A stretch of DNA of 64,000 nt. It comes from Streptomyces ferrugineus. GTDB taxonomy: Bacteria; Actinomycetota; Actinomycetes; Streptomycetales; Streptomycetaceae. Location: contig NZ_CP063373.1 in the NCBI RefSeq assembly GCF_015160855.1, forward strand, positions 372,001 through 436,000, written 5' to 3'. The notes under the pieces are model-generated. The model was given only the letters and a program-made list of their open reading frames with translations, was not told where the DNA came from and did not search any database. The translations under genes and the position numbers were made by a program. This document shows, piece by piece, positions 1-64,000 of the stretch (position 1 is its first letter; each line of letters starts with the position of its first letter).

Positions 1-7
1 TCCGAAC

Positions 8-511
8 GTGACGTACCCCTCCTTCACGTCGTACGTACGGGCCCGCCAGCCGGTGCTGCTGCGTACCGCCCGCTCGCTGACCGCGAACCCGAGCGATGCG
101 GAAGATCTGCTGCAGACCGCGCTGACCAAGACCTATGTGGCCTGGGAGCGCATCGAGGACCATCGTGCGCTCGACGGCTATGTGCGCAGGGCGCTGCTGA
201 ACACGCGGACGTCGCAGTGGCGCAAGCGCAAGGTCGACGAGTTCGCCTGCGACGAGCTGCCCGAGCCGGAGCCCGTGGCCGGCCAGGACACCGACCCCGC
301 GGAACAGCAGGCGCTGCACGACGCGATGTGGCGCGCGATCATGCGGCTGCCGGCGCGGCAGCGGGCGATGGTCGTCCTGAGGTACTACGAGGACCTCAGC
401 GAGGTCCAGACGGCCGACGTGCTCGGGGTCTCGGTGGGCACGGTGAAGTCGGCGGTGTCGAGGGCGCTCGGCAAGCTGCGGGAGGACCCGGAGCTGGGGC
501 TCGTTCGGTAG
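8..511 (+). CDS. SigE-family (ECF-type) RNA polymerase sigma factor
   Basis: This is a small group-4 sigma factor of 167 aa. An N-terminal region-2 helix set (about residues 10-80, with SDAEDLLQTALTKTY and DGYVRRALLNT) is followed by a region-4 helix-turn-helix (about 105-165, LPARQRAMVVLRYYEDLSE then VGTVKSAVSRALGKLR). It would direct core RNA polymerase to a dedicated promoter set. No anti-sigma gene is visible downstream, because the next gene is an acyl-CoA ligase after a 170-bp gap. The GTG start lies only seven bases inside the window, so the true start could be further upstream. Family assignment is firm; the regulon is unknown. Confidence 0.88.
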   Translation: MTYPSFTSYVRARQPVLLRTARSLTANPSDAEDLLQTALTKTYVAWERIEDHRALDGYVRRALLNTRTSQWRKRKVDEFACDELPEPEPVAGQDTDPAEQQALHDAMWRAIMRLPARQRAMVVLRYYEDLSEVQTADVLGVSVGTVKSAVSRALGKLREDPELGLVR

Positions 512-606
512 GGGGAGTGCGGGAGCGGCGGCGGAGGTTCCCTCGCGCCTTAGCGGCAGAGCCCTGTGAACGCAACGTGACATGATCGATCGGCCCGCCC
601 TAGTGA

Positions 607-622
607 CATACCGCGCGGTATG
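607..622. promoter_or_regulatory. 16-bp perfect palindrome, putative operator of the acyl-CoA ligase gene
   Basis: CATACCGCGCGGTATG is an exact 16-base palindrome 60 bases upstream of the acyl-CoA ligase start. TetR-family regulators of fatty-acid activation genes commonly bind such sites. No such regulator is encoded next to it here, so the cognate protein would act in trans. Operator function is inferred. Confidence 0.5.
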
Positions 623-681
623 CGCGCAGAATCTCCGCAACCCTTACTACCGCGTAGGCAATGTCGCCCCGGGAGGACGCC

Positions 682-2337
<1,656 letters not shown>

Positions 2338-2381
2338 CGCACCGAGTGGGCGTGCCCGTACAAGGGCGCGCCCACCGTCCG

Positions 2382-5300
2382 TCAGTTGGTGCCGATCCTC
2401 GACAGCAGGTCCACGATCCGGCTCTGCACCTCGGCGCTGGTCGACCGTTCCGCCAGGAACAGCACCGTCTCGCCGGAGGCCAGTCGCGGCAGGTCGGCCT
2501 GGTCGACGGCGGCCGTGTAGACGACGAGCGGGGTGCGGTTGAGCAGGCTGTTCGCACGCAGCCAGTCCACGATCCCGGCCTGCCGCCGGTGCACCTGCAT
2601 CAGGTCCATCACGACCAGGTTCGGCCGGAAGTCACCCGCCAGCAGCACCGCGTCGGAGTCACTCGCGGCCCGCGCCACCTGCATCCCACGCCGCTCCAAC
2701 GTCGCGGTCAGCGCCAGCGCGATCTCCGCGTGCTCCTCGATGAGCAGTACGCGCGGCGGGTGCTGCTCACTGTCCCGAGGGGCCAGCGCCTTCAGCAGTA
2801 CGGCGGGGTCGGCGCCGTACGCCGCCTCCCGCGAGGCCTGTCCGAGCCCCGCGGTCACCATCACCGGCACCTCGGCCGCGACGGCTGCCTGCCGCAGCGA
2901 CTGCAGCGCCGTCCGCGTGATCGGACCGGTCAGCGGGTCGACGAACAGCGCGGCCGGGAACGCCGCGATCTGCGCGTCCACCTCCTCGCGCGAGTGCACG
3001 ATCACCGGCCGGTAGCCGCGGTCGCTCAGCGCCTGCTGGGTCGTCACATCCGGCGCCGGCCACACCAACAGCCGCCGCGGGTTGTCGAGCGGCTCCGGCG
3101 GCAGTTCGTCGTCCATCGGCTGCGGACGCGGAGTGTCGGCGACCTCGATGGCCCCGCCCGGACCGTCGAGGGGCTCGGGACCCTCGGCGGCGTTCTCGTC
3201 CGGCGCGCCTATGGCGTACGACCGTCCGGCCGCCTCGGCCGTCGGCGCGAGCCGCGACTGACCGGTCGGCGACGGCTGGGCCTGGGGCTGCCCACCGAGC
3301 GACGGCTGCGGCGCCGGCGCGGCGGGCACCGGCTGTTCGGCCGGCGGATGCGGCCGCGCGGCCTGCTCCGTCGAGGCACCGGCCCGTGCGGCGGGATCGG
3401 GCGGCGTGCCCAGCTTGCGGCGCCGCCCGCCGTTGGTCTGATGCGGGGGCGGCGTGGCGGTCGACTGCGCGGGCGGCGCGGGCTGCTGCACCTGAGCCGC
3501 CTGCCGATTGAACGGCACGCCCTGCCCCAACGTCCGCACACTGATCGCCCGACCCTGCGTCGAGTTGGGGTCCACCGGAGCACCGGGCGCACCGGCACCG
3601 GCACCAGAACCGGCGGCAGCGGCGGCCTCGGCCGGAAGCGGCTGCGCCGCCCGCTGCTTCCCCGCCGCGGCCGCGGCGGCCTCCGGCGGCAGGGGAGTGC
3701 CCGGAGCCGGTGTGCCCTGGGCCGGCTGGGGCGCGGGCTGGGCGGCGTTCGGACTCGCCGGCACGGCGGCCCCGGCGCCGGAGGTGTCGTCGGCAGCGGG
3801 CCACTGCTGCGGGCCCGCAACGCCCTGCGCCGGCGTGCCCTGCGCGGGCGCCGCCTCGGCGGGGAGGGCCTGACCTGCGGCGACAGGGCTCGGAGCGGGC
3901 TGGGCGGCGGCCTGCCCCTGCGGCACGGGCACCGGTACGTCCTGGCCAGGCACACCTTGGCCGGCGGCGGCAGCGGCCGGCGCCGGAACCTCCTGCACAG
4001 GCGCCCCGGCCGCTGCCGCCGGCGGGGCCACGGCCCGGCGCCGACGCCCGGTCGGCGCGCTGGTCGGATGCGGCTGCGGCGGAGTGTGGTCCTCGGCCTG
4101 GTCGTGCGGCACGGCATCGTGCCGCCCCTCGTCACCGCGCACGCCCCCAGGAGCGGCCGGCCCCGGAACCGGCGCCACCGGGACCGGCGCCACCGGAGCA
4201 GCCGGAGTCATGGCGGCAGCGGCCGGCTCGGCCCCGCCGGGTGCCTGCGCCCCCTCGGCCGGCGCCCGGTCCGCCTCGGCGGGCGGCAGCGCGAACACCG
4301 TACGGGCACCCGCCTCTTGCGACTGAGCCTGTGCGGCACTGCGCTCGGCCGCCGCGGCCAGGGCACGCCGACGCCGCCCGGTCGGCTGAGGTGCGTCGCC
4401 CGACCCACCGGCCGCCTGCGCGGCGTCACCGGCCGGAGCGGGCAGAGCGGGCGGCAGCGCGTGCTGCTCCCCGCCGTCCCGCCGGGCACGTCGTCCGCCA
4501 CCGGGGGCGGGCACGCCCTGCGGCGGTACGGTCCCGCCCAGGCCGTTCCCGACGGCCGCGGCCCCCGCCGCATGCTCGGCGGCGGTGACGACGGCACCCT
4601 CGGCGACCCCGTCCCCACCGTCCTCGGCGGGCCGGCCACGGCGCCGTCCGGTGCCGCCGGAGACCTCGCCGCCACCGCCGCCCGCACCCTGGGGCAGCTC
4701 CGGCGCGGCCGCCGCACGCCTGCGCCGCCGCCCGGTCGGCGCGGCGGCCTCCGCATCGGCGGCCTCGGCCTCCGCACCCGGCGTATCGCTCTCCAGGAAG
4801 GCGTCGACGGACGACCGCCGGGCCCGCCGCCGCCCACTGCCGGCGCCCTCGGCCGCACCGCTCGCGCCGGCCCCGTCACCGACCTCGGCAACAGCGGTGT
4901 CGGAAGCGGTGTCGGGCGCGGCGGAAACCGCCCCGGCCCCACCCCCGATGGGCACCTCGAGGACGTACGCACTGCCGCTCATCCCGGGCACGTCGTGCGT
5001 CTGCAGCACCCCGCCGTGGGCCCGCACGATCCCGCGCACGATCGGCTCGTGCACCGGGTCTCCCCCGGCATACGGCCCGCGCACCTCGATCCGTACGACC
5101 TCACCGCGCTGCGCCGCCGCCACGACGACGGTGTTGTCCATGTAACCGCCCGCCGACACGGGCGAGTTGCCGGTCGCGTCGACCCCGGCGACATCCGCGA
5201 CCAGATGCGCGAGCGCGGTGGCCAGGCGCTGCGGGTCGACCTCGGCCTCGATGGGCGGCGCGTGCACGGCGAACTGCACCCGCCCCGGCCCGATGAGTTC

Positions 5301-6596
5301 GACGGCCCCGTCGACACCCGCGGCGACGACCGCGTCGAGCATCACCTTCGTACGGGAGATCCCGCCGCCGCCCGCGTCGAGCTGCTGGAAGCCGAGGACG
5401 TTGTCGATGAGTGTCGTGATGCGCGAGTAACCGGCCGAGAGGTGATGCAGGACCTGGTTGGCCTCGGGCCACAGCTGGCCCGCGTCGTCGGCGGCGAGCG
5501 CGGCGAGTTCACGGCGCAGCTCGTCCAGCGGGCCCCGCAGCGAACCGGCGAGCAGCGTCAGGAGCTGCTCGTGCCGCCCGGCGAGCGCCTCGAGCCGGTC
5601 CTTCTCCCGCTCGCCGAGCGCGGCGTAGCGCTCCTCGCCGGCGGCGAGTTCCTCGGCGTGCCGCTCCTCGATCTCCTCGACCTCGGTCACGTGCTTCTGC
5701 CGCAGCGCGGTCAGCTCGGAGGCGTGCTCTTCGGCGAGCCGTTCGAGTTCCGCCTCGTGCCGCTTCTGCGCGGCGTCCCTCTCCTCGACCAGGGCGTCGT
5801 AGGGCCGCCGGTCGGTGAAGGTCATCACGGCGCCGACGAGCTGGTCGCCGTCGCGCACGGGCGCGGTCGTCAGGTCGACGGACACCTCCTCCCCGCCCTT
5901 GGACCACAGCACCTGTCCGCGCACCCGGTGCTTGCGCCCGGAGCGCAGGGTGTCGGCGAGCGGCGACTCCTCGTACGGGAAGGGGGAGCCGTCGGCACGC
6001 GAGTGCAGCACGAGCGTGTGCAGCTCCCGGCCGCCCAGGTCACTGGCCCGATAACCCAGTATCTGAGCGGCGGCCGGGTTGACGAGGACGATCCGCCCGT
6101 CGGTGTCGGTGCCCACGACACCCTCCGCCGCGGCCCGCAGGATCATCTCGGTCTGCCGCTGCGAACGCGCCAGCTCGGCCTCGGTGTCGACGGTCCCGGT
6201 CAGGTCCCGTACGACGAGCATGAGCAGCTCGTCGCCGCTGTACCCGTACCCGTCGTAGGCCTGCTGGCCGTTCTCGAGATTCGCGGACGTGACCTCGACC
6301 GGGAACTCGCTGCCGTCGGTCCGCCGGGCCATCATCCGGGTCGGCTTGGTCCGCCCCTGCGGATCCATGTGGTCGGGCCGCCGCATGGAGCCCGGGATGA
6401 GCTTGGAGTCGAACTGCGGCAGCAGATCGAGCAGCCCGCGACCCACCAACGCGGTCCCGGGCGTCTCGAAGGCCTCCAGGGCGATGGTGTTGGCGTTGAC
6501 GACCGTCCCATTGGCGTTGACCAGCACCAACGCATCGGGCAGCGCGTCGAGTATGGCTGCGAGGCGAGCAGCGCCTCGGGATGGCCTGCTGCTCAC
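2382..6596 (-). CDS. Large PAS/degenerate histidine kinase/receiver protein
   Basis: A 1404-aa cytoplasmic protein. Two PAS domains (about 15-125 and 145-265) are followed by a charged coiled coil (270-345), a DHp-like helix pair and an ATPase-like fold (about 420-550). Next come about 600 residues of Ala/Pro/Gly-rich sequence studded with at least seven TGRRRR-like basic motifs, and finally two receiver-like domains (about 1160-1404). The usual phospho-acceptor block SHELRTPL reads AGSLRGPL, so the histidine is a glycine (about residue 351), and the N-box asparagine is absent. The last receiver keeps the aspartate in VVMDLM but no clear signalling lysine. It is therefore probably a signalling scaffold rather than an active kinase. 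Start GTG 6596 has GGGAGG nine bases upstream. Confidence 0.85.
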
Positions 6597-6927
6597 GAGA
6601 CGCTTCCTCCCTGTTACCGCACCTTCCGACCGCTCGGGCCATCTTGCCAACCGGCCCGCGGCGTGTCACGCGAGGGAGTCTAAGGGCTGGGGTTGCGCTC
6701 GCGACGCCGGATGAGAGGGAGGTCGCACGACGAAGTGACCCAGAACGTATGACCGCCTGTGCCGCCGTCCTTCCCATGTCCGCTCGCTGTCCATTCCGGC
6801 TTCGCGAGACCTTCGCGGGACTTTTGCGGACCCGGTACGTCCGGTATGGAAAGCCTGTGCGACGGGCGACGCCGGGTGTCCGGAGCGGACCGACCGCGGC
6901 CCGCCGCTCTCCCGTCCCTGGCCGGCG
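6597..6927. other. Intergenic region with no recognised gene
   Basis: This 331-bp stretch lies between the start of the kinase-like gene and the end of the inhibitor gene, both on the minus strand. It should hold the promoter of the kinase-like gene and the terminator of the inhibitor gene. I see no convincing ORF, repeat or long hairpin in it. Confidence 0.5.
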
Positions 6928-7434
6928 CTACGACCGCCGCCCCGCCGCCCGCACATCGGGAAGCAGCGGCACCAGCCGGTCCCACCGCCCGATCTCGCAG
7001 CCGTCGCTGCGGTCGTAGCGGGCGTCGACGGGGCGCCCGGCCCAGGTCCCGGTGACATGTGCGGTGGCCGGGCCGCCGTACTGCATGGTGCAGAAGGTGT
7101 TCGGCGCCGCGGGTGCGAAGGCGTCCTTGCCCCACCGGGTGCCGCGATCGAGTACGGCACAGGCACCGGCCGGGTCGGGGTGGTCGCCGCCGGTCGGATG
7201 GCAGGTCAGCTCGAAGGCCCCGTCGGCACCGCCGCCGCCGGCGTTGCGGACGGTGACGGTGAGGTGGTGTTCGGGGCCCTGGAGGGACGGGGCCGCGAGG
7301 GAGGCGGGCGCGGCCCGGAAGGACGCGGCGGCCGGGGTGACGGAGGTGAGGCCGACGGCGACGAGGGAGCCGGTGGCGCCGAGGAGAACCCGGCGCAGGC
7401 GCCCGGCCCGGGCGGAACGGTTGACCTGCAACAT
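6928..7434 (-). CDS. SSI-family secreted subtilisin inhibitor-like protein
   Basis: A secreted protease inhibitor of the Streptomyces subtilisin inhibitor (SSI) family, 168 aa. A signal peptide (about 1-38, RLRRVLLGATGSLVAVGL, ending in an AAA region) precedes one SSI domain. The four family cysteines are present (LTCHPTGG, GACAVL, TFCTMQYGG, DGCEIGRW), giving two disulfides. Aligned with SSI's CPMVYDP reactive loop, CTMQYGG puts methionine at P1, which predicts subtilisin/chymotrypsin-like targets. ATG 7434 is the start that directly precedes the signal peptide; longer upstream reading has no signal-like N-terminus. Secretion probably follows the Sec route. Confidence 0.85.
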   Translation of the reverse strand: MLQVNRSARAGRLRRVLLGATGSLVAVGLTSVTPAAASFRAAPASLAAPSLQGPEHHLTVTVRNAGGGGADGAFELTCHPTGGDHPDPAGACAVLDRGTRWGKDAFAPAAPNTFCTMQYGGPATAHVTGTWAGRPVDARYDRSDGCEIGRWDRLVPLLPDVRAAGRRS

Positions 7435-7613
7435 GACCTGACTAACGCCGCACACCCCCGGACGTTGCGGCCCTTCGGTCCACTTGATCCACGCCGAGAA
7501 GTGCTTTGCCCTGCGACCTCTCCGCCTAGTACCGTGGGAGTCGATTGGTGACAGCACGCTCGACTGTGTCATCATCTGCACGCACCACTCGCGCTCGCGC
7601 GAGCGGCTGTGCT

Positions 7614-7704
7614 GGAGGCGTCGCCTAGTCCGGTCTATGGCGCCGCACTGCTAATGCGGTTTGGGTCTTAAAGCCCATCGAGGGTTCAAATCCCTCCGCC
7701 TCCG
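7614..7704 (+). tRNA. tRNA-Ser(GCT)
   Basis: A 91-nt class II tRNA. The acceptor stem GGAGGCG (7614-7620) pairs with CGCCTCC (7697-7703), the anticodon loop CTGCTAA in a CCGCA/TGCGG stem gives anticodon GCT, there is a long variable arm, and the T-arm is GAGGG-TTCAAAT-CCCTC. The discriminator base is G at 7704. CCA is not encoded. Confidence 0.95.
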
Positions 7705-7713
7705 CGCTCGATC

Positions 7714-7745
7714 ACGAAGCCCTGGTCCACGGACCGGGGCTTCGT
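7714..7745 (+). terminator. Hairpin terminator downstream of tRNA-Ser
   Basis: ACGAAGCCC (7714-7722) pairs with GGGCTTCGT (7737-7745), and an inner GGTC/GACC stem extends it. It lies ten bases after the tRNA. No long T-run follows, as is common in streptomycetes. Confidence 0.75.
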
Positions 7746-7895
7746 CGTTCACGGCGGGCATCTGCGGCCGTTTCCGCAGGTCACAAGGGGTAGAGCAAAC
7801 GGATTTCACATGGCGGCGGCAGTCATGTAATGTTCTTCCTGTCGCCGCGAGCGGGCCGGAAGGGCCGGGAGCGGCGGGAAAACAGAACAGAACAA

Positions 7896-7968
7896 GCACT
7901 CGTAGCTTAACGGATAGAGCATCTGACTACGGATCAGAAGGTTGCAGGTTCGAATCCTGCCGAGTGCG
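7896..7968 (+). tRNA. tRNA-Arg(ACG)
   Basis: A 73-nt tRNA. The acceptor GCACTCG (7896-7902) pairs with CGAGTGC (7961-7967). The anticodon loop CTACGGA between TCTGA and TCAGA gives ACG, whose A34 is the substrate of TadA, encoded at 35142-35573. The T-arm is GCAGG-TTCGAAT-CCTGC and the discriminator is G. CCA is not encoded. Confidence 0.95.
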
Positions 7969-7976
7969 CACAGAGC

Positions 7977-8004
7977 AGAGGCCCCGGAGAGATCCGGGGC
8001 CTCT
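7977..8004. terminator. Bidirectional 12-bp stem terminator
   Basis: AGAGGCCCCGGA (7977-7988), loop GAGA, TCCGGGGCCTCT (7993-8004). It lies between tRNA-Arg and the convergent SpoIIE gene, whose stop is at 8042, so it can serve both. Confidence 0.8.
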
Positions 8005-8041
8005 GGCGTTTCGGAAGGCGGCCGGGGGCCGGCCGCCGTGC

Positions 8042-11000
8042 TCACTCCTGGTCCCCGAACGCCAGCGCGTCCAGGTCTCCGTCGAAGTCCTCCCCCAGCC
8101 CCGGCAGGCCCAGGAACATCTGCTCCAGCGGGTCGGGCGCCGGCCGGCCGTGGGCGTCCCGGGGCGTGTCCGGTGGCGTCTGGAGGGCCTGTTCCGTCCA
8201 GATGCACTTGCCCGTCGGGGTGTACCGGGTCCCCCAGCGCTGCGACAGCGCGGTGATCAGTTGCAGCCCCCGGCCGCCCTCGTCGGTGTCCGTGGCCCGG
8301 CGGATGCGCGGCATCGTCAGGCTGCCGTCGAAGACCTCGCAGATCAGGGCGGCGCCGTGCAGCAGCCGCAGGCGCAGCGGGCCCTTGGCGTGGCGTATGA
8401 CGTTGCCGACGAGTTCGCTGGCCAGGAGCTCGGTGGTGGGGGTGAGAGCCTCCAGGTCCCAGGCCGCGAGCTGCCCCCGGATCAGGGTGCGGGCCTGGCC
8501 GGCCGCCCGGGGGTCCTTGGGCAGCGGCCAGGAGGCCATGCGGGAGTCGGGGAGCGCGTGCAGACGGGCCAGGAGGAAGGCCGCGTCGTCGGCGGCCTGG
8601 TGGCCGGCGGGGAGCAGGGCCGAGGTGACCTGCTCGCAGAGGTGCTCCAGGTCCGTCGCCGTGCCGTCGGCGTGGGCGGTGCGGAGCACTTCGGCCAGTG
8701 CCGCCATGCCCTCGTCCATCTCGCGCTTCGACGACTCGACCAGGCCGTCGGTGTACAGCGCCAGCACGCTGCCCTCGGGGACCGGGATCTCCGTCGTCTC
8801 GAAGGGGGGCTCGGCCGCGCCGAGGGGCGGGTCGGCCGACAGGGGCGGGAAGACGACCGTGCCGTCGGGGTGGAGCAGGGCCGGCGGCGGGTGGCCCGCC
8901 CTCGCCATGGAGCAGACGCGGGTCGTGGAGTCGTACAACGCGTACAGGCACGTCACATACGACTCCTCGCCCATGGCGCCGACGATGTCGTTGAGGTGGC
9001 TCATGATCTCGTCGGGCGGCAGTTCGAGGTCGGCCAGGGTGTGGACGGCGGTGCGCAGACGGCCCATCGTCGCCGCCTCGGGGAGGCCGTGGCCCATCAC
9101 GTCGCCGACGACCAACGCCACCTGGCCGCCCGACAGCGGGATGATGTCGTACCAGTCGCCCCCGACGTCCATGCCCTGGCCGGCCGGCAGATAGCGGGCC
9201 GCGGCCGTGCAGGCGGGCAGCGCGGGCAGGTCCCGGGGGAGCAGGCTGCGCTGGAGTTCGCGGGAGCGGGTCAGCTCGGCGTCGAAGAGGCGGGCCCGCT
9301 CCAGGGCCTGGGCGACCAGGGCGCTGGTCGCGGTCAGCAGGGTGCGCTCCTCGTCGGTGAGGCGGCGCGGGTGGTCGAAGCTGATCGCGCAGACGCCGAA
9401 GGTGTGCCCCGAGGCGGTCAGCGGGAGCAGCGCCCAGGCCTGCTTGCCGGCGCGGGCGGGCAGGCCGGCCAGTTCGGGGTAGCGGGCGGAGAACTCCCGC
9501 GGGGAGGACAGGAACAGGGGCGTGCCGGACAGGATCGCGTCCCAGATCGGGCTGGGTGCGCTGCGCTCGCGGCCGTCGAGAAGGGTGAGGACGTCGTCCG
9601 GGTAGCCGACGGAGCCGACGGTGTGCAGCCGGTCGGCCTCCGCGGTCTGCACCACCAGACCGGTCGCCTCGAACGGCGGCAGCACCCCGCGCGCGACCGC
9701 GTCCACCACGTCCGCCGAGGTCGTCGCCTTGGCGAGGGCAGCCGTCAGCTCCCCTATTCGCGCGGCCCGTTCGGCGGCCGCCCGCTCGGCGGACCGGCGT
9801 TCCTCCTCCAGCCGCCGCTTCTCGGTGACGTCGGTGAAGTAGATCGTGCGCCCGTCGGGGCCCGGCACCAGCCGCAGATGGCACAGCCGCCCGTTCGGCA
9901 GCCGTACGTCGAAGCTGACCGACTTCTCCGCGGCGGCCGCCTGCCGGCAGCGGATCTCCAGGCCCGGCACCTGCTCGGCGGCGGGCAGGTCCCACAGCAG
10001 GCGGCCGAACAGCTCCTCCTCGGAGAAGCCCAGGGTGCGCTCGGCCTCCACGTTGGCGAAGGTGATCCGCCAGTCGTCGTCCATCGCGAGGAAGCCGTCG
10101 CTCATATGGCGCAGGGCTCGGCCGAGCGCGTCACGGGCGGAGCGGGGCTCGTTGCTGTCCCAGCCCACGCCGATCATCCGGAGCGGCTCGCCGTCGTCGT
10201 CGTACGTCGCCCTGCCGCGGGCCTGGGTCCAGCCCCAGGTGCCGTCCAGTTTGCGCACCCGGTACTCGGCCTCGAAGACGCCGTGTTCGCGGATCGCCCG
10301 GTCCACCAGTGCCAGCGTCGGGGCCAGGTCGTCGGGGTGGACGCATCTCATCCAGTTCTCGACGCGGACGGTGTAGTCCTCCGGCCGGGTGCCGTACAGC
10401 TCCAGTGCCGCCTCGTCCCAGAGCAGCTCGCCGGTCTGGATGTTCCAGTCCCAGGAGCCGACGCTGACCTCCTTCAGGGCCTGGCGCAGGCGCTCGTTGT
10501 TCTGCTCGGGCGGCGCGGGCCGCGAGGGGCGGCTCGCGGGCGGCGCCTGGACCATGCGGTCCTCGGCCCAGGCGACGACGGCGCGCAGGAACTCCCATTG
10601 CGCGGGGGTCGGTTCGCCCTGGTCGCCCATCAGGACGCTGAGGGCTCCGATGCTGCGGGTGCCGCTGCGCAGCGGTAACGCGGCGAGGCCGGTGCCGGGC
10701 CAGGCGGCGTCCGGGGTGCCGGCCGTACCGGACGTCGGGGTGCCCGCCGTACCGGACTCCGGGGCGTCGGTCGGGCTCAGCGGGACCCAGACGCCGTTGC
10801 CCTCGCGCAGCGCGCGGGCCGGGGCCGGGGGGCCCTCCTGGCCGAGGATCTCCCAGGAGCGGGTGAGGGTGTCGGGGAGCCCGGCCGTGGACACCAGGCG
10901 CAGCGCGGACATCGGGCCCCGCAGATGGACCATGCCGCCCAGCGCGCCCAGTTCGCCCACCGCATGCTGCAGGGCCAGCCGGAAGACCTCGCTTTCCGCG

Positions 11001-11044
11001 ACACCGGGGGCCACCGTGCTGAGCAGTGCCAGCCGAGCGTTCAT
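8042..11044 (-). CDS. GAF/PAS-SpoIIE protein phosphatase with C-terminal anti-sigma-type ATPase domain
   Basis: A 1000-aa soluble regulator of the RsbU/SpoIIE class. It has an N-terminal GAF-like sensor (about 1-165), two PAS domains (about 185-400), a second GAF domain (about 430-580), a PP2C-type SpoIIE phosphatase (about 595-830, with VGGDWYD near 631 and VGDVMGHG) and an HATPase of the RsbW/SpoIIAB type (about 845-950, [11 protein letters not shown] and [10 protein letters not shown]). Such proteins dephosphorylate anti-anti-sigma factors and can also rephosphorylate them, controlling SigF/SigB-type sigma factors. Two sigma factors of that type are encoded at 32-34 kb, but a link is inference. 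It starts at ATG 11044, and no membrane segment is seen. Confidence 0.9.
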
Positions 11045-11163
11045 GTTGCGGACCTTACCGTTCCGAGCCTGGCCGAACCGCTGGTTCGCAAGATCCTCAC
11101 GCCTCTCCCCGAGTCGGTCGACACGACCTCAACAGGGCAGGATTTACCGTTGAGTTGACATCC

Positions 11164-11190
11164 ACGGCCGAGTTCCGACGGCCGAGTTCC
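11164..11190 (+). repeat. Two tandem 14-bp repeats upstream of rutA-like gene
   Basis: ACGGCCGAGTTCC occurs at 11164-11176 and again at 11178-11190. A second pair, CGACTGAGTA, recurs further on in the same leader. A TTGACA hexamer (11155-11160) precedes them. They may be operator sites for the flavin monooxygenase operon; the function is inferred. Confidence 0.4.
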
Positions 11191-11274
11191 CCGACTGAGT
11201 ACACGACTGGGGTCACACCCCGGTTCACGACTGAGTATCACCGGACCCGGCATCCCCCGACCGCGAGGAGCGGA

Positions 11275-12342
11275 ATGGACATCGGCGTATTCATCCCCAT
11301 CGGCAACAACGGCTGGCTCATATCGAAGAGTTCGCCGCAGTACCTGCCCACCTTCGAGCTGAACAAGGCCATCGTGCAGAAGGCCGAGGAGCACGGGCTC
11401 GACTTCGCCCTGTCGATGATCAAACTCAAGGGCTTCGGCGGCGAGACCGAGTTCTGGGACCACTGTCTGGAGTCGTTCACGCTGATGGCGGGCCTGGCCG
11501 CGGTGACGGAGCGGATCAAGCTGTACGCGTCCACGCCGATCCTGGTGCTGCCCCCGGCGATCGTCGCCCGCATGGCCACGACGGTCGACTCGATCGCCCC
11601 CGGCCGCTTCGGCATCAACATCGTCACCGGCTGGGCGCCCGGCGAGTACTCCCAGATGGGCCTGTGGCCCGGCGACGAGCACTTCGGCAACCGCTACGAC
11701 CGGGCCGTCGAGTACGTCACCGTGATGAAGGAGCTGTGGCGCGACGGCGTCAGCAACTTCAAGGGCGAGTTCTACGAGATGGACGACTGCGTGCTGTCGC
11801 CGCGCCCGGCGGACGGCCACATCGACATCGTTGCCGCGGGCCAGAGCACCACCGGCATGCGGTTCGCCGCCGGCCACGCCGACTACAACTTCATCCTCGG
11901 CAGCGGCGTCAACACCCCGCTCGCCTTCGCCGACACCACGGCCACCCTCGTGGACGCGGCGCGCGAGACCGGCCGGGACGTCGGCGCGCTCTCCCTGTTC
12001 ATGGTCATCGCGGCCGAGACCGACGAGGCGGCGCAGGCCAAGTGGCGGGACTACCACGACAACGCCGACCGGGCGGCCCTCGCCTACATGGCGGGCGAAT
12101 CGGCCTCGGACACCACCGCCGACGACTCCTCCACCGCCCGCACCATCGTGCTGCCCGAGGGCGCGGTGAACTTCAACATGGGCACGCTGGTGGGGTCGTA
12201 CGAGAGCGTCGCGAAGATGCTCGACGAGGTCGCCGAGGTCGACGGCACCAAGGGGATCATGCTGGTCTTCGACGACTTCCTGGCGGGCATCGACGACTTC
12301 GGCACGCGCATCCAGCCGCTGATGAAGTGCCGGCGCGCATGA
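11275..12342 (+). CDS. rutA: RutA-like FMN-dependent pyrimidine monooxygenase
   Basis: A bacterial-luciferase-fold monooxygenase of 355 aa. It matches pyrimidine oxygenase RutA throughout as I recall that family: [17 protein letters not shown] at the N-terminus, [51 protein letters not shown], and [17 protein letters not shown] near the end. RutA opens the uracil ring between N3 and C4 using O2 and reduced FMN to release ureidoacrylate. The start ATG 11275 has GAGGAG a few bases upstream. The gene is followed without a gap by an amidase-family gene and a flavin reductase gene, which would supply hydrolysis and FMNH2. The exact substrate could be another pyrimidine or cyclic amide. Confidence 0.85.
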
Positions 12343-12980
12343 CGCACGAGGACTACGAGCGGGCCGGTCTCGACGGGCACCTGGCCCCCGGCACGACCCC
12401 GGCCCTGCTCCTGGTGGACCCCGCGCGCGCCTACGTGGACGCCGACTGCCCTCTCCACGCCGGGGTCGAACCGGCCGTCGAGGCGATGAGGGCGCTGCTG
12501 GCGGCGGCGCGCGGGGCCAGGATCCGGGTGGTGGTCACGCGGGTGCGGCTGCGGCCCGACGGCGCCGACGGCGGGGTGTTCTTCCGCAAGGTGCCCGCCC
12601 TCAGGGCCTTCGCCGAGGGCAGCCCGTACGGCGACTTCATCGACGGACTGGCTCCCGCGGCGGACGAGTTGACCGTGACGAAGCAGTACCCGAGCGCCTT
12701 CTTCGGCACATCGCTCGCGGCCTGTCTCACCGCCGACCGGGTCGACACCCTCCTCATCGGCGGCCTGACCACGAGCGGCTGTGTGCGCGCCACCGCCCTG
12801 GACGCGATGCAGCACGGGTTCGTCCCGGTGGTGGTCGAGGAGGCGGTCGGCGACCGGGATCCGGACGTGCACGCGGCGAACCTCTTCGACATCCGGCACA
12901 AGATCGGCGAGGTGTGGCCGATGGGACGCGCCATGGAGTACCTCGATGCGTATCCCGACGGGATGGGTGGACGCTCATGA
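12339..12980 (+). CDS. Isochorismatase-family amidohydrolase (RutB or N-carbamoylsarcosine-amidase type)
   Basis: A cysteine hydrolase of 213 aa in the isochorismatase fold. The catalytic triad is visible as Asp27 ([10 protein letters not shown]), Lys115 ([10 protein letters not shown]) and Cys148 ([10 protein letters not shown]). The sequence SAFFGTSLA followed by [11 protein letters not shown] resembles N-carbamoylsarcosine/maleamate amidases more than classical RutB, although the position after rutA suggests a ureidoacrylate-type substrate. It starts at ATG 12339 in a 4-base ATGA overlap with the previous stop, so the two genes are translationally coupled. Function beyond C-N hydrolysis is inferred from the neighbours. 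Confidence 0.82.
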
Positions 12981-13477
12981 GGACGGCGGTGGTCGCCGGC
13001 AACCCGAAACCCGCCTCCCGCACCCTGGACGCGGCGACACGACTGGCGACGGAACTCGTCGGACGGCCCCCGGACCAGGTGCTCGACGTGATCACACTGG
13101 GCGCGGGGCTGCTGGGCTGGGGTGACGAGGCGGTGTCCGAAGCGGTGCGGTCCGTCGCGGCGGCGGACCTGGTGGTCGTGGCCAGCCCCACCTTCAAGGC
13201 GACGTACTCCGGGGTGCTCAAGCTGTTCCTGGACCAGTTCGCGACCGGCGAGGGCCTGCGGGACGTGGTCGCCGTACCCCTCATGCTGGGCGCGGGCCCG
13301 GCCCACGCCCTCGCCCCCGACCTGCTGCTCAAGCCGGTCCTGGTGGAACTCGGCGCGATCACGCCGGCGCCCGGGCTGTATCTGCGGGACAGCGGCTATG
13401 CGACGGACGGGAGCATCGGGGAGTACGTGGGGCGGTGGGGGCCGGTGCTGGGAGAGCTGCTCGAGGGAGCTACTTGA
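12977..13477 (+). CDS. NAD(P)H-dependent FMN reductase
   Basis: A flavodoxin-fold NADPH-dependent FMN reductase, 166 aa. The N-terminal VVAGNPKPASRT is the phosphate-binding loop and LVVVASPTFKATYSGVLK is the family's second signature. It would deliver reduced flavin to the RutA-like enzyme. ATG 12977 overlaps the previous stop by ATGA, giving a tightly coupled three-gene operon. It is unlike the split-barrel RutF of Gram-negative rut operons. Its last bases overlap the convergent NmrA-like gene by 8 bp. Confidence 0.85.
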   Translation: MRTAVVAGNPKPASRTLDAATRLATELVGRPPDQVLDVITLGAGLLGWGDEAVSEAVRSVAAADLVVVASPTFKATYSGVLKLFLDQFATGEGLRDVVAVPLMLGAGPAHALAPDLLLKPVLVELGAITPAPGLYLRDSGYATDGSIGEYVGRWGPVLGELLEGAT

Positions 13478-14297
13478 AGGCAGCGGCGTTCCGCCCCGCC
13501 CAGTCCGCGAACGTGCGCCCCGGCCGCCCGAGCACGTCCTCCACATCGGGGCTCACCCTCCGCAGCGCGGCCGGCGGAGCGCCCAGCATGTCGAGGGTGC
13601 TCTCGACGACCGGCTCGGGCATGGTGCGCAGCATGTGGTCGCGGGCCTGTGCGCGGGTGAGTTCGACGAACCGGACCGGCTCGCCGAGGGCGCTCTCGAT
13701 CGCGGCCGTCTGCTCGCGGGGCGAGACGGGCGCCGGGCCGGTCAGCTCGTAGGTCTCGCCCTCGTGCCCCGGCTCGCGCAGGGCCGCCGCGGCGACCTCC
13801 GCGATGTCGCCCGGGTCGACGGTGGGCAGGGCCACGTCGCCGAAGGGTGCGGCCACCTCCCGGCGGGTGCGGATCAGGTCGGCCCACTGGAGGGCGTTGG
13901 AGTGGAAGCCGCCCGCGCGGAGCATCGTCCACTGAAGGCCGGATGCCTTGACGGCGTCCTCCAGCACCGGCGGGTGGGCGCCCGTGCCGACGCCCTGGGA
14001 CGACAGCAGGACGACGCGCGGGACGCCCGATCCCCGTACGGCCTCCAGGACGGCACCGAGGTCGCCGCCGGCCGCCATGAAGTCGCCGGAGGTCAGCAGG
14101 AACAGGGCCGCGGCCCCGTCGAGCGCGGGCTTCAGCCGGCCGGGGTCGGTGAGGTCGGCCTGGTGGTGGCGGGTCCCGTCCGGCACGTCCGGCGCGCAGA
14201 TCCGCCGCGAGACCGCGGTCACCTGCTCGCCCGCCGCCACGAGGGCCCGCACCAGCGGCCGCCCGACATTGCCCGTTGCTCCGGTCACCACGATCAT
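13470..14297 (-). CDS. NmrA-like NAD(P)-binding oxidoreductase
   Basis: An atypical short-chain dehydrogenase of 275 aa with a Rossmann motif at the N-terminus (MIVVTGATGNVGRPLVRAL) and the NmrA/QOR2-type pattern LLSSQGV followed by WTMLRAGGF. There is no YxxxK catalytic pair, so it may be an NAD(P)H sensor or a quinone reductase. It is transcribed divergently from an HxlR-family regulator gene, which very often represses such a neighbour in response to electrophile or quinone stress. Its 3' end overlaps the flavin reductase gene tail to tail. Confidence 0.85.
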   Translation of the reverse strand: MIVVTGATGNVGRPLVRALVAAGEQVTAVSRRICAPDVPDGTRHHQADLTDPGRLKPALDGAAALFLLTSGDFMAAGGDLGAVLEAVRGSGVPRVVLLSSQGVGTGAHPPVLEDAVKASGLQWTMLRAGGFHSNALQWADLIRTRREVAAPFGDVALPTVDPGDIAEVAAAALREPGHEGETYELTGPAPVSPREQTAAIESALGEPVRFVELTRAQARDHMLRTMPEPVVESTLDMLGAPPAALRRVSPDVEDVLGRPGRTFADWAGRNAAAFK

Positions 14298-14370
14298 CTC
14301 GGTCTCCGTTCCGAGTCGACAACTCGTAGGTGAGATCCGGTGGTTCGGATTCGGACCTCGTACGGCGACG

Positions 14371-14398
14371 CTACTGTTGCGGGGGTAGTAGGTACCTA
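14371..14398. promoter_or_regulatory. Candidate HxlR operator between divergent genes
   Basis: CTACT (14371-14375) and AGTAG (14387-14391) form an inverted repeat with an 11-base spacer, and the second arm overlaps the perfect palindrome TAGGTACCTA (14389-14398). It lies between the NmrA-like start (14297) and the HxlR start (14429). TACT/AGTA half-sites are typical of HxlR/YodB regulators. Function is inferred. Confidence 0.5.
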
Positions 14399-14428
14399 GA
14401 GGAAAGTAATGGCGGACGGGGGGCAGTT

Positions 14429-14851
14429 GTGACCGAGGACACAGAACCGCGGGTATCGCACGCGGGGATGAGCGCCCCGGCCGGCGCCGATCCGGAGAAC
14501 GCCTGCCCGATCGCCCCCGTCGTCGACATCGTCTTCAGCCGCTGGACCACCCCGATCCTCTGGTCCCTCCACGAGTACGGCCGTCAGCGCTTCGTCGAGT
14601 TGGAGCGCCGTATCGCCACCATCACGCCGAAGGTGCTGACGCAGCGGCTGCGGCAGCTCGAACGTGACGGGCTGGTCGTGCGCACGTACCACCCCGAGGT
14701 CCCACCGCGCGTGGAGTACGAGATCAGTGAACTGGGCCGCAGCCTGGCGCCGCTGTTCGCCGCGCTGTCGGAGTGGTCGGTCCATCTCGGCGAGGTCGAG
14801 CGGGCGAGGGTGGCCTACGACGCCCGGGAGAGCGGCGGCCGGGGGCGCTGA
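14429..14851 (+). CDS. HxlR-family transcriptional regulator
   Basis: A winged-helix regulator of 140 aa. The conserved cysteine follows the N-terminus (ENACPIAPVVDIVFSRW), then comes the HxlR helix-turn-helix (RFVELERRIATITPKVLTQRLRQLERDGLV) and the wing RTYHPEVPPRVEYE. The cysteine at position 26 or so is the usual redox/electrophile-sensing residue. GTG 14429 is chosen because a G-run precedes it; an ATG at 14468 is a shorter alternative. It is divergent from the NmrA-like oxidoreductase, which it probably regulates together with itself. Confidence 0.87.
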   Translation: MTEDTEPRVSHAGMSAPAGADPENACPIAPVVDIVFSRWTTPILWSLHEYGRQRFVELERRIATITPKVLTQRLRQLERDGLVVRTYHPEVPPRVEYEISELGRSLAPLFAALSEWSVHLGEVERARVAYDARESGGRGR

Positions 14852-14858
14852 ATCCCTG

Positions 14859-14887
14859 GGGGACGTCCGGGGACGTCCGGGGACGTC
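14859..14887. repeat. Three tandem GGGGACGTCC units
   Basis: A 10-bp unit is repeated three times (14859, 14869, 14879), the last one imperfect and running into the MarR stop codon. Each unit contains the palindrome GACGTC. It sits between the convergent HxlR and MarR genes. It may be simple slippage; no function is evident. Confidence 0.7.
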
Positions 14888-15362
14888 AGTCGGTACGGCA
14901 GTGCTCCTCCAGGTAGTCCGCCGCCAGCGCGCTCGCGCGCGTGAACCAATCGGTCAGGACGGCGATCTCCTCGGCGGAGTACTCGCCGAAGAGGGCCATC
15001 AGCCGGGCGTAGTACGGCTCGTAGATCTCGCGGATACGGGCCTCCGCGTCCGGCTGCGCCGCCACGCGCACCCGGCGGCGGTCCTTCGGGTCGGGGCGGC
15101 GGGTGACGTAGCCCGCGCGTTCCAGGCGGTTGAGGATGCCGGTCACCGCGCCCGTGGTGACGTGGGCGCGCGCCGCCAGGTCGCCGGCCGTGAGCAGGTT
15201 CTCGCCGGCTTCGAGGACGTAGGCGAAGCAGGTGAGGTCCGTGACGTTGAGGCCGACCTGCGCGGCGATCTCCTGCTGTCCGACCATCGACGTCGCGATG
15301 AGGTGGTCCATGGCCGACAGGGCCTGGGCCGGGGAGGCGGAGGGGCGCGGCGTGGCTTGCAT
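14886..15362 (-). CDS. MarR-family transcriptional regulator
   Basis: A winged-helix dimeric regulator of 158 aa. The recognition region LTAGDLAARAHVTTGAVTGILNRLERAGYV is followed by the wing RRPDPKDRRRVRV, the clearest MarR signature. Long N- and C-terminal helices for dimerisation flank it. It is divergent from a small two-helix membrane protein gene, with twin repeats in the 77-bp promoter gap, so it probably controls both. The ligand is unknown. Confidence 0.88.
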   Translation of the reverse strand: MQATPRPSASPAQALSAMDHLIATSMVGQQEIAAQVGLNVTDLTCFAYVLEAGENLLTAGDLAARAHVTTGAVTGILNRLERAGYVTRRPDPKDRRRVRVAAQPDAEARIREIYEPYYARLMALFGEYSAEEIAVLTDWFTRASALAADYLEEHCRTD

Positions 15363-15382
15363 CTTCCTGATTACCTTAGCAT

Positions 15383-15424
15383 GTGAGAGATTTAGCGCCT
15401 GAACTTCTTACGACGTGAGAGATT
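15383..15424. promoter_or_regulatory. Twin GTGAGAGATT repeats in divergent promoter
   Basis: GTGAGAGATT occurs at 15383-15392 and 15415-15424, 32 bp apart (about three helical turns, so on the same DNA face). They lie between the MarR start and the start of the small membrane protein gene. They are candidate MarR binding sites. Confidence 0.5.
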
Positions 15425-15439
15425 CTCGGGAGGTGGCAC

Positions 15440-15811
15440 GTGAGCCAGTATGACGAGGGGCACACGGTCGCGGGCTGGACCGGCACCGCGATCGCGACCA
15501 TCGGTTCCGCCGTGCTCGGGGCGGGGATCTGCGTGGTCTCGGCCGCGCTGATCTGGGGTGGGCTGGGAATCCTGGCGGCGAGCGTCCTCGTCACCTGGGC
15601 CCTGCACCTCACCGGCTGGGGCAAGCCGCCGGGCGTCCGGCCACGGGGCGAGTGGCGGATGGGGGCGCGTGATCCGGCGGCGCGGGGTGGGCATGCGGGC
15701 TGCTGGGGATGTCGGCTGGCGGGGCGGGGCAGGCGTACGGCCGTGGTGACGTCAGGGGTGGTTCCGGTGGCCGGGGAGGCCGAGCCCGCCGCCGTGGAAG
15801 CGGGCCGCTGA
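15440..15811 (+). CDS. HGxxPAAW-like small membrane protein
   Basis: A 123-aa protein with two predicted transmembrane helices (about 13-36 and 40-58). The N-terminal GHTVAGWTGT resembles the HGxxPAAW motif of a small actinobacterial family of unknown function. The C-terminal half is Arg/Gly/Ala-rich and low in predicted structure. GTG 15440 has GGGAGG about eight bases upstream. It is divergent from, and probably regulated by, the adjacent MarR protein. Confidence 0.7.
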   Translation: MSQYDEGHTVAGWTGTAIATIGSAVLGAGICVVSAALIWGGLGILAASVLVTWALHLTGWGKPPGVRPRGEWRMGARDPAARGGHAGCWGCRLAGRGRRTAVVTSGVVPVAGEAEPAAVEAGR

Positions 15812-15869
15812 GGCCGGCGTCGGTGACGGGACCGGCGTTGTCAGTGCCTGCCTCTAATCTCGGAGAGCG

Positions 15870-16754
15870 ATGGCACAGGCATGGAGATGCTCGGGGCTGC
15901 GGTGGTCGCCGGACGGCCCAGAGCTGGCGTGGGACGGCGGGCGGCGTTCCGCGCTGACCTGGGGGAAGCGGGTGGCCTTCGGGGTCGCGGAAGGGGGAGT
16001 GCGGACATGCGTGGGAGCTCGGGGGCATGCGTGTCCGGTGCGGGCGGTCGTGCCGGGGCGGAGCACGGGGGCGCGGTGCGAGGAGTGCGCGCGGCTGGAC
16101 CGGGCGCATTCGGTGGCCGCGGACACGATCGCGGACGACCCCCGGCCGTACCACGTATATCTGGCCTGGTTCGGCCCCGGGATGACCAAGGTCGGCATCA
16201 CCGCCCTTGAGCGCGGCTCGGCACGGCTGCTGGAGCAGGGGGCGGTCTGCTTCACCTGGCTGGGCGTGGGGCCACTGATGGCGGCACGGCGCACGGAGGA
16301 GCTGCTGCGGGCGGCACTGGGCGTGCCGGACCGGATCCCTTACGCCGACAAGCGGGCGGTGCGCTCCGAGCTGCCGGCGTCGGCGGCGGAGCGCACGGCC
16401 GAGGTCGAGGACCTGCACGCGCGGGCCGTGAGTCTCGCAGGGTGGCCGGAGTCGCTCGACCGTGAGCCTTGCCAACCGGTCGACCACGCCGGGGCGTTCG
16501 GGCTCGCGGACCTTCCGGCCGCCGTGGGGGAGGTGATCGAGCTTGTCGCGGGCGGGGTGGTGAGCGGGCGGCTGGTGGCGGCTGTGGGGCCGGATCTGCA
16601 TGTCGAGACCGGGGGTGGAGGGGTGGTCGTGGTGGATACGCGGTTGATGACGGGGTGGGAGCTGGTGCCGGTGGGTGATGGGGGCGGGGAACTGACTGTG
16701 CCGGTGCGGGGGTTCAGGGAGCGGGGGGTGGGGGTGCAGGACGGGTTGTTCTGA
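15870..16754 (+). CDS. DUF2797 domain protein
   Basis: A 294-aa protein matching the DUF2797 family. A cysteine cluster (HACPVRAVV, then ARCEECARLDR at about 54-78) looks metal-binding. A following segment HVYLAWFGPGMTKVGIT resembles a GIY-YIG nuclease core but has not been shown to cut DNA in this family. ATG 15870 follows CGGAGAG. Two very small genes follow closely on the same strand and may share its transcript. The cellular role is unknown. Confidence 0.75.
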   Translation: MAQAWRCSGLRWSPDGPELAWDGGRRSALTWGKRVAFGVAEGGVRTCVGARGHACPVRAVVPGRSTGARCEECARLDRAHSVAADTIADDPRPYHVYLAWFGPGMTKVGITALERGSARLLEQGAVCFTWLGVGPLMAARRTEELLRAALGVPDRIPYADKRAVRSELPASAAERTAEVEDLHARAVSLAGWPESLDREPCQPVDHAGAFGLADLPAAVGEVIELVAGGVVSGRLVAAVGPDLHVETGGGGVVVVDTRLMTGWELVPVGDGGGELTVPVRGFRERGVGVQDGLF

Positions 16755-16763
16755 GAGGAGCGG

Positions 16764-16898
16764 ATGACCAGGGCGCAGATGCAGGAGCTCGCAGCGCGTT
16801 ACAACGGCGGCCCCTACTACCGGAGCGATGACGCCCAGGCATACGGCCACAGGTTCGACGGCATCCTCGACGACGCGAAGCGTGCGCTCGAGTCATGA
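16764..16898 (+). CDS. Small 44-aa protein of unknown function
   Basis: ATG 16764 is preceded by GAGGAG with good spacing. The product begins MTRAQMQELAARYNGG and ends LDDAKRALES; it is hydrophilic and mostly helical in appearance. Its TGA overlaps the ATG of the next gene (ATGA), which argues that it is translated. I do not recognise a family. Confidence 0.6.
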   Translation: MTRAQMQELAARYNGGPYYRSDDAQAYGHRFDGILDDAKRALES

Positions 16899-17194
16899 CC
16901 GAGTCACGGGCCAAAGGCGTCGCATGCGCCGTCCTGCTGGTCATCGGCTGCCTGGTGGCGGGGGCCGCAACCGGTATCGCCTACCTGTCGAACCCGCTCG
17001 GTCCCTGGGACCACCAGGCTTTCGACCACATCCGGCTCTTCGGAAGGATCGGGCTCGCCGTCGCCCTGCTCACCGCACCGGTCGCCGTTCTGGCCGTCGC
17101 CTGCCGTTGGCTTCGGCCGTGGCGGATCGTTCCGTGCGCGGTGATCACGATGGCCGCGTGGGGACGTCTGACCGTCTTCTTCCCGGCGCGCTGA
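16895..17194 (+). CDS. Small two-helix membrane protein
   Basis: A 99-aa protein with two clear hydrophobic helices (about 9-31, ending AAATGIAYL, and 50-68, GLAVALLTAPVAVLAVA) and a short basic tail. It starts inside the previous stop (ATGA overlap), so it is translationally coupled to the 44-aa protein. No family is recognised. It may form a small membrane unit with its partner; this is inference only. Confidence 0.65.
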   Translation: MTESRAKGVACAVLLVIGCLVAGAATGIAYLSNPLGPWDHQAFDHIRLFGRIGLAVALLTAPVAVLAVACRWLRPWRIVPCAVITMAAWGRLTVFFPAR

Positions 17195-17223
17195 CCAAGC
17201 CTTCGGCCTGGGAACCCGCCGGC

Positions 17224-17580
17224 TCAGTCCTCCCACCAGACGGAGCCGGTGTAGATCCAGCCGCACCAGTCGTTGGTGCGGTCGGAGTACTGCACCTTGA
17301 ACCACTCATTGCCGTACCTGTTCCTGATGCCCTCGAAGAAGGCCAACGAGGCACCTCGGGACACGGTCTTCACGACGGGGTAGGACTTGTAGTAACCGCT
17401 CCTGATGTAGCCCTTGTCGACGATGACCGAGACCCTGTCGATGGCCGTGCCGCTGCACGCGCCCTGGATGGCGACGGGTGGTTCGGGCTGGGTGACGGCA
17501 GCGGCGGGCGACGCCCCCAGGGTTCCGATCATGATCGCCGATGCGGCTGCGGCTCCGGCCAGACGATGAAGCTTGCTCAT
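17224..17580 (-). CDS. Secreted SH3-like small protein
   Basis: A 118-aa protein with a signal peptide (about 1-28: MSKLHRLAGAAAASAIMIG, cleavage near SPAAA). The mature part has a bacterial-SH3-like pattern (IRSGYYKSYPVVKTVSRG, then NEWFKVQYSDRTNDWCGWIY) and two cysteines that probably form a disulfide. It is likely a small extracellular or wall-associated protein. It is convergent with the coupled small genes and tandem with the DUF397 gene. Confidence 0.7.
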   Translation of the reverse strand: MSKLHRLAGAAAASAIMIGTLGASPAAAVTQPEPPVAIQGACSGTAIDRVSVIVDKGYIRSGYYKSYPVVKTVSRGASLAFFEGIRNRYGNEWFKVQYSDRTNDWCGWIYTGSVWWED

Positions 17581-17662
17581 CAGTTCACTCCCCGTTGAGG
17601 ATTGCCATTTCCGTCCTCGGCCAAGCTAGGGGGAGAGTGCGGCGGCCCGAACCTGGAACTTT

Positions 17663-17848
17663 TCAGGTAGACGCGGGGAGCGCCAGGCGAAGGAAGTGGG
17701 TCCAGGCGCCGGGCGGAAGCTGGAGTATCGGCCCGTCCGCGTCCTTGGAGTCCCGGACGGCGACGGTGCCGGGGATGTTGCGGGCGACTTCGACGCACTC
17801 GCCGTTGCCGCTGCTGTAACTGGACTTCACGAACTCGAAGTTCGGCAC
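17663..17848 (-). CDS. DUF397 protein
   Basis: A 61-aa DUF397 protein with the family hallmarks KSSYSSGNGECVEVA near the N-terminus and VAVRDSKDADGPIL in the second half. DUF397 proteins act as small partners of Scr1/DUF5753 helix-turn-helix regulators, much like antitoxin-like modulators. Here only the last codons of such a regulator survive upstream (17858-17971), so the gene is an orphan. Start is GTG 17848. Confidence 0.85.
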   Translation of the reverse strand: MPNFEFVKSSYSSGNGECVEVARNIPGTVAVRDSKDADGPILQLPPGAWTHFLRLALPAST

Positions 17849-17857
17849 GGCTCACAG

Positions 17858-17971
17858 CTACTTGCGGATGCGTTCGATCAGGGCGAGGGAATCGCGAAGG
17901 GCGAGCCCGGTCCTGGCGATCCGCTCGAACTTCGTGTTGTGACGCGGCCCTGGCAAGGTTGGCTCCAGCAC
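17858..17971 (-). pseudogene. 3' remnant of a Scr1/DUF5753-type regulator
   Basis: On the minus strand this encodes HNTKFERIARTGLALRDS followed by LALIERIRK and a stop ten bases before the DUF397 start. That is the typical C-terminal helix of an XRE/DUF5753 regulator and the typical spacing to its DUF397 partner. Upstream the frame closes quickly at a stop near 18023, and the DNA-binding part is missing. The DNA there now serves as upstream region of the divergent response-regulator gene. Confidence 0.55.
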
Positions 17972-18085
17972 GCTGAGACGGCCGCGCGCTTCCCAGCCAT
18001 TGCCTGAGAGCCTCCTGTGTGTTTCTCAGGAAAATCACAGGTTCCAGAAAGCGTGTTCTCAGAGGGCCTCGACATCGTGTCGAGC

Positions 18086-18826
18086 ATGACCACGACCTCG
18101 CCCCAGGGGCGCACCGAACTGCTGAGGCCGGACGGGAGCCCCGTCCGAGTGCTTGTGGTGGACGACGAGATGTCGATCACCGAACTGCTGTCCATGGCCC
18201 TGCGCTATGAGGGATGGCAGATCCGGAGTGCCGGAGATGGCACAGGTGCCATCCAGAGCGCGCGTGAGTTCCGGCCCGACGCCGTCGTGCTGGACATGAT
18301 GCTTCCGGACATGGACGGGCTGACCGTCCTCGGGAGGCTGCGGCGGGAGCTGCCGGACGTGCCGGTGTTGTTCCTGACCGCCAAGGACGCCGTCGAGGAC
18401 CGTATCGCCGGGCTCACCGCGGGTGGCGACGACTACGTCACCAAGCCGTTCAGCCTGGAGGAGGTCGTCGCCCGGCTGCGCGGGCTCATCCGGCGGTCCG
18501 GTGCCGCCGACCGGCGGTCGGACTCCATGCTCGTCGTCGGGGATCTGACGCTCGACGAGGACAGCCACGAGGTGTCGCGGGGCGGCGAGAACATCCACCT
18601 CACCGCCACCGAGTTCGAGCTGCTGCGCTTCCTGATGCGCAACCCGCGGCGCGTGCTCAGCAAGGCACAGATACTCGACCGGGTCTGGTCGTACGACTTC
18701 GGCGGACAGGCCAATGTCGTCGAGCTGTACATCTCCTATCTGCGTCGGAAGATCGACGCGGGGCGGGAGCCCATGATCCACACCCGGCGCGGTGCCGGTT
18801 ACCTGATCAAGCCCGCGGCGTCATGA
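18086..18826 (+). CDS. OmpR/PhoB-type response regulator
   Basis: A two-component response regulator of 246 aa. The receiver domain (about 17-130) contains VRVLVVDDE, the phospho-acceptor in VVLDMMLPDMDG (about Asp69) and the conserved lysine in YVTKPFS. The winged-helix output domain (about 145-240) contains LTATEFELLRFLM and VVELYISYLRRKID. An in-frame GTG at 18077 has the better placed AGAGGG (18061-18066), so the true start may be nine bases earlier. The histidine kinase gene follows with an ATGA overlap, so the pair is coupled. Confidence 0.9.
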   Translation: MTTTSPQGRTELLRPDGSPVRVLVVDDEMSITELLSMALRYEGWQIRSAGDGTGAIQSAREFRPDAVVLDMMLPDMDGLTVLGRLRRELPDVPVLFLTAKDAVEDRIAGLTAGGDDYVTKPFSLEEVVARLRGLIRRSGAADRRSDSMLVVGDLTLDEDSHEVSRGGENIHLTATEFELLRFLMRNPRRVLSKAQILDRVWSYDFGGQANVVELYISYLRRKIDAGREPMIHTRRGAGYLIKPAAS

Positions 18827-20409
18827 GCGGACGGCGACGGCCGCGTGCGCAGAGGAGACTGGCGGGTCAGCCGCGCACGCTGCGAGCGCGGCTCGTCGTC
18901 GCGTCCGTGGTGCTGATCGCGGTCGTGTGCGCGGTGATCGGCACGGTGACGACGCTCGCGCTGCGGTCGCATCTGTACCAGCAGCTGAACGAGCAGGTCG
19001 ACGACGTCGGCAAGCGTCTGTCGGCGCCCATGAAGCCCGGCGGTGAGGACGAACCCGAGGAGAGGGACAGACTCACCGGCTTCGTCGAGGGGCCGGCGCA
19101 GCCGAAGACCATCGCCGCCGAGGTCGGCACTAACGCCACGGTCACCCGGGCGTTCATCGCCGAGGCCTCCACCGAAGACGGTCCCTTCCAGCGGAACTCG
19201 GCCGTCGCGCTCACCGACGAGCAGAAGTCCGCCTTCGCCAAGGTGTCCCACACGGGTATGCACAACGTCGACATCCCCGGCCTCGGCGAGTACCGGGTGC
19301 AGTACGTCCCCGGAGCCGATGGAGGCGGCTACTACGTCGCCCTGCCCACCGAGTCGGTCACCAGCACCATCAGCACCCTCATCCTGGTGGAGGTGAGCGT
19401 CACCGGTGCCGGCCTGGTCGCCGCCGCCATCGCGGGCTCCGTCCTCATCGGCGTGGCCACCCGCCCCCTGCGCAAGGTCGCCGCCACCGCCACCCGAGTC
19501 TCCGAACTCCCCCTCCACACCGGCGAGGTCAACCTCAGCGAACGCGTCCCGGAGTCCGAGACCGATCCGCACACCGAGGTCGGCCAGGTCGGTGCCGCGC
19601 TCAACCGGATGCTGGACCACGTCCACGGCGCTCTGCACTCCCGACAGCAGAGCGAGACGCGGGTACGGCAGTTCGTGGCCGACGCCAGTCATGAGTTGCG
19701 TACCCCGCTCGCCTCCATCCGGGGGTACGCCGAGCTGACCAGACGGGGGAGGGAAGACGTCGGGCCGGACACCAAGCATGCCCTCGGGCGGATCGAGTCC
19801 GAGGCCGGGCGTATGACCCTCCTCGTCGAGGATCTGTTGCTGCTCGCGCGGCTCGATGCCGGGCGGCCGCTGCAGTTCGAGCAGACCGACCTCGTCCCGC
19901 TCGTCGTCGACACCATCAGCGACGCCCGCGCCGCCGGCATGGACCACAACTGGCGCCTCGACCTGCCCGACGAACCGGCCCTCGTGTCGGCGGACGCGGC
20001 ACGGCTGCAGCAGGTGCTGGTCAACCTGCTGGGCAACGCCCGTAACCACACCCCACCCGGTACGACCGTCACCGCCCGTGTTCAGCGGCGCGGACCATGG
20101 CTGTGCGTGGACGTCGAGGACAACGGCCCCGGCATCCCCCCAGACCTGCTTCCGCACGTCTTCGAGCGGTTCGCGCGGGGCGACTCCGCGCGCTCCCGAG
20201 CCACCGGTTCCACCGGTCTCGGCCTGGCCATCGTGCAGGCCGTGGCGACCGCGCACGGCGGTGCCGTGACCGTCGACAGCGGGCCCGGACGGACCGTGTT
20301 CACCGTCCGGCTGCCCGCGCTCCCGGCCGCGCCGAGCCCCGAAATGAGCTGGCAACAGCACTCACAGGCACAGCACAGCGTCACCACATGGGTGGAACAG
20401 GGCGCCTGA
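18823..20409 (+). CDS. Membrane sensor histidine kinase
   Basis: A 528-aa sensor kinase. Two transmembrane helices (about 24-48 and 186-212) enclose an extracellular sensor of about 135 residues. Then come a HAMP linker, a DHp domain with the phospho-acceptor in DASHELRTPL (about His289), and an HATPase with N-box VLVNLLGNARNH, G1 DNGPGIP and STGLGLAIV. Start ATG 18823 lies within the response regulator stop. The operon continues into two glycosyltransferase genes, so the system probably responds to envelope state and controls surface glycosylation; this is inference. Confidence 0.92.
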   Translation: MSGRRRPRAQRRLAGQPRTLRARLVVASVVLIAVVCAVIGTVTTLALRSHLYQQLNEQVDDVGKRLSAPMKPGGEDEPEERDRLTGFVEGPAQPKTIAAEVGTNATVTRAFIAEASTEDGPFQRNSAVALTDEQKSAFAKVSHTGMHNVDIPGLGEYRVQYVPGADGGGYYVALPTESVTSTISTLILVEVSVTGAGLVAAAIAGSVLIGVATRPLRKVAATATRVSELPLHTGEVNLSERVPESETDPHTEVGQVGAALNRMLDHVHGALHSRQQSETRVRQFVADASHELRTPLASIRGYAELTRRGREDVGPDTKHALGRIESEAGRMTLLVEDLLLLARLDAGRPLQFEQTDLVPLVVDTISDARAAGMDHNWRLDLPDEPALVSADAARLQQVLVNLLGNARNHTPPGTTVTARVQRRGPWLCVDVEDNGPGIPPDLLPHVFERFARGDSARSRATGSTGLGLAIVQAVATAHGGAVTVDSGPGRTVFTVRLPALPAAPSPEMSWQQHSQAQHSVTTWVEQGA

Positions 20410-20423
20410 CAAGAGTCGGTGTC

Positions 20424-21803
20424 ATGCGAACCGACTCTTCTCCCGGCACCCTGCCGGCGCGGGAGCACCTCCCGGCCGGAAACGCCGGTACGCCTGTCCT
20501 GGACGTAGTGATCCCCGTCTACAACGAGGAGAAGGACCTCCAGCCGTGTGTGCTGAGACTGCATGATCACCTCAAGCGCACGTTCCCGTACGCCTTCCGC
20601 ATCACGATCGCGGACAACGCGTCGACCGACACCACCCCCCAGGTGTCGCGGCGGCTGGAGGCGGAGCTCGGGGAGGTCAGGGCGTTCCGGCTGGAGCAGA
20701 AGGGCCGTGGCCGGGCGCTGCGGACCGTCTGGTCCGCCTCGGACGCCCCGGTCCTCGCCTACATGGACGTGGACCTGTCCACCGACCTCAACGCGCTGCT
20801 CCCCCTGGTGGCGCCGCTGATCTCGGGTCACTCCGACCTCGCGATCGGCTCCCGGCTCAGCCGGAGCTCCCGGGTCGTGCGGGGCGCCAAGCGGGAGTTC
20901 ATCAGCCGCTCCTACAACCTCATCCTGCGCGGCTCGCTCCAGGCCCGGTTCTCCGACGCCCAGTGCGGCTTCAAGGCCATTCGGCGGGATGTCGCGCAGG
21001 TGCTGCTGCCCCTCGTCGAGGACACCGGCTGGTTCTTCGACACCGAGATGCTGGTGCTCGCCGAGCGGGCCGGACTCCGTATCCACGAGGTGCCGGTGGA
21101 CTGGGTCGACGACCCGGACTCGACCGTCCACATCGTGAGGACGGCGACCGAGGACCTCAAGGGCGTGTGGCGGGTGGGCAAGGCCCTGGCCGGCGGCTCG
21201 CTGCCGCTGGACCGGCTCACCCGGCCCTTCGGCGACGACCCGCGCGACCGCGAGATCAAGGACGTACCCACGGGCTTGGCCCGCCAGCTCGTCGGCTTCT
21301 GCGTGGTCGGCGGTCTGTCCACCCTGTTCTATCTGCTGCTGTACAGCGGCTTCCGGGTCTTCACCGGCTCGCAGGTCGCCAACGCCCTCGCCCTGCTGGT
21401 CTCCGCCGTCGCCAACACGGCGGCCAACCGGCGCCTCACCTTCGGGGTGCGCGGCCGCGCCGGCGCCGTACGGCACCAGGCGCAGGGCCTGGTCGTCTTC
21501 GGCATCGGACTCGCCCTGACCAGCGGCTCACTGGCCGCCCTGAACACGGCCAGCAGCGACCCCGCGCACTCCACCGAACTGGCGGTCCTGATCGCCGCCA
21601 ACCTCGCGGCGACCGTGCTGCGCTTCCTGCTCTTCCGGGCGTGGGTGTTCCCGGACCGGCGCGACACCGACTCGGTGGTGGTCGCCTCCTACGACACAGC
21701 CCAGTTCCGCGCCGGTGCGGCCGCGGACGGCACCTGGCGGGACGCCACCCTGCAACTGCAGCCGGTGCGCCCGCACGACACCGACTCGAGGGACTACCGA
21801 TGA
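20424..21803 (+). CDS. GT2 polyprenyl-phosphate glycosyltransferase fused to a GtrA membrane domain
   Basis: A 459-aa protein with two parts. The N-terminal GT2 catalytic domain (about 25-260) contains VLDVVIPVYNEE, the metal-binding DVDLS (AYMDVDLSTDL) and the DPM1-like DAQCGFKAIRRD. The C-terminal GtrA domain (about 285-425) has four transmembrane helices. This layout makes a polyprenyl-phosphate sugar and flips or anchors it at the membrane, as in the YkcC/GtrB class. It starts 15 bases after the kinase gene and overlaps the next gene by ATGA, so it is part of the same operon. The likely acceptor is undecaprenyl phosphate. Confidence 0.87.
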   Translation: MRTDSSPGTLPAREHLPAGNAGTPVLDVVIPVYNEEKDLQPCVLRLHDHLKRTFPYAFRITIADNASTDTTPQVSRRLEAELGEVRAFRLEQKGRGRALRTVWSASDAPVLAYMDVDLSTDLNALLPLVAPLISGHSDLAIGSRLSRSSRVVRGAKREFISRSYNLILRGSLQARFSDAQCGFKAIRRDVAQVLLPLVEDTGWFFDTEMLVLAERAGLRIHEVPVDWVDDPDSTVHIVRTATEDLKGVWRVGKALAGGSLPLDRLTRPFGDDPRDREIKDVPTGLARQLVGFCVVGGLSTLFYLLLYSGFRVFTGSQVANALALLVSAVANTAANRRLTFGVRGRAGAVRHQAQGLVVFGIGLALTSGSLAALNTASSDPAHSTELAVLIAANLAATVLRFLLFRAWVFPDRRDTDSVVVASYDTAQFRAGAAADGTWRDATLQLQPVRPHDTDSRDYR

Positions 21804-24025
21804 CCATCCACTACGACCAGCAGACGCAGCGGACGCAAGAGACGCACCAGACGCAGCAGACCTACGGCAGAGACACGGCCCCCGGCTCCGGTGAGCCCAA
21901 GCCGCCCTTCGTACGGCGGCTGTGGCGCGGTCGCCCCGAGGACCCGCGCTGGGCACGCCCGGCCTTCCTGGGCCTGCTGCTCGCCACCTTCCTCCTCTAC
22001 CTCTACAACCTCAGCGCCTCCGGCTACGCCAACTCCTTCTACTCGGCGGCCGTCCAGGCCGGCAGCCAGTCCTGGAAGGCCTTCTTCTTCGGCTCGCTGG
22101 ACGCGGCCAACGCCATCACCGTCGACAAGCCCCCGGCCTCCCTGTGGCCGATGGCCCTGTCGGTCCGCCTGTTCGGCCTCAGCTCGTGGGCGATCCTGCT
22201 CCCCGAGGTCCTCATGGGCGTCGGCACGGTGGCCGTGGTGTACGCCGCCGTACGGCGCCGGTTCGGCCCCGCGGCCGGTCTGATCTCGGGGGCGGTGCTC
22301 GCCCTCACCCCCGTCGCGGCGCTGATGTTCCGGTTCAACAACCCGGACGCGATGCTGGCCCTGCTGATGGCCGTGGCCTGCTACCTCGTCATCCGGGGGC
22401 TGGCGGACGGCCGTACCAAGTGGCTGGTGTGGGCGGGTGTCGCGATCGGCTTCGCGTTCCTCGCCAAGACCCTCCAGGCCTTCCTGATCCTGCCGCCGCT
22501 CGCGATCGTGTACGCGGTCTGCGCGCCGGTGTCGGTGAAGAAGCGCATCGGTCAGCTGGCCGCGGGCCTCGCCGCGATCGTCGTCTCGGGCGGCTGGTGG
22601 GTCGCGATCGTCGAGCTGTGGCCGGCCTCCTCCCGCCCGTACATCGGAGGCTCGCAGAACAACTCCTTCCTTGAACTGACCTTCGGCTACAACGGCCTCG
22701 GCCGCCTCAACGGCGAGGAGACCGGCAGCGTCGGCGGTGGCGGCGGTGGCGGAAACGGCGGCGGCAACTGGGGCGAGACCGGCTGGGACCGGCTGTTCGG
22801 CTCCAGCATCGGCGGCCAGATCTCCTGGCTGATCCCGGCCGCGCTGATCCTGCTGGTCGCGGGTTTGGTGGCCACGCGCAAGGCGCGCCGTACGTCGGTG
22901 ACGCGCGGTTCGTTCCTGGTCTGGGGCGGCGCGCTGGTCACGACCATGCTGGTCTTCAGCTATATGCAGGGCATCTTCCACGAGTACTACACCGTCGCCC
23001 TCGCCCCCTACATCGCCCCGCTGATCGGCATGGGCGCGGCGCTGCTGTGGGAGAAGCGGGACAGTGCGTGGGCGTCGCTCACCCTGGCCGGCGCGATGAC
23101 GGCCACCGCGGCCTGGGGCTACGTCCTGCTCAACCGTTCCTCGGACTACCTGCCCTGGCTGAAGTGGGTGGTCCTGGCCGGCGGTCTGGTCGCCGCGCTG
23201 GGCCTGGTCTTCGCCTCGAAGCTGGGTCGCCGACTGACCATGGGCGTCGTCGGGTTGGGCCTCGCCGCGGCGCTGGCCGGCCCGGCCGCGTACACCCTCA
23301 CCACGGTGAACGAGGGCCACACCGGCTCGATCGTCACGGCCGGTCCCGCCGTCGCGGGCGGTCGCGGTGGCGGCCCCGGCGGTGGCGGCGGCATGGGCGG
23401 CGGTCCCGGCGGGGGCGGCATGCCCGGCCAGAACCAGCAGGGCCAGCAGAACCAGCAGGGCCAGGGCCAGAACCAGCAGAACGGCAACGGCTTCCCCGGC
23501 GGCGGCATGCCGGGCCAGCAGAACGGCAACGGCAACACCCAGGGCCAGGGCCAGAACCAGCAAGGCAACCAGCAGGGCAACCAGCAGGGCGGCATGCCCG
23601 GTGGCGGCCAGATGGGTGACGGTGATGGCGGTGGCGGTGGCGGCATGGGCGGTCTGATCAACGGCGCCAGCGTCAGCGACGAGGCCAAGGAGCTGCTGGA
23701 GAAGAACGCGGGGCAATACACCTGGGCGGCCGCGGCCATTGGTGCCCAGAACGCCGCGAGCTACCAACTCTCCACCGGCGACCCCGTCATGGCGATCGGC
23801 GGCTTCAACGGCACCGACCCGTCCCCGACCCTGGCCGAGTTCAAGAAGTACGTCGAGGACGGCGAGATCCACTACTTCATCGCCAGTGGCAGCGGCGGCG
23901 GCATGGGTGGCAGCAGTGACGGCACCTCCTCGCAGATCAGCTCCTGGGTCCAGGAGAACTTCGAGTCGGTGACGGTCGACGGCACCACGTTCTACGACCT
24001 GACGCAGCCGAAGAGCGACAGCTGA
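21800..24025 (+). CDS. GT39/ArnT-like membrane glycosyltransferase (YkcB type)
   Basis: A 741-aa integral membrane transferase of the PMT/ArnT superfamily. There are about 12 hydrophobic helices between residues 50 and 510; the first outside loop contains the acidic motif of the family (ANAITVDKPPASLW). A long Gly/Gln/Asn-rich linker (about 515-620, with repeated GQNQQ) leads to a soluble C-terminal domain with AIGGFNGTDPSPTLAEFKK. It would transfer a sugar from the lipid carrier made by its neighbour to an extracellular acceptor. The N-terminus (QQTQRTQETHQTQQT) is also repetitive. It is the last gene of the operon. Confidence 0.88.
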   Translation: MTIHYDQQTQRTQETHQTQQTYGRDTAPGSGEPKPPFVRRLWRGRPEDPRWARPAFLGLLLATFLLYLYNLSASGYANSFYSAAVQAGSQSWKAFFFGSLDAANAITVDKPPASLWPMALSVRLFGLSSWAILLPEVLMGVGTVAVVYAAVRRRFGPAAGLISGAVLALTPVAALMFRFNNPDAMLALLMAVACYLVIRGLADGRTKWLVWAGVAIGFAFLAKTLQAFLILPPLAIVYAVCAPVSVKKRIGQLAAGLAAIVVSGGWWVAIVELWPASSRPYIGGSQNNSFLELTFGYNGLGRLNGEETGSVGGGGGGGNGGGNWGETGWDRLFGSSIGGQISWLIPAALILLVAGLVATRKARRTSVTRGSFLVWGGALVTTMLVFSYMQGIFHEYYTVALAPYIAPLIGMGAALLWEKRDSAWASLTLAGAMTATAAWGYVLLNRSSDYLPWLKWVVLAGGLVAALGLVFASKLGRRLTMGVVGLGLAAALAGPAAYTLTTVNEGHTGSIVTAGPAVAGGRGGGPGGGGGMGGGPGGGGMPGQNQQGQQNQQGQGQNQQNGNGFPGGGMPGQQNGNGNTQGQGQNQQGNQQGNQQGGMPGGGQMGDGDGGGGGGMGGLINGASVSDEAKELLEKNAGQYTWAAAAIGAQNAASYQLSTGDPVMAIGGFNGTDPSPTLAEFKKYVEDGEIHYFIASGSGGGMGGSSDGTSSQISSWVQENFESVTVDGTTFYDLTQPKSDS

Positions 24026-24043
24026 CGGTCGGCTGAGGGGGAG

Positions 24044-24082
24044 GGCGGTGGCCCGGGGCGCAAACGGCCCCGGGCCACCGCC
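24044..24082 (+). terminator. Strong 15-bp stem terminator
   Basis: GGCGGTGGCCCGGGG (24044-24058) pairs perfectly with CCCCGGGCCACCGCC (24068-24082) around a nine-base loop, 18 bases after the glycosyltransferase stop. It closes the two-component/glycosylation operon. Confidence 0.85.
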
Positions 24083-24119
24083 TTCGTCGTTCGGCCATCG
24101 CCGTTCGGCCCGAAATCGC

Positions 24120-24157
24120 GTTGTACGCTGTATAGGGACTGCCTTACGGTGTACAAC
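24120..24157 (+). promoter_or_regulatory. Inverted-repeat operator abutting the MFS start codon
   Basis: GTTGTAC (24120-24126) and GTACAAC (24151-24157) are exact inverted repeats. The arms extend to 13 bp with two mismatches around a 12-base centre, and the right arm ends one base before ATG 24158. A TetR-family regulator encoded just downstream (25787) is the obvious candidate binder. A repressor here would block transcription and possibly initiation. Confidence 0.6.
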
Positions 24158-25666
24158 ATGACTGCGTCCCCCCAGGAACAAGCCCCGAAGGCCCCGGTCC
24201 CCGCCCCGCCGGAGGGCGGCCACCCGCAACGCTGGCTGATCCTCGGCGTCCTGTGTCTCGCGGTGCTCACCGTGGTGCTCGACAACACCGTCCTGAACGT
24301 GGCGATCCCCTCGCTCACCCGCGAACTGGGCGCGTCCACCTCCGACATCCAGTGGATGATCAACGCCTACTCGCTGGTGCAGTCGGGTCTGCTGCTCACG
24401 GCGGGCAGCACGGCCGACCGCTACGGCCGCAAGAAGATGCTCGCCGTGGGCCTGGCACTGTTCGGCGCGGGCTCGCTGGTGGCCGGCCTCGCCGACTCCA
24501 CCGGCCAGTTGATCGCTGCCCGCGCCGGGATGGGCGTCGGCGGCGCGCTGCTGATGACCACCGTGCTGGCCGTGGCGATCCAGATCTTCACGCCGGAGGA
24601 GCAGCCCAAGGCGATCGGTATCTGGGCCGCGGTGAACTCACTGGGCTTCGCGGCCGGACCGCTCCTCGGCGGCTTCCTGCTGGACCACTTCTGGTGGGGC
24701 GCGATCTTCCTGATCAACCTGCCGGTCGCCGCCCTCGCCCTGGTGGCCGTCGTGGTGCTCGTCCCCGAGTCCAAGAACCCCCAGGGTGACCGCCCCGACC
24801 TGCTGGGCGCGGTGCTCTCCACGATCGGCATGGCCTCCCTGGTCTTCGCGATCATCTCCGGACCCGAGCACGGCTGGACATCGGGCCGGGTGCTGCTGAC
24901 GGCGACGGTGGCGGTCCTCGTGCTGGCCGCCTTCGCGTACTGGGAGAGCCGGATCCCGTACCCCATGATCGACATGCACTTCTTCCGGAACCGGCAGTTC
25001 ACGGGGGCCGTCTCCGGGGGTGTGCTGATCACCTTCGGGATGGGCGGCTCGCTCTTCCTGCTCACCCAGCACATGCAGTTCGTGCTCGGCTACGAGCCCT
25101 TGGAGGCCGGGCTGCGGACGGCTCCGCTCGCCCTGATGATCGTGGCGCTGAACTTCACCGGCGTGGCGGCGAAGTGGGCGACCCGGCTGGGCAATCCGGT
25201 CGCCATCGGGCTGGGCATGGCGGTCATGGCCGGCGGCCTCGCCGCCATCGCCGTGCTGGCCTCCGGCGGGTACGCCGGCACGCTGCTGGGGTTGGTGCTC
25301 ATCGGTACCGGGGCCGCGGTGGCGAGTCCGGCGATGTCCCACGCGATCATGAGTGCGATTCCGCCGGAGAAGGCGGGAGTCGGAGGCGGGATCAACGGGA
25401 CGGTGGCGGAGTTCGGTACGGGGCTGGGCGTCGCCGTGCTGGGGGCGCTGCTCAACTCGCGGTTCGCGGCGCTGATTCCGGTGACGGCGGCTTCCCTGCC
25501 GGGGGCGTTGGCGGCTGCCGGGTCGGCTGAGGAGAGGGGGCGGGTCATGGACGCGTTCTCCTCCGGGCTGGAGACCAGTCTTTTGGTGGGGGCGTTGGCG
25601 GTGTTGCTCGGGGGGTTGGTCGCGGGGGCGTTGTTGCGGCGGGCGGAGAGGGCAGACACCGCCTAA
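24158..25666 (+). CDS. DHA2-family MFS drug-efflux transporter
   Basis: A 14-helix proton antiporter of about 502 aa. The family motif at the end of helix 1 reads LDNTVLNVAIPSL, motif A is ADRYGRKKML, and GGALLMTTVLAV and GPLLGGFLLDHFWWGAIFLINLP match DHA2 exporters such as EmrB/QacA. No Shine-Dalgarno sequence precedes ATG 24158, and an in-frame GTG lies at 24149 inside the operator repeat, so a leaderless or short-leader mRNA is possible. The downstream TetR-family gene is probably its repressor. The substrate is unknown. Confidence 0.88.
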   Translation: MTASPQEQAPKAPVPAPPEGGHPQRWLILGVLCLAVLTVVLDNTVLNVAIPSLTRELGASTSDIQWMINAYSLVQSGLLLTAGSTADRYGRKKMLAVGLALFGAGSLVAGLADSTGQLIAARAGMGVGGALLMTTVLAVAIQIFTPEEQPKAIGIWAAVNSLGFAAGPLLGGFLLDHFWWGAIFLINLPVAALALVAVVVLVPESKNPQGDRPDLLGAVLSTIGMASLVFAIISGPEHGWTSGRVLLTATVAVLVLAAFAYWESRIPYPMIDMHFFRNRQFTGAVSGGVLITFGMGGSLFLLTQHMQFVLGYEPLEAGLRTAPLALMIVALNFTGVAAKWATRLGNPVAIGLGMAVMAGGLAAIAVLASGGYAGTLLGLVLIGTGAAVASPAMSHAIMSAIPPEKAGVGGGINGTVAEFGTGLGVAVLGALLNSRFAALIPVTAASLPGALAAAGSAEERGRVMDAFSSGLETSLLVGALAVLLGGLVAGALLRRAERADTA

Positions 25667-25687
25667 GAGCTCGGGTCATGCGGTTGT

Positions 25688-25750
25688 TGGGCGACTGCGG
25701 GTCCTATGTGGCTGATCGCGCAGTTCCCCGCGCCCCTTTGGGGGCGCTTA
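25688..25750. repeat. Streptomyces-type intergenic repeat, copy 1
   Basis: An intergenic segment ending CAGTTCCCCGCGCCCCTTTG and then GGGGCGC. It forms a short hairpin and resembles a dispersed intergenic repeat common in streptomycete genomes. A related copy is at 37351-37421 (shared CCCCGCGCCCCT core). It lies between the MFS and TetR genes. Confidence 0.5.
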
Positions 25751-25786
25751 GCATGACCGGCATCAGAAAGCCTAGGAAGGTGCGCC

Positions 25787-26551
25787 ATGGCTAGGGCAGC
25801 CCGGCAGTCCGCGCGGACGAGCGTCTGGTTGGAGGACAAGGCTCGGCGTGGCGGTCGCGGTGGGGGACAGCCCTCCGGGTTGGACCGTGACCGCATCACC
25901 GCGGCGACCGTTCGGCTGCTGGACGCCGAAGGGCTGGCGAAGTTCTCCATGCGGCGGCTGGCCGCCGAGCTGAACGTCACCGCGATGTCCGTCTACTGGT
26001 ACGTCGACACCAAGGACGACCTCCTCGAACTCGCCCTCGACGCCGCCTTCGGCGAACTGACCCTGCCCGACCCGGAGGCCGACGAGGACTGGCGCGTCCC
26101 GCTGCGCGCGCTGGCCCGGGAGTACCGCGGCCTGCTGGTCCGGCACCCGTGGCTGTCGCCGCTGATCGGCACGTACGTCAACATCGGCCCGAACAGCCTC
26201 GCCTTCTCGCGCCTCGTCCAGCAGATCATCCACAGGACGGGCCTGCCCGCGCACGGACTGGTGGCGGCCATCTCCGCCGTCTTCCAGTTCGTGTACGGCT
26301 TCGGCACGATCGAGGGCCATTTCATCGCCCGCAGCGCGGCGTTCGGCATGACCCCGGACGACTACTTCCAGCACGCCATGAGCACGGTGACCCAGTCCCC
26401 GGAGGCCGCCGACATCGTCCAGGAGTCCGCGCAGCTCATGGAGGCCCGGGGCGGCGACACGGTGGAGGAGATGTGGGAGCGGGACTTCGAGTTCGCCCTG
26501 GACCTGCTGGTGGCGGGCATCGAGGCGATGGTGGCACGCAGCGCCTCCTAG
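25787..26551 (+). CDS. TetR-family regulator of the adjacent efflux gene
   Basis: A 254-aa regulator of the TetR class with the TetR_C-type ligand domain. The helix-turn-helix lies at about 37-80 (AATVRLLDAEGLAKFSMRRL, AAELNVTAMSVYWYVDTKDD). The C-terminal domain (about 95-245) is typical of drug-sensing members. It starts at ATG 25787 with AGGAAGG upstream. It is 120 bp downstream of the MFS gene on the same strand and probably binds the inverted repeat at 24120-24157. Confidence 0.88.
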   Translation: MARAARQSARTSVWLEDKARRGGRGGGQPSGLDRDRITAATVRLLDAEGLAKFSMRRLAAELNVTAMSVYWYVDTKDDLLELALDAAFGELTLPDPEADEDWRVPLRALAREYRGLLVRHPWLSPLIGTYVNIGPNSLAFSRLVQQIIHRTGLPAHGLVAAISAVFQFVYGFGTIEGHFIARSAAFGMTPDDYFQHAMSTVTQSPEAADIVQESAQLMEARGGDTVEEMWERDFEFALDLLVAGIEAMVARSAS

Positions 26552-26563
26552 GAGGCGCCGCTC

Positions 26564-27037
26564 CTAGTCACCACCCTCGACGAGCCGCGCGGGGAAGCCC
26601 CCGGTGGCCACCGGCCCCCACTTCTCCGGGGTCACCCGGATGATCGACTTGCCCTGCTTCAGCATCGCCGCCCGATACTCGTCCCAGTCCGGGTGCTCCC
26701 CGGCGATGTTCCGGTAGTACTCCACGAGCGGCTCCACGGACTCCGGCGAGTCGATCACCTCGGCCGTCCCGTCGACCTGGACCCACGGCCCGTTCCAGTC
26801 GTCGCTCAGCACGAGCAGGCTGACCCGCTGATCCCGCTTGGCGTTGCGGGTCTTGGCCCGCTCGGGGTAGGTGGACACCACGATCCGCCCCGAGTCGTCG
26901 ACCCCGCAGGTCAGCGGCGAGGCCTGGGGGCTGCCGTCGGACCGCCGGGTGAGCAGGATCGCGCGATGACGGGGCCGTACGAAATCAAGCAGCTCTTCGA
27001 GCGAGACGCGTGTGTTGGTCGCGATGTTCGGTGCCAT
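26564..27037 (-). CDS. PPOX-class F420-dependent oxidoreductase
   Basis: A split-barrel flavin/deazaflavin protein of 157 aa. RHRAILLTRRSDGSPQASPL, RIVVSTYPERAKTRN and DQRVSLLVLSDDWNGPWVQ match the PPOX class F420-dependent family. Such enzymes reduce diverse substrates with F420H2. It is convergent with the TetR gene and transcribed in the same direction as the YceI gene upstream of it, about 28 bp apart. The substrate is unknown. Confidence 0.82.
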   Translation of the reverse strand: MAPNIATNTRVSLEELLDFVRPRHRAILLTRRSDGSPQASPLTCGVDDSGRIVVSTYPERAKTRNAKRDQRVSLLVLSDDWNGPWVQVDGTAEVIDSPESVEPLVEYYRNIAGEHPDWDEYRAAMLKQGKSIIRVTPEKWGPVATGGFPARLVEGGD

Positions 27038-27065
27038 GGGCTCAGCCTAGGGGTCGGCCGCCCGC

Positions 27066-27911
27066 TCAGCCTGACCCTGCCGCGCTCACCCTTGCGGCAG
27101 CGACTCCCCCCCGCACCGCCTGGATGTCCAACTCCACCTTCAGCGTCGTCCCGATCGCCGCGATACCCGCCTGCACCACCTGGTTGTAGTCCATGGCGAA
27201 GTCGTCCCGGTGGAGTTCCGTCGTCGCCCGGAACGCCGCCCGTGTCCCACCCCATGGGTCGGCGCCGGTGCCGAGGTAGGCGAGGTCCAGGTCCACCGGC
27301 CGTACGACGCCGTGCATGCCCAGTTCGCCGTGCACCGTCCAGCGATCCGAACCCGCTGCCGCCGTAAGCCCCGTCGACCGATACGTGATCTCGGGGTACT
27401 TCTCCACGTCCAGGAAGTCCGGCGACCTCAGATGCCCGTCCCGCATGCCGTTGCCCGTGTCGATCGAGTCGGCCCGGATGACCGCCTCGACGCGGGACTT
27501 GGCGACGTCGTCCGGCGCTATCTCGACGGCGCCCGTGAAATCCGTGAAGCGGCCGCGCACGCTCGAGATCCCGAGGTGCTGGGCCACGGCGGCGACCGAG
27601 GAGTGCGCCGGATCGATCGTCCACGGCCCGGGCGGCGGCAGTTGAGTGCCGCCCTGCCTGGCCAGGGTCAGCGTGCCGACCTCGGCGCGGCCGCTCGCGG
27701 TGACGATCGCGCTCGCGGCGGCGGGCGCGTAGCCCACGGCGGTGACGATGACGGTGTACGCCCCCGGGGGCAGGGGATCGGCGTCCCGTACGGCCCCCTT
27801 CGCGTCCGCCTCCAGGCGCAGCACCTGCGCCCCGGTCATGTCCGTCACCGTGACGACCGCGTGCGACACGGCCCAACCGTCCCGGGTACGGATCCTCGCG
27901 GTCAGTCCCAT
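27066..27911 (-). CDS. YceI-family protein with N-terminal carboxypeptidase-regulatory-like domain
   Basis: A 281-aa protein. The N-terminal 80 residues form a prealbumin/CarboxypepD_reg-like beta-sandwich (AVVTVTDMTGAQVLRLEAD, then PPGAYTVIVTAVGYAP). A YceI lipocalin-like domain follows (about 95-270: WTIDPAHSSVAAVAQHLG, VRGRFTDFTGAVEIA, FLDVEKYPEITYRS). YceI proteins bind long polyprenoid or amide lipids. No signal peptide is present. The start ATG 27911 has GAGGAG eight bases upstream. It lies just downstream of an MFS transporter carrying three copies of the same beta-sandwich, which suggests a shared pathway. Confidence 0.85.
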   Translation of the reverse strand: MGLTARIRTRDGWAVSHAVVTVTDMTGAQVLRLEADAKGAVRDADPLPPGAYTVIVTAVGYAPAAASAIVTASGRAEVGTLTLARQGGTQLPPPGPWTIDPAHSSVAAVAQHLGISSVRGRFTDFTGAVEIAPDDVAKSRVEAVIRADSIDTGNGMRDGHLRSPDFLDVEKYPEITYRSTGLTAAAGSDRWTVHGELGMHGVVRPVDLDLAYLGTGADPWGGTRAAFRATTELHRDDFAMDYNQVVQAGIAAIGTTLKVELDIQAVRGGVAAARVSAAGSG

Positions 27912-27946
27912 CTCACGTACTCCTCAGCCTGAAAGTCCCGAAGCGA

Positions 27947-28003
27947 CCGGCCCGTGGCGGCGGCGCACCTCCGCTCGGAGCGCGCCGCCCCGCCACGGGC
28001 CGG
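27947..28003 (-). terminator. Large intercistronic hairpin between MFS and YceI genes
   Basis: CCGGCCCGTGGCGG (27947-27960) pairs with CCGCCACGGGCCGG (27990-28003), a perfect 14-bp stem, with extra GC pairing inside. It occupies the 99-bp gap between the MFS stop and the YceI start and could terminate or attenuate transcription into yceI. Confidence 0.65.
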
Positions 28004-28010
28004 GGTCCTT

Positions 28011-30515
28011 CTACTCGCCGGGATGGGCGAGTTCGATGTCGTGGTCGTCGGTGCCGCGGCCGGTCACCGTCAGGGCCGTCGCCACCGGCGGGTAGCCCGT
28101 GGCGATGACCGTGTACTCGCCGCCGTCCAGGTCCGTGAAGGCGTACGCCCCGTCCGGGCCGGTGGTGGCGGTGCCGACGACGTTGCCCGCGGCGTCGACC
28201 AAGGTGACCCGGGCGTCGGCCAGCGGGCCGTGCGGTGCCCGTACGACGCCCTGGACCTGGGCGCCCGCCTCCAGGTCGACCTCGATCCGGGTGACCCCGG
28301 TGCCGCCGATCTCGACGGGCAGGGCGCGCGGCCGGTATCCGGCGGCGTTCACCGCGACGGTCACGGCACCCGGCACCAGCTCGGCGAAGCCGAACTCGCC
28401 CTGCTCACCGGTGGCGGCGGTGGCCAGCAGGTCGCCGCGCACATCGGTCACGATCACCATCGCGTCCTTGACCGGCAGCGCGCTCTGCGCCGTACGGACC
28501 ACACCGCTCAGGCCGCTGGTGCCGCTGAGCAGGATGTCGTAGGCCACCGGCTCGTCGCCGTTCACCACGATCGTGGACGCCTGCGGCTGGAAGCCGTCGG
28601 CGGAGGCGATCAGGACGTACGATCCCGCGCCCGGCGCGTCGACCGCGTACGAGCCGTCGGCCCGCGTCACCGAGCGGCCGAGCTGCCGTCCGGCCAGCGA
28701 GATCAGGGTGACGGCGGCCTGCGGGACCGGCGCGCTCTCCGCACCGCGGACGAAGCCGCCGACGGGGATGCCGCCGGTCTCTTCGGGGCGGGCCACCGTG
28801 GTGACGGCCGCGAGCCTCTGGGCGCCCTCGGGGCCGGCCTCCGCCTCGGACGTGACCGCCCAGCTCGGAACCCGCTCCTCGGCGGCGGCCGGCGCGGTCT
28901 GCGCCGAAGCCCGCTCCGACGGCGTCGGCTGCTCGGCCTCCGCGGCCTGGGCCAAGGCTCCCTTGGTCTTCAACGGAACCTCCTTGATGAACAGGGCGAA
29001 CAGCAGGGCGAGGAAGGCGATCGGCGCGGCGTACAGGAAGACGTCGGCGACGCCGTGGCCGTACGCGCTCTCGATGACGGTGCGCACCGGGCCGGGCAGC
29101 GCGTCGAGGTCGGGGATCTCCCCGTGGCCGGAGGAGCCGCCCTGCACGCCGAGCTTGGTCAGGCCCTCCTCGGCGTAGTGCGTGATCCGGTGGGACAGGA
29201 CCGCGCCGAGCGCCGAGACGCCCATGGCGCCGCCGAGGGAGCGGAAGAAGTTCACCACCGAGCTCGCGGCGCCCAGGTCGCTCGGGTCCACCTGGTTCTG
29301 CGTGGCCAGGACCAGGTTCTGCATCATCATGCCGACGCCGAGGCCCAGCAGGGCCATGAAGATCGCGACGTGCCAGTACTCGGTGTCGTAGCGGATCGTG
29401 CCCAGGAGGCCCAAGCCCGCCGTGACCAGCACACCGCCGGCGAGCAGCCATGCCTTCCAGCGGCCGGTGCGGGTGATGACCTGCCCGGAGACCGTCGACG
29501 AGACGAACAGGCCGACGATCATCGGGATGGTCATGACGCCGGACATGGTCGGCGACTTGTCGCGGGCGAGCTGGAAGTACTGGCTGAAGAAGATCGTGCC
29601 CGCGAACATCGCGATGCCGACGAAGAGGGAGGCCAGGGAGGCGAGGGTGATGGTGCGGTTGCGGAACAGGCGCAGCGGGACGATCGGCTCGCTCGCCCTG
29701 GACTCGACGAGGATGAAGATCAGCAGCAGCGCGAGCGCGCCGCCCGTCATCGCGTACGTCTGCCAGGACAGCCAGTCGTACTTGTCGCCGGCGAAGGTCA
29801 CCCAGATCAGCAGCAGGCAGACCGCGGCGGTGATGAAGAAGGCGCCGGCCCAGTCGACCTTGACCTTCCGCCGGACGACCGGCAGGTGCAGGGTGCGCTG
29901 CAGCACGATCAGCGCGACGACGGCGAAGGGCACGCCGACGTAGAAGCACCAGCGCCAGCCGAGCCAGTCGGTGTCGGTGATGACGCCGCCGATCAGCGGG
30001 CCGCCGACCATCGCGGTGGCGAAGGTGGCGCCGAGGTAGCCGTTGTAGCGGCCACGCTCCCGCGGGGAGATCATCGCGGCCAGGATGATCTGGGCCAGCG
30101 AGGACAGACCGCCCATGCCGATGCCCTGCACCGCGCGGAACGTGATGAGCATGGCCGGGTTCTGGGAGAGACCGGCCGCCGCGGAACCGGCCACGAAGAT
30201 GACCAGGGCCAGCTGTATCAGCAGCTTCTTGGAGAAGAGGTCGGCGAGCTTGCCCCACAGGGGTGTGGACGCGGTCATCGCCAGCAGCGACGCGGTGACC
30301 ACCCAGGTGTAGGCGCTCTGGCCGCCGCCGAGGTCCTTGATGATGTCGGGCAGGGCGTTGGAGACGATCGTCGACGACAGGATCGCGACGAACATGCCGA
30401 GCAGCAGCCCGGTCAGCGCTTCCATGATCTGCCGGTGCGTCATGGGAGTGCCGTCCCCGGCTCCGCTCCCGTGTTTGGCGTGGGCCCGCACACCGGCTGG
30501 TGTGGTCGTTGCCAT
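28011..30515 (-). CDS. DHA2 MFS transporter with three C-terminal carboxypeptidase-regulatory-like domains
   Basis: An 834-aa protein. Residues 1-530 are a 14-helix DHA2 drug exporter (AILSSTIVSNALPDIIKDL, LWGKLADLFSKK, MVGGPLIGGVI). A charged linker (about 535-590) leads to three repeated beta-sandwich modules (about 595-680, 680-755, 755-834), each with the pattern VTRADGSY...G.Y.V.A.G. The C-terminus of 14-helix MFS proteins is normally cytoplasmic, so where these modules sit is unclear. ATG 30515 has AAGGAA upstream. A MarR gene ends 13 bases before it, forming an operon. Confidence 0.87.
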   Translation of the reverse strand: MATTTPAGVRAHAKHGSGAGDGTPMTHRQIMEALTGLLLGMFVAILSSTIVSNALPDIIKDLGGGQSAYTWVVTASLLAMTASTPLWGKLADLFSKKLLIQLALVIFVAGSAAAGLSQNPAMLITFRAVQGIGMGGLSSLAQIILAAMISPRERGRYNGYLGATFATAMVGGPLIGGVITDTDWLGWRWCFYVGVPFAVVALIVLQRTLHLPVVRRKVKVDWAGAFFITAAVCLLLIWVTFAGDKYDWLSWQTYAMTGGALALLLIFILVESRASEPIVPLRLFRNRTITLASLASLFVGIAMFAGTIFFSQYFQLARDKSPTMSGVMTIPMIVGLFVSSTVSGQVITRTGRWKAWLLAGGVLVTAGLGLLGTIRYDTEYWHVAIFMALLGLGVGMMMQNLVLATQNQVDPSDLGAASSVVNFFRSLGGAMGVSALGAVLSHRITHYAEEGLTKLGVQGGSSGHGEIPDLDALPGPVRTVIESAYGHGVADVFLYAAPIAFLALLFALFIKEVPLKTKGALAQAAEAEQPTPSERASAQTAPAAAEERVPSWAVTSEAEAGPEGAQRLAAVTTVARPEETGGIPVGGFVRGAESAPVPQAAVTLISLAGRQLGRSVTRADGSYAVDAPGAGSYVLIASADGFQPQASTIVVNGDEPVAYDILLSGTSGLSGVVRTAQSALPVKDAMVIVTDVRGDLLATAATGEQGEFGFAELVPGAVTVAVNAAGYRPRALPVEIGGTGVTRIEVDLEAGAQVQGVVRAPHGPLADARVTLVDAAGNVVGTATTGPDGAYAFTDLDGGEYTVIATGYPPVATALTVTGRGTDDHDIELAHPGE

Positions 30516-30528
30516 GGGGTTCCTTTTC

Positions 30529-30978
30529 CTACTCGGTGATCGCGGGTGTACGGCAGTCGTCAAAGCTGGCTCGCAGCCGGGCCATGAGCCGGGTGAGCGC
30601 CTCGACCTCGTCGTCGGTCCAGTCGCCCAGCCGCTCGGCCAGCAGCTGTGTGGTCCGCCGGGACATCTCCAGGACCCGGCCCTCGCCGGCCGGGGTGAGG
30701 TGGAGGATGCGGCTTCGTCTGTCCGCCGGGTCGGGGGAGCGCTCGATCCAGCCGCGCTCGGCGACGTGGGCGACATGACGGCTGGTGACCGACATGTCCA
30801 CGGCGAGCAGCTCCGCGAGCTTGCTCATGCGCATCTCTCCGTGGCGGGCCAGCAACGTCAGTACGGCGGCGGAACCGGCGGGGCAGTCGGACGGCAGCGT
30901 CCGTCCCATCTCCCGTTTCACGGCGCCGAAGGCGCTGAACTGGCGGACCAGCTCTTCGTACTGCGCCTGCTCGGCCAT
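30529..30978 (-). CDS. MarR-family regulator of the efflux operon
   Basis: A 149-aa winged-helix regulator. The recognition helix lies in MRMSKLAELLAVDMSVTSRH and the wing in ERSPDPADRRSRILHLT. It begins at ATG 30978 with GGGAGG at the proper distance. It is cotranscribed with the MFS gene 13 bp downstream. Two similar inverted repeats in its own promoter (30996-31040) make autoregulation likely. Confidence 0.9.
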   Translation of the reverse strand: MAEQAQYEELVRQFSAFGAVKREMGRTLPSDCPAGSAAVLTLLARHGEMRMSKLAELLAVDMSVTSRHVAHVAERGWIERSPDPADRRSRILHLTPAGEGRVLEMSRRTTQLLAERLGDWTDDEVEALTRLMARLRASFDDCRTPAITE

Positions 30979-30995
30979 CACACCTCCCGCTGTTT

Positions 30996-31040
30996 GTTGC
31001 TTAGGGCAACCATAGAAGAGGTTGGTTGTTACAGGCAAAC
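30996..31040. promoter_or_regulatory. Two MarR-type operators 30 bp apart
   Basis: GTTGC-TTAGG-GCAAC (30996-31010) is a perfect inverted repeat. GTTGTTACAGGCAAAC (31025-31040) is a related, imperfect one. Their centres are about three helical turns apart. They lie just upstream of the MarR start and probably cover the MarR-MFS promoter. Confidence 0.65.
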
Positions 31041-31184
31041 AAATGGGTGAGCTGCGCCGCAAAAACCTGGCAAAGACGAGTATTGCGACCGTAAATGTGG
31101 AGGTGAGGTGGGTCCTGTGGCCCCCTGTACAGGGTTCGAACCCCCACTTGGGCCGAACGGGCGGATTCGCTAGGGTCTCAGGCC

Positions 31185-31379
31185 ATGGCTAACACCCAGG
31201 GCCCCCAGGGCAACCACGACCCCGCAGGCAGCACCCAGATGTTCCGCGCGTTCGTCGACGAGGGCCCGCAGGGCGGTCGTCGGCAGCAGGCCTCCTCGGG
31301 CCCGCGCATCGGCGTGATCGTCGGCGTGGTCGCCGCGGTCGTGATCGTGGCGGCGGTGGCCTGGCTGGCGCTCAAGTAG
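31185..31379 (+). CDS. Small single-helix membrane protein
   Basis: A 64-aa protein: a hydrophilic Gly/Gln-rich N-terminal half (MANTQGPQGNHDPAGSTQMF) and one C-terminal transmembrane helix (about 42-62, IGVIVGVVAAVVIVAAVAWL) ending in LK. It is probably membrane-anchored with its N-terminus in the cytoplasm. I recognise it only as a streptomycete small protein of unknown function. It is convergent with the lipoprotein gene, 12 bp from its stop. Confidence 0.7.
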   Translation: MANTQGPQGNHDPAGSTQMFRAFVDEGPQGGRRQQASSGPRIGVIVGVVAAVVIVAAVAWLALK

Positions 31380-31391
31380 CCGGTACGGCTC

Positions 31392-32135
31392 CTACTCCCA
31401 CCGGACGGTGACGTCCCGCGTCTCGATGCGCATGCCCAGTGGCACGCGCCAGGCGTCGACGCACACCGTCCAGGTCTTCTCCTTGCGCGCCCCGGCCCCG
31501 ATCGGCGCCGGGAGCTTCTCCGTCGACTCGATCGTCGCCCAGTCGATGCCGAGCGCGCCGATGATGTGGGTGCCGAAGGTGACGGTGCCCGAACGCACGG
31601 CTGTGCCGCCCGAGTTGTGGAAGTCGAGGGTCACTTTCTCGCACCAGCGCTTGTCCGTGGGCTCCCGTTCGGGGTCGCTCACCGTGAGTTTCGCGGGGGA
31701 CGGGGTCGTCGCCGGCGACGCGGGGGGCGGCGATGGCGCGGGTGAACTGCTGGGCGGGGCTGCGGGTTCGGGGGTGTCGCTCGGAGCGGCGGCGGGGGGC
31801 GCGGCAGGCAGTTCCGTCGCCGCCGGGCCGGTGGACGGTTCCTTACTTCCCTCCCGCCCGGGGGAGTCCATGGGACCTCCGCCACCGTCGCCGCCGCCGT
31901 CGGGGCCGCGCTCCGGCTCGTCGAGCGGCACCAGCGTCACCTCGCCCGTCGGCGCGGCAGCCGTACCGGAGATCCTCGGCGGACCGCCTGCCGCCCCCGT
32001 CGCGACGTACCCGTCACCGCCCCCGCCGCCCCCGCACGCGGCCAGCAGTCCGCCCAGGCAGACGACGGCCGCCGACGCGCCCAGCAGGGCGCACCGGCGG
32101 CCGGGTGTCGAGGTCGTCCAGGTCGCGCGAAGCAT
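31392..32135 (-). CDS. Secreted lipoprotein
   Basis: A 247-aa lipoprotein. The signal peptide ends in the lipobox LLAAC (Cys34), followed by a glycine run. A long Pro/Ala/Ser/Gly-rich spacer (about 40-150) leads to a compact C-terminal domain (about 150-247: WCEKVTLDFHNSGGTAVRSG, ending RIETRDVTVRWE) that looks like an all-beta domain. It would be anchored outside the membrane with the domain projected into the wall. It lies downstream of the sigN-like gene on the same strand, with a 49-bp gap. The function is unknown. Confidence 0.78.
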   Translation of the reverse strand: MLRATWTTSTPGRRCALLGASAAVVCLGGLLAACGGGGGGDGYVATGAAGGPPRISGTAAAPTGEVTLVPLDEPERGPDGGGDGGGGPMDSPGREGSKEPSTGPAATELPAAPPAAAPSDTPEPAAPPSSSPAPSPPPASPATTPSPAKLTVSDPEREPTDKRWCEKVTLDFHNSGGTAVRSGTVTFGTHIIGALGIDWATIESTEKLPAPIGAGARKEKTWTVCVDAWRVPLGMRIETRDVTVRWE

Positions 32136-32184
32136 CGGGCCATGGTGGCTGACGCTCCGTCAATTATGAAGGGGCCGGGAGGGG

Positions 32185-33072
32185 TCAGTCGGAGATGAGG
32201 CCCTCACGCAGCTGCGCCAGGGTCCGGGTCAGCAGCCGGGAGACGTGCATCTGGGAGATGCCGACCTCCTCGCCGATCTGCGACTGGGTCATGTTGGCGA
32301 AGAAGCGCAGCATGATGATCCGCCGCTCGCGGGGCGGGAGTTTGGCCAGCAGCGGCTTGAGGGACTCGCGGTACTCGACGCCCTCCAGGGCGCTGTCCTC
32401 GTAGCCGAGCCGGTCCGCCAGGGAGCCCTCGCCGCCGTCGTCCTCCGGGGCCGGGGAGTCCAGCGAGGAGGCCGTGTAGGCGTTGCCGACCGCGAGGCCG
32501 TCGACGACGTCCTCCTCGGACACGCCCAGCACGGTGGCGAGTTCGGTCACCGTCGGGGAGCGGTCCAGCTTCTGGGAGAGCTCGTCGCTGGCCTTGGTGA
32601 GGGCCAGGCGCAGCTCCTGGAGGCGGCGCGGGACGCGCACCGACCAGGACGTGTCGCGGAAGAACCGCTTGATCTCGCCGACGACGGTCGGCATCGCGAA
32701 CGTCGGGAACTCCACGCCCCGTTCGCAGTCGAAGCGGTCGATCGCCTTGATCAGGCCGATGGTGCCGACCTGGACGATGTCCTCCATCGGCTCGTTGCGC
32801 GAGCGGAAGCGGGCCGCTGCGTAGCGCACGAGCGGGAGATTGAGCTCGATCAGGGTGTCCCGGACGTAGGCGCGCTCGGGGCTGTTCTCGTCCAGTGCGG
32901 CGAGCCGCAGGAACAGGGAGCGGGACAGGGTGCGGGTGTCGATCGACTCCGATGTCGGAAGGGCCGGGGCCGACACGGCTTCCAGAGCCGTGACGTCGTC
33001 GAGAACGGCGTCGGGCGCGGACTCGCTCTTCGTGAGCGTGAGCACCTTCGAGCTGCCCTGGTCTGCGGACAT
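32185..33072 (-). CDS. sigN: SigB/SigF/SigG-type sigma factor, SigN-like
   Basis: A 295-aa sigma factor lacking region 1.1. Region 2 reads [20 protein letters not shown], then [16 protein letters not shown] and [19 protein letters not shown]. Region 3 follows, then region 4 ([39 protein letters not shown]). Residues 1-70 are a variable N-terminus. The symbol follows the sigF-sigN tandem known in S. coelicolor (SCO4035-SCO4034), which this arrangement reproduces. Such sigma factors are normally held by RsbW-type anti-sigma kinases, none of which is encoded adjacent. ATG 33072 follows AAAGGGGGTGG. Confidence 0.85.
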   Translation of the reverse strand: MSADQGSSKVLTLTKSESAPDAVLDDVTALEAVSAPALPTSESIDTRTLSRSLFLRLAALDENSPERAYVRDTLIELNLPLVRYAAARFRSRNEPMEDIVQVGTIGLIKAIDRFDCERGVEFPTFAMPTVVGEIKRFFRDTSWSVRVPRRLQELRLALTKASDELSQKLDRSPTVTELATVLGVSEEDVVDGLAVGNAYTASSLDSPAPEDDGGEGSLADRLGYEDSALEGVEYRESLKPLLAKLPPRERRIIMLRFFANMTQSQIGEEVGISQMHVSRLLTRTLAQLREGLISD

Positions 33073-33210
33073 GCCACCCCCTTTGGGTCGCGGGACGGTC
33101 GTGGCGAACGCTCCGATCGAGGAACGCCAGCCTTCACCTGAATACCGGAGCCGAGGCCTCGGCAAACGCGCTTCCCGAAGAATGTCACATGTCGGCAACA
33201 CGCTGTAGTG

Positions 33211-33224
33211 ACATGTCGACATGT
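33211..33224. promoter_or_regulatory. 14-bp palindrome in the sigN upstream region
   Basis: ACATGTCGACATGT is a perfect palindrome 139 bp upstream of the sigN-like start. A further ACATGTCG half lies at 33187-33194, so three half-sites occur within 40 bp. This is probably a binding site controlling the sigN-like gene. The binder is unknown. Confidence 0.5.
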
Positions 33225-33340
33225 GAGACTCGAATCCGCCCTGGATAAAGGGGGTCTGACGGTATTTCGGGCCAGAACTGTCGGGATCCTCCCTGGTGAG
33301 CGATTCGCTCGCGACGGTGACCGGTCGATCCTGTTTGCGG

Positions 33341-34195
33341 TTACGCGTCGATCCGGTTCGCCGAACGCAGCCGCTGGAAGCTACGCGCGAGTAGCCTCGA
33401 AACGTGCATCTGGGACACCCCGAGTTCCGCACTGATTTGCGACTGGGTGAGGTTGCTGTAGTAGCGCAGGAGCAGGATTCTCTGCTCGCGTTCGGGGAGT
33501 TGCACCAGCAGGTGCCGGACCAGATCGCGGTGCTCCACGCCGTCCAGGGCCGGGTCCTCGTAGCCGAGCCGGTCCAGCAGCCCGGGCAGCCCGTCGCCCT
33601 CCTGGGCGGCCTCCAGCGAGGTGGCGTGGTACGACCGCCCGGCCTCGATGCAGGACAGCACCTCGTCCTCGGTGATGCGCAGCCGCTCGGCGATCTCGGC
33701 GGTGGTCGGGGTGCGCCCGAAGGCGGTGGTGAGGTCCTCGGTCGCGCTGTTGACCTGGACCCACAGCTCGTGCAGCCGGCGCGGTACGTGGACCGTGCGG
33801 ACGTTGTCGCGGAAGTACCGCTTGATCTCGCCGACGACGGTCGGCATCGCGAACGTCGGGAACTGCACGCCCCGGTCCGGGTCGAAGCGGTCGATGGCGT
33901 TGATGAGGCCGATGGTGCCGACCTGGATCACGTCCTCCATGGGCTCGTTGCGGGAGCGGAAACGGGCGGCCGCGTAGCGCACGAGCGGGAGGTTCGCCTC
34001 GATGAGCGCCCCGCGCACGCGGTTGTGCTCCGGCGTGCCCGGCGTCAGCTCCTTCAGTTCCCCGAACAGGACCTGAGTGAGCGCCCGGGTGTCGGCGCCG
34101 CGGCTGCGGGGCGGCGGGGACGCGGGCGTGTCCTCCTGGGTCGGGGCTTGAGGCGCAGTACTGGCCGGCACGGTCAACTCCACCTCGTGATCCAT
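33341..34195 (-). CDS. sigF: Sporulation-type sigma factor, SigF-like
   Basis: A 284-aa sigma factor of the SigF group and a paralogue of the next gene. Region 2 is nearly identical to it ([36 protein letters not shown]), and region 4 has [16 protein letters not shown] and [17 protein letters not shown]. The N-terminal 50 residues are Pro/Thr-rich. In S. coelicolor SigF acts in late spore maturation. The start is uncertain: ATG 34195 is preceded by GGATGAG, but an upstream TTG (34210) and a downstream GTG with GGAG are alternatives. A 268-bp gap separates it from the sigN-like gene. Confidence 0.87.
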
Positions 34196-34298
34196 CAACT
34201 CATCCGTCAAAAGCGGTCATAGCATCACAAGACAGTTCATTGTGTTCAAGTACCGCATAATCCCGTGTTGGGGACGGAAGGGTGCGTAGGACACGCGA

Positions 34299-34327
34299 AA
34301 GCCCCCCGCCGTTACGGCGGAGGGCTT
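34299..34327 (-). terminator. Hairpin terminator after the Dabb gene
   Basis: AAGCCC (34299-34304) and CCGCCG (34306-34311) pair with CGGCGG (34315-34320) and GGGCTT (34322-34327) around a TTA loop, with one mismatch. On the minus strand it follows the Dabb stop at 34353. Confidence 0.75.
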
Positions 34328-34352
34328 CGGGTGGGTCAGGGGGCGGAGCGGC

Positions 34353-34646
34353 TCAGAATTCGTAGTCGGCGATCACCCAGGTGGCGAACTCCCGCCACAG
34401 GGCGACGCCCGCCTGGTGCTCGGGGTGCTCCACGTACGCGCGCAGGGCGGCGGTGTCCTCGAAGGCGGAGTTGATGGCGAAGTCGTAGGCGATGGGGCGG
34501 TCGCTGATGTTCCAGCCGAGCTCCCAGTGCCGCAGCTCGGGGATCTTCCCCTCCAGCGACCGGAACGCCTCGACCCCCTCCACGACCCGCGGGTCGTCCC
34601 GCTCGACGCCCTCGTCGAGCTTGAAGAGGACCAGGTGGCGGATCAT
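34353..34646 (-). CDS. Dabb-family (stress-responsive A/B barrel) protein
   Basis: A 97-aa single-domain dimeric alpha/beta-barrel protein. MIRHLVLFKLDEGV at the start and IAYDFAINSAFEDTAALRAY, then HPEHQAGVALWREFATW, match the Dabb family. Members include small enzymes and stress proteins, and no catalytic assignment is possible here. ATG 34646 has AGGAG five bases upstream. It lies 8 bp downstream of the small membrane protein gene, probably in the same transcript, and ends at a clear terminator. Confidence 0.85.
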   Translation of the reverse strand: MIRHLVLFKLDEGVERDDPRVVEGVEAFRSLEGKIPELRHWELGWNISDRPIAYDFAINSAFEDTAALRAYVEHPEHQAGVALWREFATWVIADYEF

Positions 34647-34654
34647 GAGAACTC

Positions 34655-34834
34655 CTAGCTGTCGCCTCCGTTGGCGACCCATGTCATGAAGTCGCCGATC
34701 GCCCCGGCGGCGTCCGAGATGCCCTCGAACCCTACCGTGACGTAGTCCCCCGCCTTCTCCGGGTCCGTGATGATCACGTAGAGCACGAAGACCGCGAGCA
34801 GATAGACGGCGATCTTCTTCGAGTTCACCGCCAT
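34655..34834 (-). CDS. Small single-helix membrane protein
   Basis: A 59-aa protein: a short basic N-terminus (MAVNSKKIAVYLL), one transmembrane helix (about 8-24, ending VLYVIIT) and an acidic helical tail (GFEGISDAAGAIGDFMTWVA). ATG 34834 is preceded by GGGGAGG. It is upstream of the Dabb gene with an 8-bp gap. No family function is known to me. Confidence 0.75.
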   Translation of the reverse strand: MAVNSKKIAVYLLAVFVLYVIITDPEKAGDYVTVGFEGISDAAGAIGDFMTWVANGGDS

Positions 34835-34960
34835 CGCGGCCTCCCCTGTGGCTGGTGTGCCTGCCATGTCTGCCGAGCCGAATGAGTCGAAAGAGCCGAA
34901 AGGGCCCCGTGTTACCGGCGGTGAGTGTAACCTTCGCGCCTCTCCAGAGATCAACAGCAC

Positions 34961-34990
34961 GAAGGGCCCCGTCGTCCGACGGGGCCCTTC
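34961..34990 (-). terminator. 13-bp stem terminator downstream of tRNA-Ser(CGA)
   Basis: GAAGGGCCCCGTC (34961-34973) pairs with GACGGGGCCCTTC (34978-34990) around GTCC. It starts five bases beyond the 3' end of the minus-strand tRNA. Confidence 0.85.
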
Positions 34991-34995
34991 TTCAG

Positions 34996-35080
34996 CGGTA
35001 GCGGAGGGATTTGAACCCTCGGTGACTTGCGCCACACTCGCTTTCGAGGCGAGCTCCTTCGGCCGCTCGGACACGCTACC
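34996..35080 (-). tRNA. tRNA-Ser(CGA)
   Basis: An 85-nt class II tRNA on the minus strand. The acceptor GGTAGCG pairs with CGCTACC, the anticodon loop CTCGAAA between CTCGC and GCGAG gives CGA, a long variable arm follows, and the T-arm is GAGGG-TTCAAAT-CCCTC. The discriminator is G. CCA is not encoded. Confidence 0.95.
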
Positions 35081-35141
35081 GAGGGAGACCTTACAGCACG
35101 GCGGGCCCTGCTCTGAAATCGGTATTCGCGCAGCGACCGGC

Positions 35142-35573
35142 TCAGCGGGACCGGAAGAAGTCCGTCAGGATCCGGGCGCACTCCTCGGCGAGCACGCCCT
35201 CGATCACCTCGGGCCGGTGGTTGAGCCGCCGGTCGCGCACGACGTCCCAGAGGGAGCCCGCGGCGCCGGCCTTCTCGTCCCGGGCGCCGTACACGACCCG
35301 GTCCACCCGGGACTGCACGAGCGCGCCCGCGCACATCGTGCAGGGCTCCAGCGTGACGACGAGCGTGCAGCCGGACAGCCGCCACTCCCCGACCTCCCCC
35401 GCCGCACGCCGGATGGCCAGCACCTCGGCGTGCGCGGTCGGATCGCCGGTCGCCTCGCGCTCGTTGTGGCCGGCGCCGAGCACGGTCGTACCGTCCGGGG
35501 ACAGCACGACGGCGCCGACGGGGACGTCCCCGCCCCGGACGGCCAGCTCGGCCTCCTCCAGGGCGAGCCGCAT
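35142..35573 (-). CDS. tadA: tRNA adenosine(34) deaminase TadA
   Basis: A 143-aa zinc deaminase that converts A34 to inosine in tRNA-Arg(ACG), the tRNA encoded at 7896-7968. The zinc/catalytic motifs are TAHAEVLAI (His, catalytic Glu) and LEPCTMCAGAL (two Cys), and GDVPVGAVV and ARDEKAGAAGS are family-typical. The length is slightly short, but no better in-frame start exists upstream. It follows the gene for its usual associated protein with a 56-bp gap and precedes tRNA-Ser. Confidence 0.92.
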   Translation of the reverse strand: MRLALEEAELAVRGGDVPVGAVVLSPDGTTVLGAGHNEREATGDPTAHAEVLAIRRAAGEVGEWRLSGCTLVVTLEPCTMCAGALVQSRVDRVVYGARDEKAGAAGSLWDVVRDRRLNHRPEVIEGVLAEECARILTDFFRSR

Positions 35574-35629
35574 CGCGGCCCGCCAGCGGTCGCGTACGGG
35601 GTCGGCGGCCGACCCCTGGTCGAGCGAGG

Positions 35630-36157
35630 TCAGCGGACGGTCTCCAGCACCTCCGAGGCACCCAGCGCCTCGGCGATCGAGTTGAGGGCGTCCTCGGCGT
35701 CCAGGGCCTTCAGCTCCTTCTCGCTGACGCCGAGGTCGTCGAGGATCTCGGTGTCGCCGACGGGGCTGTGCGGGACCGCCTCGGCGGCGCCCCCGTCCTC
35801 GTCGTCGGAGTCGCCGTCCGGCTCCTCCGTGCCGTCGAGGTCCAGGGAGTCCAGGTCGGCGCCGTCGTCGCCGGGCTCCCTTCCGAGCAGCTCGTCGGTG
35901 AGGAGGATCTCGCCGTAACTGCTGCGGGCGGCTGCGGCGGCGTCCGAGACGTAGATACGAGGGTCGTCCTCGCCGTCGACGCGGACGACGCCGAACCAGG
36001 CGTCCTCCTGCTCGATCAGTACGAGAACCGTGTCCTCGTCGCCCGAGGCCTCCCGGGCCAGGTCGGCCAGGTCCGACAGGGTCTCCACATCATCGAGCTC
36101 TGTGTCGCTCGCTTCCCACCCGTCTTCGGTGCGCGCGAGCAGTGCGGCGAAGTACAC
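35630..36157 (-). CDS. tRNA adenosine deaminase-associated protein
   Basis: A 175-aa acidic protein that in actinobacteria is regularly encoded just before tadA. The N-terminal half (MYFAALLARTEDGWEAS, ETLSDLADLAREAS, EDTVLVLIEQEDAWFGVVRV) is folded and conserved. The middle (about 110-135) is a run of Asp/Glu, and the C-terminus (ILDDLGVSEKELKALDAEDA) is helical. Its biochemical role is not established. GTG 36157 with GGGAGAG upstream is the chosen start. Confidence 0.8.
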   Translation of the reverse strand: MYFAALLARTEDGWEASDTELDDVETLSDLADLAREASGDEDTVLVLIEQEDAWFGVVRVDGEDDPRIYVSDAAAAARSSYGEILLTDELLGREPGDDGADLDSLDLDGTEEPDGDSDDEDGGAAEAVPHSPVGDTEILDDLGVSEKELKALDAEDALNSIAEALGASEVLETVR

Positions 36158-36411
36158 CGTGACTCTCCCACTGGTCTTAGGCGTGCCGGTTGGGGGTCCC
36201 CCCGGCGGAGGTTGGGGGTGGGACGGCTTGGGGTCCGAGCCCCACCCACTCGGAATCGTGGCAGAAACAAGGCGTTCAGGGGACGTCTTCGGCTCCCTGT
36301 GTCCGGCAGTTTTGATCGCCACGTGCGGATCGTACGCGGCTTTTCCAGGTGGCCACGCACGCCCGTCGCCGCAACGCGTCCGAAGGGAGGGGATCTTCGC
36401 CGTGTCTCGCT

Positions 36412-36612
36412 CTACCAGCGGAATGTTCGCATGCGCATCGCGTGCCGCAGGCGGGCGGCCTTGGCGCGGCGCGGCTGGACGCGGTCCCGCAGTTCGCGGG
36501 CCTCGGCGAGCTCCCGCAGGAACTGGGCGCGGCGGCGACGGCGCGCGGCGTCGGTCCCCTCCTGTGCGTCCGCGTCCTGTATGGGATCCGTCGGCGACTC
36601 AGGATTCGGCAT
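36412..36612 (-). CDS. Small basic protein of unknown function
   Basis: A 66-aa protein with an acidic N-terminus (MPNPESPTDPIQDADAQEG) and a strongly basic helical remainder (ARRRRRAQFLRELAEARELR, then QPRRAKAARLRHAMRMRTFR). It is divergent from upp with a 96-bp gap. The charge suggests nucleic-acid or ribosome contact, but that is only inference. ATG 36612 has GGTGAG upstream. Confidence 0.6.
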   Translation of the reverse strand: MPNPESPTDPIQDADAQEGTDAARRRRRAQFLRELAEARELRDRVQPRRAKAARLRHAMRMRTFRW

Positions 36613-36708
36613 AGGCTCACCACCCCCGGTACGTCCCTCCCACTTTCCCTCCGATGGGCGGTTTGATGCCAGCGCAGGGGATGCGCGGGCCCGGTTACTG
36701 TTGTGGAC

Positions 36709-37344
36709 ATGCGTCTCCACGTCGTCGACCACCCCCTGGTCGCCCACAAGCTCACCACCCTGCGCGACCAGCGCACCGACTCCGCGACCTTCCGTCGGCT
36801 GGCCGACGAACTGGTCACCCTGCTCGCCTACGAGGCCACGCGGGACGTGCGCACCGAGGCGATCGACATCCGGACCCCGGTCGCCGAGACCACCGGCGTC
36901 AAGCTCTCCCGCCCCCGCCCGCTGGTGGTGCCGATCCTGCGCGCCGGGCTCGGCATGCTGGACGGCATGGTCCGGCTGTTGCCGACCGCCGAGGTGGGCT
37001 TCCTGGGCATGATCCGCAACGAGGAGACGCTCCAGGCGTCCACGTACGCCACGCGGATGCCGGAGGACCTCTCGGGGCGGCAGGTGTACGTCCTGGACCC
37101 GATGCTGGCCACGGGTGGCACGCTGGTCGCGGCGATCCAGGAGCTGATCAAGCGGGGAGCCGACGACGTGACCGCCGTGGTGCTGCTCGCCGCGCCCGAG
37201 GGTGTGGAGCTGATGGAGCGGGAGCTGGCGGGGACGCCGGTGACGGTGGTGACGGCCGCGGTGGATGACCATCTGAACGAGATGGGGTACATCGTGCCGG
37301 GGCTGGGGGACGCGGGGGATCGTCTTTACGGGGCCGCTGAGTAG
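36709..37344 (+). CDS. upp: Uracil phosphoribosyltransferase
   Basis: A 211-aa pyrimidine salvage enzyme: uracil + PRPP gives UMP + PPi. Type I PRTase features are present: [16 protein letters not shown], the PRPP loop [16 protein letters not shown], and the uracil-binding [10 protein letters not shown] at the C-terminus. The start is ATG 36709 ([11 protein letters not shown]), with an in-frame GTG six bases earlier. It is divergent from a small basic protein gene. Full length for the family. Confidence 0.95.
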
Positions 37345-37350
37345 GGCGGG

Positions 37351-37421
37351 TCTGTTCGCCTGGTCGCGCCCACGCGGCGGAGCCGCACATTGACACAGCC
37401 CCGCGCCCCTGAGGGGGTTTC
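37351..37421. repeat. Streptomyces-type intergenic repeat, copy 2
   Basis: TGGTCGCGCCCACGCGGCGG, then AGCCGCAC...CACAGCCCCGCGCCCCTGAG and a G-run, between the convergent upp and LytR-C genes. It shares the CCCCGCGCCCCT core with 25688-25750. Hairpin potential suggests that it can act as a weak terminator. Confidence 0.5.
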
Positions 37422-38061
37422 AGCAGCCCTTCTTTGATGAAGCCGGCGTCGGCTTCGGCTCAGACAGTGCCGCCAGTTCCTTGTCGGCGGCCGGCCTCTT
37501 CGTGAGGTCCTTGAAGGCGTCGCCGATGATCAGGTCGACCGATGCGCCCTTGCGGGTGGCTTCGGTACGGCGTTCGGCCGAGGCGAGCTGGGTGGCCAGG
37601 ACCGGCAGTGAGGTGTCCAGGGACGAGGCCGGGCCGAGCAGTATCCCGGTGCCCTTGATCTTCTTGTCGTACTCCTTGGTCGCGTTGCCCACCTCGCCGA
37701 TCTTGAAGCCGCGCTTCCTCAGTTCGTCCGCGGTCTTCTTGGCGAGCCCGCTGCGGGTCGTCGCGTTGAGCACGTTGACGGTGATGCCGCCCGGCTTGGG
37801 CAAGGGCGCGGTCGCGCTGGGCGACGGGGTCGCCCTGGTCCCGCAGTCGGACTTCGCGCCGACCGCCGAGGCCTTTCCGCCGCCGCCCGTGAAGACGTCG
37901 ATGAGCTGCAGCGTGCCCCAGCCGAGCATGCCGAGTGCGGCCAGGGAGACGACGCCGAGGGCGGCGAGCCTGCCGCGCCGCCGACGCGGCCGCATTCGCG
38001 GGTACTTGTCCCCCTTGATCCGGTACTGGCCGCCCATGCCGGAGGGAGTCAGCATGCTCAT
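37420..38061 (-). CDS. LytR C-terminal domain membrane protein
   Basis: A 213-aa envelope protein. A basic N-terminus (RMRPRRRRGRL) is followed by one transmembrane helix (about 34-56, AALGVVSLAALGMLGWGTL), a short spacer and an extracellular LytR_C domain (about 92-200: GGITVNVLNATTRSGLAKKT, FKIGEVGNA). It lacks the LytR-CpsA-Psr catalytic domain, so it is not itself a wall-polymer ligase. Two in-frame ATGs (38061, 38055) are possible starts. Confidence 0.82.
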   Translation of the reverse strand: MSMLTPSGMGGQYRIKGDKYPRMRPRRRRGRLAALGVVSLAALGMLGWGTLQLIDVFTGGGGKASAVGAKSDCGTRATPSPSATAPLPKPGGITVNVLNATTRSGLAKKTADELRKRGFKIGEVGNATKEYDKKIKGTGILLGPASSLDTSLPVLATQLASAERRTEATRKGASVDLIIGDAFKDLTKRPAADKELAALSEPKPTPASSKKGC

Positions 38062-38170
38062 GAGCGCAGCGTAGTGCGCCCGGGCGGCAATGCCTACTAG
38101 ATGATCATTCGAGGATGCGAGGACCAACCCGAAAGGGGCAACAACCGACGCCGGTCGCGTCGGCCCGGGG

Positions 38171-38467
38171 TCAGTCCAGCTCCAGGACTCTCGCGTGCAG
38201 CACCTGGCGCTGCTGGAGCGCCGCGCGCACCGCGCGGTGCAGGCCGTCCTCCAGATACAGGTCGCCCTGCCACTTCACGACGTGCGCGAAGAGGTCGCCG
38301 TAGAACGTCGAGTCCTCGGCGAGCAGGGTTTCCAGATCGAGCTGGCCCTTGGTCGTCACGAGCTGATCGAGGCGGACCGGGCGCGGCGCGACGTCCGCCC
38401 ACTGCCGGGTGCTTTCCCGGCCGTGGTCGGGGTACGGCCGGCCGTTTCCGATGCGCTTGAAGATCAC
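38171..38467 (-). CDS. VapB-like/ParB-fold small protein
   Basis: A 98-aa cytoplasmic protein conserved in streptomycetes and often labelled a VapB-family antitoxin, but no toxin gene is adjacent. The sequence VRLDQLVTTKGQLDLETLL, then KWQGDLYLEDGLHRAVRA and a final strand LHARVLEL, resembles the ParB/sulfiredoxin fold, in which a DGxHR loop binds nucleotide. It ends upstream of the LytR-C gene. I rate the protein as real and the function as open. Confidence 0.65.
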   Translation of the reverse strand: MIFKRIGNGRPYPDHGRESTRQWADVAPRPVRLDQLVTTKGQLDLETLLAEDSTFYGDLFAHVVKWQGDLYLEDGLHRAVRAALQQRQVLHARVLELD

Positions 38468-39042
38468 ACGGAAAGCCTACCGGTCAAGACCTTCCGGGCG
38501 CAGCCATGGTGGCGGAGTGTGCCGCTGGAAAAGATGCGTCAAACCTGGACGAAACGGCAAACGTCCTGAGAATGGCGGCCGGATTCGAAGCAGGAACGGA
38601 AGCCGGAACGGGCCCGAACGGAAGCCGAGGTGTCCGGCCGTCAGCCGAATCGAACACGGGTCGGACCGATAGCCGCCGTACACACGTCGGAGCGCAGGCG
38701 CGGAAGTCTGACATGGGCGACCCCGGGAGACCGGGCGGCCGGGACCGCGCAGTCGGGCGCGGCGTCCCATCAGCGCCGCCGTCCGCGCCACCCTCAGTTA
38801 GGGCCTTCCCTCATTCGGCGTACGACCTGGAGGAACTCCTCACCGGCCTGGGCGCCGTTGAGGTGGTCGTGGTCGTGGTGACGTCGTCTGCGTCGTACGG
38901 GCGATATGCACAGGCTGTGGACAGGGAGTCGGCGTGCGCGCTCCGTCGTCGAGCGGGGCGGGTGGGAGAGCACCCGGTCGGTGTTCGGTACGGCGCGGCG
39001 GAGGCGGTGACCCGGAGAGAGCCCGCCTCCGCCGCGGCCGTG
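38468..39042. other. 575-bp region without a recognised gene
   Basis: The segment 38530-38700 is purine-rich on the plus strand with many GGAAC/GGAAG words. One DnaA-box-like TGTGGACA lies near 38917. Open frames exist on both strands, but their predicted proteins lack family features and change composition abruptly. I see no RNA gene. Confidence 0.4.
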
Positions 39043-39168
39043 TCAGCCGCGCCGCCGGTCCTTCGGGGACGGCTGCGGCTCGCTCTTCTTCACCTGCGGT
39101 TTCGGCGCGTTGCGTACGGCCTCGGCGCGCACCAGGGCGCGCAGGACGGCGTAGGGGTCGATGGGCAT
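39043..39168 (-). CDS. Small 41-aa basic protein
   Basis: ATG 39168 follows AAGGAG with good spacing. The product starts MPIDPYAVLRALVRAEAVRN and ends in a Lys/Arg/Pro-rich tail (KDRRRG). It lies 46 bp downstream of a secreted protein gene on the same strand. I do not recognise a family. The ribosome site and compact layout support translation. Confidence 0.5.
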   Translation of the reverse strand: MPIDPYAVLRALVRAEAVRNAPKPQVKKSEPQPSPKDRRRG

Positions 39169-39214
39169 GACTGTGCTCCTTGTGTCGTACTGACGGGCCT
39201 CGTCGCGGGGTCTG

Positions 39215-39538
39215 TCAGCAGCGCAGGACCACGGTGCGCAGGGGGTGCGGGACGTACGGCGGGGGCGGCGCGCAGCGGGAGCGGCGGGTCGGCGTGCCGG
39301 ACGGGGCCGGTGTCGGCGGCGGGCTCGCGGAACGCCGCCGTACGGCGGTGCGCCGGTCGGCGCGGGCCGGTGGCCGCAGCGCGGTGTCGAGGACGTCGTG
39401 CTCGGCGACCTCGCCGGCGCCGGCCGCCACGGGCAGGGCGTGCGCCTGGGCGTGCGCGCCCGGCACCAGCAGGGCGAGCAGCAGCACGAGCACCCGCAGC
39501 CAGGTGCGGCTGCGCGAGCGGCATCGTGCGGTACTCAC
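39215..39538 (-). CDS. Small secreted protein of unknown function
   Basis: A 107-aa protein with an N-terminal signal sequence (RTWLRVLVLLLALLVPGAHA, about 11-30) and a Pro/Arg/Ala-rich mature part ending HPLRTVVLRC, with a terminal cysteine. GTG 39538 has GGGGAG ten bases upstream. The family is unknown; the extreme composition lowers confidence, but the signal peptide is convincing. Confidence 0.5.
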   Translation of the reverse strand: MSTARCRSRSRTWLRVLVLLLALLVPGAHAQAHALPVAAGAGEVAEHDVLDTALRPPARADRRTAVRRRSASPPPTPAPSGTPTRRSRCAPPPPYVPHPLRTVVLRC

Positions 39539-39624
39539 GGAAGGTCATCTCCCCGGCGGTCGTACGGCGCTCATCCGGTCTGCGGTGAGATCCGCCCGCA
39601 CGGCGTAGGGATGGCCGGTGGGTA

Positions 39625-40299
39625 TCACAATGTGACCGGGACCTGGCGGGCCCGCCTCCGGATGCGCAGGGCGGTGACGACCTCGACGACACCGACCGCG
39701 ATCAGCCAGCAGCCGCCGAGCAGCGTCAGCACGGTGACCGACTCCACCGGGGAGACGATCAGCACGACGCCGCCGGCGAAGGTGACGAGGCCGAGGAGGA
39801 ACTGCCAGCCGCGGGCCGGCATGGACTCGTCGGAGGCGGCGGCCAGGGTGTGGGTGATGCCGCGGACGAGCCAGCCGATGCCGATCCACAGGGCGAGCAG
39901 CAGCACCGACCGCATGGGGGCGCGGAAGCAGAACAGGCCGAGCAGGATCGACAGGGCGCCGCTGATGAAGGCCAGCACGCGCAGCGAGGTCGTCCGGTGC
40001 GTGCCGAAGGCGGCGACGAGCTGGAACACGCCGCTGATCAGGAGGTAGAGCCCGAAGAGGATGCCGGAGGCGAGGAGCGTGGCGCCGGGCCAGACCAGGA
40101 CCAGCACGCCCAGGGCCAGGGAGCCGACGCCGGTGGCCAGTACGACCTGCCAGGCGGCACGGGAGAGGGAGTGCAGCGGCCCTTCGAAGGGCGGCTCGGG
40201 CTCATGGGGCGTTCCCGGCGGCCCGGGCACATGCCCGGAGTGCACCCGGCGGTCGTCGTAGTCCCGCCCCCACGGGGATCCACTCGGCGCCTCGGTCAT
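39625..40299 (-). CDS. DUF308/HdeD-type membrane protein
   Basis: A 224-aa membrane protein with six predicted helices in three DUF308 repeats (about 48-95, 100-150, 160-215), for example VVLATGVGSLALGVLVLVWP, ISGALSILLGLFCFRAP and FLLGLVTFAGGVVLIVSPVE. The N-terminal 45 residues are hydrophilic and Pro-rich. HdeD-like proteins are linked to acid stress in enterobacteria; the role in actinobacteria is unknown. The start at ATG 40299 has only a poorly spaced GGAG. Confidence 0.78.
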   Translation of the reverse strand: MTEAPSGSPWGRDYDDRRVHSGHVPGPPGTPHEPEPPFEGPLHSLSRAAWQVVLATGVGSLALGVLVLVWPGATLLASGILFGLYLLISGVFQLVAAFGTHRTTSLRVLAFISGALSILLGLFCFRAPMRSVLLLALWIGIGWLVRGITHTLAAASDESMPARGWQFLLGLVTFAGGVVLIVSPVESVTVLTLLGGCWLIAVGVVEVVTALRIRRRARQVPVTL

Positions 40300-40425
40300 G
40301 CTCCATGCTGGGAACGACCCGGCGCGGCCCGCCATTCGGCGCGGGCCACTCGAATGACGGCGGCGCCCGGGCCGCGCGATCGGCTCCTCGGAAGGGACGC
40401 GGTCCCGCGGTTCCGCCCGTGTCCC

Positions 40426-41022
40426 CTACTTCCGCGCGGCCTTCGCCGCCGCCTTCAGCTCCTGCTTGTGCGCACGCACCTTCGCCAGGGACTCGGGGCC
40501 CGTGATGTCGGCGACCGAGCGGAAGGACCGCTGCTCGCCGTAGGCGCCCGCGGCCTCCTGCCAGCCCGCGGGCCGTACGCCGAGCTGCTTGCCGAGCAGG
40601 GCGAGGAAGATCTGGGCCTTCTGCTTGCCGAAGCCGGGCAGGTCCTCCAGCCGGCGCAGCAGTTCGCGGCCGTCGTCGACGCCCTTCCAGACGAGCTCGG
40701 CGTCACCGTCGTAGCGCTCGACGAGGTACTGGCACAGCTGCTGGATCCGCTTGGCCATGGACCCGGGGTAGCGGTGCACCGCCGGCTTCTCCGAGAGCAG
40801 GGCCACGAAGGCGTCCGGGTCCTGGGCGGCGATGTCGTGCGCGTCCAGGTCGTCCGCGCCGAGCCGGTCCGCGATCGTGCGCGGCCCCTTGAACGCCCAC
40901 TCCATCGGCACCTGCTGGTCCAGCAGCATGCCGACCAGCGCGGCGAGCGGGCTGCGGCCGAGGAGCGCGTCGGCCTCTGGGTCCTGGGCGAGGTGAAGGG
41001 TGACGTCCATGGCTTCGATCAT
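40426..41022 (-). CDS. HhH-GPD base-excision repair family protein
   Basis: A 198-aa helix-hairpin-helix protein of the DNA glycosylase superfamily. SPLAALVGMLLDQQVPMEWA and the hairpin LEDLPGFGKQKAQIFLALL are recognisable. The region where classical glycosylases place the catalytic Lys/Asp (after the hairpin) reads PAGWQEAAGAYG and lacks a clear match, so activity is uncertain. The C-terminal tail is Lys/Ala-rich. Start is ATG 41022 or the in-frame ATG at 41010. Confidence 0.78.
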   Translation of the reverse strand: MIEAMDVTLHLAQDPEADALLGRSPLAALVGMLLDQQVPMEWAFKGPRTIADRLGADDLDAHDIAAQDPDAFVALLSEKPAVHRYPGSMAKRIQQLCQYLVERYDGDAELVWKGVDDGRELLRRLEDLPGFGKQKAQIFLALLGKQLGVRPAGWQEAAGAYGEQRSFRSVADITGPESLAKVRAHKQELKAAAKAARK

Positions 41023-41073
41023 GCCCCTTGGGCCCGCGCCCCGCAGCCCTGCGCCCCGCAGCCCTGCGCCGGG

Positions 41074-41793
41074 TCAGGCGCGCCAGTAGCCCAGCGCGTT
41101 CACCCGCTGCTTCGGCAGGCCCAGCTCCTTGCGGACGTACGAGGTCAGGGCGCGGGTGGTCGCCGTGTCGCAGGCGATCCAGACGTACGGGTCGGAGGTG
41201 CCCTTGAGCAGGTCGGGCAGGGCGTCCTTCACTTGGGAGACGAGGTGCGCCCCGGCATCGCGCCTCGGCAGCGTCCGTACGTCGTGGCGGGACTCGGCGG
41301 TGCGGAAGGGCAGGCCGTCCCGCGCGCCCTCGAACCACACCGTCGCCGGGGCCGGGTCCAGCGCGGTGAGCAGGGAGTTGAGGGCGGGCAGCGAGGCCGT
41401 GTCGGCTACGGCGAAGACGTGGGAGGGGGCGGGCTCGGGGTGGGTGAAGCCGGTGCCGTGGATGGTCGCCTCGATGGTGTCGCCGGGCTTCGCCGCCCGC
41501 GCCCAGTCGCTCGCGCACCCTTCGTGCAGGGCGAACTCCAGGCTGAAGGTGCCGGCCGCCGGGTCCGGGTCGACCAGGGTGTAGGCGCGCTGGTGGGGCT
41601 TGCCCGCGTTGTCGAACCAGAGGCGGACCCACATGGTGGGGTGGACGCCGGTCGCCGCCAGCATGCCGCCGTCGGTGAGGTGCACGCGACGGTAGTGCTC
41701 GGTGACGTCCTCGGCGCCCGTCACCGTGAACACGAAGTCCTTCGCGCGCAGCAGCTTCAGGACCGCGCCCTCCCAGCCGTGACCCTGCCCCAT
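41074..41793 (-). CDS. Siderophore-interacting protein (FAD/NADPH ferric-siderophore reductase)
   Basis: A 239-aa ViuB-type flavoreductase that releases iron from imported siderophores in the cytoplasm. The FAD-binding barrel (about 15-115) contains RAYTLVDPDPAAGTFSLEF, and the NAD-binding half contains SHVFAVADTASLPALNSLL and the C-terminal LGYWRA of the family. ATG 41793 follows AAAGGTGA. A DmdR1/DtxR-type iron box at 41840-41858 lies in its promoter, so it should be made under iron limitation. Confidence 0.9.
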   Translation of the reverse strand: MGQGHGWEGAVLKLLRAKDFVFTVTGAEDVTEHYRRVHLTDGGMLAATGVHPTMWVRLWFDNAGKPHQRAYTLVDPDPAAGTFSLEFALHEGCASDWARAAKPGDTIEATIHGTGFTHPEPAPSHVFAVADTASLPALNSLLTALDPAPATVWFEGARDGLPFRTAESRHDVRTLPRRDAGAHLVSQVKDALPDLLKGTSDPYVWIACDTATTRALTSYVRKELGLPKQRVNALGYWRA

Positions 41794-41839
41794 GGCGTCT
41801 TCACCTTTCGCGTACGATTCCCGCACCGATCTCAACAAC

Positions 41840-41858
41840 TTAGGGAAGCCTAACCTAA
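41840..41858. promoter_or_regulatory. DmdR1/DtxR-type iron box
   Basis: On the minus strand TTAGGTTAGGCTTCCCTAA, a 19-bp match to the streptomycete iron box (TTAGGTTAGGCTAACCTAA consensus) differing only in two central-right bases. It lies between the divergent siderophore-interacting protein and penicillin-acylase genes, 18 bp before the acylase start, and could repress both when iron is plentiful. Confidence 0.85.
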
Positions 41859-41876
41859 AGCAAAGGAGGGGCACAG

Positions 41877-44066
41877 GTGACCGGCGAGATCTTCCGCGAT
41901 GCCTGGGGCATACCGCATCTCCGCGCGGACGGGGTACGAGAACTCGCCCGCGCACAGGGCCGTGTCACCGCCCTCGACCGGGCCTGGCAGCTGGAGGTGG
42001 AACGGCACCGGTCCCAGGGCACCTCCGCGTCCTTCCTCGGCGCCGACGCCCTGCCCTGGGACCGGTTCGTCAGACGGGCCCGCCTCGACGACACGGCCAG
42101 ACGCTGCTTCGCCGAGCTGGAGAGACGGGACCCGGAGACGGCCGGGTGGGTGCGGGCGTACGTCGACGGGGTCAACGAAGCGCTGGCCGAGGGGGCGGGC
42201 CGTACGCCGGAGTTCGCGCGGACCGGACTCGCGCCGGGCCGTTGGCGGCCCTGGACCCCGCTCGGCGTCTGGCTCGGCATCCACATCCTGTTCGCCGGCT
42301 TCCCGGCCAAGCTCTGGCGCGAGCAGGTCGTCCGGCATCTCGGCGCCGACGCGGTCGGGCTGTTCGCCACCGACGGGCCGGGCACCTCCGGAAGCAACGG
42401 CTGGCTGGTGAGCGGCGAGCGGACCGTCACCGGGCGGGCCGTGATCGCCGGCGACCCGCACCGCTTCATCGAAGAGCCCGGCGTCTACCAGCAGATCCAC
42501 CTCTCCTGCCCCGAGTTCGACGTCGTCGGCCTCGCCGTCCCGGGCATCCCCGGCATCGCCCACTTCGGCCACGCCGGCACGGTCGCCTGGGCCATCACCA
42601 ACGCCATGGCCGACTACCAGGACCTGTACCGGGAGCGGCTGCGGCGCACCGGGGCCGGTGTGGAGGCGCTGGACCCGGACGGGGTCTGGCGGCGGGCCGC
42701 ACGGCACACCGAGGTGGTGGAGATCGCGGGGGAGGAGCCGGTCGAGGTCGAGGTGATCGAGACGGAGCGGGGACCGGTGATCATCGGGGGCCCGGAGGGG
42801 CTGCCCGATGGCCTCGCCGATCCGCAGGACCCGCAGGACCTGCACGATCCGCAGGAAGGTTCCTTCGGGGAGCCCCCGCTCGCCGTAGCCCTCCGCTATC
42901 CACCCCGCGTCACCGCCGACCTCGGCTTCAGCGCCCTCCTCCCCCTCCTGCGCGCCCGCAGCGTGGCCGACGTCGACCGTGCCGTGGACGACTGGGCCGA
43001 GCCCGTCAACGTCGTCCAGGCCGCCGACACCGAGGGCGGCCTGCTGCACCGGGTGGCCGGAAAGGTGCCGGTGCGCTCCGCGGCCAACGGCATCCGGCTG
43101 GTGCCCGCGTGGGAGCCCGGCCACGACTGGCGCGGCTGGCACGAGACGCCCCGCGGCGGGCTCACCGACGGCGTCGCCGTCATGGCCAACCAGCGCGGTG
43201 TCGCCGCCCCGCTGGGCGTCGAGTTCGCCCCGCCGCATCGTGCCGACCGCATCACGGCCCTGCTCGGGGAGAAGGCCCACTGGTCGGCCGCCGACATGCC
43301 GGCGATCCACATGGACACCCACCTGGCCTCCGCGGCCCCCCTGCTGGACCTCCTGCGCTCCCTGGACACCCTCACCCCCGAGGCCGACCGCGTCCGCCGG
43401 ACGCTCCTGGACTGGGACCGCCGCATGGACGCGGACAGCGAGGCCGCCGCCGTGTACTCGGCGGTGCGCGGCGCGGTCGTACGCCGACTCGCCGCGCACC
43501 CCGCCTTCGCCGCGCTGTCCACGCCGCCCGCCTACCCCGAGGTCCTCCTCCCCTGGCTGGCCCTGCTCCCGCGCATCGGCTTCGCCCTGGAACACCTGCT
43601 GCGCGCCGAGGAGTTGTACGGCATCGACCGCGTCGAGGCCGTGCGCGCGGCGGTCGAGGAGGTGGCCGCCGCACAGTCCGCCGAGCATTCCGCCGGAGCA
43701 GGACACGGCACCCGGGGTGAGACCTGGGGCGACACCCACCGGCTCGCCCCTTGGCGGGCCCTCACCGACACGGCGTACGACGGACCCGGCCTCTCCGGCG
43801 ACCACGACTGCGTGCTGTCCACCTCGGCCGTGCCTGGCCTGACCGACCTGAGCGCGCGCGGCCCCTCCGCCCGCTACGTCTGGGACCTGGCCGACCGCGA
43901 GGCCAGCCTCTGGGTGGTCCCGCTGGGCGCCTCGGGCATCCCCGGCTCACCCCATCACCGCGACCAACTCCCCCTGTGGCTCAAGGGAGACCTGGCCCCG
44001 GTCGTCACCGATTTCACCGAGTTCGAGAAGGAACTTCCCAATCGTGATGTCAAGCCGCGAGTGTGA
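41877..44066 (+). CDS. Penicillin-acylase-family Ntn-hydrolase, C-terminus altered by IS110 element
   Basis: A 729-aa Ntn-hydrolase precursor that should self-cleave at Ser173 (GTSG/SNGWLVSG), giving alpha and beta chains. No signal peptide is visible (MTGEIFRDAWGIPHLRADG), so it is probably cytoplasmic. Acylases of this family hydrolyse amide-linked acyl chains, and PvdQ in Pseudomonas trims a siderophore precursor. The iron box upstream and a hydroxamate-type acetyltransferase gene downstream point to siderophore metabolism. An IS110 element begins at 44044: the last residues RDVKPRV are element-derived. Joining 44043 to 45430 restores LTNDQF and a stop at 45447-45449. GTG 41877 follows AAAGGAGGGG. 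Activity is probably retained. Confidence 0.85.
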   Translation: MTGEIFRDAWGIPHLRADGVRELARAQGRVTALDRAWQLEVERHRSQGTSASFLGADALPWDRFVRRARLDDTARRCFAELERRDPETAGWVRAYVDGVNEALAEGAGRTPEFARTGLAPGRWRPWTPLGVWLGIHILFAGFPAKLWREQVVRHLGADAVGLFATDGPGTSGSNGWLVSGERTVTGRAVIAGDPHRFIEEPGVYQQIHLSCPEFDVVGLAVPGIPGIAHFGHAGTVAWAITNAMADYQDLYRERLRRTGAGVEALDPDGVWRRAARHTEVVEIAGEEPVEVEVIETERGPVIIGGPEGLPDGLADPQDPQDLHDPQEGSFGEPPLAVALRYPPRVTADLGFSALLPLLRARSVADVDRAVDDWAEPVNVVQAADTEGGLLHRVAGKVPVRSAANGIRLVPAWEPGHDWRGWHETPRGGLTDGVAVMANQRGVAAPLGVEFAPPHRADRITALLGEKAHWSAADMPAIHMDTHLASAAPLLDLLRSLDTLTPEADRVRRTLLDWDRRMDADSEAAAVYSAVRGAVVRRLAAHPAFAALSTPPAYPEVLLPWLALLPRIGFALEHLLRAEELYGIDRVEAVRAAVEEVAAAQSAEHSAGAGHGTRGETWGDTHRLAPWRALTDTAYDGPGLSGDHDCVLSTSAVPGLTDLSARGPSARYVWDLADREASLWVVPLGASGIPGSPHHRDQLPLWLKGDLAPVVTDFTEFEKELPNRDVKPRV

Positions 44067-45240
44067 CGGGAGGTGTCTCGTGGTAGCACTCTCCGTCACG
44101 GATCATCGCCCACAGCACGTTGACCCGGCGGCGAGCGAGAGCCAGCAGTGCTTGCTTGTGTCCCTTGCCCTCCCGCCGCTTCCGGTCGTAGTAGGCCTTC
44201 GAGGCCGGACAGCACTGCAGGCTGACCATCGCCGACAAATACAGCGTCCGCAGCAGTCCACGGTGATATCGCTTAGGCCGGCGCAGGTTTCCACTGACCC
44301 GACCGGAATCGCGTGGCTGTGGAGCCAGTCCGGCGAATCCGGCCAGGCGGTCGGAGCTGCCGAAGACACCCAAGTCGCCGCCGGTAGCGGCGATGAACTC
44401 CGCTCCGAGCCTGGGACCCATGCCAGGCAGACTGCGGATCACCTCAGCGTGCGGGTGCTGACGAAATGTCGCCTCGATGAGAGTCTCCAGCTCCGCGATC
44501 TCTGCATCGAGGTCCATGACCGCCTTCGCGAGGCGGGCCACCATGGCGGCAGCCAGCTTCTCCCCGGGCAACGCGGTCAGTTGCCCCTGGGCGGTCTCCA
44601 CGGCCGTGCGGGCGAGCGTTGCGGCGCCGCGGACCTTACGGTTCTTCAGCCAGGTCTCGATGCGCCGAACACCCGCGCGACGGATGGCGGCCGGGCTCTG
44701 GTAGCCGGTCAGCAGCATGACTGGCCCCTTGAGGGTCAGGTCCAGCGCCCGCTCCAGGCCGGGAAAGATTTCCAGGAGCTGGGCTCGCAGCCGGTTGATC
44801 TGCCGGGTTCGGTCGAAGACCACATCCAGGCGACGGGCGGTCAGGGTGCGCAGGTCGACGGCGATGTCGTCGCCCGGCCGAAGCAGGCCGAGGTCACGCC
44901 GGACGCGTGCCTGGTCGGCGATGACGAAGGCGTCTTTGGCGTCCGTCTTCCCCTCGCCCCGGTAGGTGCCCGACGCGCGATGAACCGCGAAGCCGGTCAG
45001 ATAGGCCACCGGCTGGCCGTGGTTGACCAGCAAGCCGAGCAGCAGCGCGGCCCCGCCGTGGTTGAGGTCGACGGCCCACAGCGCGTCCGGGGATATCGCC
45101 AGCACGTCGCCGATCAGCTGAAACAGGTCGGACTCGTCGTTCTGGACGCGGCGGGACAACAGCCGTTCACCATTCGTGTTGATCACCACGCAGTGGTGAT
45201 GCGTCTTGCCGATGTCCACTCCGGCCCAGATCTGGGGCAC
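44050..45240 (-). CDS. IS110-family transposase (DEDD/serine recombinase)
   Basis: A 396-aa recombinase. The N-terminal RuvC-like DEDD domain shows Asp9 (AGVDIGKTHHH), Asp58 (AVDLNHGG), and Asp100/Asp103 in GKTDAKDAF. The C-terminal Tnp20 domain has VIRSLPGMGPRLGAEFIAAT and the region LRTLYLSAMVSLQ with the conserved serine. Length is normal, so the enzyme looks intact. GTG 45240 follows GGAGG at five bases. These recombinases use an element-encoded guide (bridge/seek) RNA for target choice. Confidence 0.9.
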   Translation of the reverse strand: MPQIWAGVDIGKTHHHCVVINTNGERLLSRRVQNDESDLFQLIGDVLAISPDALWAVDLNHGGAALLLGLLVNHGQPVAYLTGFAVHRASGTYRGEGKTDAKDAFVIADQARVRRDLGLLRPGDDIAVDLRTLTARRLDVVFDRTRQINRLRAQLLEIFPGLERALDLTLKGPVMLLTGYQSPAAIRRAGVRRIETWLKNRKVRGAATLARTAVETAQGQLTALPGEKLAAAMVARLAKAVMDLDAEIAELETLIEATFRQHPHAEVIRSLPGMGPRLGAEFIAATGGDLGVFGSSDRLAGFAGLAPQPRDSGRVSGNLRRPKRYHRGLLRTLYLSAMVSLQCCPASKAYYDRKRREGKGHKQALLALARRRVNVLWAMIRDGECYHETPPVTLAA

Positions 45241-45426
45241 GGTCACCTCCGCCAGCTCGTCGTCGATCAATCCCGCAGACGACCTCGCCGGCGTGGTCCT
45301 ACACAGCGATCGAGTCGCATCTCCCAATTGGCGGTCGAGTCGTCGCGGAGCTCCGGGCGGCCAAGTTCCTTGAGCCATCCAACGGCTCTCCGATGACAGC
45401 CATACCCGCAGCCCCTGGGCCCACCG
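45241..45426 (-). ncRNA. Putative bridge RNA region of the IS110 element
   Basis: This 186-bp noncoding stretch lies between the transposase start and the element end, where IS110-subgroup elements encode their guide RNA. It contains TCCCAAT (45322-45328), identical to seven bases at the left junction in the target (44036-44042). The match is suggestive only, and RNA boundaries and loops were not modelled. Confidence 0.35.
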
Positions 45427-45471
45427 ATCTTACGAATGACCAGTTCTGACCCCCTTGAAAGGTAGGACCCG

Positions 45472-46107
45472 ATGTCTGATCAGCCCGCCGCGGCCCCGGC
45501 CACCACCGTCCGCGAACCCGTCCACGAGCCCGTCCGCGAACCCGTCCACGAGGAGGCCGTCGACGGTTTCGGCACGGTCCGGATCCGCGCCCTGGACCCG
45601 CGGGCCGACGCCGGGGTCGTGCACGGCTGGGCCAGCCAGGAACGCGCCTCCTTCTGGGGCATGAACGGCCTGACCCGGGACCAGGTGTCCGAGATCTACG
45701 CCCACATGACCACCCTCGACACCCACCACGCCTTCCTGGTCCTGCGGGACACCGACCCGGTCGCGCTCCTCCAGACCTACGAGCCGGAGGCGGACCGCGT
45801 CAGCGAGGTCTACGACGTCCTCCCCGGGGACATCGGCGTCCACCTGCTGCTGGCCCCCGCCGGCCCCGAGGGCGCGCGACCCGGCTGGACCTCGGCGCTG
45901 CTGACCGTCGTCGCGTCGTACGTCTTCCGGACCCTGGACCGCCGACGGGTGATCGTCGACCCGGACGTGCGCAACGAGAAGGCCGTAGCCCGCTTCCTCA
46001 AGCAGGGTTTCAGGGCCGGGCCGGTGGTCGTACTGCCGGAGGTCGATCTGCCGGACGTGCACATCCCGGAGAAGAAGGCCCAACTCGCGTTCCTCGACCG
46101 GGAGTAG
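45472..46107 (+). CDS. Siderophore-type GNAT acetyltransferase (IucB/AlcB/MbtK-like)
   Basis: A 211-aa GNAT enzyme. The core from about residue 33 (GTVRIRALDPRADAGVVHGW, ASQERASFWGMNGLTRDQV, VYDVLPGDIGVHLLLAP, VDPDVRNEKAVARFLKQGF) matches the acyltransferases that acylate N-hydroxylysine or similar hydroxylamines in siderophore synthesis. The N-terminus has a duplicated octapeptide (VREPVHEP, VREPVHEE). Before the IS110 insertion it lay 22 bp behind the acylase stop and would have shared the iron-regulated transcript; it is now 1.4 kb away. ATG 45472 follows AAAGGTAGG. Confidence 0.85.
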   Translation: MSDQPAAAPATTVREPVHEPVREPVHEEAVDGFGTVRIRALDPRADAGVVHGWASQERASFWGMNGLTRDQVSEIYAHMTTLDTHHAFLVLRDTDPVALLQTYEPEADRVSEVYDVLPGDIGVHLLLAPAGPEGARPGWTSALLTVVASYVFRTLDRRRVIVDPDVRNEKAVARFLKQGFRAGPVVVLPEVDLPDVHIPEKKAQLAFLDRE

Positions 46108-46117
46108 CCTTCCAGGC

Positions 46118-46591
46118 GTGACTCCGGAAGAACTCGTCGCGCACTACTCCCTGGAGCCGATCCCGCGCGAGGGCGGGCTGTTCCGGCAGACCTGGGCGGG
46201 CCCCGAGCGGTCGGACGGACGGCCGCAGGGCACCGCGATAGTCGTCCTGCTCACCGAGGACGACTACTCGGCCCTGCACCGGCTGCCGTCCGACGAGGTC
46301 TGGCACTTCTATCTGGGCGACCCTCTGGAGATGCTGCTCCTCGCCCCGGACGGCACGTCCCGCACCGAGGTCCTCGGCCCCGACGTACGGCGCGGCCAGC
46401 ACCTCCAACTCACCGTCCCGGCCGGAACCTGGATGGGCGCGCGGGTGGCGGCGGGCGGCTCCTGGGCCTTCTTCGGCTGCACGATGGCGCCCGGCTTCAC
46501 CTACGAGGGCTACGAGCACGGCGACTTGGCGGAACTGACGGCGCGCTATCCCGCGGAGGCGGCCCGGATCGCGGGACTGTGCCGCTCATGA
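46118..46591 (+). CDS. Cupin protein (DUF985)
   Basis: A 157-aa single-domain cupin of the DUF985 type: LEPIPREGGLFRQTWAGPER, the beta-barrel core SDEVWHFYLGDPLEMLLLAP, and VPAGTWMGARVAAGGSWAFF. Few metal-ligand histidines are present, as is usual for the group. GTG 46118 starts 10 bp after the acetyltransferase stop, and the next gene overlaps its stop, so the three genes probably form an operon. Function is unknown. Confidence 0.8.
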   Translation: MTPEELVAHYSLEPIPREGGLFRQTWAGPERSDGRPQGTAIVVLLTEDDYSALHRLPSDEVWHFYLGDPLEMLLLAPDGTSRTEVLGPDVRRGQHLQLTVPAGTWMGARVAAGGSWAFFGCTMAPGFTYEGYEHGDLAELTARYPAEAARIAGLCRS

Positions 46592-47355
46592 GCGGACTCC
46601 TCGAAGGACAGGTCGCGCTGGTCACGGGCGCGGGTGGCGGCATCGGGCGGGGCATCGCGACGCGGTTCGCCGAGGAAGGCGCGGCGGTCGTGCTGCATTG
46701 CCGCACGGCGGTCGAGGCGGCGGTCGAGGTGGCCTCCCGCATCCGGGCGTCGGGCGGGCGGGCCGTCGTCCTGCGGGCCGACCTGACGGACGAGGAGGCG
46801 TGCCGGCGGCTGGTCGGCGAGGCCGCCGAGTGGGGTGGCGGGCGGCTGACGGCGCTGGTCAACAACGCGGGGGTGCAGCCGACGCGGGAGCTGCCCGGGA
46901 TGTCGGTGGCGGAGTGGCGGGCGGTCGTGGACCCCAACCTGTCGAGCGTGTTCGCCTGCACGCAGGCCGCGGCCGACATCATGCGCGAGCAGGGCGGGGG
47001 CGGTTCGGTGACCCACATCGCGTCCATCGAGGCGAGCCGCCCGGCACCGCTGCACGCTCACTACTCGGCGTCCAAGGCGGCGGTGGTGATGCATGCCCGC
47101 TCGGCCGCGTTGGAGTACGGCCCCTTCGGGATTCGCGTGAACTCGGTGTCACCCGGGCTGATTCACCGACAGGGACTGGAGGAGGACTGGCCGGAGGGGG
47201 TGCGGCGGTGGGAACGGGCGGTGCCGACCGGGAGGTTGGGGCGGGCCGAGGACGTGGGGGACGCGTGCGTGTTCCTGGCGTCGGGGCTCGCGTCGTGGGT
47301 CACGGGACATGATCTGGTGGTGGACGGCGGGGTGTCGGCGCGGCCGACGTGGTGA
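46588..47355 (+). CDS. Short-chain dehydrogenase/reductase
   Basis: A 255-aa classical SDR. The cofactor motif VTGAGGGIGRGIA is at about 12-24, VNNAGVQP follows, the catalytic Ser is in HIASIEAS and the YxxxK pair in HYSASKAAVV, and the C-terminus has VTGHDLVVDGG. It should be an NAD(P)-dependent alcohol dehydrogenase or ketoreductase. ATG 46588 overlaps the cupin stop (ATGA). The substrate is unknown. Confidence 0.88.
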   Translation: MSGLLEGQVALVTGAGGGIGRGIATRFAEEGAAVVLHCRTAVEAAVEVASRIRASGGRAVVLRADLTDEEACRRLVGEAAEWGGGRLTALVNNAGVQPTRELPGMSVAEWRAVVDPNLSSVFACTQAAADIMREQGGGGSVTHIASIEASRPAPLHAHYSASKAAVVMHARSAALEYGPFGIRVNSVSPGLIHRQGLEEDWPEGVRRWERAVPTGRLGRAEDVGDACVFLASGLASWVTGHDLVVDGGVSARPTW

Positions 47356-47399
47356 GAGTCCCTTGCCCTCGCTGCCTTCAGAGCCGTACCCGACGTACG

Positions 47400-47417
47400 C
47401 CATGACGATCGTCATGG
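47400..47417. promoter_or_regulatory. 18-bp perfect palindrome, orphan operator
   Basis: CCATGACGATCGTCATGG is an exact palindrome in the 252-bp gap after the SDR gene and about 190 bp before the broken esterase gene. It looks like a TetR-type operator, but no matching regulator gene is next to it. It may be left over from DNA lost in the same rearrangement that damaged the esterase gene. Confidence 0.55.
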
Positions 47418-47607
47418 TCACGCACGATCCGGCTGTCGTCCGTTCTCCGGGGTCAGCCTGATGCGGTGGCTGGATACTCAGGGCCATCGCAACAGGCGCG
47501 GTGCTGTCGCAGTGCGGGTGCGCTGCCGTACCGCTCTCCAGGATGATCTGAGTGCATGACGACAGGGGTAGTGTCATCGGGCATGGCGGCACTGGAGGGG
47601 GAAGGCC

Positions 47608-48156
47608 GTGGCCGATGAGGTGGCGAGTTGGTTGACCCGGACGGCTTTGCCGCTGAGCGGCCTGACCGCAGGCGTGTCCACGGCTGATCTTCAGCCGCTG
47701 AAGGGCATCCTCGACGGCGTGCGGGTAGTGGGTTTGGGGGAGGCCAACGGGCACATCACCAAGAGCCGTCACGGTGGCGCGGCACCAGCGCTGGGGCAGC
47801 ACTTGCATACACGGTACGGCGACGCCTACTACGCACTCGGTTTGCTGTTCGGCAGCGGCTCCTTCCGTGCCCGTCGGATGTGGCCTGGCCCCTGGCCTCG
47901 TCCCCGAGTCAGCGCCGTGGTCACCAACAGGATCGGTCCCGCCCGCCCTGGCACTGTGGAAGCTCAGCTCGCCATCGCCAATCCGGGAAACCACCTCGTG
48001 GATCTGCGCAGCGCGGTCAACGCACCGACGCCAGTGAAGAAGTGGCTCAACGGTCGGCATGGCATGCGAAACTTCGGCGCGATGGTGCCGCGCTGGATGT
48101 ATCGCTTCAACCTGAGCCCCGTATCCCTGGCCGAGGAGTACGACGGGCTGGCCTAG
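47608..48156 (+). pseudogene. Erythromycin-esterase-family gene with large internal deletion
   Basis: The reading frame joins the first 40 or so residues of an erythromycin esterase (LKGILDGVRVVGLGEA) directly to its C-terminal third (NGHITKSRHGGAAPALGQHL, YGDAYYALGLLFGSGSF, EAQLAIANPGNHLVDLRSA, PRWMYRFNLSPVSLAEEYDG). Some 250 residues including most of the catalytic region are missing. The family's final segment (VAVSTGSLPLG) appears in another frame right after the stop, so a small indel also truncated the end. The protein cannot be an active esterase. Confidence 0.8.
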
Positions 48157-48204
48157 TCGCAGTCTCGACCGGCTCCCTGCCTCTCGGCCCGCCGCCTGAT
48201 GTTT

Positions 48205-48280
48205 TTGTGCCAAGCATTTGACACAAGGCTCATGGTGAGTCACCTTGTACCCCTAAGTTTGTATCTAGCGCTTGATACAA
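48205..48280. promoter_or_regulatory. Twin 22-bp GntR-type operators
   Basis: Site 1 (48205-48226) has arms TTGTGCC and TTGACACAA. Site 2 (48259-48280) has arms TTGTATC and GATACAA around TAGCGCTT. The two 22-bp sites agree at 15 positions, and their centres are 54 bp apart. They precede an operon ending in a YtrA-type GntR gene, which probably autoregulates here. Confidence 0.65.
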
Positions 48281-48301
48281 GTGCATTCATCGGGGGCCCT
48301 C

Positions 48302-49054
48302 ATGCTCGACACCGTTCCGCCCGCATCCCGGGCTCGCGCCCGCGCCGACCGCTGCGCACGCTTCGGCGGTCTGGCCGCCGGTGCCCTTCTCTCCCTTTAT
48401 ATGATCGACGCCCCCGGCGAGCTCGGGAGCGGAGTCCTGGCCGCCATACCCGGGTTCGGCCTCTGCGCCATGGCCGGTGTGCTGCTCGGCGAACACATCA
48501 CTGCCCGCCCTCGAGGCACCGTCCGCACCGCCGGACTCGCCCCCCGCCGGATCCGCGACTACGTCCCGCCCCGGCTGACGGCGCTCCTGCTCATCGAGGC
48601 GTCCCTGCTCATCGCGCTCCTCGTCACCGCGACCGCGATCGGCTCCCCCGACGACATGGGCCGGGCAGGGCGCGCACTGACGATGACCTGTTCCGGCGTG
48701 ACCGAGTCCTCCGGCCCCTGGCCCGGGTTCTTCTACGCCCGTCCGACCTTCATCTCCCTGGCCATCGGCACCGGCGCCTGCGGCTACGCCTTGCGGCACA
48801 TCACCCGCCGCCCCGGCGATGAACAGGAGCGCCGGAAGCGGGCAGAGGCCATCACCGCGGCGTGGGGCCTGCTGGTCTCCGCCCCCCTGGCCGGCACCGC
48901 GTGGTTTGCCGCCGGGTCGCTGCGCGGGCTGGACTGCGACGGCACGCTCGGCAGCGTGGCCGCCTGGATCCTCCTTCCCGTCTGTCTGGTCTCCTTGGGC
49001 ACCGCGATCTGGTGCCTGTTCACGGTCCTCGCGCCGAAGGCCGCCCAGCGGTGA
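48302..49054 (+). CDS. Integral membrane protein partner of a GntR regulator
   Basis: A 250-aa protein with six predicted transmembrane helices (about 20-40, 48-66, 93-113, 145-165, 185-205, 220-243). No enzymatic motif is evident. It looks like an ABC-2-type permease or a simple membrane sensor, but no ATPase gene is adjacent. ATG 48302 follows a GGGGG run. The GntR gene overlaps its stop (GTGA), and twin operators precede it. Confidence 0.72.
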   Translation: MLDTVPPASRARARADRCARFGGLAAGALLSLYMIDAPGELGSGVLAAIPGFGLCAMAGVLLGEHITARPRGTVRTAGLAPRRIRDYVPPRLTALLLIEASLLIALLVTATAIGSPDDMGRAGRALTMTCSGVTESSGPWPGFFYARPTFISLAIGTGACGYALRHITRRPGDEQERRKRAEAITAAWGLLVSAPLAGTAWFAAGSLRGLDCDGTLGSVAAWILLPVCLVSLGTAIWCLFTVLAPKAAQR

Positions 49055-49440
49055 CCGGGCCGACCCTGCGGGTGGACACCGCCAGTCCCGTCCCTCCCTA
49101 CGAGCAGATCCGCGCCCAGCTCGCGGCCCTGGTCTACTCGGGGCAACTGCCGGAGGGTGAACGGCTGCCGACCATCCGGCAGTTGGCGTCCGACCTGGGG
49201 CTGGCTGCCGGCACGGTCGCCCGGGCCTACCGTGAGCTGGAGGCCGCCGCCCTGATCCGCACCCGGCGTGGTGCGGGGACCCGGGTGGCGCCCCCGCCCG
49301 CTGTGTCCAAGCGCCCTTGTCCTGCTCCTGAGGAACTCGCCTCCCTGGCCCGGCGATTCCGTGATGAGGCCCGGGCGCTCGGCGCGGATGACTCGGCGAT
49401 CAGGCAAGCGCTGCGTTCCGTGCTGGGGGACGCGGACTGA
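49051..49440 (+). CDS. GntR-family regulator (YtrA subfamily)
   Basis: A 129-aa regulator: winged helix (about 12-75: PPYEQIRAQLAALVYSGQLP, ERLPTIRQLASDLGLAAGTV) with only a short C-terminal dimerisation helix, as in YtrA. Such proteins usually control transporter operons and their own gene. It is translated from a GTG inside the membrane protein stop. The two 22-bp inverted repeats at 48205-48280 are its likely sites. Confidence 0.88.
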   Translation: MTGPTLRVDTASPVPPYEQIRAQLAALVYSGQLPEGERLPTIRQLASDLGLAAGTVARAYRELEAAALIRTRRGAGTRVAPPPAVSKRPCPAPEELASLARRFRDEARALGADDSAIRQALRSVLGDAD

Positions 49441-49530
49441 GCCGGCTCGGTTCGGAACTCTTGGGGCTCTGTCTCAGTCCGCTTCCGTTTCTCAGGGCCC
49501 GAGCAGGCGGACGGCGGACGCAGGGCTCGG

Positions 49531-50013
49531 TCAGCCGAATGGGCAGGGCAGGACGGGCATCGAGTGGTTCGGGGAGCAGGTCACCAGGGCCAGGTGCAGG
49601 TATGAAGGGCGTTCGAGGTAGAAGCCGTAGGACACATCACCTCCCGTACCGAGCCGTTGGGTGGCGGCGCCGACGACCACAGCCAGGCGGCTGGTGTCCC
49701 TGTCGTACGCGGAGAGGAACCGGTGCGCGTACTCGGCCAACCGTTCCCCGAGCCAGCCCGCTGCTTCCTTCGGCTCGTCCCACGTGCCACGGACCAGAGA
49801 GCGGGGCTTGATGAGCCAGTACGCCGTCTCCAGTGGCGGCAGATCTACGGTGGGGAACTCCGCTGCCACTTCGCGGTAGCGCTGGAGCAGGCGCTCCCCT
49901 GCGGGGTCGCTGGGGGCCGGTGGGGGTGGGGGCTCGGGGTGCGGAGGTCGCCGTAGGGCCTCGTTGTCGAAGCGCTCTTTGGGGCCGGTCCGTAGATAGC
50001 CGTGGTGGTGCAC
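49531..50013 (-). CDS. Hypothetical protein
   Basis: A 160-aa hydrophilic protein with a Pro-rich N-terminal stretch (RRPPHPEPPPPPAPSDPAG) followed by an apparently folded part (LETAYWLIKPRSLVRGTWDE, AEYAHRFLSAYDRDTSRLAV, YGFYLERPSYLHLALVTCSP). No signal peptide or family is recognised. GTG 50013 is the only start in the frame. It is the last gene of a minus-strand group containing a broken DUF397-like gene and two small coupled genes. Confidence 0.6.
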   Translation of the reverse strand: MHHHGYLRTGPKERFDNEALRRPPHPEPPPPPAPSDPAGERLLQRYREVAAEFPTVDLPPLETAYWLIKPRSLVRGTWDEPKEAAGWLGERLAEYAHRFLSAYDRDTSRLAVVVGAATQRLGTGGDVSYGFYLERPSYLHLALVTCSPNHSMPVLPCPFG

Positions 50014-50044
50014 CAGTCGTTCCCGATCGAGAGGTGCCAGCCGG

Positions 50045-50075
50045 GCCGGACCCGAGGACGGGGGATGGGTCCGGC
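50045..50075 (-). terminator. Intercistronic hairpin
   Basis: GCCGGACCC (50045-50053) pairs with GGGTCCGGC (50067-50075). It lies between the DUF397-like pseudogene and the 160-aa gene and may attenuate read-through. Confidence 0.5.
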
Positions 50076-50094
50076 TCGGCTGGTGGGGGGAGGG

Positions 50095-50318
50095 TCAGAC
50101 GTTGAGGCCGAAGCGCGCCGGGTCGATGCCGGCCGCGTCCAGTTCCTCCGTGGTGAAGCGGAGCGGCTGTGCGTCGGGCTGCTTGCTGTCACCGAGGGCC
50201 AGGCGTCGTCGCCGATCCGGGCCAGGGTCACGCACCCCTCGGTGCAGGGGCCTCCGCACGCCTTCACGAACGAGGCCCCGTCGATGTCGAGTGCGTACAG
50301 GTCGGTTCCGTTCAGCAT
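50095..50318 (-). pseudogene. DUF397-like gene with a one-base frameshift
   Basis: From ATG 50318 (GGAAGG upstream) the frame reads MLNGTDLYALDIDGASFVKA, CGGPCTEGCVTLARIGDDAW and then loses sense. One frame over it continues LGDSKQPDAQPLRFTTEELD and ends AGIDPARFGLNV at a stop (50095-50097), the usual DUF397 second half. The length of 224 bases is one short of a multiple of three, which fits a single missing base near 50198-50201 in a G/C run. It could also be a sequencing error. Confidence 0.7.
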
Positions 50319-50405
50319 TACTGCACCTTCCTGCTCAACTGATCGCGGCCATGGCTGACCGCCGCCGCCCATGCCGGGCGGGAGTTCGTGGGAATCAGGC
50401 ACGCC

Positions 50406-50603
50406 TCAGTGGTTGGAGCGGCTGCCGGACTGGGTGCAACGCCGGCACTGGCAGGGCGGCCACTGGTGGGTCATCAAGGGCGGGAGGTTGTCCGGGGCGA
50501 CCACTGCCTGCTCTGAACCCCACGTTCGCCCCGAGTCACGCGACACCCGCAGCGTCATCAAGGGGCGCTCGGTGAAGAGTTGCGCGTAGGCTCCGCCGCT
50601 CAC
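50406..50603 (-). CDS. Small protein coupled to the upstream small gene
   Basis: A 65-aa protein (GTG start: GGAYAQLFTERPLMTLRVSR, HQWPPCQCRRCTQ near the end) with a CxCxxC-like cysteine group. Its start overlaps the stop of the preceding gene (GTGA). It has no recognised family; the cysteines could bind metal. Confidence 0.6.
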   Translation of the reverse strand: MSGGAYAQLFTERPLMTLRVSRDSGRTWGSEQAVVAPDNLPPLMTHQWPPCQCRRCTQSGSRSNH

Positions 50604-50788
50604 GAGGCGTGCGCCTCTGCCTGGTGCTGGCGCAGCTCTACGTTCGCGTCGGATACGGCGCTGTAGTCGCCTCTGGAGCGTGCATTCCCTCTTCTGACCG
50701 AGAGGGACAGACAGTCGGAGCATCCAGGCGTGGCGGAGGGCTCGGTCGGTAGCTCGGTCAGGTGGTAGCCCTGCGGCTTCTGTGGCAT
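50600..50788 (-). CDS. Small cysteine-containing actinobacterial protein
   Basis: A 62-aa protein beginning MPQKPQGYHLTELPTEPSAT, with GCSDCLSLSVRRGNARSRGD and YSAVSDANVELRQHQAEAH. The CxxC-type pair and the SAVSDANV motif recur in small streptomycete proteins encoded with Scr1/DUF397 genes. ATG 50788 has GGGAGGAAG upstream. The IS256-family element lies 110 bp upstream and may have cut its original promoter region. Confidence 0.65.
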   Translation of the reverse strand: MPQKPQGYHLTELPTEPSATPGCSDCLSLSVRRGNARSRGDYSAVSDANVELRQHQAEAHAS

Positions 50789-50897
50789 TGCTTCCTCCCC
50801 GGCTCATCTGCGCGATGGAAGGACGCTAGGAGTCGTATCGTCCGAGGCTCTACAGACTTGCATGAGCTTGCACGTCAAGGTCACGTCCGCTGGAGTG

Positions 50898-52232
50898 GTG
50901 TATCGACGGCCACTCGGTGATCTCGTTTTGAAGCTATGCGGTGAGTTCGGTCGGGAGGACGGTCTCGTCGGTTTCTGACTCGATCGGGTGGAGGCGGGCC
51001 TTGGCCAGCAGGTCAAGTCCCATGTAGCGGCGGGCTTCGGTCCACTCGTCGTTCTGCTCGGCCAGCACGGCGCCGACCAGGCGGATGACGGCGCTGCGGT
51101 CAGGGAAGATGCCGACCACGTCGGTGCGGCGGCGGATCTCCTTGTTCAGCCGTTCCTGCGGGTTGTTCGACCAGATCTGCCGCCAGATCTCCCGCGGGAA
51201 CGCGGTGAAGGCCAGCAGGTCGTGCTGGGCGGTGTCCAAGTGGGCTGCGGCCTTGGGGAACTTGGCCTCCAGCGCATCCAGGACGTGCTGCATCTGGGCC
51301 TTCACGGCGTCGGTGTCGGGTTGTTCGAAGACGGTCCGCAGCAGCGTGGCCACCCAGGGCTGGGCCGATTTCGGGACCTGGCTGAGCAGGTTGCGGGCGT
51401 AATGCGTGCGGCATCGCTGCCACGATGAGCCGGGCAGGACCGCGCCGATGGCGTCGACCAGGCCGGCGTGGGCGTCGGAGATGACCAGCTGGACGCCGGA
51501 CAGGCCGCGAGCGATCAGCGAGCGCAGGAAGGCCAGCCAGCCGGCGCCGTCCTCGGCGGTGGCGACATCGATGCCGAGGATCTCGCGGTGACCGTCCGCG
51601 TTGACGCCGACAGCGATCAGGGCGTGGACGCTGATGATCCGGCCGCCCTCACGGACCTTCTGGGTCAGCGCATCGACCCAGACGAACGCGTAAGGGCCCT
51701 GGTCCAGGGGCCGGTTGCGGAAGGCGGCGACCTGCTCGTCGAGGTGCCGGGCCATCGCTGAGACCTGCGACTTGGACAGCTGGGTGACGCCGAGCGACTC
51801 GGCGAGCTTCTCGACACGGCGGGTGGACACCCCCAGCAGGTAGGCGGTGGCGACCACCGAGATGAGGGCCTGTTCGGCCCGGCGACGTCGTTCGAGAAGC
51901 CAGTGCGGGAAGTAACTCCCGCTCCTGAGCTTGGGGATGGCGAGTTCCACGGTGCCGGCCCTCGTGTCCCACTCACGCGAGCGATATCCGTTGCGGTGAT
52001 TGACTCTCTCGTCGCTGACCTGCCCGTATTCGGCATTGCAGAGCGCGTCTGCCTCCGCGGACATGAGCGCGTCGGCGAATGTCTTGATCATCGCGCGCAG
52101 CAGATCGGGACTCGCCGCGGCGAGGTTGTCCTCGGCAAGGGCGTGCAGGGGCAGACTGTCAGGTGCGGTCATCGTGCTGATCTCCTTCGGGCTTCGACAC
52201 CTCGAAGATCAGCCGGTGGCCGTTCATCTATG
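50898..52232 (-). mobile_element. IS256-family insertion sequence
   Basis: About 1.33 kb with one transposase gene. Imperfect inverted ends are visible: ACGGCCACTCGGTGATCT (50906-50923) against ACGGCCACCGGCTGATCT read on the minus strand at the right end (about 52206-52223). The outermost bases and a target duplication could not be fixed by eye. Confidence 0.75.
50934..52172 (-). CDS. IS256-family transposase (DDE)
   Basis: A 412-aa mutator-type transposase. The DDE triad is visible as Asp in YAFVWVDALTQKVRE, Asp in VQLVISDAHAGL and Glu in NNPQERLNKEIRRR. The Cys/His signature WQRCRTHYARNLL lies between the second and third. Full length and uninterrupted, so the element may be active. Confidence 0.93.
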   Translation of the reverse strand: MTAPDSLPLHALAEDNLAAASPDLLRAMIKTFADALMSAEADALCNAEYGQVSDERVNHRNGYRSREWDTRAGTVELAIPKLRSGSYFPHWLLERRRRAEQALISVVATAYLLGVSTRRVEKLAESLGVTQLSKSQVSAMARHLDEQVAAFRNRPLDQGPYAFVWVDALTQKVREGGRIISVHALIAVGVNADGHREILGIDVATAEDGAGWLAFLRSLIARGLSGVQLVISDAHAGLVDAIGAVLPGSSWQRCRTHYARNLLSQVPKSAQPWVATLLRTVFEQPDTDAVKAQMQHVLDALEAKFPKAAAHLDTAQHDLLAFTAFPREIWRQIWSNNPQERLNKEIRRRTDVVGIFPDRSAVIRLVGAVLAEQNDEWTEARRYMGLDLLAKARLHPIESETDETVLPTELTA

Positions 52233-52403
52233 CGGGCATCATCCCGACGCCGGAGCAAACCCCCGGATCAGGTCGAACCCGTACACCATCTCCATGGACG
52301 CAACCCACGTCAATTCACCTTCCGGCAGTGGTTCTGATGCTGTTCAGGCAGTTCAATGAAGCTGATGCAAGCCCGAGCAAGCACCCGAACAAGGGAGCCG
52401 GCT

Positions 52404-52658
52404 ATGGCCGTAGAGTTCGTGGGAATCGACCCCGACACCGACCTGGACCACTGCCCTACCGTGTGGGCGGACGTGGAAGCTCAGGAGATCTTGTTGCAGG
52501 GGTGGAAGCCCAGCGCCGAGACTCAGACGGAGTGCGAGGCAAGCAGCCCCGCGCACGGCCCGGTGCCTGACAGCGAAGCCATCGTCAGGATTCCGGCCCG
52601 GATGATCCCGATGATCAGGGAGGCGTGTGATGCCGTCGAGCGTGCCCAGCTTCGCTGA
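52404..52658 (+). CDS. Small acidic protein of a Scr1-type operon
   Basis: An 84-aa protein (MAVEFVGIDPDTDLDHCPTV, AQEILLQGWKPSAETQTECE, AIVRIPARMIPMIREACDAV). I recognise it as a small streptomycete protein regularly encoded before DUF6879 and Scr1 regulator genes; its function is unknown. ATG 52404 has GGGAG upstream, and the DUF6879 gene overlaps its 3' end by 29 bp. Confidence 0.75.
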   Translation: MAVEFVGIDPDTDLDHCPTVWADVEAQEILLQGWKPSAETQTECEASSPAHGPVPDSEAIVRIPARMIPMIREACDAVERAQLR

Positions 52659-53145
52659 GCTGCTTGGCCAGTGTGAGCGGTCCGCCGTCCACCTGGAGCT
52701 ACGCGACTCCTACGCTTCGCCGGACCGGTTCGAGGCGTGGAAGCGGGGTGAGCGGATCAACTGGGAGACTCGCGAAGCCTGGTGGTACCCCTTCCATCAG
52801 ATGATCTCCGACGCCGTGGCCCGGGGCGTGACGGTCCGCCGGGCGAGGGTGGTCTCCGAGCCCGTGTCGGAGTACATCCGCTGGGAGCACTACGTCACTC
52901 ACGCCAACATTGCGGCGGGCGAGGAGGTCCGGTGGCTGCCTCGGCGACGGGCCACAAGCATTCCCCTGCCGGGAAACGACTTCTGGCTGTTCGACGGCGC
53001 GCTGCTCCGGGTGCACCACTTCTCCGGTGACGGAGTGGTGGTCGAGGACGAGATCACGGCGGACCCACAGACCGTGAAGCTGTGTTCCACTGCCTTCGAG
53101 GCGGTATGGGAGCGAGCGATCCCGCACCACCTGTACCAGATCTGA
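52630..53145 (+). CDS. DUF6879 family protein
   Basis: A 171-aa protein of the DUF6879 family: SFAELLGQCERSAVHLELRD, RGERINWETREAWWYPFHQM, VRRARVVSEPVSEYIRWEHY, FWLFDGALLRVHHFSGDG. In actinobacteria such proteins are encoded with XRE/DUF5753 regulators and may form their effector or toxin-like partner. ATG 52630 has GGGAGG six bases upstream. The helix-turn-helix gene follows after 14 bp. Confidence 0.82.
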   Translation: MPSSVPSFAELLGQCERSAVHLELRDSYASPDRFEAWKRGERINWETREAWWYPFHQMISDAVARGVTVRRARVVSEPVSEYIRWEHYVTHANIAAGEEVRWLPRRRATSIPLPGNDFWLFDGALLRVHHFSGDGVVVEDEITADPQTVKLCSTAFEAVWERAIPHHLYQI

Positions 53146-53159
53146 CGAAGGCCGGCTCC

Positions 53160-54008
53160 ATGCCCCCGCATCCCTCTTCACGTGTCCAGAAGGCCCGCGA
53201 AAATCTCGCTGACCGTCTGCGTGAGATTCGGAAGGACGCCGGGATCACCGGGCGGGAGCTGGCTGTCAGATGCGGCTGGTCGGAGTCGAAGTCGTCCCGG
53301 ATCGAGAACGCCAGGACTCCTCCCTCTGACGCGGACATCAAGGCGTGGTGCCGGGCTTGCGGCGCTGAGGACCAAGTCCCCGACTTGATTGCGGCGAACA
53401 GACAGTCCGCCGATGCTCATGTGCAGTGGCGGCGACTCCAGCGGAGCGGTCTGCGCCGCCTGCAAGAGTCCGTGGTCGACCTGTACCAGCAAACCAGGAT
53501 GTTCCGCGTCTACGTCTCTGACGTGATCCCCGGGTTCCTCCAGACACCCGGATACGCCACCGCCCTCTTGTCGTCCATCGCCGAATTCCGGGGCACCCCG
53601 GACGACGTGACTGACGCGGTGTCGGCCCGCATGAGGCGTAACGCGGTGTTGAGCGATGGCTCCCGGCGTTTCTCGTTTGTACTGGAGGAGTCGGTCTTGC
53701 GGTACCGGCTGTGCAGCGCCGAGACCATGGCGGCGCAGCTGGGCCACCTGCTCGGGGTCATGGATCTCCAGAACGTTGCCGTGGGTATCGTTCCGTTTTC
53801 GGCACAGCGGGCTGTGTGGCCTCTGCCCACCTTTACGGTCTTCGACGGCATCAGGGTGCACGCGGACACGTTGGACGCCGCTTCCGCGCTCACGGAGCCC
53901 AGCCAGGTCGAGCTATACACCCGAGCCTTCGAGCGGCTCTCGCAGGAGGCCGTGCGGGGAGCGGCAGCACGTTCCCTGATAGCGGATGCGGTGGCGTCTC
54001 TGACGTGA
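53160..54008 (+). CDS. XRE-family regulator with DUF5753 (Scr1-type)
   Basis: A 282-aa regulator. The N-terminal XRE helix-turn-helix (about 15-70: RLREIRKDAGITGRELAVRC, WSESKSSRIENARTPPSDAD) is followed by the DUF5753 domain (about 95-275: VVDLYQQTRMFRVYVSDVIP, FLQTPGYATALLSSIAEF, RFSFVLEESVLRYRLCSAET). Unlike most relatives it has no intact DUF397 gene right behind it; its usual partner may be one of the orphans in this window. It is the last gene of the 52404-54008 operon. Confidence 0.87.
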   Translation: MPPHPSSRVQKARENLADRLREIRKDAGITGRELAVRCGWSESKSSRIENARTPPSDADIKAWCRACGAEDQVPDLIAANRQSADAHVQWRRLQRSGLRRLQESVVDLYQQTRMFRVYVSDVIPGFLQTPGYATALLSSIAEFRGTPDDVTDAVSARMRRNAVLSDGSRRFSFVLEESVLRYRLCSAETMAAQLGHLLGVMDLQNVAVGIVPFSAQRAVWPLPTFTVFDGIRVHADTLDAASALTEPSQVELYTRAFERLSQEAVRGAAARSLIADAVASLT

Positions 54009-54097
54009 CAAGCGACGTCAGTGCACGTGCGGCGCCGCAGCCGGTCGTCAAGAGTCGGCACCGCCACCGCCACCGCCGAACAGGAACCAGGAACTCG

Positions 54098-54463
54098 CTA
54101 GCCCCCCTCTGTGCAGAGATCCGACGCCGCCTCGGCCGTTCTGCGCGCCAGGAACTGGACGCCGACCGCATCCCGCCCGTTCATGGTGGCCATCGAGATG
54201 CGCTGACTGTCCAGCACGGTGAATCCGCTCCCACTCAACAGGGACCTGAACCACGCCTCGTCGTGATGGCGGCACACGGCGCCGTCGCCGGTCTCGAACA
54301 CCCGGATGCGCGACGGCGAGGCAGCCAGCTCTCCGCGGGATCATTACGGACGCCGTTCTGCCAGGCGACGAATCGAGGGGTCGGAGCGCATGTACCCGTC
54401 GCGCATCTCCAGCTGGACGACGGAAAGGGTGCGACGTCGCAGTCGGTGCTCAAGCGTCGGCAC
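54098..54463 (-). pseudogene. Composite remnant: DUF6879 5' fragment joined to a methyltransferase 3' fragment
   Basis: Reading from GTG 54463, PTLEHRLRRRTLSVVQLEMR and DGYMRSDP match the N-terminus of DUF6879 (compare SAVHLELRDSY in the intact copy). The continuation FVAWQNGVRNDPAE is in a shifted frame. From about 54335 the DNA instead encodes the C-terminus of a SAM-dependent methyltransferase: ELAASPSRIRVFETGDGAVC, RHHDEAWFRSLLSGSGFTVL, TMNGRDAVGVQFLARRT, stop at 54098. Two unrelated genes were therefore fused by a deletion. Confidence 0.65.
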
Positions 54464-54474
54464 GCGCTTCGGCG

Positions 54475-54657
54475 TTACCGCCTCCTGGCCGCCGTGTGTG
54501 AAAGGAAGTCCGTCCAGGCAGTGGGCCGGAGGGTGAGGTGGGGGCCGGTGGTGTTCTTGGAGTCGCGGATGTGGATGGTGGTGGGGGTGGTGGCTATCTC
54601 GATGCAGTTGGAGCCCTCGGCGCTGTAGCTGGACTTCTGCCAGCGGAGAGTGGGCAT
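54475..54657 (-). CDS. DUF397 protein
   Basis: A 60-aa DUF397 protein: MPTLRWQKSSYSAEGSNCIE, then TTIHIRDSKNTTGPHLTLRP. ATG 54657 has AAGGA upstream. It sits directly behind a broken regulator C-terminus (stop at 54669) and 12 bp before a DUF6879 fragment, so it is intact but its original operon partners are not. It may now pair with the XRE protein encoded at 53160-54008. Confidence 0.83.
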   Translation of the reverse strand: MPTLRWQKSSYSAEGSNCIEIATTPTTIHIRDSKNTTGPHLTLRPTAWTDFLSHTAARRR

Positions 54658-54668
54658 GGTGGGTTCCT

Positions 54669-55000
54669 TCATAGGTCCTGGATGCGGTGGTGGATGAAGT
54701 CGCGGCTCTCAGCGGGGCTGAGTGCGCAGGACTCCATGCGTTTGAGCGCGGCCCGGTACTTGTCCAACTGTGCCTCGGCATCGAGGAAGCAACCCCCGTA
54801 TCCCCGCACCTTTCGGCCGACCACCCCACGACCACGTCCCGCTCGCCCCGGCGCACGTCGACAGGGGGCGTGGGCTCAGGCTCGTACAGGAATACGCCGA
54901 CTGCTGGGGCGGCGAGTCCCTCGGCGATGGCCTCTTCGACCGTCTGGCCGGAAAGCTGCTCTGGTTCGAGATGAGCGGGTGAGCGTGGCACGCTTCGCAT
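54669..55000 (-). pseudogene. Broken regulator ending in a DUF5753-like C-terminus
   Basis: The 3' part encodes GGCFLDAEAQLDKYRAALKR, then MESCALSPAESRDFIHHRIQ and DL, the typical end of a DUF5753 regulator just before its DUF397 gene. The 5' part from ATG 55000 (LEPEQLSGQTVEEAIAEGLA, VGVFLYEPEPTPPVDVRRGE) is in a different frame and is not recognised. Either one frameshifted gene or two fused remnants. No DNA-binding domain remains. Confidence 0.45.
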
Positions 55001-55045
55001 CCGTACGTAACCGCGAGGTGGCACGGACGGCGACGGAGAAGTGGC

Positions 55046-57100
55046 GTGGGGCGTGATGGCGGACGGGCACAGCGCCGGGGACGGCGACGACTTCGACGGC
55101 TGGTGCTGCTGGGCACCCTGCTGGTCCTGTTCCTCCTCGGCGGTACGGGACCGGCGTCCGCCCACGCAGCCCTCCGCGCCACCGACCCCGAGGACGGAGC
55201 CGTCCTCAAGTCCGCCCCCCGTGACATCACCCTGACCTTCACCGAGTCCGTCGGTCTGCTCGACGACTCCTTCCGCGTCCTCGACCCCGACGGCCGCCGC
55301 CTGCGCACGGGCGAACCGGAGCACGCCCCGGACGGCGGCGACACCGCCCGGGTGACGTTGCCCGCGAAGCTGGACCAGGGGACGTACACCGTCGCCTGGC
55401 GGGTGGTGTCGGCCGACAGCCACCCAGTCTCCGGTGCGTTCACCTTCTCCGTCGGCAAGCCCTCCCTCACCAAGGCGACCGTCGACACCGGCCCCACCGA
55501 GGACCCGGCGACCAAGAGCCTCTACAACATCGCCCGCTATCTGGCCTACCTCGCCGTCGCCCTGCTCATCGGCACGGCGACGTTCATGGCGGTCTGCCGT
55601 CCGCCCGACGGCCCCGTCCTGCACAGGCTGCTGAGGACGTCCTGGTGGACCCTGCTGGGCGCCACCCTCGCCCTGCTCGTGCTGCGCGCCCCGTACGAGA
55701 CCGGCGAGGGTCCGCTGGGGGCCCTGAGCGCCGACTCCCTCCCGCGCACGCTGAGCAGCCGGACCGGGCTGGTGCTGGTGGTCCGGCTGGGTCTGCTGGC
55801 GGTGGCCGCCGGCTATCTCGTACGGCTGGTCAGGAGCCGCAGGCCCTTCGGGTGGGCGGGCGCCGCCCTCGCCGTCGGCCTCGCGATGACCTGGGCCGCC
55901 GGTGAGCACGCCTCCGCCGGCATCCAGGTGCCGGTCGCGATGGTGTCCTCGGCGCTGCACCTGCTGGCCACGGCGGTCTGGCTCGGCGGCCTCACGGCCC
56001 TGCTCGTCACCCTGTACCGCGCCCGCCTGACACCGGCCGCGGTCACCGGCTTCTCGCGCCTCGCCTTCGCGTCCGTGACCGTCCTGGTCGGCACCGGCGT
56101 CTACCAGTCCTGGCGCGGCCTCGGCTCCTGGGACGCGCTCACCGGCACGACGTACGGCCGGTTCCTGACCCTCAAGCTGGCCGCGGTGGTGCTGCTCCTC
56201 GGAGCGGCGGCCCTCTCCCGTCGCTGGACGACCCGACTGGCCACGGCCGACGCGGCGGCGGAGGCGGAGACGGAAGCGGTCGCACGGGAGAAGGTGCCGC
56301 AGGCGGCCGGGGGGTCGCCGGCGCTGCCTGCGCCGCCGCAGTCGGTCGGGGGGTCGCCACCGCTGCCTGCGCCGCTGCAGTCGGTCGGGGGGTTGCCGGT
56401 GTCTGTGGCGGAGGAGGCGGCTGGGGGGCTGCCGGTGTCTGTGCCGCAGGAGGCGGCCGGGGGGCTGCCGGTGTCCGTGCCGGAGGAGGCGGCCGGGGGG
56501 CTGCCGGTGTCCGTGCCGCAGCAGACGGCCGGGGGACCGCCGCTGTCCGAGTCGCCGCAGGCTCACGTGCCGCCGCCGGCCCACCTACCCCCGCCGGCCC
56601 ACGTACCGTCGCCCACGGACCCGCATCGCCGGGCCCTGCGTCGATCCGTCCTGGCCGAAGTCGCCGTTGGTGCGGCGGTGCTGGCGATCACCACGTTGCT
56701 CACCAGCACGCTGCCCGGCCGCGCGGAGGCCGAGGCGGCGGCCGGGACGCCCGCGGTCGTCGGCGCCTCCGTCACCAACGTGCCCTTCGACCTCGGCACC
56801 CCCGGCGGCCACGGCAAGGTGCAGATCACCATCGATCCGGGACGCGTCGGCGACAACTCGATCGAGGCCCTCGTCTACGGGCCCGACGGCGGCGTCTCCA
56901 TCGTCCCGGAGCTGCGCATCTCCTTCACGCTTCCGGCCAAGGACATCGGCCCCATCGACGCCGAGCTCACCGACAAGGGCGGCTACTGGGGCAACGGCTT
57001 CCTCAATCTGCCCATCGCCGGGACGTGGGAGATGAAGGTGACCATCCGGACGTCGGACGTCGACCAGGTGAGCGAGACCAGCACCGTGCTCGTGCGATAG
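55046..57100 (+). CDS. CopC-CopD fusion copper-uptake/resistance protein
   Basis: A 684-aa membrane protein. The signal peptide ends ASA/H, so mature CopC begins with the copper-binding His40 (HAALRATDPEDGAVLKSAP); the CopC beta-barrel ends near 135 (VVSADSHPVSGAFTFSVGK). A CopD domain follows (about 155-395, eight helices). A Pro/Gly/Val-rich repeat linker (about 410-530) and another helix (about 540-558) lead to a C-terminal extracellular beta domain (about 580-684, VTNVPFDLGTPGGHGKVQIT). It would bind and move copper at the membrane. GTG 55046 follows GGAG. The linker repeat is unusual. Confidence 0.87.
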   Translation: MGRDGGRAQRRGRRRLRRLVLLGTLLVLFLLGGTGPASAHAALRATDPEDGAVLKSAPRDITLTFTESVGLLDDSFRVLDPDGRRLRTGEPEHAPDGGDTARVTLPAKLDQGTYTVAWRVVSADSHPVSGAFTFSVGKPSLTKATVDTGPTEDPATKSLYNIARYLAYLAVALLIGTATFMAVCRPPDGPVLHRLLRTSWWTLLGATLALLVLRAPYETGEGPLGALSADSLPRTLSSRTGLVLVVRLGLLAVAAGYLVRLVRSRRPFGWAGAALAVGLAMTWAAGEHASAGIQVPVAMVSSALHLLATAVWLGGLTALLVTLYRARLTPAAVTGFSRLAFASVTVLVGTGVYQSWRGLGSWDALTGTTYGRFLTLKLAAVVLLLGAAALSRRWTTRLATADAAAEAETEAVAREKVPQAAGGSPALPAPPQSVGGSPPLPAPLQSVGGLPVSVAEEAAGGLPVSVPQEAAGGLPVSVPEEAAGGLPVSVPQQTAGGPPLSESPQAHVPPPAHLPPPAHVPSPTDPHRRALRRSVLAEVAVGAAVLAITTLLTSTLPGRAEAEAAAGTPAVVGASVTNVPFDLGTPGGHGKVQITIDPGRVGDNSIEALVYGPDGGVSIVPELRISFTLPAKDIGPIDAELTDKGGYWGNGFLNLPIAGTWEMKVTIRTSDVDQVSETSTVLVR
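56387..56530 (+). repeat. Four 36-bp in-frame tandem repeats in the CopCD gene
   Basis: Units start at 56387, 56423, 56459 and 56495, and each encodes a version of GGLPVSVPQEAA. Two related 39-bp units precede them. The copies differ by a few bases. They lengthen a flexible linker between membrane domains. Confidence 0.85.
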
Positions 57101-57205
57101 CAGGTCAGGCGACCGTGCGCGTCGCGTCTGCGGCCCGGCGGCGCCGTGAACGTTCCCGGGTTCGATCACTACCGCGATGAGCATGGAGTTCGAGATATCG
57201 GTCAC

Positions 57206-57262
57206 GTTTCCGAAACGGCGTTCGTCACCTCTTGACGCATGACCTGACATACCGCTGTTATT
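57206..57262 (+). promoter_or_regulatory. Promoter and upstream inverted repeat of the galactoside operon
   Basis: TTGACG (57233-57238) and TGTTAT (57257-57262) form a vegetative -35/-10 pair with an 18-bp spacer. CGTTTC-C-GAAACG (57206-57218) is a perfect inverted repeat just upstream and may bind a LacI- or ROK-type sugar regulator. The leader to ATG 57361 is about 90 nt. Confidence 0.6.
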
Positions 57263-57360
57263 GCGCCACCGTGTTCGTTCAAGTTGATTTCTGATCGGTT
57301 ACGACGGACTTCGACGCTCCCACCCTCATGATCGAACCCTGCCCCCGTCAGGAGCCGTAG

Positions 57361-58674
57361 ATGCAGCACCTCTCTCCCTCCGGTCTCTCACTGCCCTCAC
57401 CCAGCCGCCGCACCCTGCTGCGCGGCATAGGCGGCGCCGCCGTACTCGGCGCGGGCATCCCCCTGCTGAGCGCCTGCGGCGGCAGCGGCACGGCGAGTGA
57501 CCCGAAGACCGTCACCCTCGGCTCCAAGGCGTCCGACGCGGTGCCGAAGAAGGCCTTCGCCGACATCTACGCGGCCTACAAGAAGAAGTCCGGCATCACG
57601 GTCGACGTGAACACCAAGGACTCCAACACCTTCCAGGAGCAGATCAACTCCTACCTCCAGGGCACGCCGGACGACGTGTTCACCTGGTTCGCCGGCTACC
57701 GGATGCAGTTCTTCGCGGCCAAGGGACTGGCCACCCCGATCGACGACGTGTGGAAGACCATCGGGGGCAACTTCCCCGAGGCGATGCACAAGCTGAGCAA
57801 GGGCGAGGACGGCAAGTACTACTTCGTGCCGCTGTACTCCTACCCGTGGGCCGTCTTCTACCGGAAGAGCGTCTTCCAGGAGAAGGGCTACGAAGTCCCC
57901 ACCAAGTGGGACGACTTCGTCGCGCTGTGCAAGCAGATGAAGAAGGACGGCATCGTCCCGATCGCCTTCGGCGACAAGGACGCCTGGCCCGCGCTCGGCA
58001 CCTTCGACCAGATCAACTTCCGCCAGAACGGCTACGACTTCCACGTCGAGCTGATGGCGGGCAAGGCGTCCTGGACCGACGCCAAGGTGCGCAAGGTCTT
58101 CGACCTGTGGACCGAAATCCTCCCGTACCACCAGGAGGGCTCGATGGGCCGCACCTGGCAGGACGCGGCCCAGACGCTGGCCTCCAAGAAGGCGGGCATG
58201 TATCTGCTGGGCACCTTCGTGGCGCAGCAGTTCACCGACAAGGCCGCCCTGGAGGACCTCGACTTCTTCGCCTTCCCGGAGATCGACCCGGCGTACGGCC
58301 AGGACACCGTCGAGGCGCCGACCGACGGCTTCATGATGAGCAAGAGCCCGAAGAACAAGACCGAGGCCGTCAAGCTGCTCGAGTACCTGGGCACCACCGA
58401 GGCAGAGGACATCTACCTCAAGTCCGACCCCAGCGTGGTCCACGCCGCCACCGGCGCCGACACCTCGTCGTACACCGCGCTGCAGAAGAAGGCGTACGAG
58501 ATGATCGCCGGCGCGAAGTCCCTGACGCAGTTCATGGACCGTGACAGCCGGCCGGACTTCACCTCCACGGTGATGCAGCCCGCGTTGCAGAAGTTCATCC
58601 GGGACCCCAAGGGCGTCGACGGCCTGCTGTCGTCGATCGAACGCCAGAAGAAGACGATCTTCGCGTCCGGCTGA
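57361..58674 (+). CDS. Sugar ABC transporter substrate-binding lipoprotein
   Basis: A 437-aa family-1 binding protein. The N-terminus has a twin-arginine pattern (SRRTLLRGIGG) and a lipobox (LLSAC, Cys39), so export is probably by Tat with lipid anchoring. The mature part is typical: VTLGSKASDAVPKKAFADIY, YLQGTPDDVFTWFAGYRMQF, YSYPWAVFYRKSVF. CAGGAG precedes ATG 57361. It is the first gene of a five-gene operon ending in alpha- and beta-galactosidases, so the ligand is probably an alpha/beta-galactoside. Confidence 0.9.
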   Translation: MQHLSPSGLSLPSPSRRTLLRGIGGAAVLGAGIPLLSACGGSGTASDPKTVTLGSKASDAVPKKAFADIYAAYKKKSGITVDVNTKDSNTFQEQINSYLQGTPDDVFTWFAGYRMQFFAAKGLATPIDDVWKTIGGNFPEAMHKLSKGEDGKYYFVPLYSYPWAVFYRKSVFQEKGYEVPTKWDDFVALCKQMKKDGIVPIAFGDKDAWPALGTFDQINFRQNGYDFHVELMAGKASWTDAKVRKVFDLWTEILPYHQEGSMGRTWQDAAQTLASKKAGMYLLGTFVAQQFTDKAALEDLDFFAFPEIDPAYGQDTVEAPTDGFMMSKSPKNKTEAVKLLEYLGTTEAEDIYLKSDPSVVHAATGADTSSYTALQKKAYEMIAGAKSLTQFMDRDSRPDFTSTVMQPALQKFIRDPKGVDGLLSSIERQKKTIFASG

Positions 58675-58687
58675 GTCGGCTGATTCC

Positions 58688-59665
58688 ATGACCACGCAGA
58701 CCACCAAGGAGACCCGGGAGGCGGCCACCGTGCCGCCTCCGGGCGCTGCCCCCGCGAACAAGGTGCCCCAGGGGCACCGCCGCCTGCTGACCCGCCGTGA
58801 CCGGCTCGCCCTCGGTCTGATGGCGGGTCTGCCGACCATCCTGCACATCGCCCTCGTATGGGTGACGGCCCTCGCCTCCGTCGCGCTGGCCTTCACCACC
58901 TGGGACGGCATCGGCTTCGACTCGATCAAGTGGGTCGGCCTCGAGAACTTCAAGCAGCTCTTCAACGACAATCCGCAGTTCTGGCCCGCCGTTCAGCACA
59001 ACGTCGTCTGGTTCGTCGTCCTGATCGTGATCCCGACGCCGCTCGGCCTGTTCCTGGCCGTGCAGCTGGACAAGCGGATCCGGTTCAGCAGGGTGTACCA
59101 GACGGCGTTCTTCCTGCCCGTCGTGCTGTCGATGGCGGTCATCGGGTTCGTCTGGCAGCTCGTCTACAACCCCGACACCGGCCTGATCAACAGCCTCATC
59201 GGGGCGAACGAACCGGGCAAGTACATCGACTGGATCGGTGACCCGGACCTGAACCTGTGGGCGATCCTCGTCGCCGCGTCCTGGCGGCACACCGGCTACA
59301 TGATGATCCTGTACCTGGCCGGCCTGAAGGGCGTCGACCCCTCGCTGCGGGAGGCCTCCGCGCTCGACGGGGCCAACGAGTGGCAGACGTTCAAGAACGT
59401 CATCTTCCCCACCCTGCGCCCGACCAACACCGTGGTCCTGGTCGTCACCATCATCGAGGCGCTGCGCGCCTTCGACCTGGTCTTCGTCTTCAACAAGGGC
59501 GCCCAGGGCACTGAGCTGCTGTCGATCCTGGTCACCAACAACATCATCGGCGAGTCCAGCCGCATCGGATACGGCTCCGCGATCGCGGTGGTCCTGCTGC
59601 TGATCTCCCTCGTCGTGATCATCCCGTACCTGATCGCGACTTTCCGGAAGGAGCGGCGCGCATGA
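58688..59665 (+). CDS. Sugar ABC transporter permease (MalF type)
   Basis: A 325-aa inner-membrane permease with about six helices and a 35-residue hydrophilic N-terminus. The EAA loop that contacts the ATPase reads REASALDGANEWQTFKNVIF (about 228-247). It starts 13 bp after the binding protein gene and overlaps the second permease by ATGA. It forms the translocation pore with the next gene product. Confidence 0.9.
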   Translation: MTTQTTKETREAATVPPPGAAPANKVPQGHRRLLTRRDRLALGLMAGLPTILHIALVWVTALASVALAFTTWDGIGFDSIKWVGLENFKQLFNDNPQFWPAVQHNVVWFVVLIVIPTPLGLFLAVQLDKRIRFSRVYQTAFFLPVVLSMAVIGFVWQLVYNPDTGLINSLIGANEPGKYIDWIGDPDLNLWAILVAASWRHTGYMMILYLAGLKGVDPSLREASALDGANEWQTFKNVIFPTLRPTNTVVLVVTIIEALRAFDLVFVFNKGAQGTELLSILVTNNIIGESSRIGYGSAIAVVLLLISLVVIIPYLIATFRKERRA

Positions 59666-60549
59666 GCACCGGCACCCTCGCGCTCAAGAAGCGTGCCCCC
59701 GTCCGCCCGGCCCGGATCCTGCTGCACCTCTTCCTCGCCGGCGCGGCGCTGGCCTGGCTCGCGCCGCTGGCCTGGGCGATTCTCGCGGCGCTGCGGCCGT
59801 ACGCGGAGACCAGCGAGAAGGGCTACGTGTCCTGGCCGGACAGCTTGAGCTTCGACAACTTCACCAACGCGTTCACGCAGTCGGACATGAGCCACTACTT
59901 CGTCAACACGATGATCATCGCCGTGCCGGCGGTGCTGTTGACGCTGTTCCTGTCCTCGATGGTCGCGTTCTACGTCAGCCGCTTCGACTTCCGCCTCAAC
60001 CTCGCGCTGCTGCTGGTCTTCACCGCCGGCAACCTGCTTCCGCAGCAGGTCATCATCACCCCGCTGTACCGGATGTACCTGCTCATCGACATCCCCGGCA
60101 TCACGATGAGCGGCAAGCTGTACGACTCGGCACTCGGGCTCGTCCTCATCCACGTGGCGTTCCAGTCCGGCTTCTGCGCCTTCGTGCTCAGCAACTACAT
60201 GCGCACGCTGCCGCACGAGCTGACCGAGGCCGCGCTGGTGGACGGCGCGTCGGTGTGGCGGCAGTACTGGCAGATCGTGCTGCCGCTGTGCCGTCCGGCG
60301 ATGGCGGCCCTGGCGACGCTGCTGTCCATCTGGATCTACAACGACTTCTTCTGGGCCCTGGTCCTGATCTCGACCGGTGAGAACATGCCGATCACCTCGG
60401 CGCTGAACAACCTCTCCGGCGCGTACTTCACCGACCCCAACCTGGTCGCCGCCGGCGCCCTGCTCACCGCGATCCCCACGCTCATCGTGTACTTCGTGCT
60501 GCAGCGGCAGTTCGTCAGCGGCCTCACCCTGGGCGCCAACAAGGGCTGA
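59662..60549 (+). CDS. Sugar ABC transporter permease (MalG type)
   Basis: A 295-aa permease with six helices. The EAA loop is TEAALVDGASVWRQYWQIVL (about 190-209). ATG 59662 lies in the first permease's stop. No ATP-binding subunit gene follows, so the pair must use an ATPase encoded elsewhere; in streptomycetes MsiK serves many such carbohydrate transporters. Confidence 0.9.
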   Translation: MSTGTLALKKRAPVRPARILLHLFLAGAALAWLAPLAWAILAALRPYAETSEKGYVSWPDSLSFDNFTNAFTQSDMSHYFVNTMIIAVPAVLLTLFLSSMVAFYVSRFDFRLNLALLLVFTAGNLLPQQVIITPLYRMYLLIDIPGITMSGKLYDSALGLVLIHVAFQSGFCAFVLSNYMRTLPHELTEAALVDGASVWRQYWQIVLPLCRPAMAALATLLSIWIYNDFFWALVLISTGENMPITSALNNLSGAYFTDPNLVAAGALLTAIPTLIVYFVLQRQFVSGLTLGANKG

Positions 60550-60576
60550 CGGCCCCCTTTCTTGAAAGAGACACCC

Positions 60577-61890
60577 GTGCACCACCCCTTCACCCCCGTC
60601 GCCTCCGTGCCCGTGGACCCGGCCAACGCCCGCGTCCACGAGGAGGGCTGGCAGTCCTGGAGCCCCAGCGGCGCCTACGCCCTCGGCGACAAGCCGTACC
60701 GCCCGACGAACGACAACTGGGCGACGGTCTGTTACCGGCCCGGCGTCACCGTGCCCGACGGTGCCTTCCAGGGCGAGGGGCTGCTGGCCCTGGACCCCGG
60801 GGACGGCTCACCGGTCCGGCTGTGGGCGGCCGTCGAGCCGACGCGCGCGGTGCCCTCGATCCGCCTGGTCGTCGACGGCGACACGGCGCAGGTGAGCGCC
60901 GACGGACCGGTGAAGGAGTGGACGGGCACGGACATCCCGACCGTGCTGGCGGACTGGGCCGCCGCGCTCGGGGGCGAGGCTCCGCGCCCGGCGCCCACCG
61001 TCTGGTGCTCCTGGTACGAGTACTTCACCGCCGTCACCGAGGACGACATCCACGAGAACCTCCGTGCGATGGAGACCCTCGACCTGCCCATCGACGTCGT
61101 CCAGATCGACGACGGCTACCAGAAGGCCCTCGGCGACTGGCTCACCCTCTCCGGCCGCTTCCGCTCCCGCGCGGGCATGGCCGACGCGATCCGGGCGAAG
61201 GGCCGCCGCGCCGGCATCTGGACCGCCCCCTTCCTGGTCGACCCGGCGAGCGACCTGGCCACCGAGCACCCGGAGTGGCTGGTGAAGGACCCCGAGGGCG
61301 GCTTCACGCACGCCGGCCGCAACTGGGGCCACGACCTGCGCGTCCTGGACACCACGCACCCCGGGGCGGCGGCATGTCTGACGGAGGTCTTCCGGACGCT
61401 GCGCGCCGAGGGCTACGACTACTTCAAGGTCGACTTCCTCTACGCGGGCGCGCTGGACGGCGTACGGCACTCGGGAGGTGACGCACTCCAGGCGTACCGT
61501 TCCGGCATCGAGCTGATCCGCGAGGCGATCGGCGCGGACGCCTACCTGCTGGGCTGCGGGGCACCCCTGCTGCCCTCGATCGGCCTGTTCGACGCGATGC
61601 GGGTCAGCCCCGACACGGCACCGCACCGCCGCCCCGAGGCCGACGACTACAGCCAGCCCGGCCAGGATCCCGCCGAGTTCACGGGCGCCGGCCGCCAGTG
61701 GCAGCACGGCCGGCTCTGGATCAACGACCCCGACTGCCTGATGGCCCGCCCGGCGGTGGAGACCCGGGAGCGGTGGGCCGCGCACGTCGAGGCGACCGGC
61801 GGGCTGATGGCCTCCAGCGACCGTCTGCTGTCGCTGGACGAGTGGGGCGTCGCCACGACCCGCCGACTCCTCGGAGGAGCCGCCCGATGA
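60577..61890 (+). CDS. Alpha-galactosidase (GH36)
   Basis: A 437-aa cytoplasmic GH36 enzyme. WCSWYEYFTAVTEDDI and VVQIDDGYQ are family blocks, the nucleophile is the Asp in YFKVDFLYAG (about 285), and the acid/base Asp is in MRVSPD (about 346), after LLGCGAPLLPSIGLFDA. It is shorter than multi-domain GH36 enzymes, with a reduced N-terminal domain. GTG 60577 follows GAAAGAG at five bases. It overlaps the beta-galactosidase gene, so imported oligosaccharides are probably cut inside the cell. Confidence 0.9.
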   Translation: MHHPFTPVASVPVDPANARVHEEGWQSWSPSGAYALGDKPYRPTNDNWATVCYRPGVTVPDGAFQGEGLLALDPGDGSPVRLWAAVEPTRAVPSIRLVVDGDTAQVSADGPVKEWTGTDIPTVLADWAAALGGEAPRPAPTVWCSWYEYFTAVTEDDIHENLRAMETLDLPIDVVQIDDGYQKALGDWLTLSGRFRSRAGMADAIRAKGRRAGIWTAPFLVDPASDLATEHPEWLVKDPEGGFTHAGRNWGHDLRVLDTTHPGAAACLTEVFRTLRAEGYDYFKVDFLYAGALDGVRHSGGDALQAYRSGIELIREAIGADAYLLGCGAPLLPSIGLFDAMRVSPDTAPHRRPEADDYSQPGQDPAEFTGAGRQWQHGRLWINDPDCLMARPAVETRERWAAHVEATGGLMASSDRLLSLDEWGVATTRRLLGGAAR

Positions 61891-63887
61891 AGCGCGAACT
61901 GTCCGTCCCCGGCATCCCCTACGGCGGCGACTACAACCCCGAGCAGTGGCCCGAGGAGGTCTGGGCCGAGGACATGCGCCTGATGCGCGAGGCCGGGGTC
62001 ACCATGGTCAGCGTCGGCATCTTCTCCTGGGCGCTCCTCGAACCGGCCGAGGGCGAGTACGACTTCACGCTCCTCGACCGCGTGCTCGACCTGCTGCACG
62101 CCCACGGCATCGCGGCCGACCTCGCGACCCCGACGGCGGCGCCCCCGGCGTGGTTCTTCAGGGCCCACCCCGAGGCACTGCCCGTGGACAAGGACGGCCG
62201 GGGACTGTCGTACGGCAGCCGTCAGACGTTCTGCCCGTCGAGCCCCGCCTACCGGGAGGCGGCCCTGCGGATGGCGCGGGCGCTGGCCGGGCGGTTCGCG
62301 GACCATCCGGCGGTGGCGATGTGGCACGTCCACAACGAGTACGGCTGCCACAACGCCGAGTGCTACTGCGACGAGAGCGCGGCGGCCTTCCGGCGCTGGC
62401 TGCGGGCGCGGTACGCGGACGATCTGGCGGCCCTGAACGACGCCTGGGGCACCCGCTTCTGGAGCCAGTGGTACTACGACTGGGACGAGATCCTCCCGCC
62501 CCGCCCCACCGGCGCCGTCCCGAACCCCACCCACCAGCTGGACTGGCGCCGCTTCTGCAGCGACGAGCTGCTCTCGCTGTACGAGGCGGAGCGCCGGGTG
62601 CTGCTGGAGGCGGCCCCGGAGATCCCCGCCACCACCAACTTCATGGTGATGTACAACTTCGACGCGCTGGACTACTGGCGCTGGGCCCCGAAGCTGGACG
62701 TCGTCTCCAACGACCACTACCTGCAGTCCGCCGACCCCGAGTCCGAGATCGACATCGCGCTCAGCGGCGATCTGGTGCGCTCGCTGGCGGGCGGCCCGTG
62801 GCTGCTGATGGAGCACTCGACCGGCGCGGTGAACTGGCAGCCGGTGAACCGGGCCAAGGGACCGGGGGAGCTGCGGCGCAACGCGCTGGCCCATGTGGCG
62901 CGCGGCGCGGACGGCATCGCCTACTTCCAGTGGCGCGCGGCGAAGGCGGGCGCCGAGCAGTGGCACTCGGCGATGCTTCCGCACGCGGGCACGGACAGCC
63001 AGATCTGGCGTGACGTGGTACGACTGGGCGCGGATCTGAAGGCTCTCGCGGAGGTGCGCGGCAGCGTCGGCACGGCCGAGGTCGCCGTCGTCTGGGACTG
63101 GAACTCCCGCTGGGCGATGGAACTCCCCTCCCAGCCGAGCGGCGAGCTGCGCTTCCAGGGCCTGGTCCGCGCCTGGTACGAGCCGCTGTGGCGGTCGGGC
63201 GTCGCGGTGGACTTCGTACGCCCGGACGCGGACCTGTCGCCGTACCGCCTGGTCCTGGCCCCGAGCCTGTACCTGGTGGACGACGAGGGCGCGGCCAACC
63301 TCACCGGCTTCGCGGAGCGCGGCGGCACGCTGGCCGTCGGCTTCCACAGCGGGGCGGTGGACGAGAACTGCCATGTCCGGCTGGGCGGTTACCCGGGCGC
63401 GTTCCGGGAGGCGCTCGGGGTGCGGACGGACGAGCTGTTCCCGCTGCTGCCGGGCGAGTCGGTGGGCCTGAGCGGCGGCGGCACGGGGACGCTGTGGTCG
63501 GAGCGGGTGCGGCTGTCCGGCGCCGAGTCGGTCGCGTCGTACACGACCGGGCCGCTGAGCGGTGTGCCGGCGGTGACGCGCCATGCGCACGGCACCGGCG
63601 TGACCTGGTACCTGGCCACCCTGCCGGATCCGCAGACGCTGGCCGCGCTGCTGGGCCGTATCCGCGGGGAGGCGGGGGTGGAGCCGGTGCGCAGCACGCC
63701 GCGGGGCGTCGAGGCGGTCCTGCGGCGCGGTGCGGACGCCGACTACCTCTTCCTGATCAACCACAGTGACCGGCCCGCCCATGTCGCGGTCGCCCCGGAC
63801 GCCACGGAACTGCTGAGCGGCAAGACCGTGCCGGGCTCGGTCAGTGTCCCGGCGGGGGAGACGGCGGTGGTGCGGGAGCCGCGCTGA
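61887..63887 (+). CDS. Beta-galactosidase (GH42)
   Basis: A 666-aa GH42 enzyme. The barrel starts YGGDYNPEQWPEEVWAEDMR, the acid/base is Glu151 (HVHNEYGC), the nucleophile is Glu309 (LLMEHSTG), and a cysteine cluster (GCHNAECYC) after Glu151 is the usual GH42 zinc site. The trimerisation domain and a small C-terminal beta domain follow. It has no signal peptide. ATG 61887 overlaps the previous stop. It hydrolyses terminal beta-galactosides delivered by the adjacent transporter. Confidence 0.93.
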   Translation: MKRELSVPGIPYGGDYNPEQWPEEVWAEDMRLMREAGVTMVSVGIFSWALLEPAEGEYDFTLLDRVLDLLHAHGIAADLATPTAAPPAWFFRAHPEALPVDKDGRGLSYGSRQTFCPSSPAYREAALRMARALAGRFADHPAVAMWHVHNEYGCHNAECYCDESAAAFRRWLRARYADDLAALNDAWGTRFWSQWYYDWDEILPPRPTGAVPNPTHQLDWRRFCSDELLSLYEAERRVLLEAAPEIPATTNFMVMYNFDALDYWRWAPKLDVVSNDHYLQSADPESEIDIALSGDLVRSLAGGPWLLMEHSTGAVNWQPVNRAKGPGELRRNALAHVARGADGIAYFQWRAAKAGAEQWHSAMLPHAGTDSQIWRDVVRLGADLKALAEVRGSVGTAEVAVVWDWNSRWAMELPSQPSGELRFQGLVRAWYEPLWRSGVAVDFVRPDADLSPYRLVLAPSLYLVDDEGAANLTGFAERGGTLAVGFHSGAVDENCHVRLGGYPGAFREALGVRTDELFPLLPGESVGLSGGGTGTLWSERVRLSGAESVASYTTGPLSGVPAVTRHAHGTGVTWYLATLPDPQTLAALLGRIRGEAGVEPVRSTPRGVEAVLRRGADADYLFLINHSDRPAHVAVAPDATELLSGKTVPGSVSVPAGETAVVREPR

Positions 63888-63928
63888 GCCCCGCCCATGG
63901 GACGCGCGCGTCGGGGTAGTCGGGAGAT

Positions 63929-64000
63929 GTGCCCGAGCTGCCCGATGTCGAGGGTTTCCGGAAGGTGCTCCAGTCCTGTGCGCAGGGCAGGGTCGTCCGC
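63929..64000 (+). CDS. Fpg/Nei-family DNA glycosylase, partial
   Basis: The last 72 bases encode MPELPDVEGFRKVLQSCAQG and RVVR, the N-terminus of a formamidopyrimidine/endonuclease VIII glycosylase, in which Pro2 becomes the catalytic N-terminal proline and Glu3 assists. GTG 63929 follows GGGAG closely. The rest lies beyond the window edge. Confidence 0.75.
   Translation, partial: MPELPDVEGFRKVLQSCAQGRVVR

Follow-up and report, generated by a model that had tools for sequence, protein, structure and literature searches.

The question raised by this window (the whole stretch of 64,000 nucleotides of Streptomyces ferrugineus that was analysed, 372001-436000 on a contig of 9.96 Mb) is why the same seven-base word, TCCCAAT, is present both at 45322-45328, in the noncoding end before the recombinase gene of an insertion sequence, and at 44036-44042. 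A first-pass annotation had taken the noncoding end as a candidate bridge RNA, i.e., the guide RNA of IS110 elements, and the heptamer as its target-binding guide, preserved next to the site that it had chosen. The first half of this reading holds: by every sequence test that we made, the region has the properties of an IS110 bridge RNA. The second half does not: judged from the comparisons below, the heptamer is the left donor guide, which would pair with the element's own end and not with the landing site.

The recombinase combines a DEDD domain (DEDD_Tnp_IS110, 160 bits) with a C-terminal Transposase_20 domain (65 bits) in Pfam, the combination found in the IS110 group, and matches the NCBIfam profile NF033542 (IS110 family RNA-guided transposase) with 232.5 bits against a cut-off of 140. 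Its start is probably the GTG at 45238-45240, a choice based on the GGAGG five bases before it and on annotated starts in relatives, and 45241-45426 is the noncoding 5' end of this gene. We found four full copies of the element in the genome (~100% identity), at four unrelated sites and with common ends. Read in the recombinase sense, all four start with TCCTACCTTTCAAGG and end with GATTGGGAAG (with ATTGGGAAG at the right end of every one), and the sequences outside them differ except for the target motif. The right end was absent from all 30 related loci that hold the flanking genes (best matches, from 21 other genomes). At the element-free locus L126 the sequence is GAGAAGGAATCCGATGTCTGA; in the window the element stands between GAGAAGGAA and CCCGATGTCTGA. 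The junction lies at 44033/44034, and the heptamer is therefore within the element. Because related loci are free of the element and its copies share their ends, the TCCCAAT found at 44036-44042 belongs to the right end of the element itself, and is not the target bases left of the junction for which it had been taken before.

These comparisons establish the boundaries (Table 1). With the cut at 44033/44034, the flanks GAGAAGGAA and CCCGATGTCTGA differ from L126 by one substitution, with no change in length, and the acylase stop is in frame; the idea that the window copy is short of one base at the junction was dropped after the cut had been placed there. The core dinucleotide GT (AC on the + strand) is found at both junctions, 44033-44034 and 45467-45468, and comparison with element-free sites indicates that it is all the sequence that the junctions share, with no longer target duplication. 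The acylase gene (41877-44066) now reads into the element and has a new C-terminal tail (..ELPNRDVKPRV) that ends at 44066. In several relatives the acylase stop falls inside the start of the next gene (ATGTCTGA).

Table 1. Features of the element and of its insertion site, in window coordinates.
Feature	Position	Strand	Basis or remark
Whole IS110-group element, 1434 bp	44034..45467	-	Left end 45467, right end 44034
IS110 recombinase gene	44050..45240	-	Pfam and NCBIfam profiles, sequence, annotated relatives
Predicted bridge RNA: 5' stem-loop, target-binding loop, donor-binding loop; ends approximate	45278..45450	-	Consensus fold, 50 elements
Left target guide (LTG) GTCATCGGAG, complement of start codon and spacer	45388..45397	-	Covaries with left flank, 0/5000 shuffles as high
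Right target guide (RTG) CAAGGAAC, Shine-Dalgarno-like AAGGA and core	45365..45372	-	Covaries with right flank, 0/5000 shuffles as high
Left donor guide (LDG) CAATTGGGAG, includes the heptamer	45321..45330	-	Covaries with right end, 1/5000 and 0/2000 shuffles as high
Right donor guide (RDG) GTAGGAC, complementary to left-end GTCCTAC	45296..45302	-	Covaries with left end, 0/5000, 17 pairs
Left donor, ATTGGGA on the - strand: right terminus, partner of the heptamer	44036..44042	-	In all four copies; absent from 30/30 related loci
Left end TCCTACCTT (-), with -10-like box of predicted circle-junction promoter	45459..45467		+ strand AAGGTAGGA replaces native Shine-Dalgarno
Target half with native Shine-Dalgarno (..GAGAAGGAA), end of penicillin acylase gene	44020..44033	+	
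Second half of the target: CCCG spacer, then ATG start codon (45472) of GNAT acetyltransferase gene	45468..45474	+	

The left ends of 50 elements fold into a consensus made of a 5' stem-loop, a long stem with an internal target loop and a second stem with a donor loop. Compensatory change demonstrates the fold: 98.1% of 1997 cells are paired and 17 of the 40 pairs have changed on both sides, which none of 500 shuffles reached, and sliding the partner strand cuts pairing in the alignment to 28-51%. This predicted, covarying RNA precedes the recombinase gene at the left end, as in the IS110 group, and does not follow it in the right end, as in the IS1111 group. Its 5' stem-loop would begin near 45443 and its donor stem end near 45278, and the extent of 45241-45426 proposed in the first-pass annotation was thus right in placing a bridge RNA there and slightly short on the 5' side. 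The annotation had also asked whether the heptamer falls in a loop when the RNA is folded; it does, in the unpaired 5' strand of the predicted donor loop. Rfam, at gathering thresholds over the window, gave only three tRNA genes (7614-7704, 7896-7968 and 34996-35080) and no bridge RNA family. The fold alignment holds 50 of 51 non-redundant rows, the one excluded being L057, which was kept in the guide comparisons. Its bridge RNA (L057:2877-3081) has lost part of the donor loop and with it the left donor guide, and its right end keeps ATTGGGA; the element is possibly dead, or served by the RNA of another copy.

For the guides we compared relatives taken as the best 80 of 188 matches in one search and as 30 loci from 295 genomes in another, mostly from Streptomyces (131 of 186 plasmid records). 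A 5' end was present in 104 elements, a 3' end in 95 and both in 86, of which 80 were distinct. After dropping five with ends lost or unrecognisable (L025, L034, L049, L091 and L118), 75 were kept; the four copies of the window's own genome are among them, and some genomes contribute more than one copy. In L049 the left and right ends are repeated around an N (L049:2818-3148 and about 4300-4440), which suggests a tandem or misassembled copy.

The guides are named as in the main text of the IS621 paper (PMC11208160), where left guides are in the top-strand sense and right guides its complement. Over the 75 elements, cognate guide-DNA pairs were set against shuffled ones, with one row per distinct pair. 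The LTG matched its target in 6.25 of 8 positions versus 4.18 when shuffled (73 pairs) and the RTG in 5.87 of 7 versus 3.02 (69 pairs), with no shuffle in 5000 as high for either, although related sequences inflate such tests. The LDG matched the right end in 6.83 of 8 positions versus 6.47 (36 pairs; 1 of 5000 shuffles as high) and the RDG the left end in 5.59 of 6 versus 4.81 (17 pairs; 0 of 5000), and this donor covariation rests on few independent changes because the element ends are conserved. Both loops thus covary with their DNA partners at the level of sequence, as in the IS110 group. Single cases can be complete: the LTG of copy L011 matches its site in 10 of 10 positions, and the RTG of L045, TTACGGGAC, fully matches GTCCCGTAA. 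The core is also shared, the dinucleotide being equal at both junctions in 72 of the 75 elements (GT 52, TC 14, GC 6; exceptions L089, L092 and L121), a number that shuffles never raised above 55. When the right and left ends are joined, as in a circle, 74 of the 75 show a TTGACA-like box and a TAccTT-like box separated by 17 (69 elements) or 18 (5) bases, under patterns that allowed box variants and were run without a shuffled control. This is the sequence pattern expected of the promoter that IS110-group elements build from their joined ends.

That the heptamer is instead a target guide, preserved beside the site it chose, is scarcely credible. The seven-base identity is real, but the matching bases are inside the element, and when the heptamer region was compared with the target flanks of the further copies, the check proposed at the outset, the match was 4.10 of 7 against 4.17 in shuffled pairs (73 distinct pairs; 1868 of 2000 shuffles as high). 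The same region matched the element's own right end in 6.69 positions versus 6.39 (36 pairs; 0 of 2000), and a different segment, the LTG, matched the target flank (6.34 versus 4.77; 73 pairs; 0 of 2000). Element-free sites and guide swaps together already refute this reading. Insertion sites without TCCCAAT, which the annotation had named as a possible refutation, cannot serve as one, because the four copies carry the word as their own end. The annotation had also allowed for chance, and a lone 7-mer is indeed weak evidence, with ~0.01 matches expected by arithmetic per strand in 186 bp. Yet guide and right end hold an identical heptamer in 68 of the 75 elements (59 ATTGGGA and, as a variant common to guide and end in nine elements, 6 ATTAGGA and 3 ATGGGGA) and differ in only 7, and a Rhodococcus plasmid copy has ATTGAGA in both. 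With four covarying guides, a covarying fold and a shared core, a chance match in an ordinary leader that encodes no guide RNA is already refuted, and its probability is practically nil.

If the heptamer serves the donor side, what do the target guides read? They spell the complement of ATG and the Shine-Dalgarno AAGGA. The sites of the four copies (the slash marks the junction) are GACATCGGG/TTCCTTCTC, GTCATCGGGG/TTCCCTCTC, GTCATGAGAG/TTCCTTCTG and GTCATCGGAG/TTCCTTTCC, to be compared with the LTG GTCATCGGAG and the RTG read as TTCCTTG. On the other strand all four are a Shine-Dalgarno, a short spacer and ATG, and all four copies sit between Shine-Dalgarno and start codon, in front of genes for a GNAT acetyltransferase, a pyruvate formate lyase-like protein, a 139-aa protein without a Pfam match and a short-chain dehydrogenase. 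A simple rule classed the right target guides of 44 of the 75 elements as Shine-Dalgarno-like, those of the four own copies among them. A gene start was defined as an ATG or GTG that lies 3-9 bases from the junction and opens a frame of 100 codons or more. By this measure 34 of the 44 elements (again with the own four) are inserted at a gene start, versus 4 of the 31 whose guides are of another kind and 1024 of 14800 random positions (7%). On the other side of the element a gene start was found in only 2 of the 44. Position and orientation are thus established from the sequences as in IS900-like elements, i.e., insertion in one orientation between Shine-Dalgarno and start codon. The ten misses are six TACGGGAC elements that are not at gene starts, plus L028, L073, L084 and L087.

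Of 20 target proteins scanned among the 34, 19 match a Pfam family at 1e-5, and in the two annotated start-site insertions among five plasmid copies the annotated gene start is exactly the predicted codon (two of the others have a fixed-site guide and one is in a record without annotation in that stretch). Within the 34 start-site elements CAT is present in 33 LTGs, and the LTG still follows its own target (5.62 of 8 versus 4.49; 0 of 5000 shuffles). The four LTG bases beside CAT match in 2.75 of 4 positions versus 1.76 (32 pairs; 0 of 5000), and in 35 elements of any class chosen by CAT alone these bases match in 2.85 of 4 versus 1.75 (27 pairs). Where the start codon is 7 bases away (6 elements) the LTG mean is 4.0 of 8, no better than chance, and there selection may rest on the RTG. 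Overall, the target guide is loose. Against the 17-base word made of both target guides the own sites have 9 (window), 3, 3 and 1 mismatches, and at the window site the LTG has to be shifted by one base to fit (7 of 9, counted by hand). The genome has 16 unoccupied places with at most 3 mismatches, versus 2 for a control; since the best of them has 2, only the L011 site beats all unoccupied places.

We hold it as very probable, on this comparative evidence, that the element belongs to the IS110 group of insertion sequences and encodes a bridge RNA in its 5' noncoding end, with a donor loop (containing the heptamer) for the joined ends and a target loop for the translation-initiation region, and that it inserts at a GT core between Shine-Dalgarno and start codon. 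In the mechanism that we propose, the 5' noncoding end would be transcribed into the bridge RNA, and the LDG (with the heptamer) and RDG would pair with the junction at which the right and left ends meet in the excised circle. In the target, the LTG would bind the complement of the start codon together with its 5' side, and the RTG the Shine-Dalgarno AAGGA. The recombinase would then exchange strands at the shared GT core, and the element would enter in one orientation between Shine-Dalgarno and start codon of a gene. Transcription of the RNA, circle formation and base pairing during recombination we infer from homology to IS621.

Start-site guides are not the only ones carried by this group. 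On a recombinase tree of the 75 rows, built by a quick method, separating start-site elements from the rest needs 10 changes, 6 of them forced by well-supported branches, against 25 in shuffles; 37 rows were labelled start-site, i.e., the 34 plus L028, L073 and L084, added by guide similarity. Further target classes are TAAGGGCTG/TCCCGTA, CAAGCT/CAGTAG, CATGGAG/TTCTCT and GAGCTTG/TTCTTT. Six elements (L023, L026, L045, L050, L082 and L104) have a common target of about (T)AAGGGCTG/TCCCGTA, possibly, as a guess, the end of another mobile element. Seven (L074, L076, L077, L079, L080, L081 and L093), four of them from one S. canus genome, have CATGGAG/TTCTCT or nearly so, with a reading frame of at least 100 codons behind in 2 of the 7. 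The pattern suggests that within one IS110 recombinase clade the address has switched several times between gene starts and other sites, which would be a natural record of guide reprogramming. The comparison also yields predicted bridge RNAs from actinobacteria, with GT, TC and GC as core dinucleotides.

We take IS900 to be a member of the IS110 family and ISEc11 to belong to the IS1111 group. A study by Doran in 1997 reportedly, to go by its title, tied the IS900 target to expression of the opposite-strand gene hed, and not to a guide RNA. According to PMC8141618, IS900 of Mycobacterium avium subsp. paratuberculosis carries the hed frame and has the target CATGNNNNNNTCTCCTT, which is the complement of a start codon and Shine-Dalgarno, like the targets here. 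Insertion of IS900 at such sites was already known; a guide as its explanation comes from the elements studied here and would be a concrete, testable cause for the preference reported in 1997, i.e., a guide RNA that spells the start signal. IS621, as described in the main text of PMC11208160, is alike in that its RNA comes from the left end, ahead of the recombinase gene, and has a 5' stem-loop, a target loop and a donor loop, and in the logic of LTG, RTG, LDG and RDG, the core dinucleotide and the promoter rebuilt at the right-left junction. It differs in the core, which is CT in IS621 and GT here (GC or TC in some relatives), and in that a translation start is targeted by 34 of the 75 elements here and other sites by the rest. 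The seekRNA of ISEc11 and ISEc21, described in PMC11187229, is likewise an RNA from a noncoding region that guides target choice and can be reprogrammed, but its size and targets are different. The main text of PMC11208160 carries no mention of IS900, start codons or Streptomyces, and PMC11187229 none of IS900, with 'start codon' once. In the literature searched, with subscription papers and preprints largely outside it, we found no publication joining IS900 with bridge RNA and no title on guides for start signals; papers mentioning both bridge RNA and Shine-Dalgarno concern, to judge by their titles, transcription factors. The link between IS900 and a guide may have been stated before.

The insertion also changes what precedes the start codon. 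The element end (AAGGTAGGA in the window) pairs with what we assumed as the anti-Shine-Dalgarno word more strongly than the native site in 26 of the 34 and more weakly in 3, counting differences of over 1 kcal/mol; the mean is -8.4 for native sites, insertion takes it to -11.1, and random 20-mers give -3.7. Many elements without start-site targeting have this left end too. The replacement Shine-Dalgarno may therefore be an incidental effect of the promoter box on the opposite strand, and it is not retained as an established adaptation. On balance we lean slightly towards a bridge-RNA class that evolved to read the translation-initiation signal (anti-start codon and Shine-Dalgarno) as a generic landing pad, that switches repeatedly with fixed-site addresses on nearly the same recombinase, and whose left end resupplies a Shine-Dalgarno at the same spacing, so that the gene behind stays translatable. 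If true, this would give an RNA-guided explanation of IS900-type targeting.

The position at start signals could also be partly a by-product of a real bridge RNA, with a guide that names an AAGGA-like word, and start sites being just the places where this word is frequent and an insertion does little harm. The RTG keeps one register relative to the Shine-Dalgarno, whereas the distance to the start codon varies from 4 to 9, the LTG fits worst at spacing 7, and insertions inside genes are expected to be purged. The left ends shared with elements of other targets point the same way, as does the count of unoccupied CAT-N5-TTCCTT sites in the own genome, 5 versus 4 for the reversed pattern. We nevertheless regard this as rather unlikely, if worth serious attention, given CAT in nearly all LTGs of the start-site class and the match of the bases beside it to the individual site. 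Very improbable is the idea proposed for IS900, that start signals are chosen so that the Shine-Dalgarno of the target drives a gene on the opposite strand of the element. Such a frame, of 450 codons, is indeed open here (44044-45396), but it is codon-aligned with the recombinase and stop-free in only 25 of 71 readable elements, and stops are about as frequent in it (70 in 30078 codons) as in 26 target genes (26 in 8968). A hed-like gene, with IS900 compared by its published description, is thus not conserved in these elements, and the non-conserved frame and ordinary stop rate led us to reject it as an explanation. As a last observation, one copy (L010:2679-5031), where the one neighbour scanned had no Pfam match, lies between what appear by eye to be two tandem paralogues of a secreted protein of 139-157 aa.
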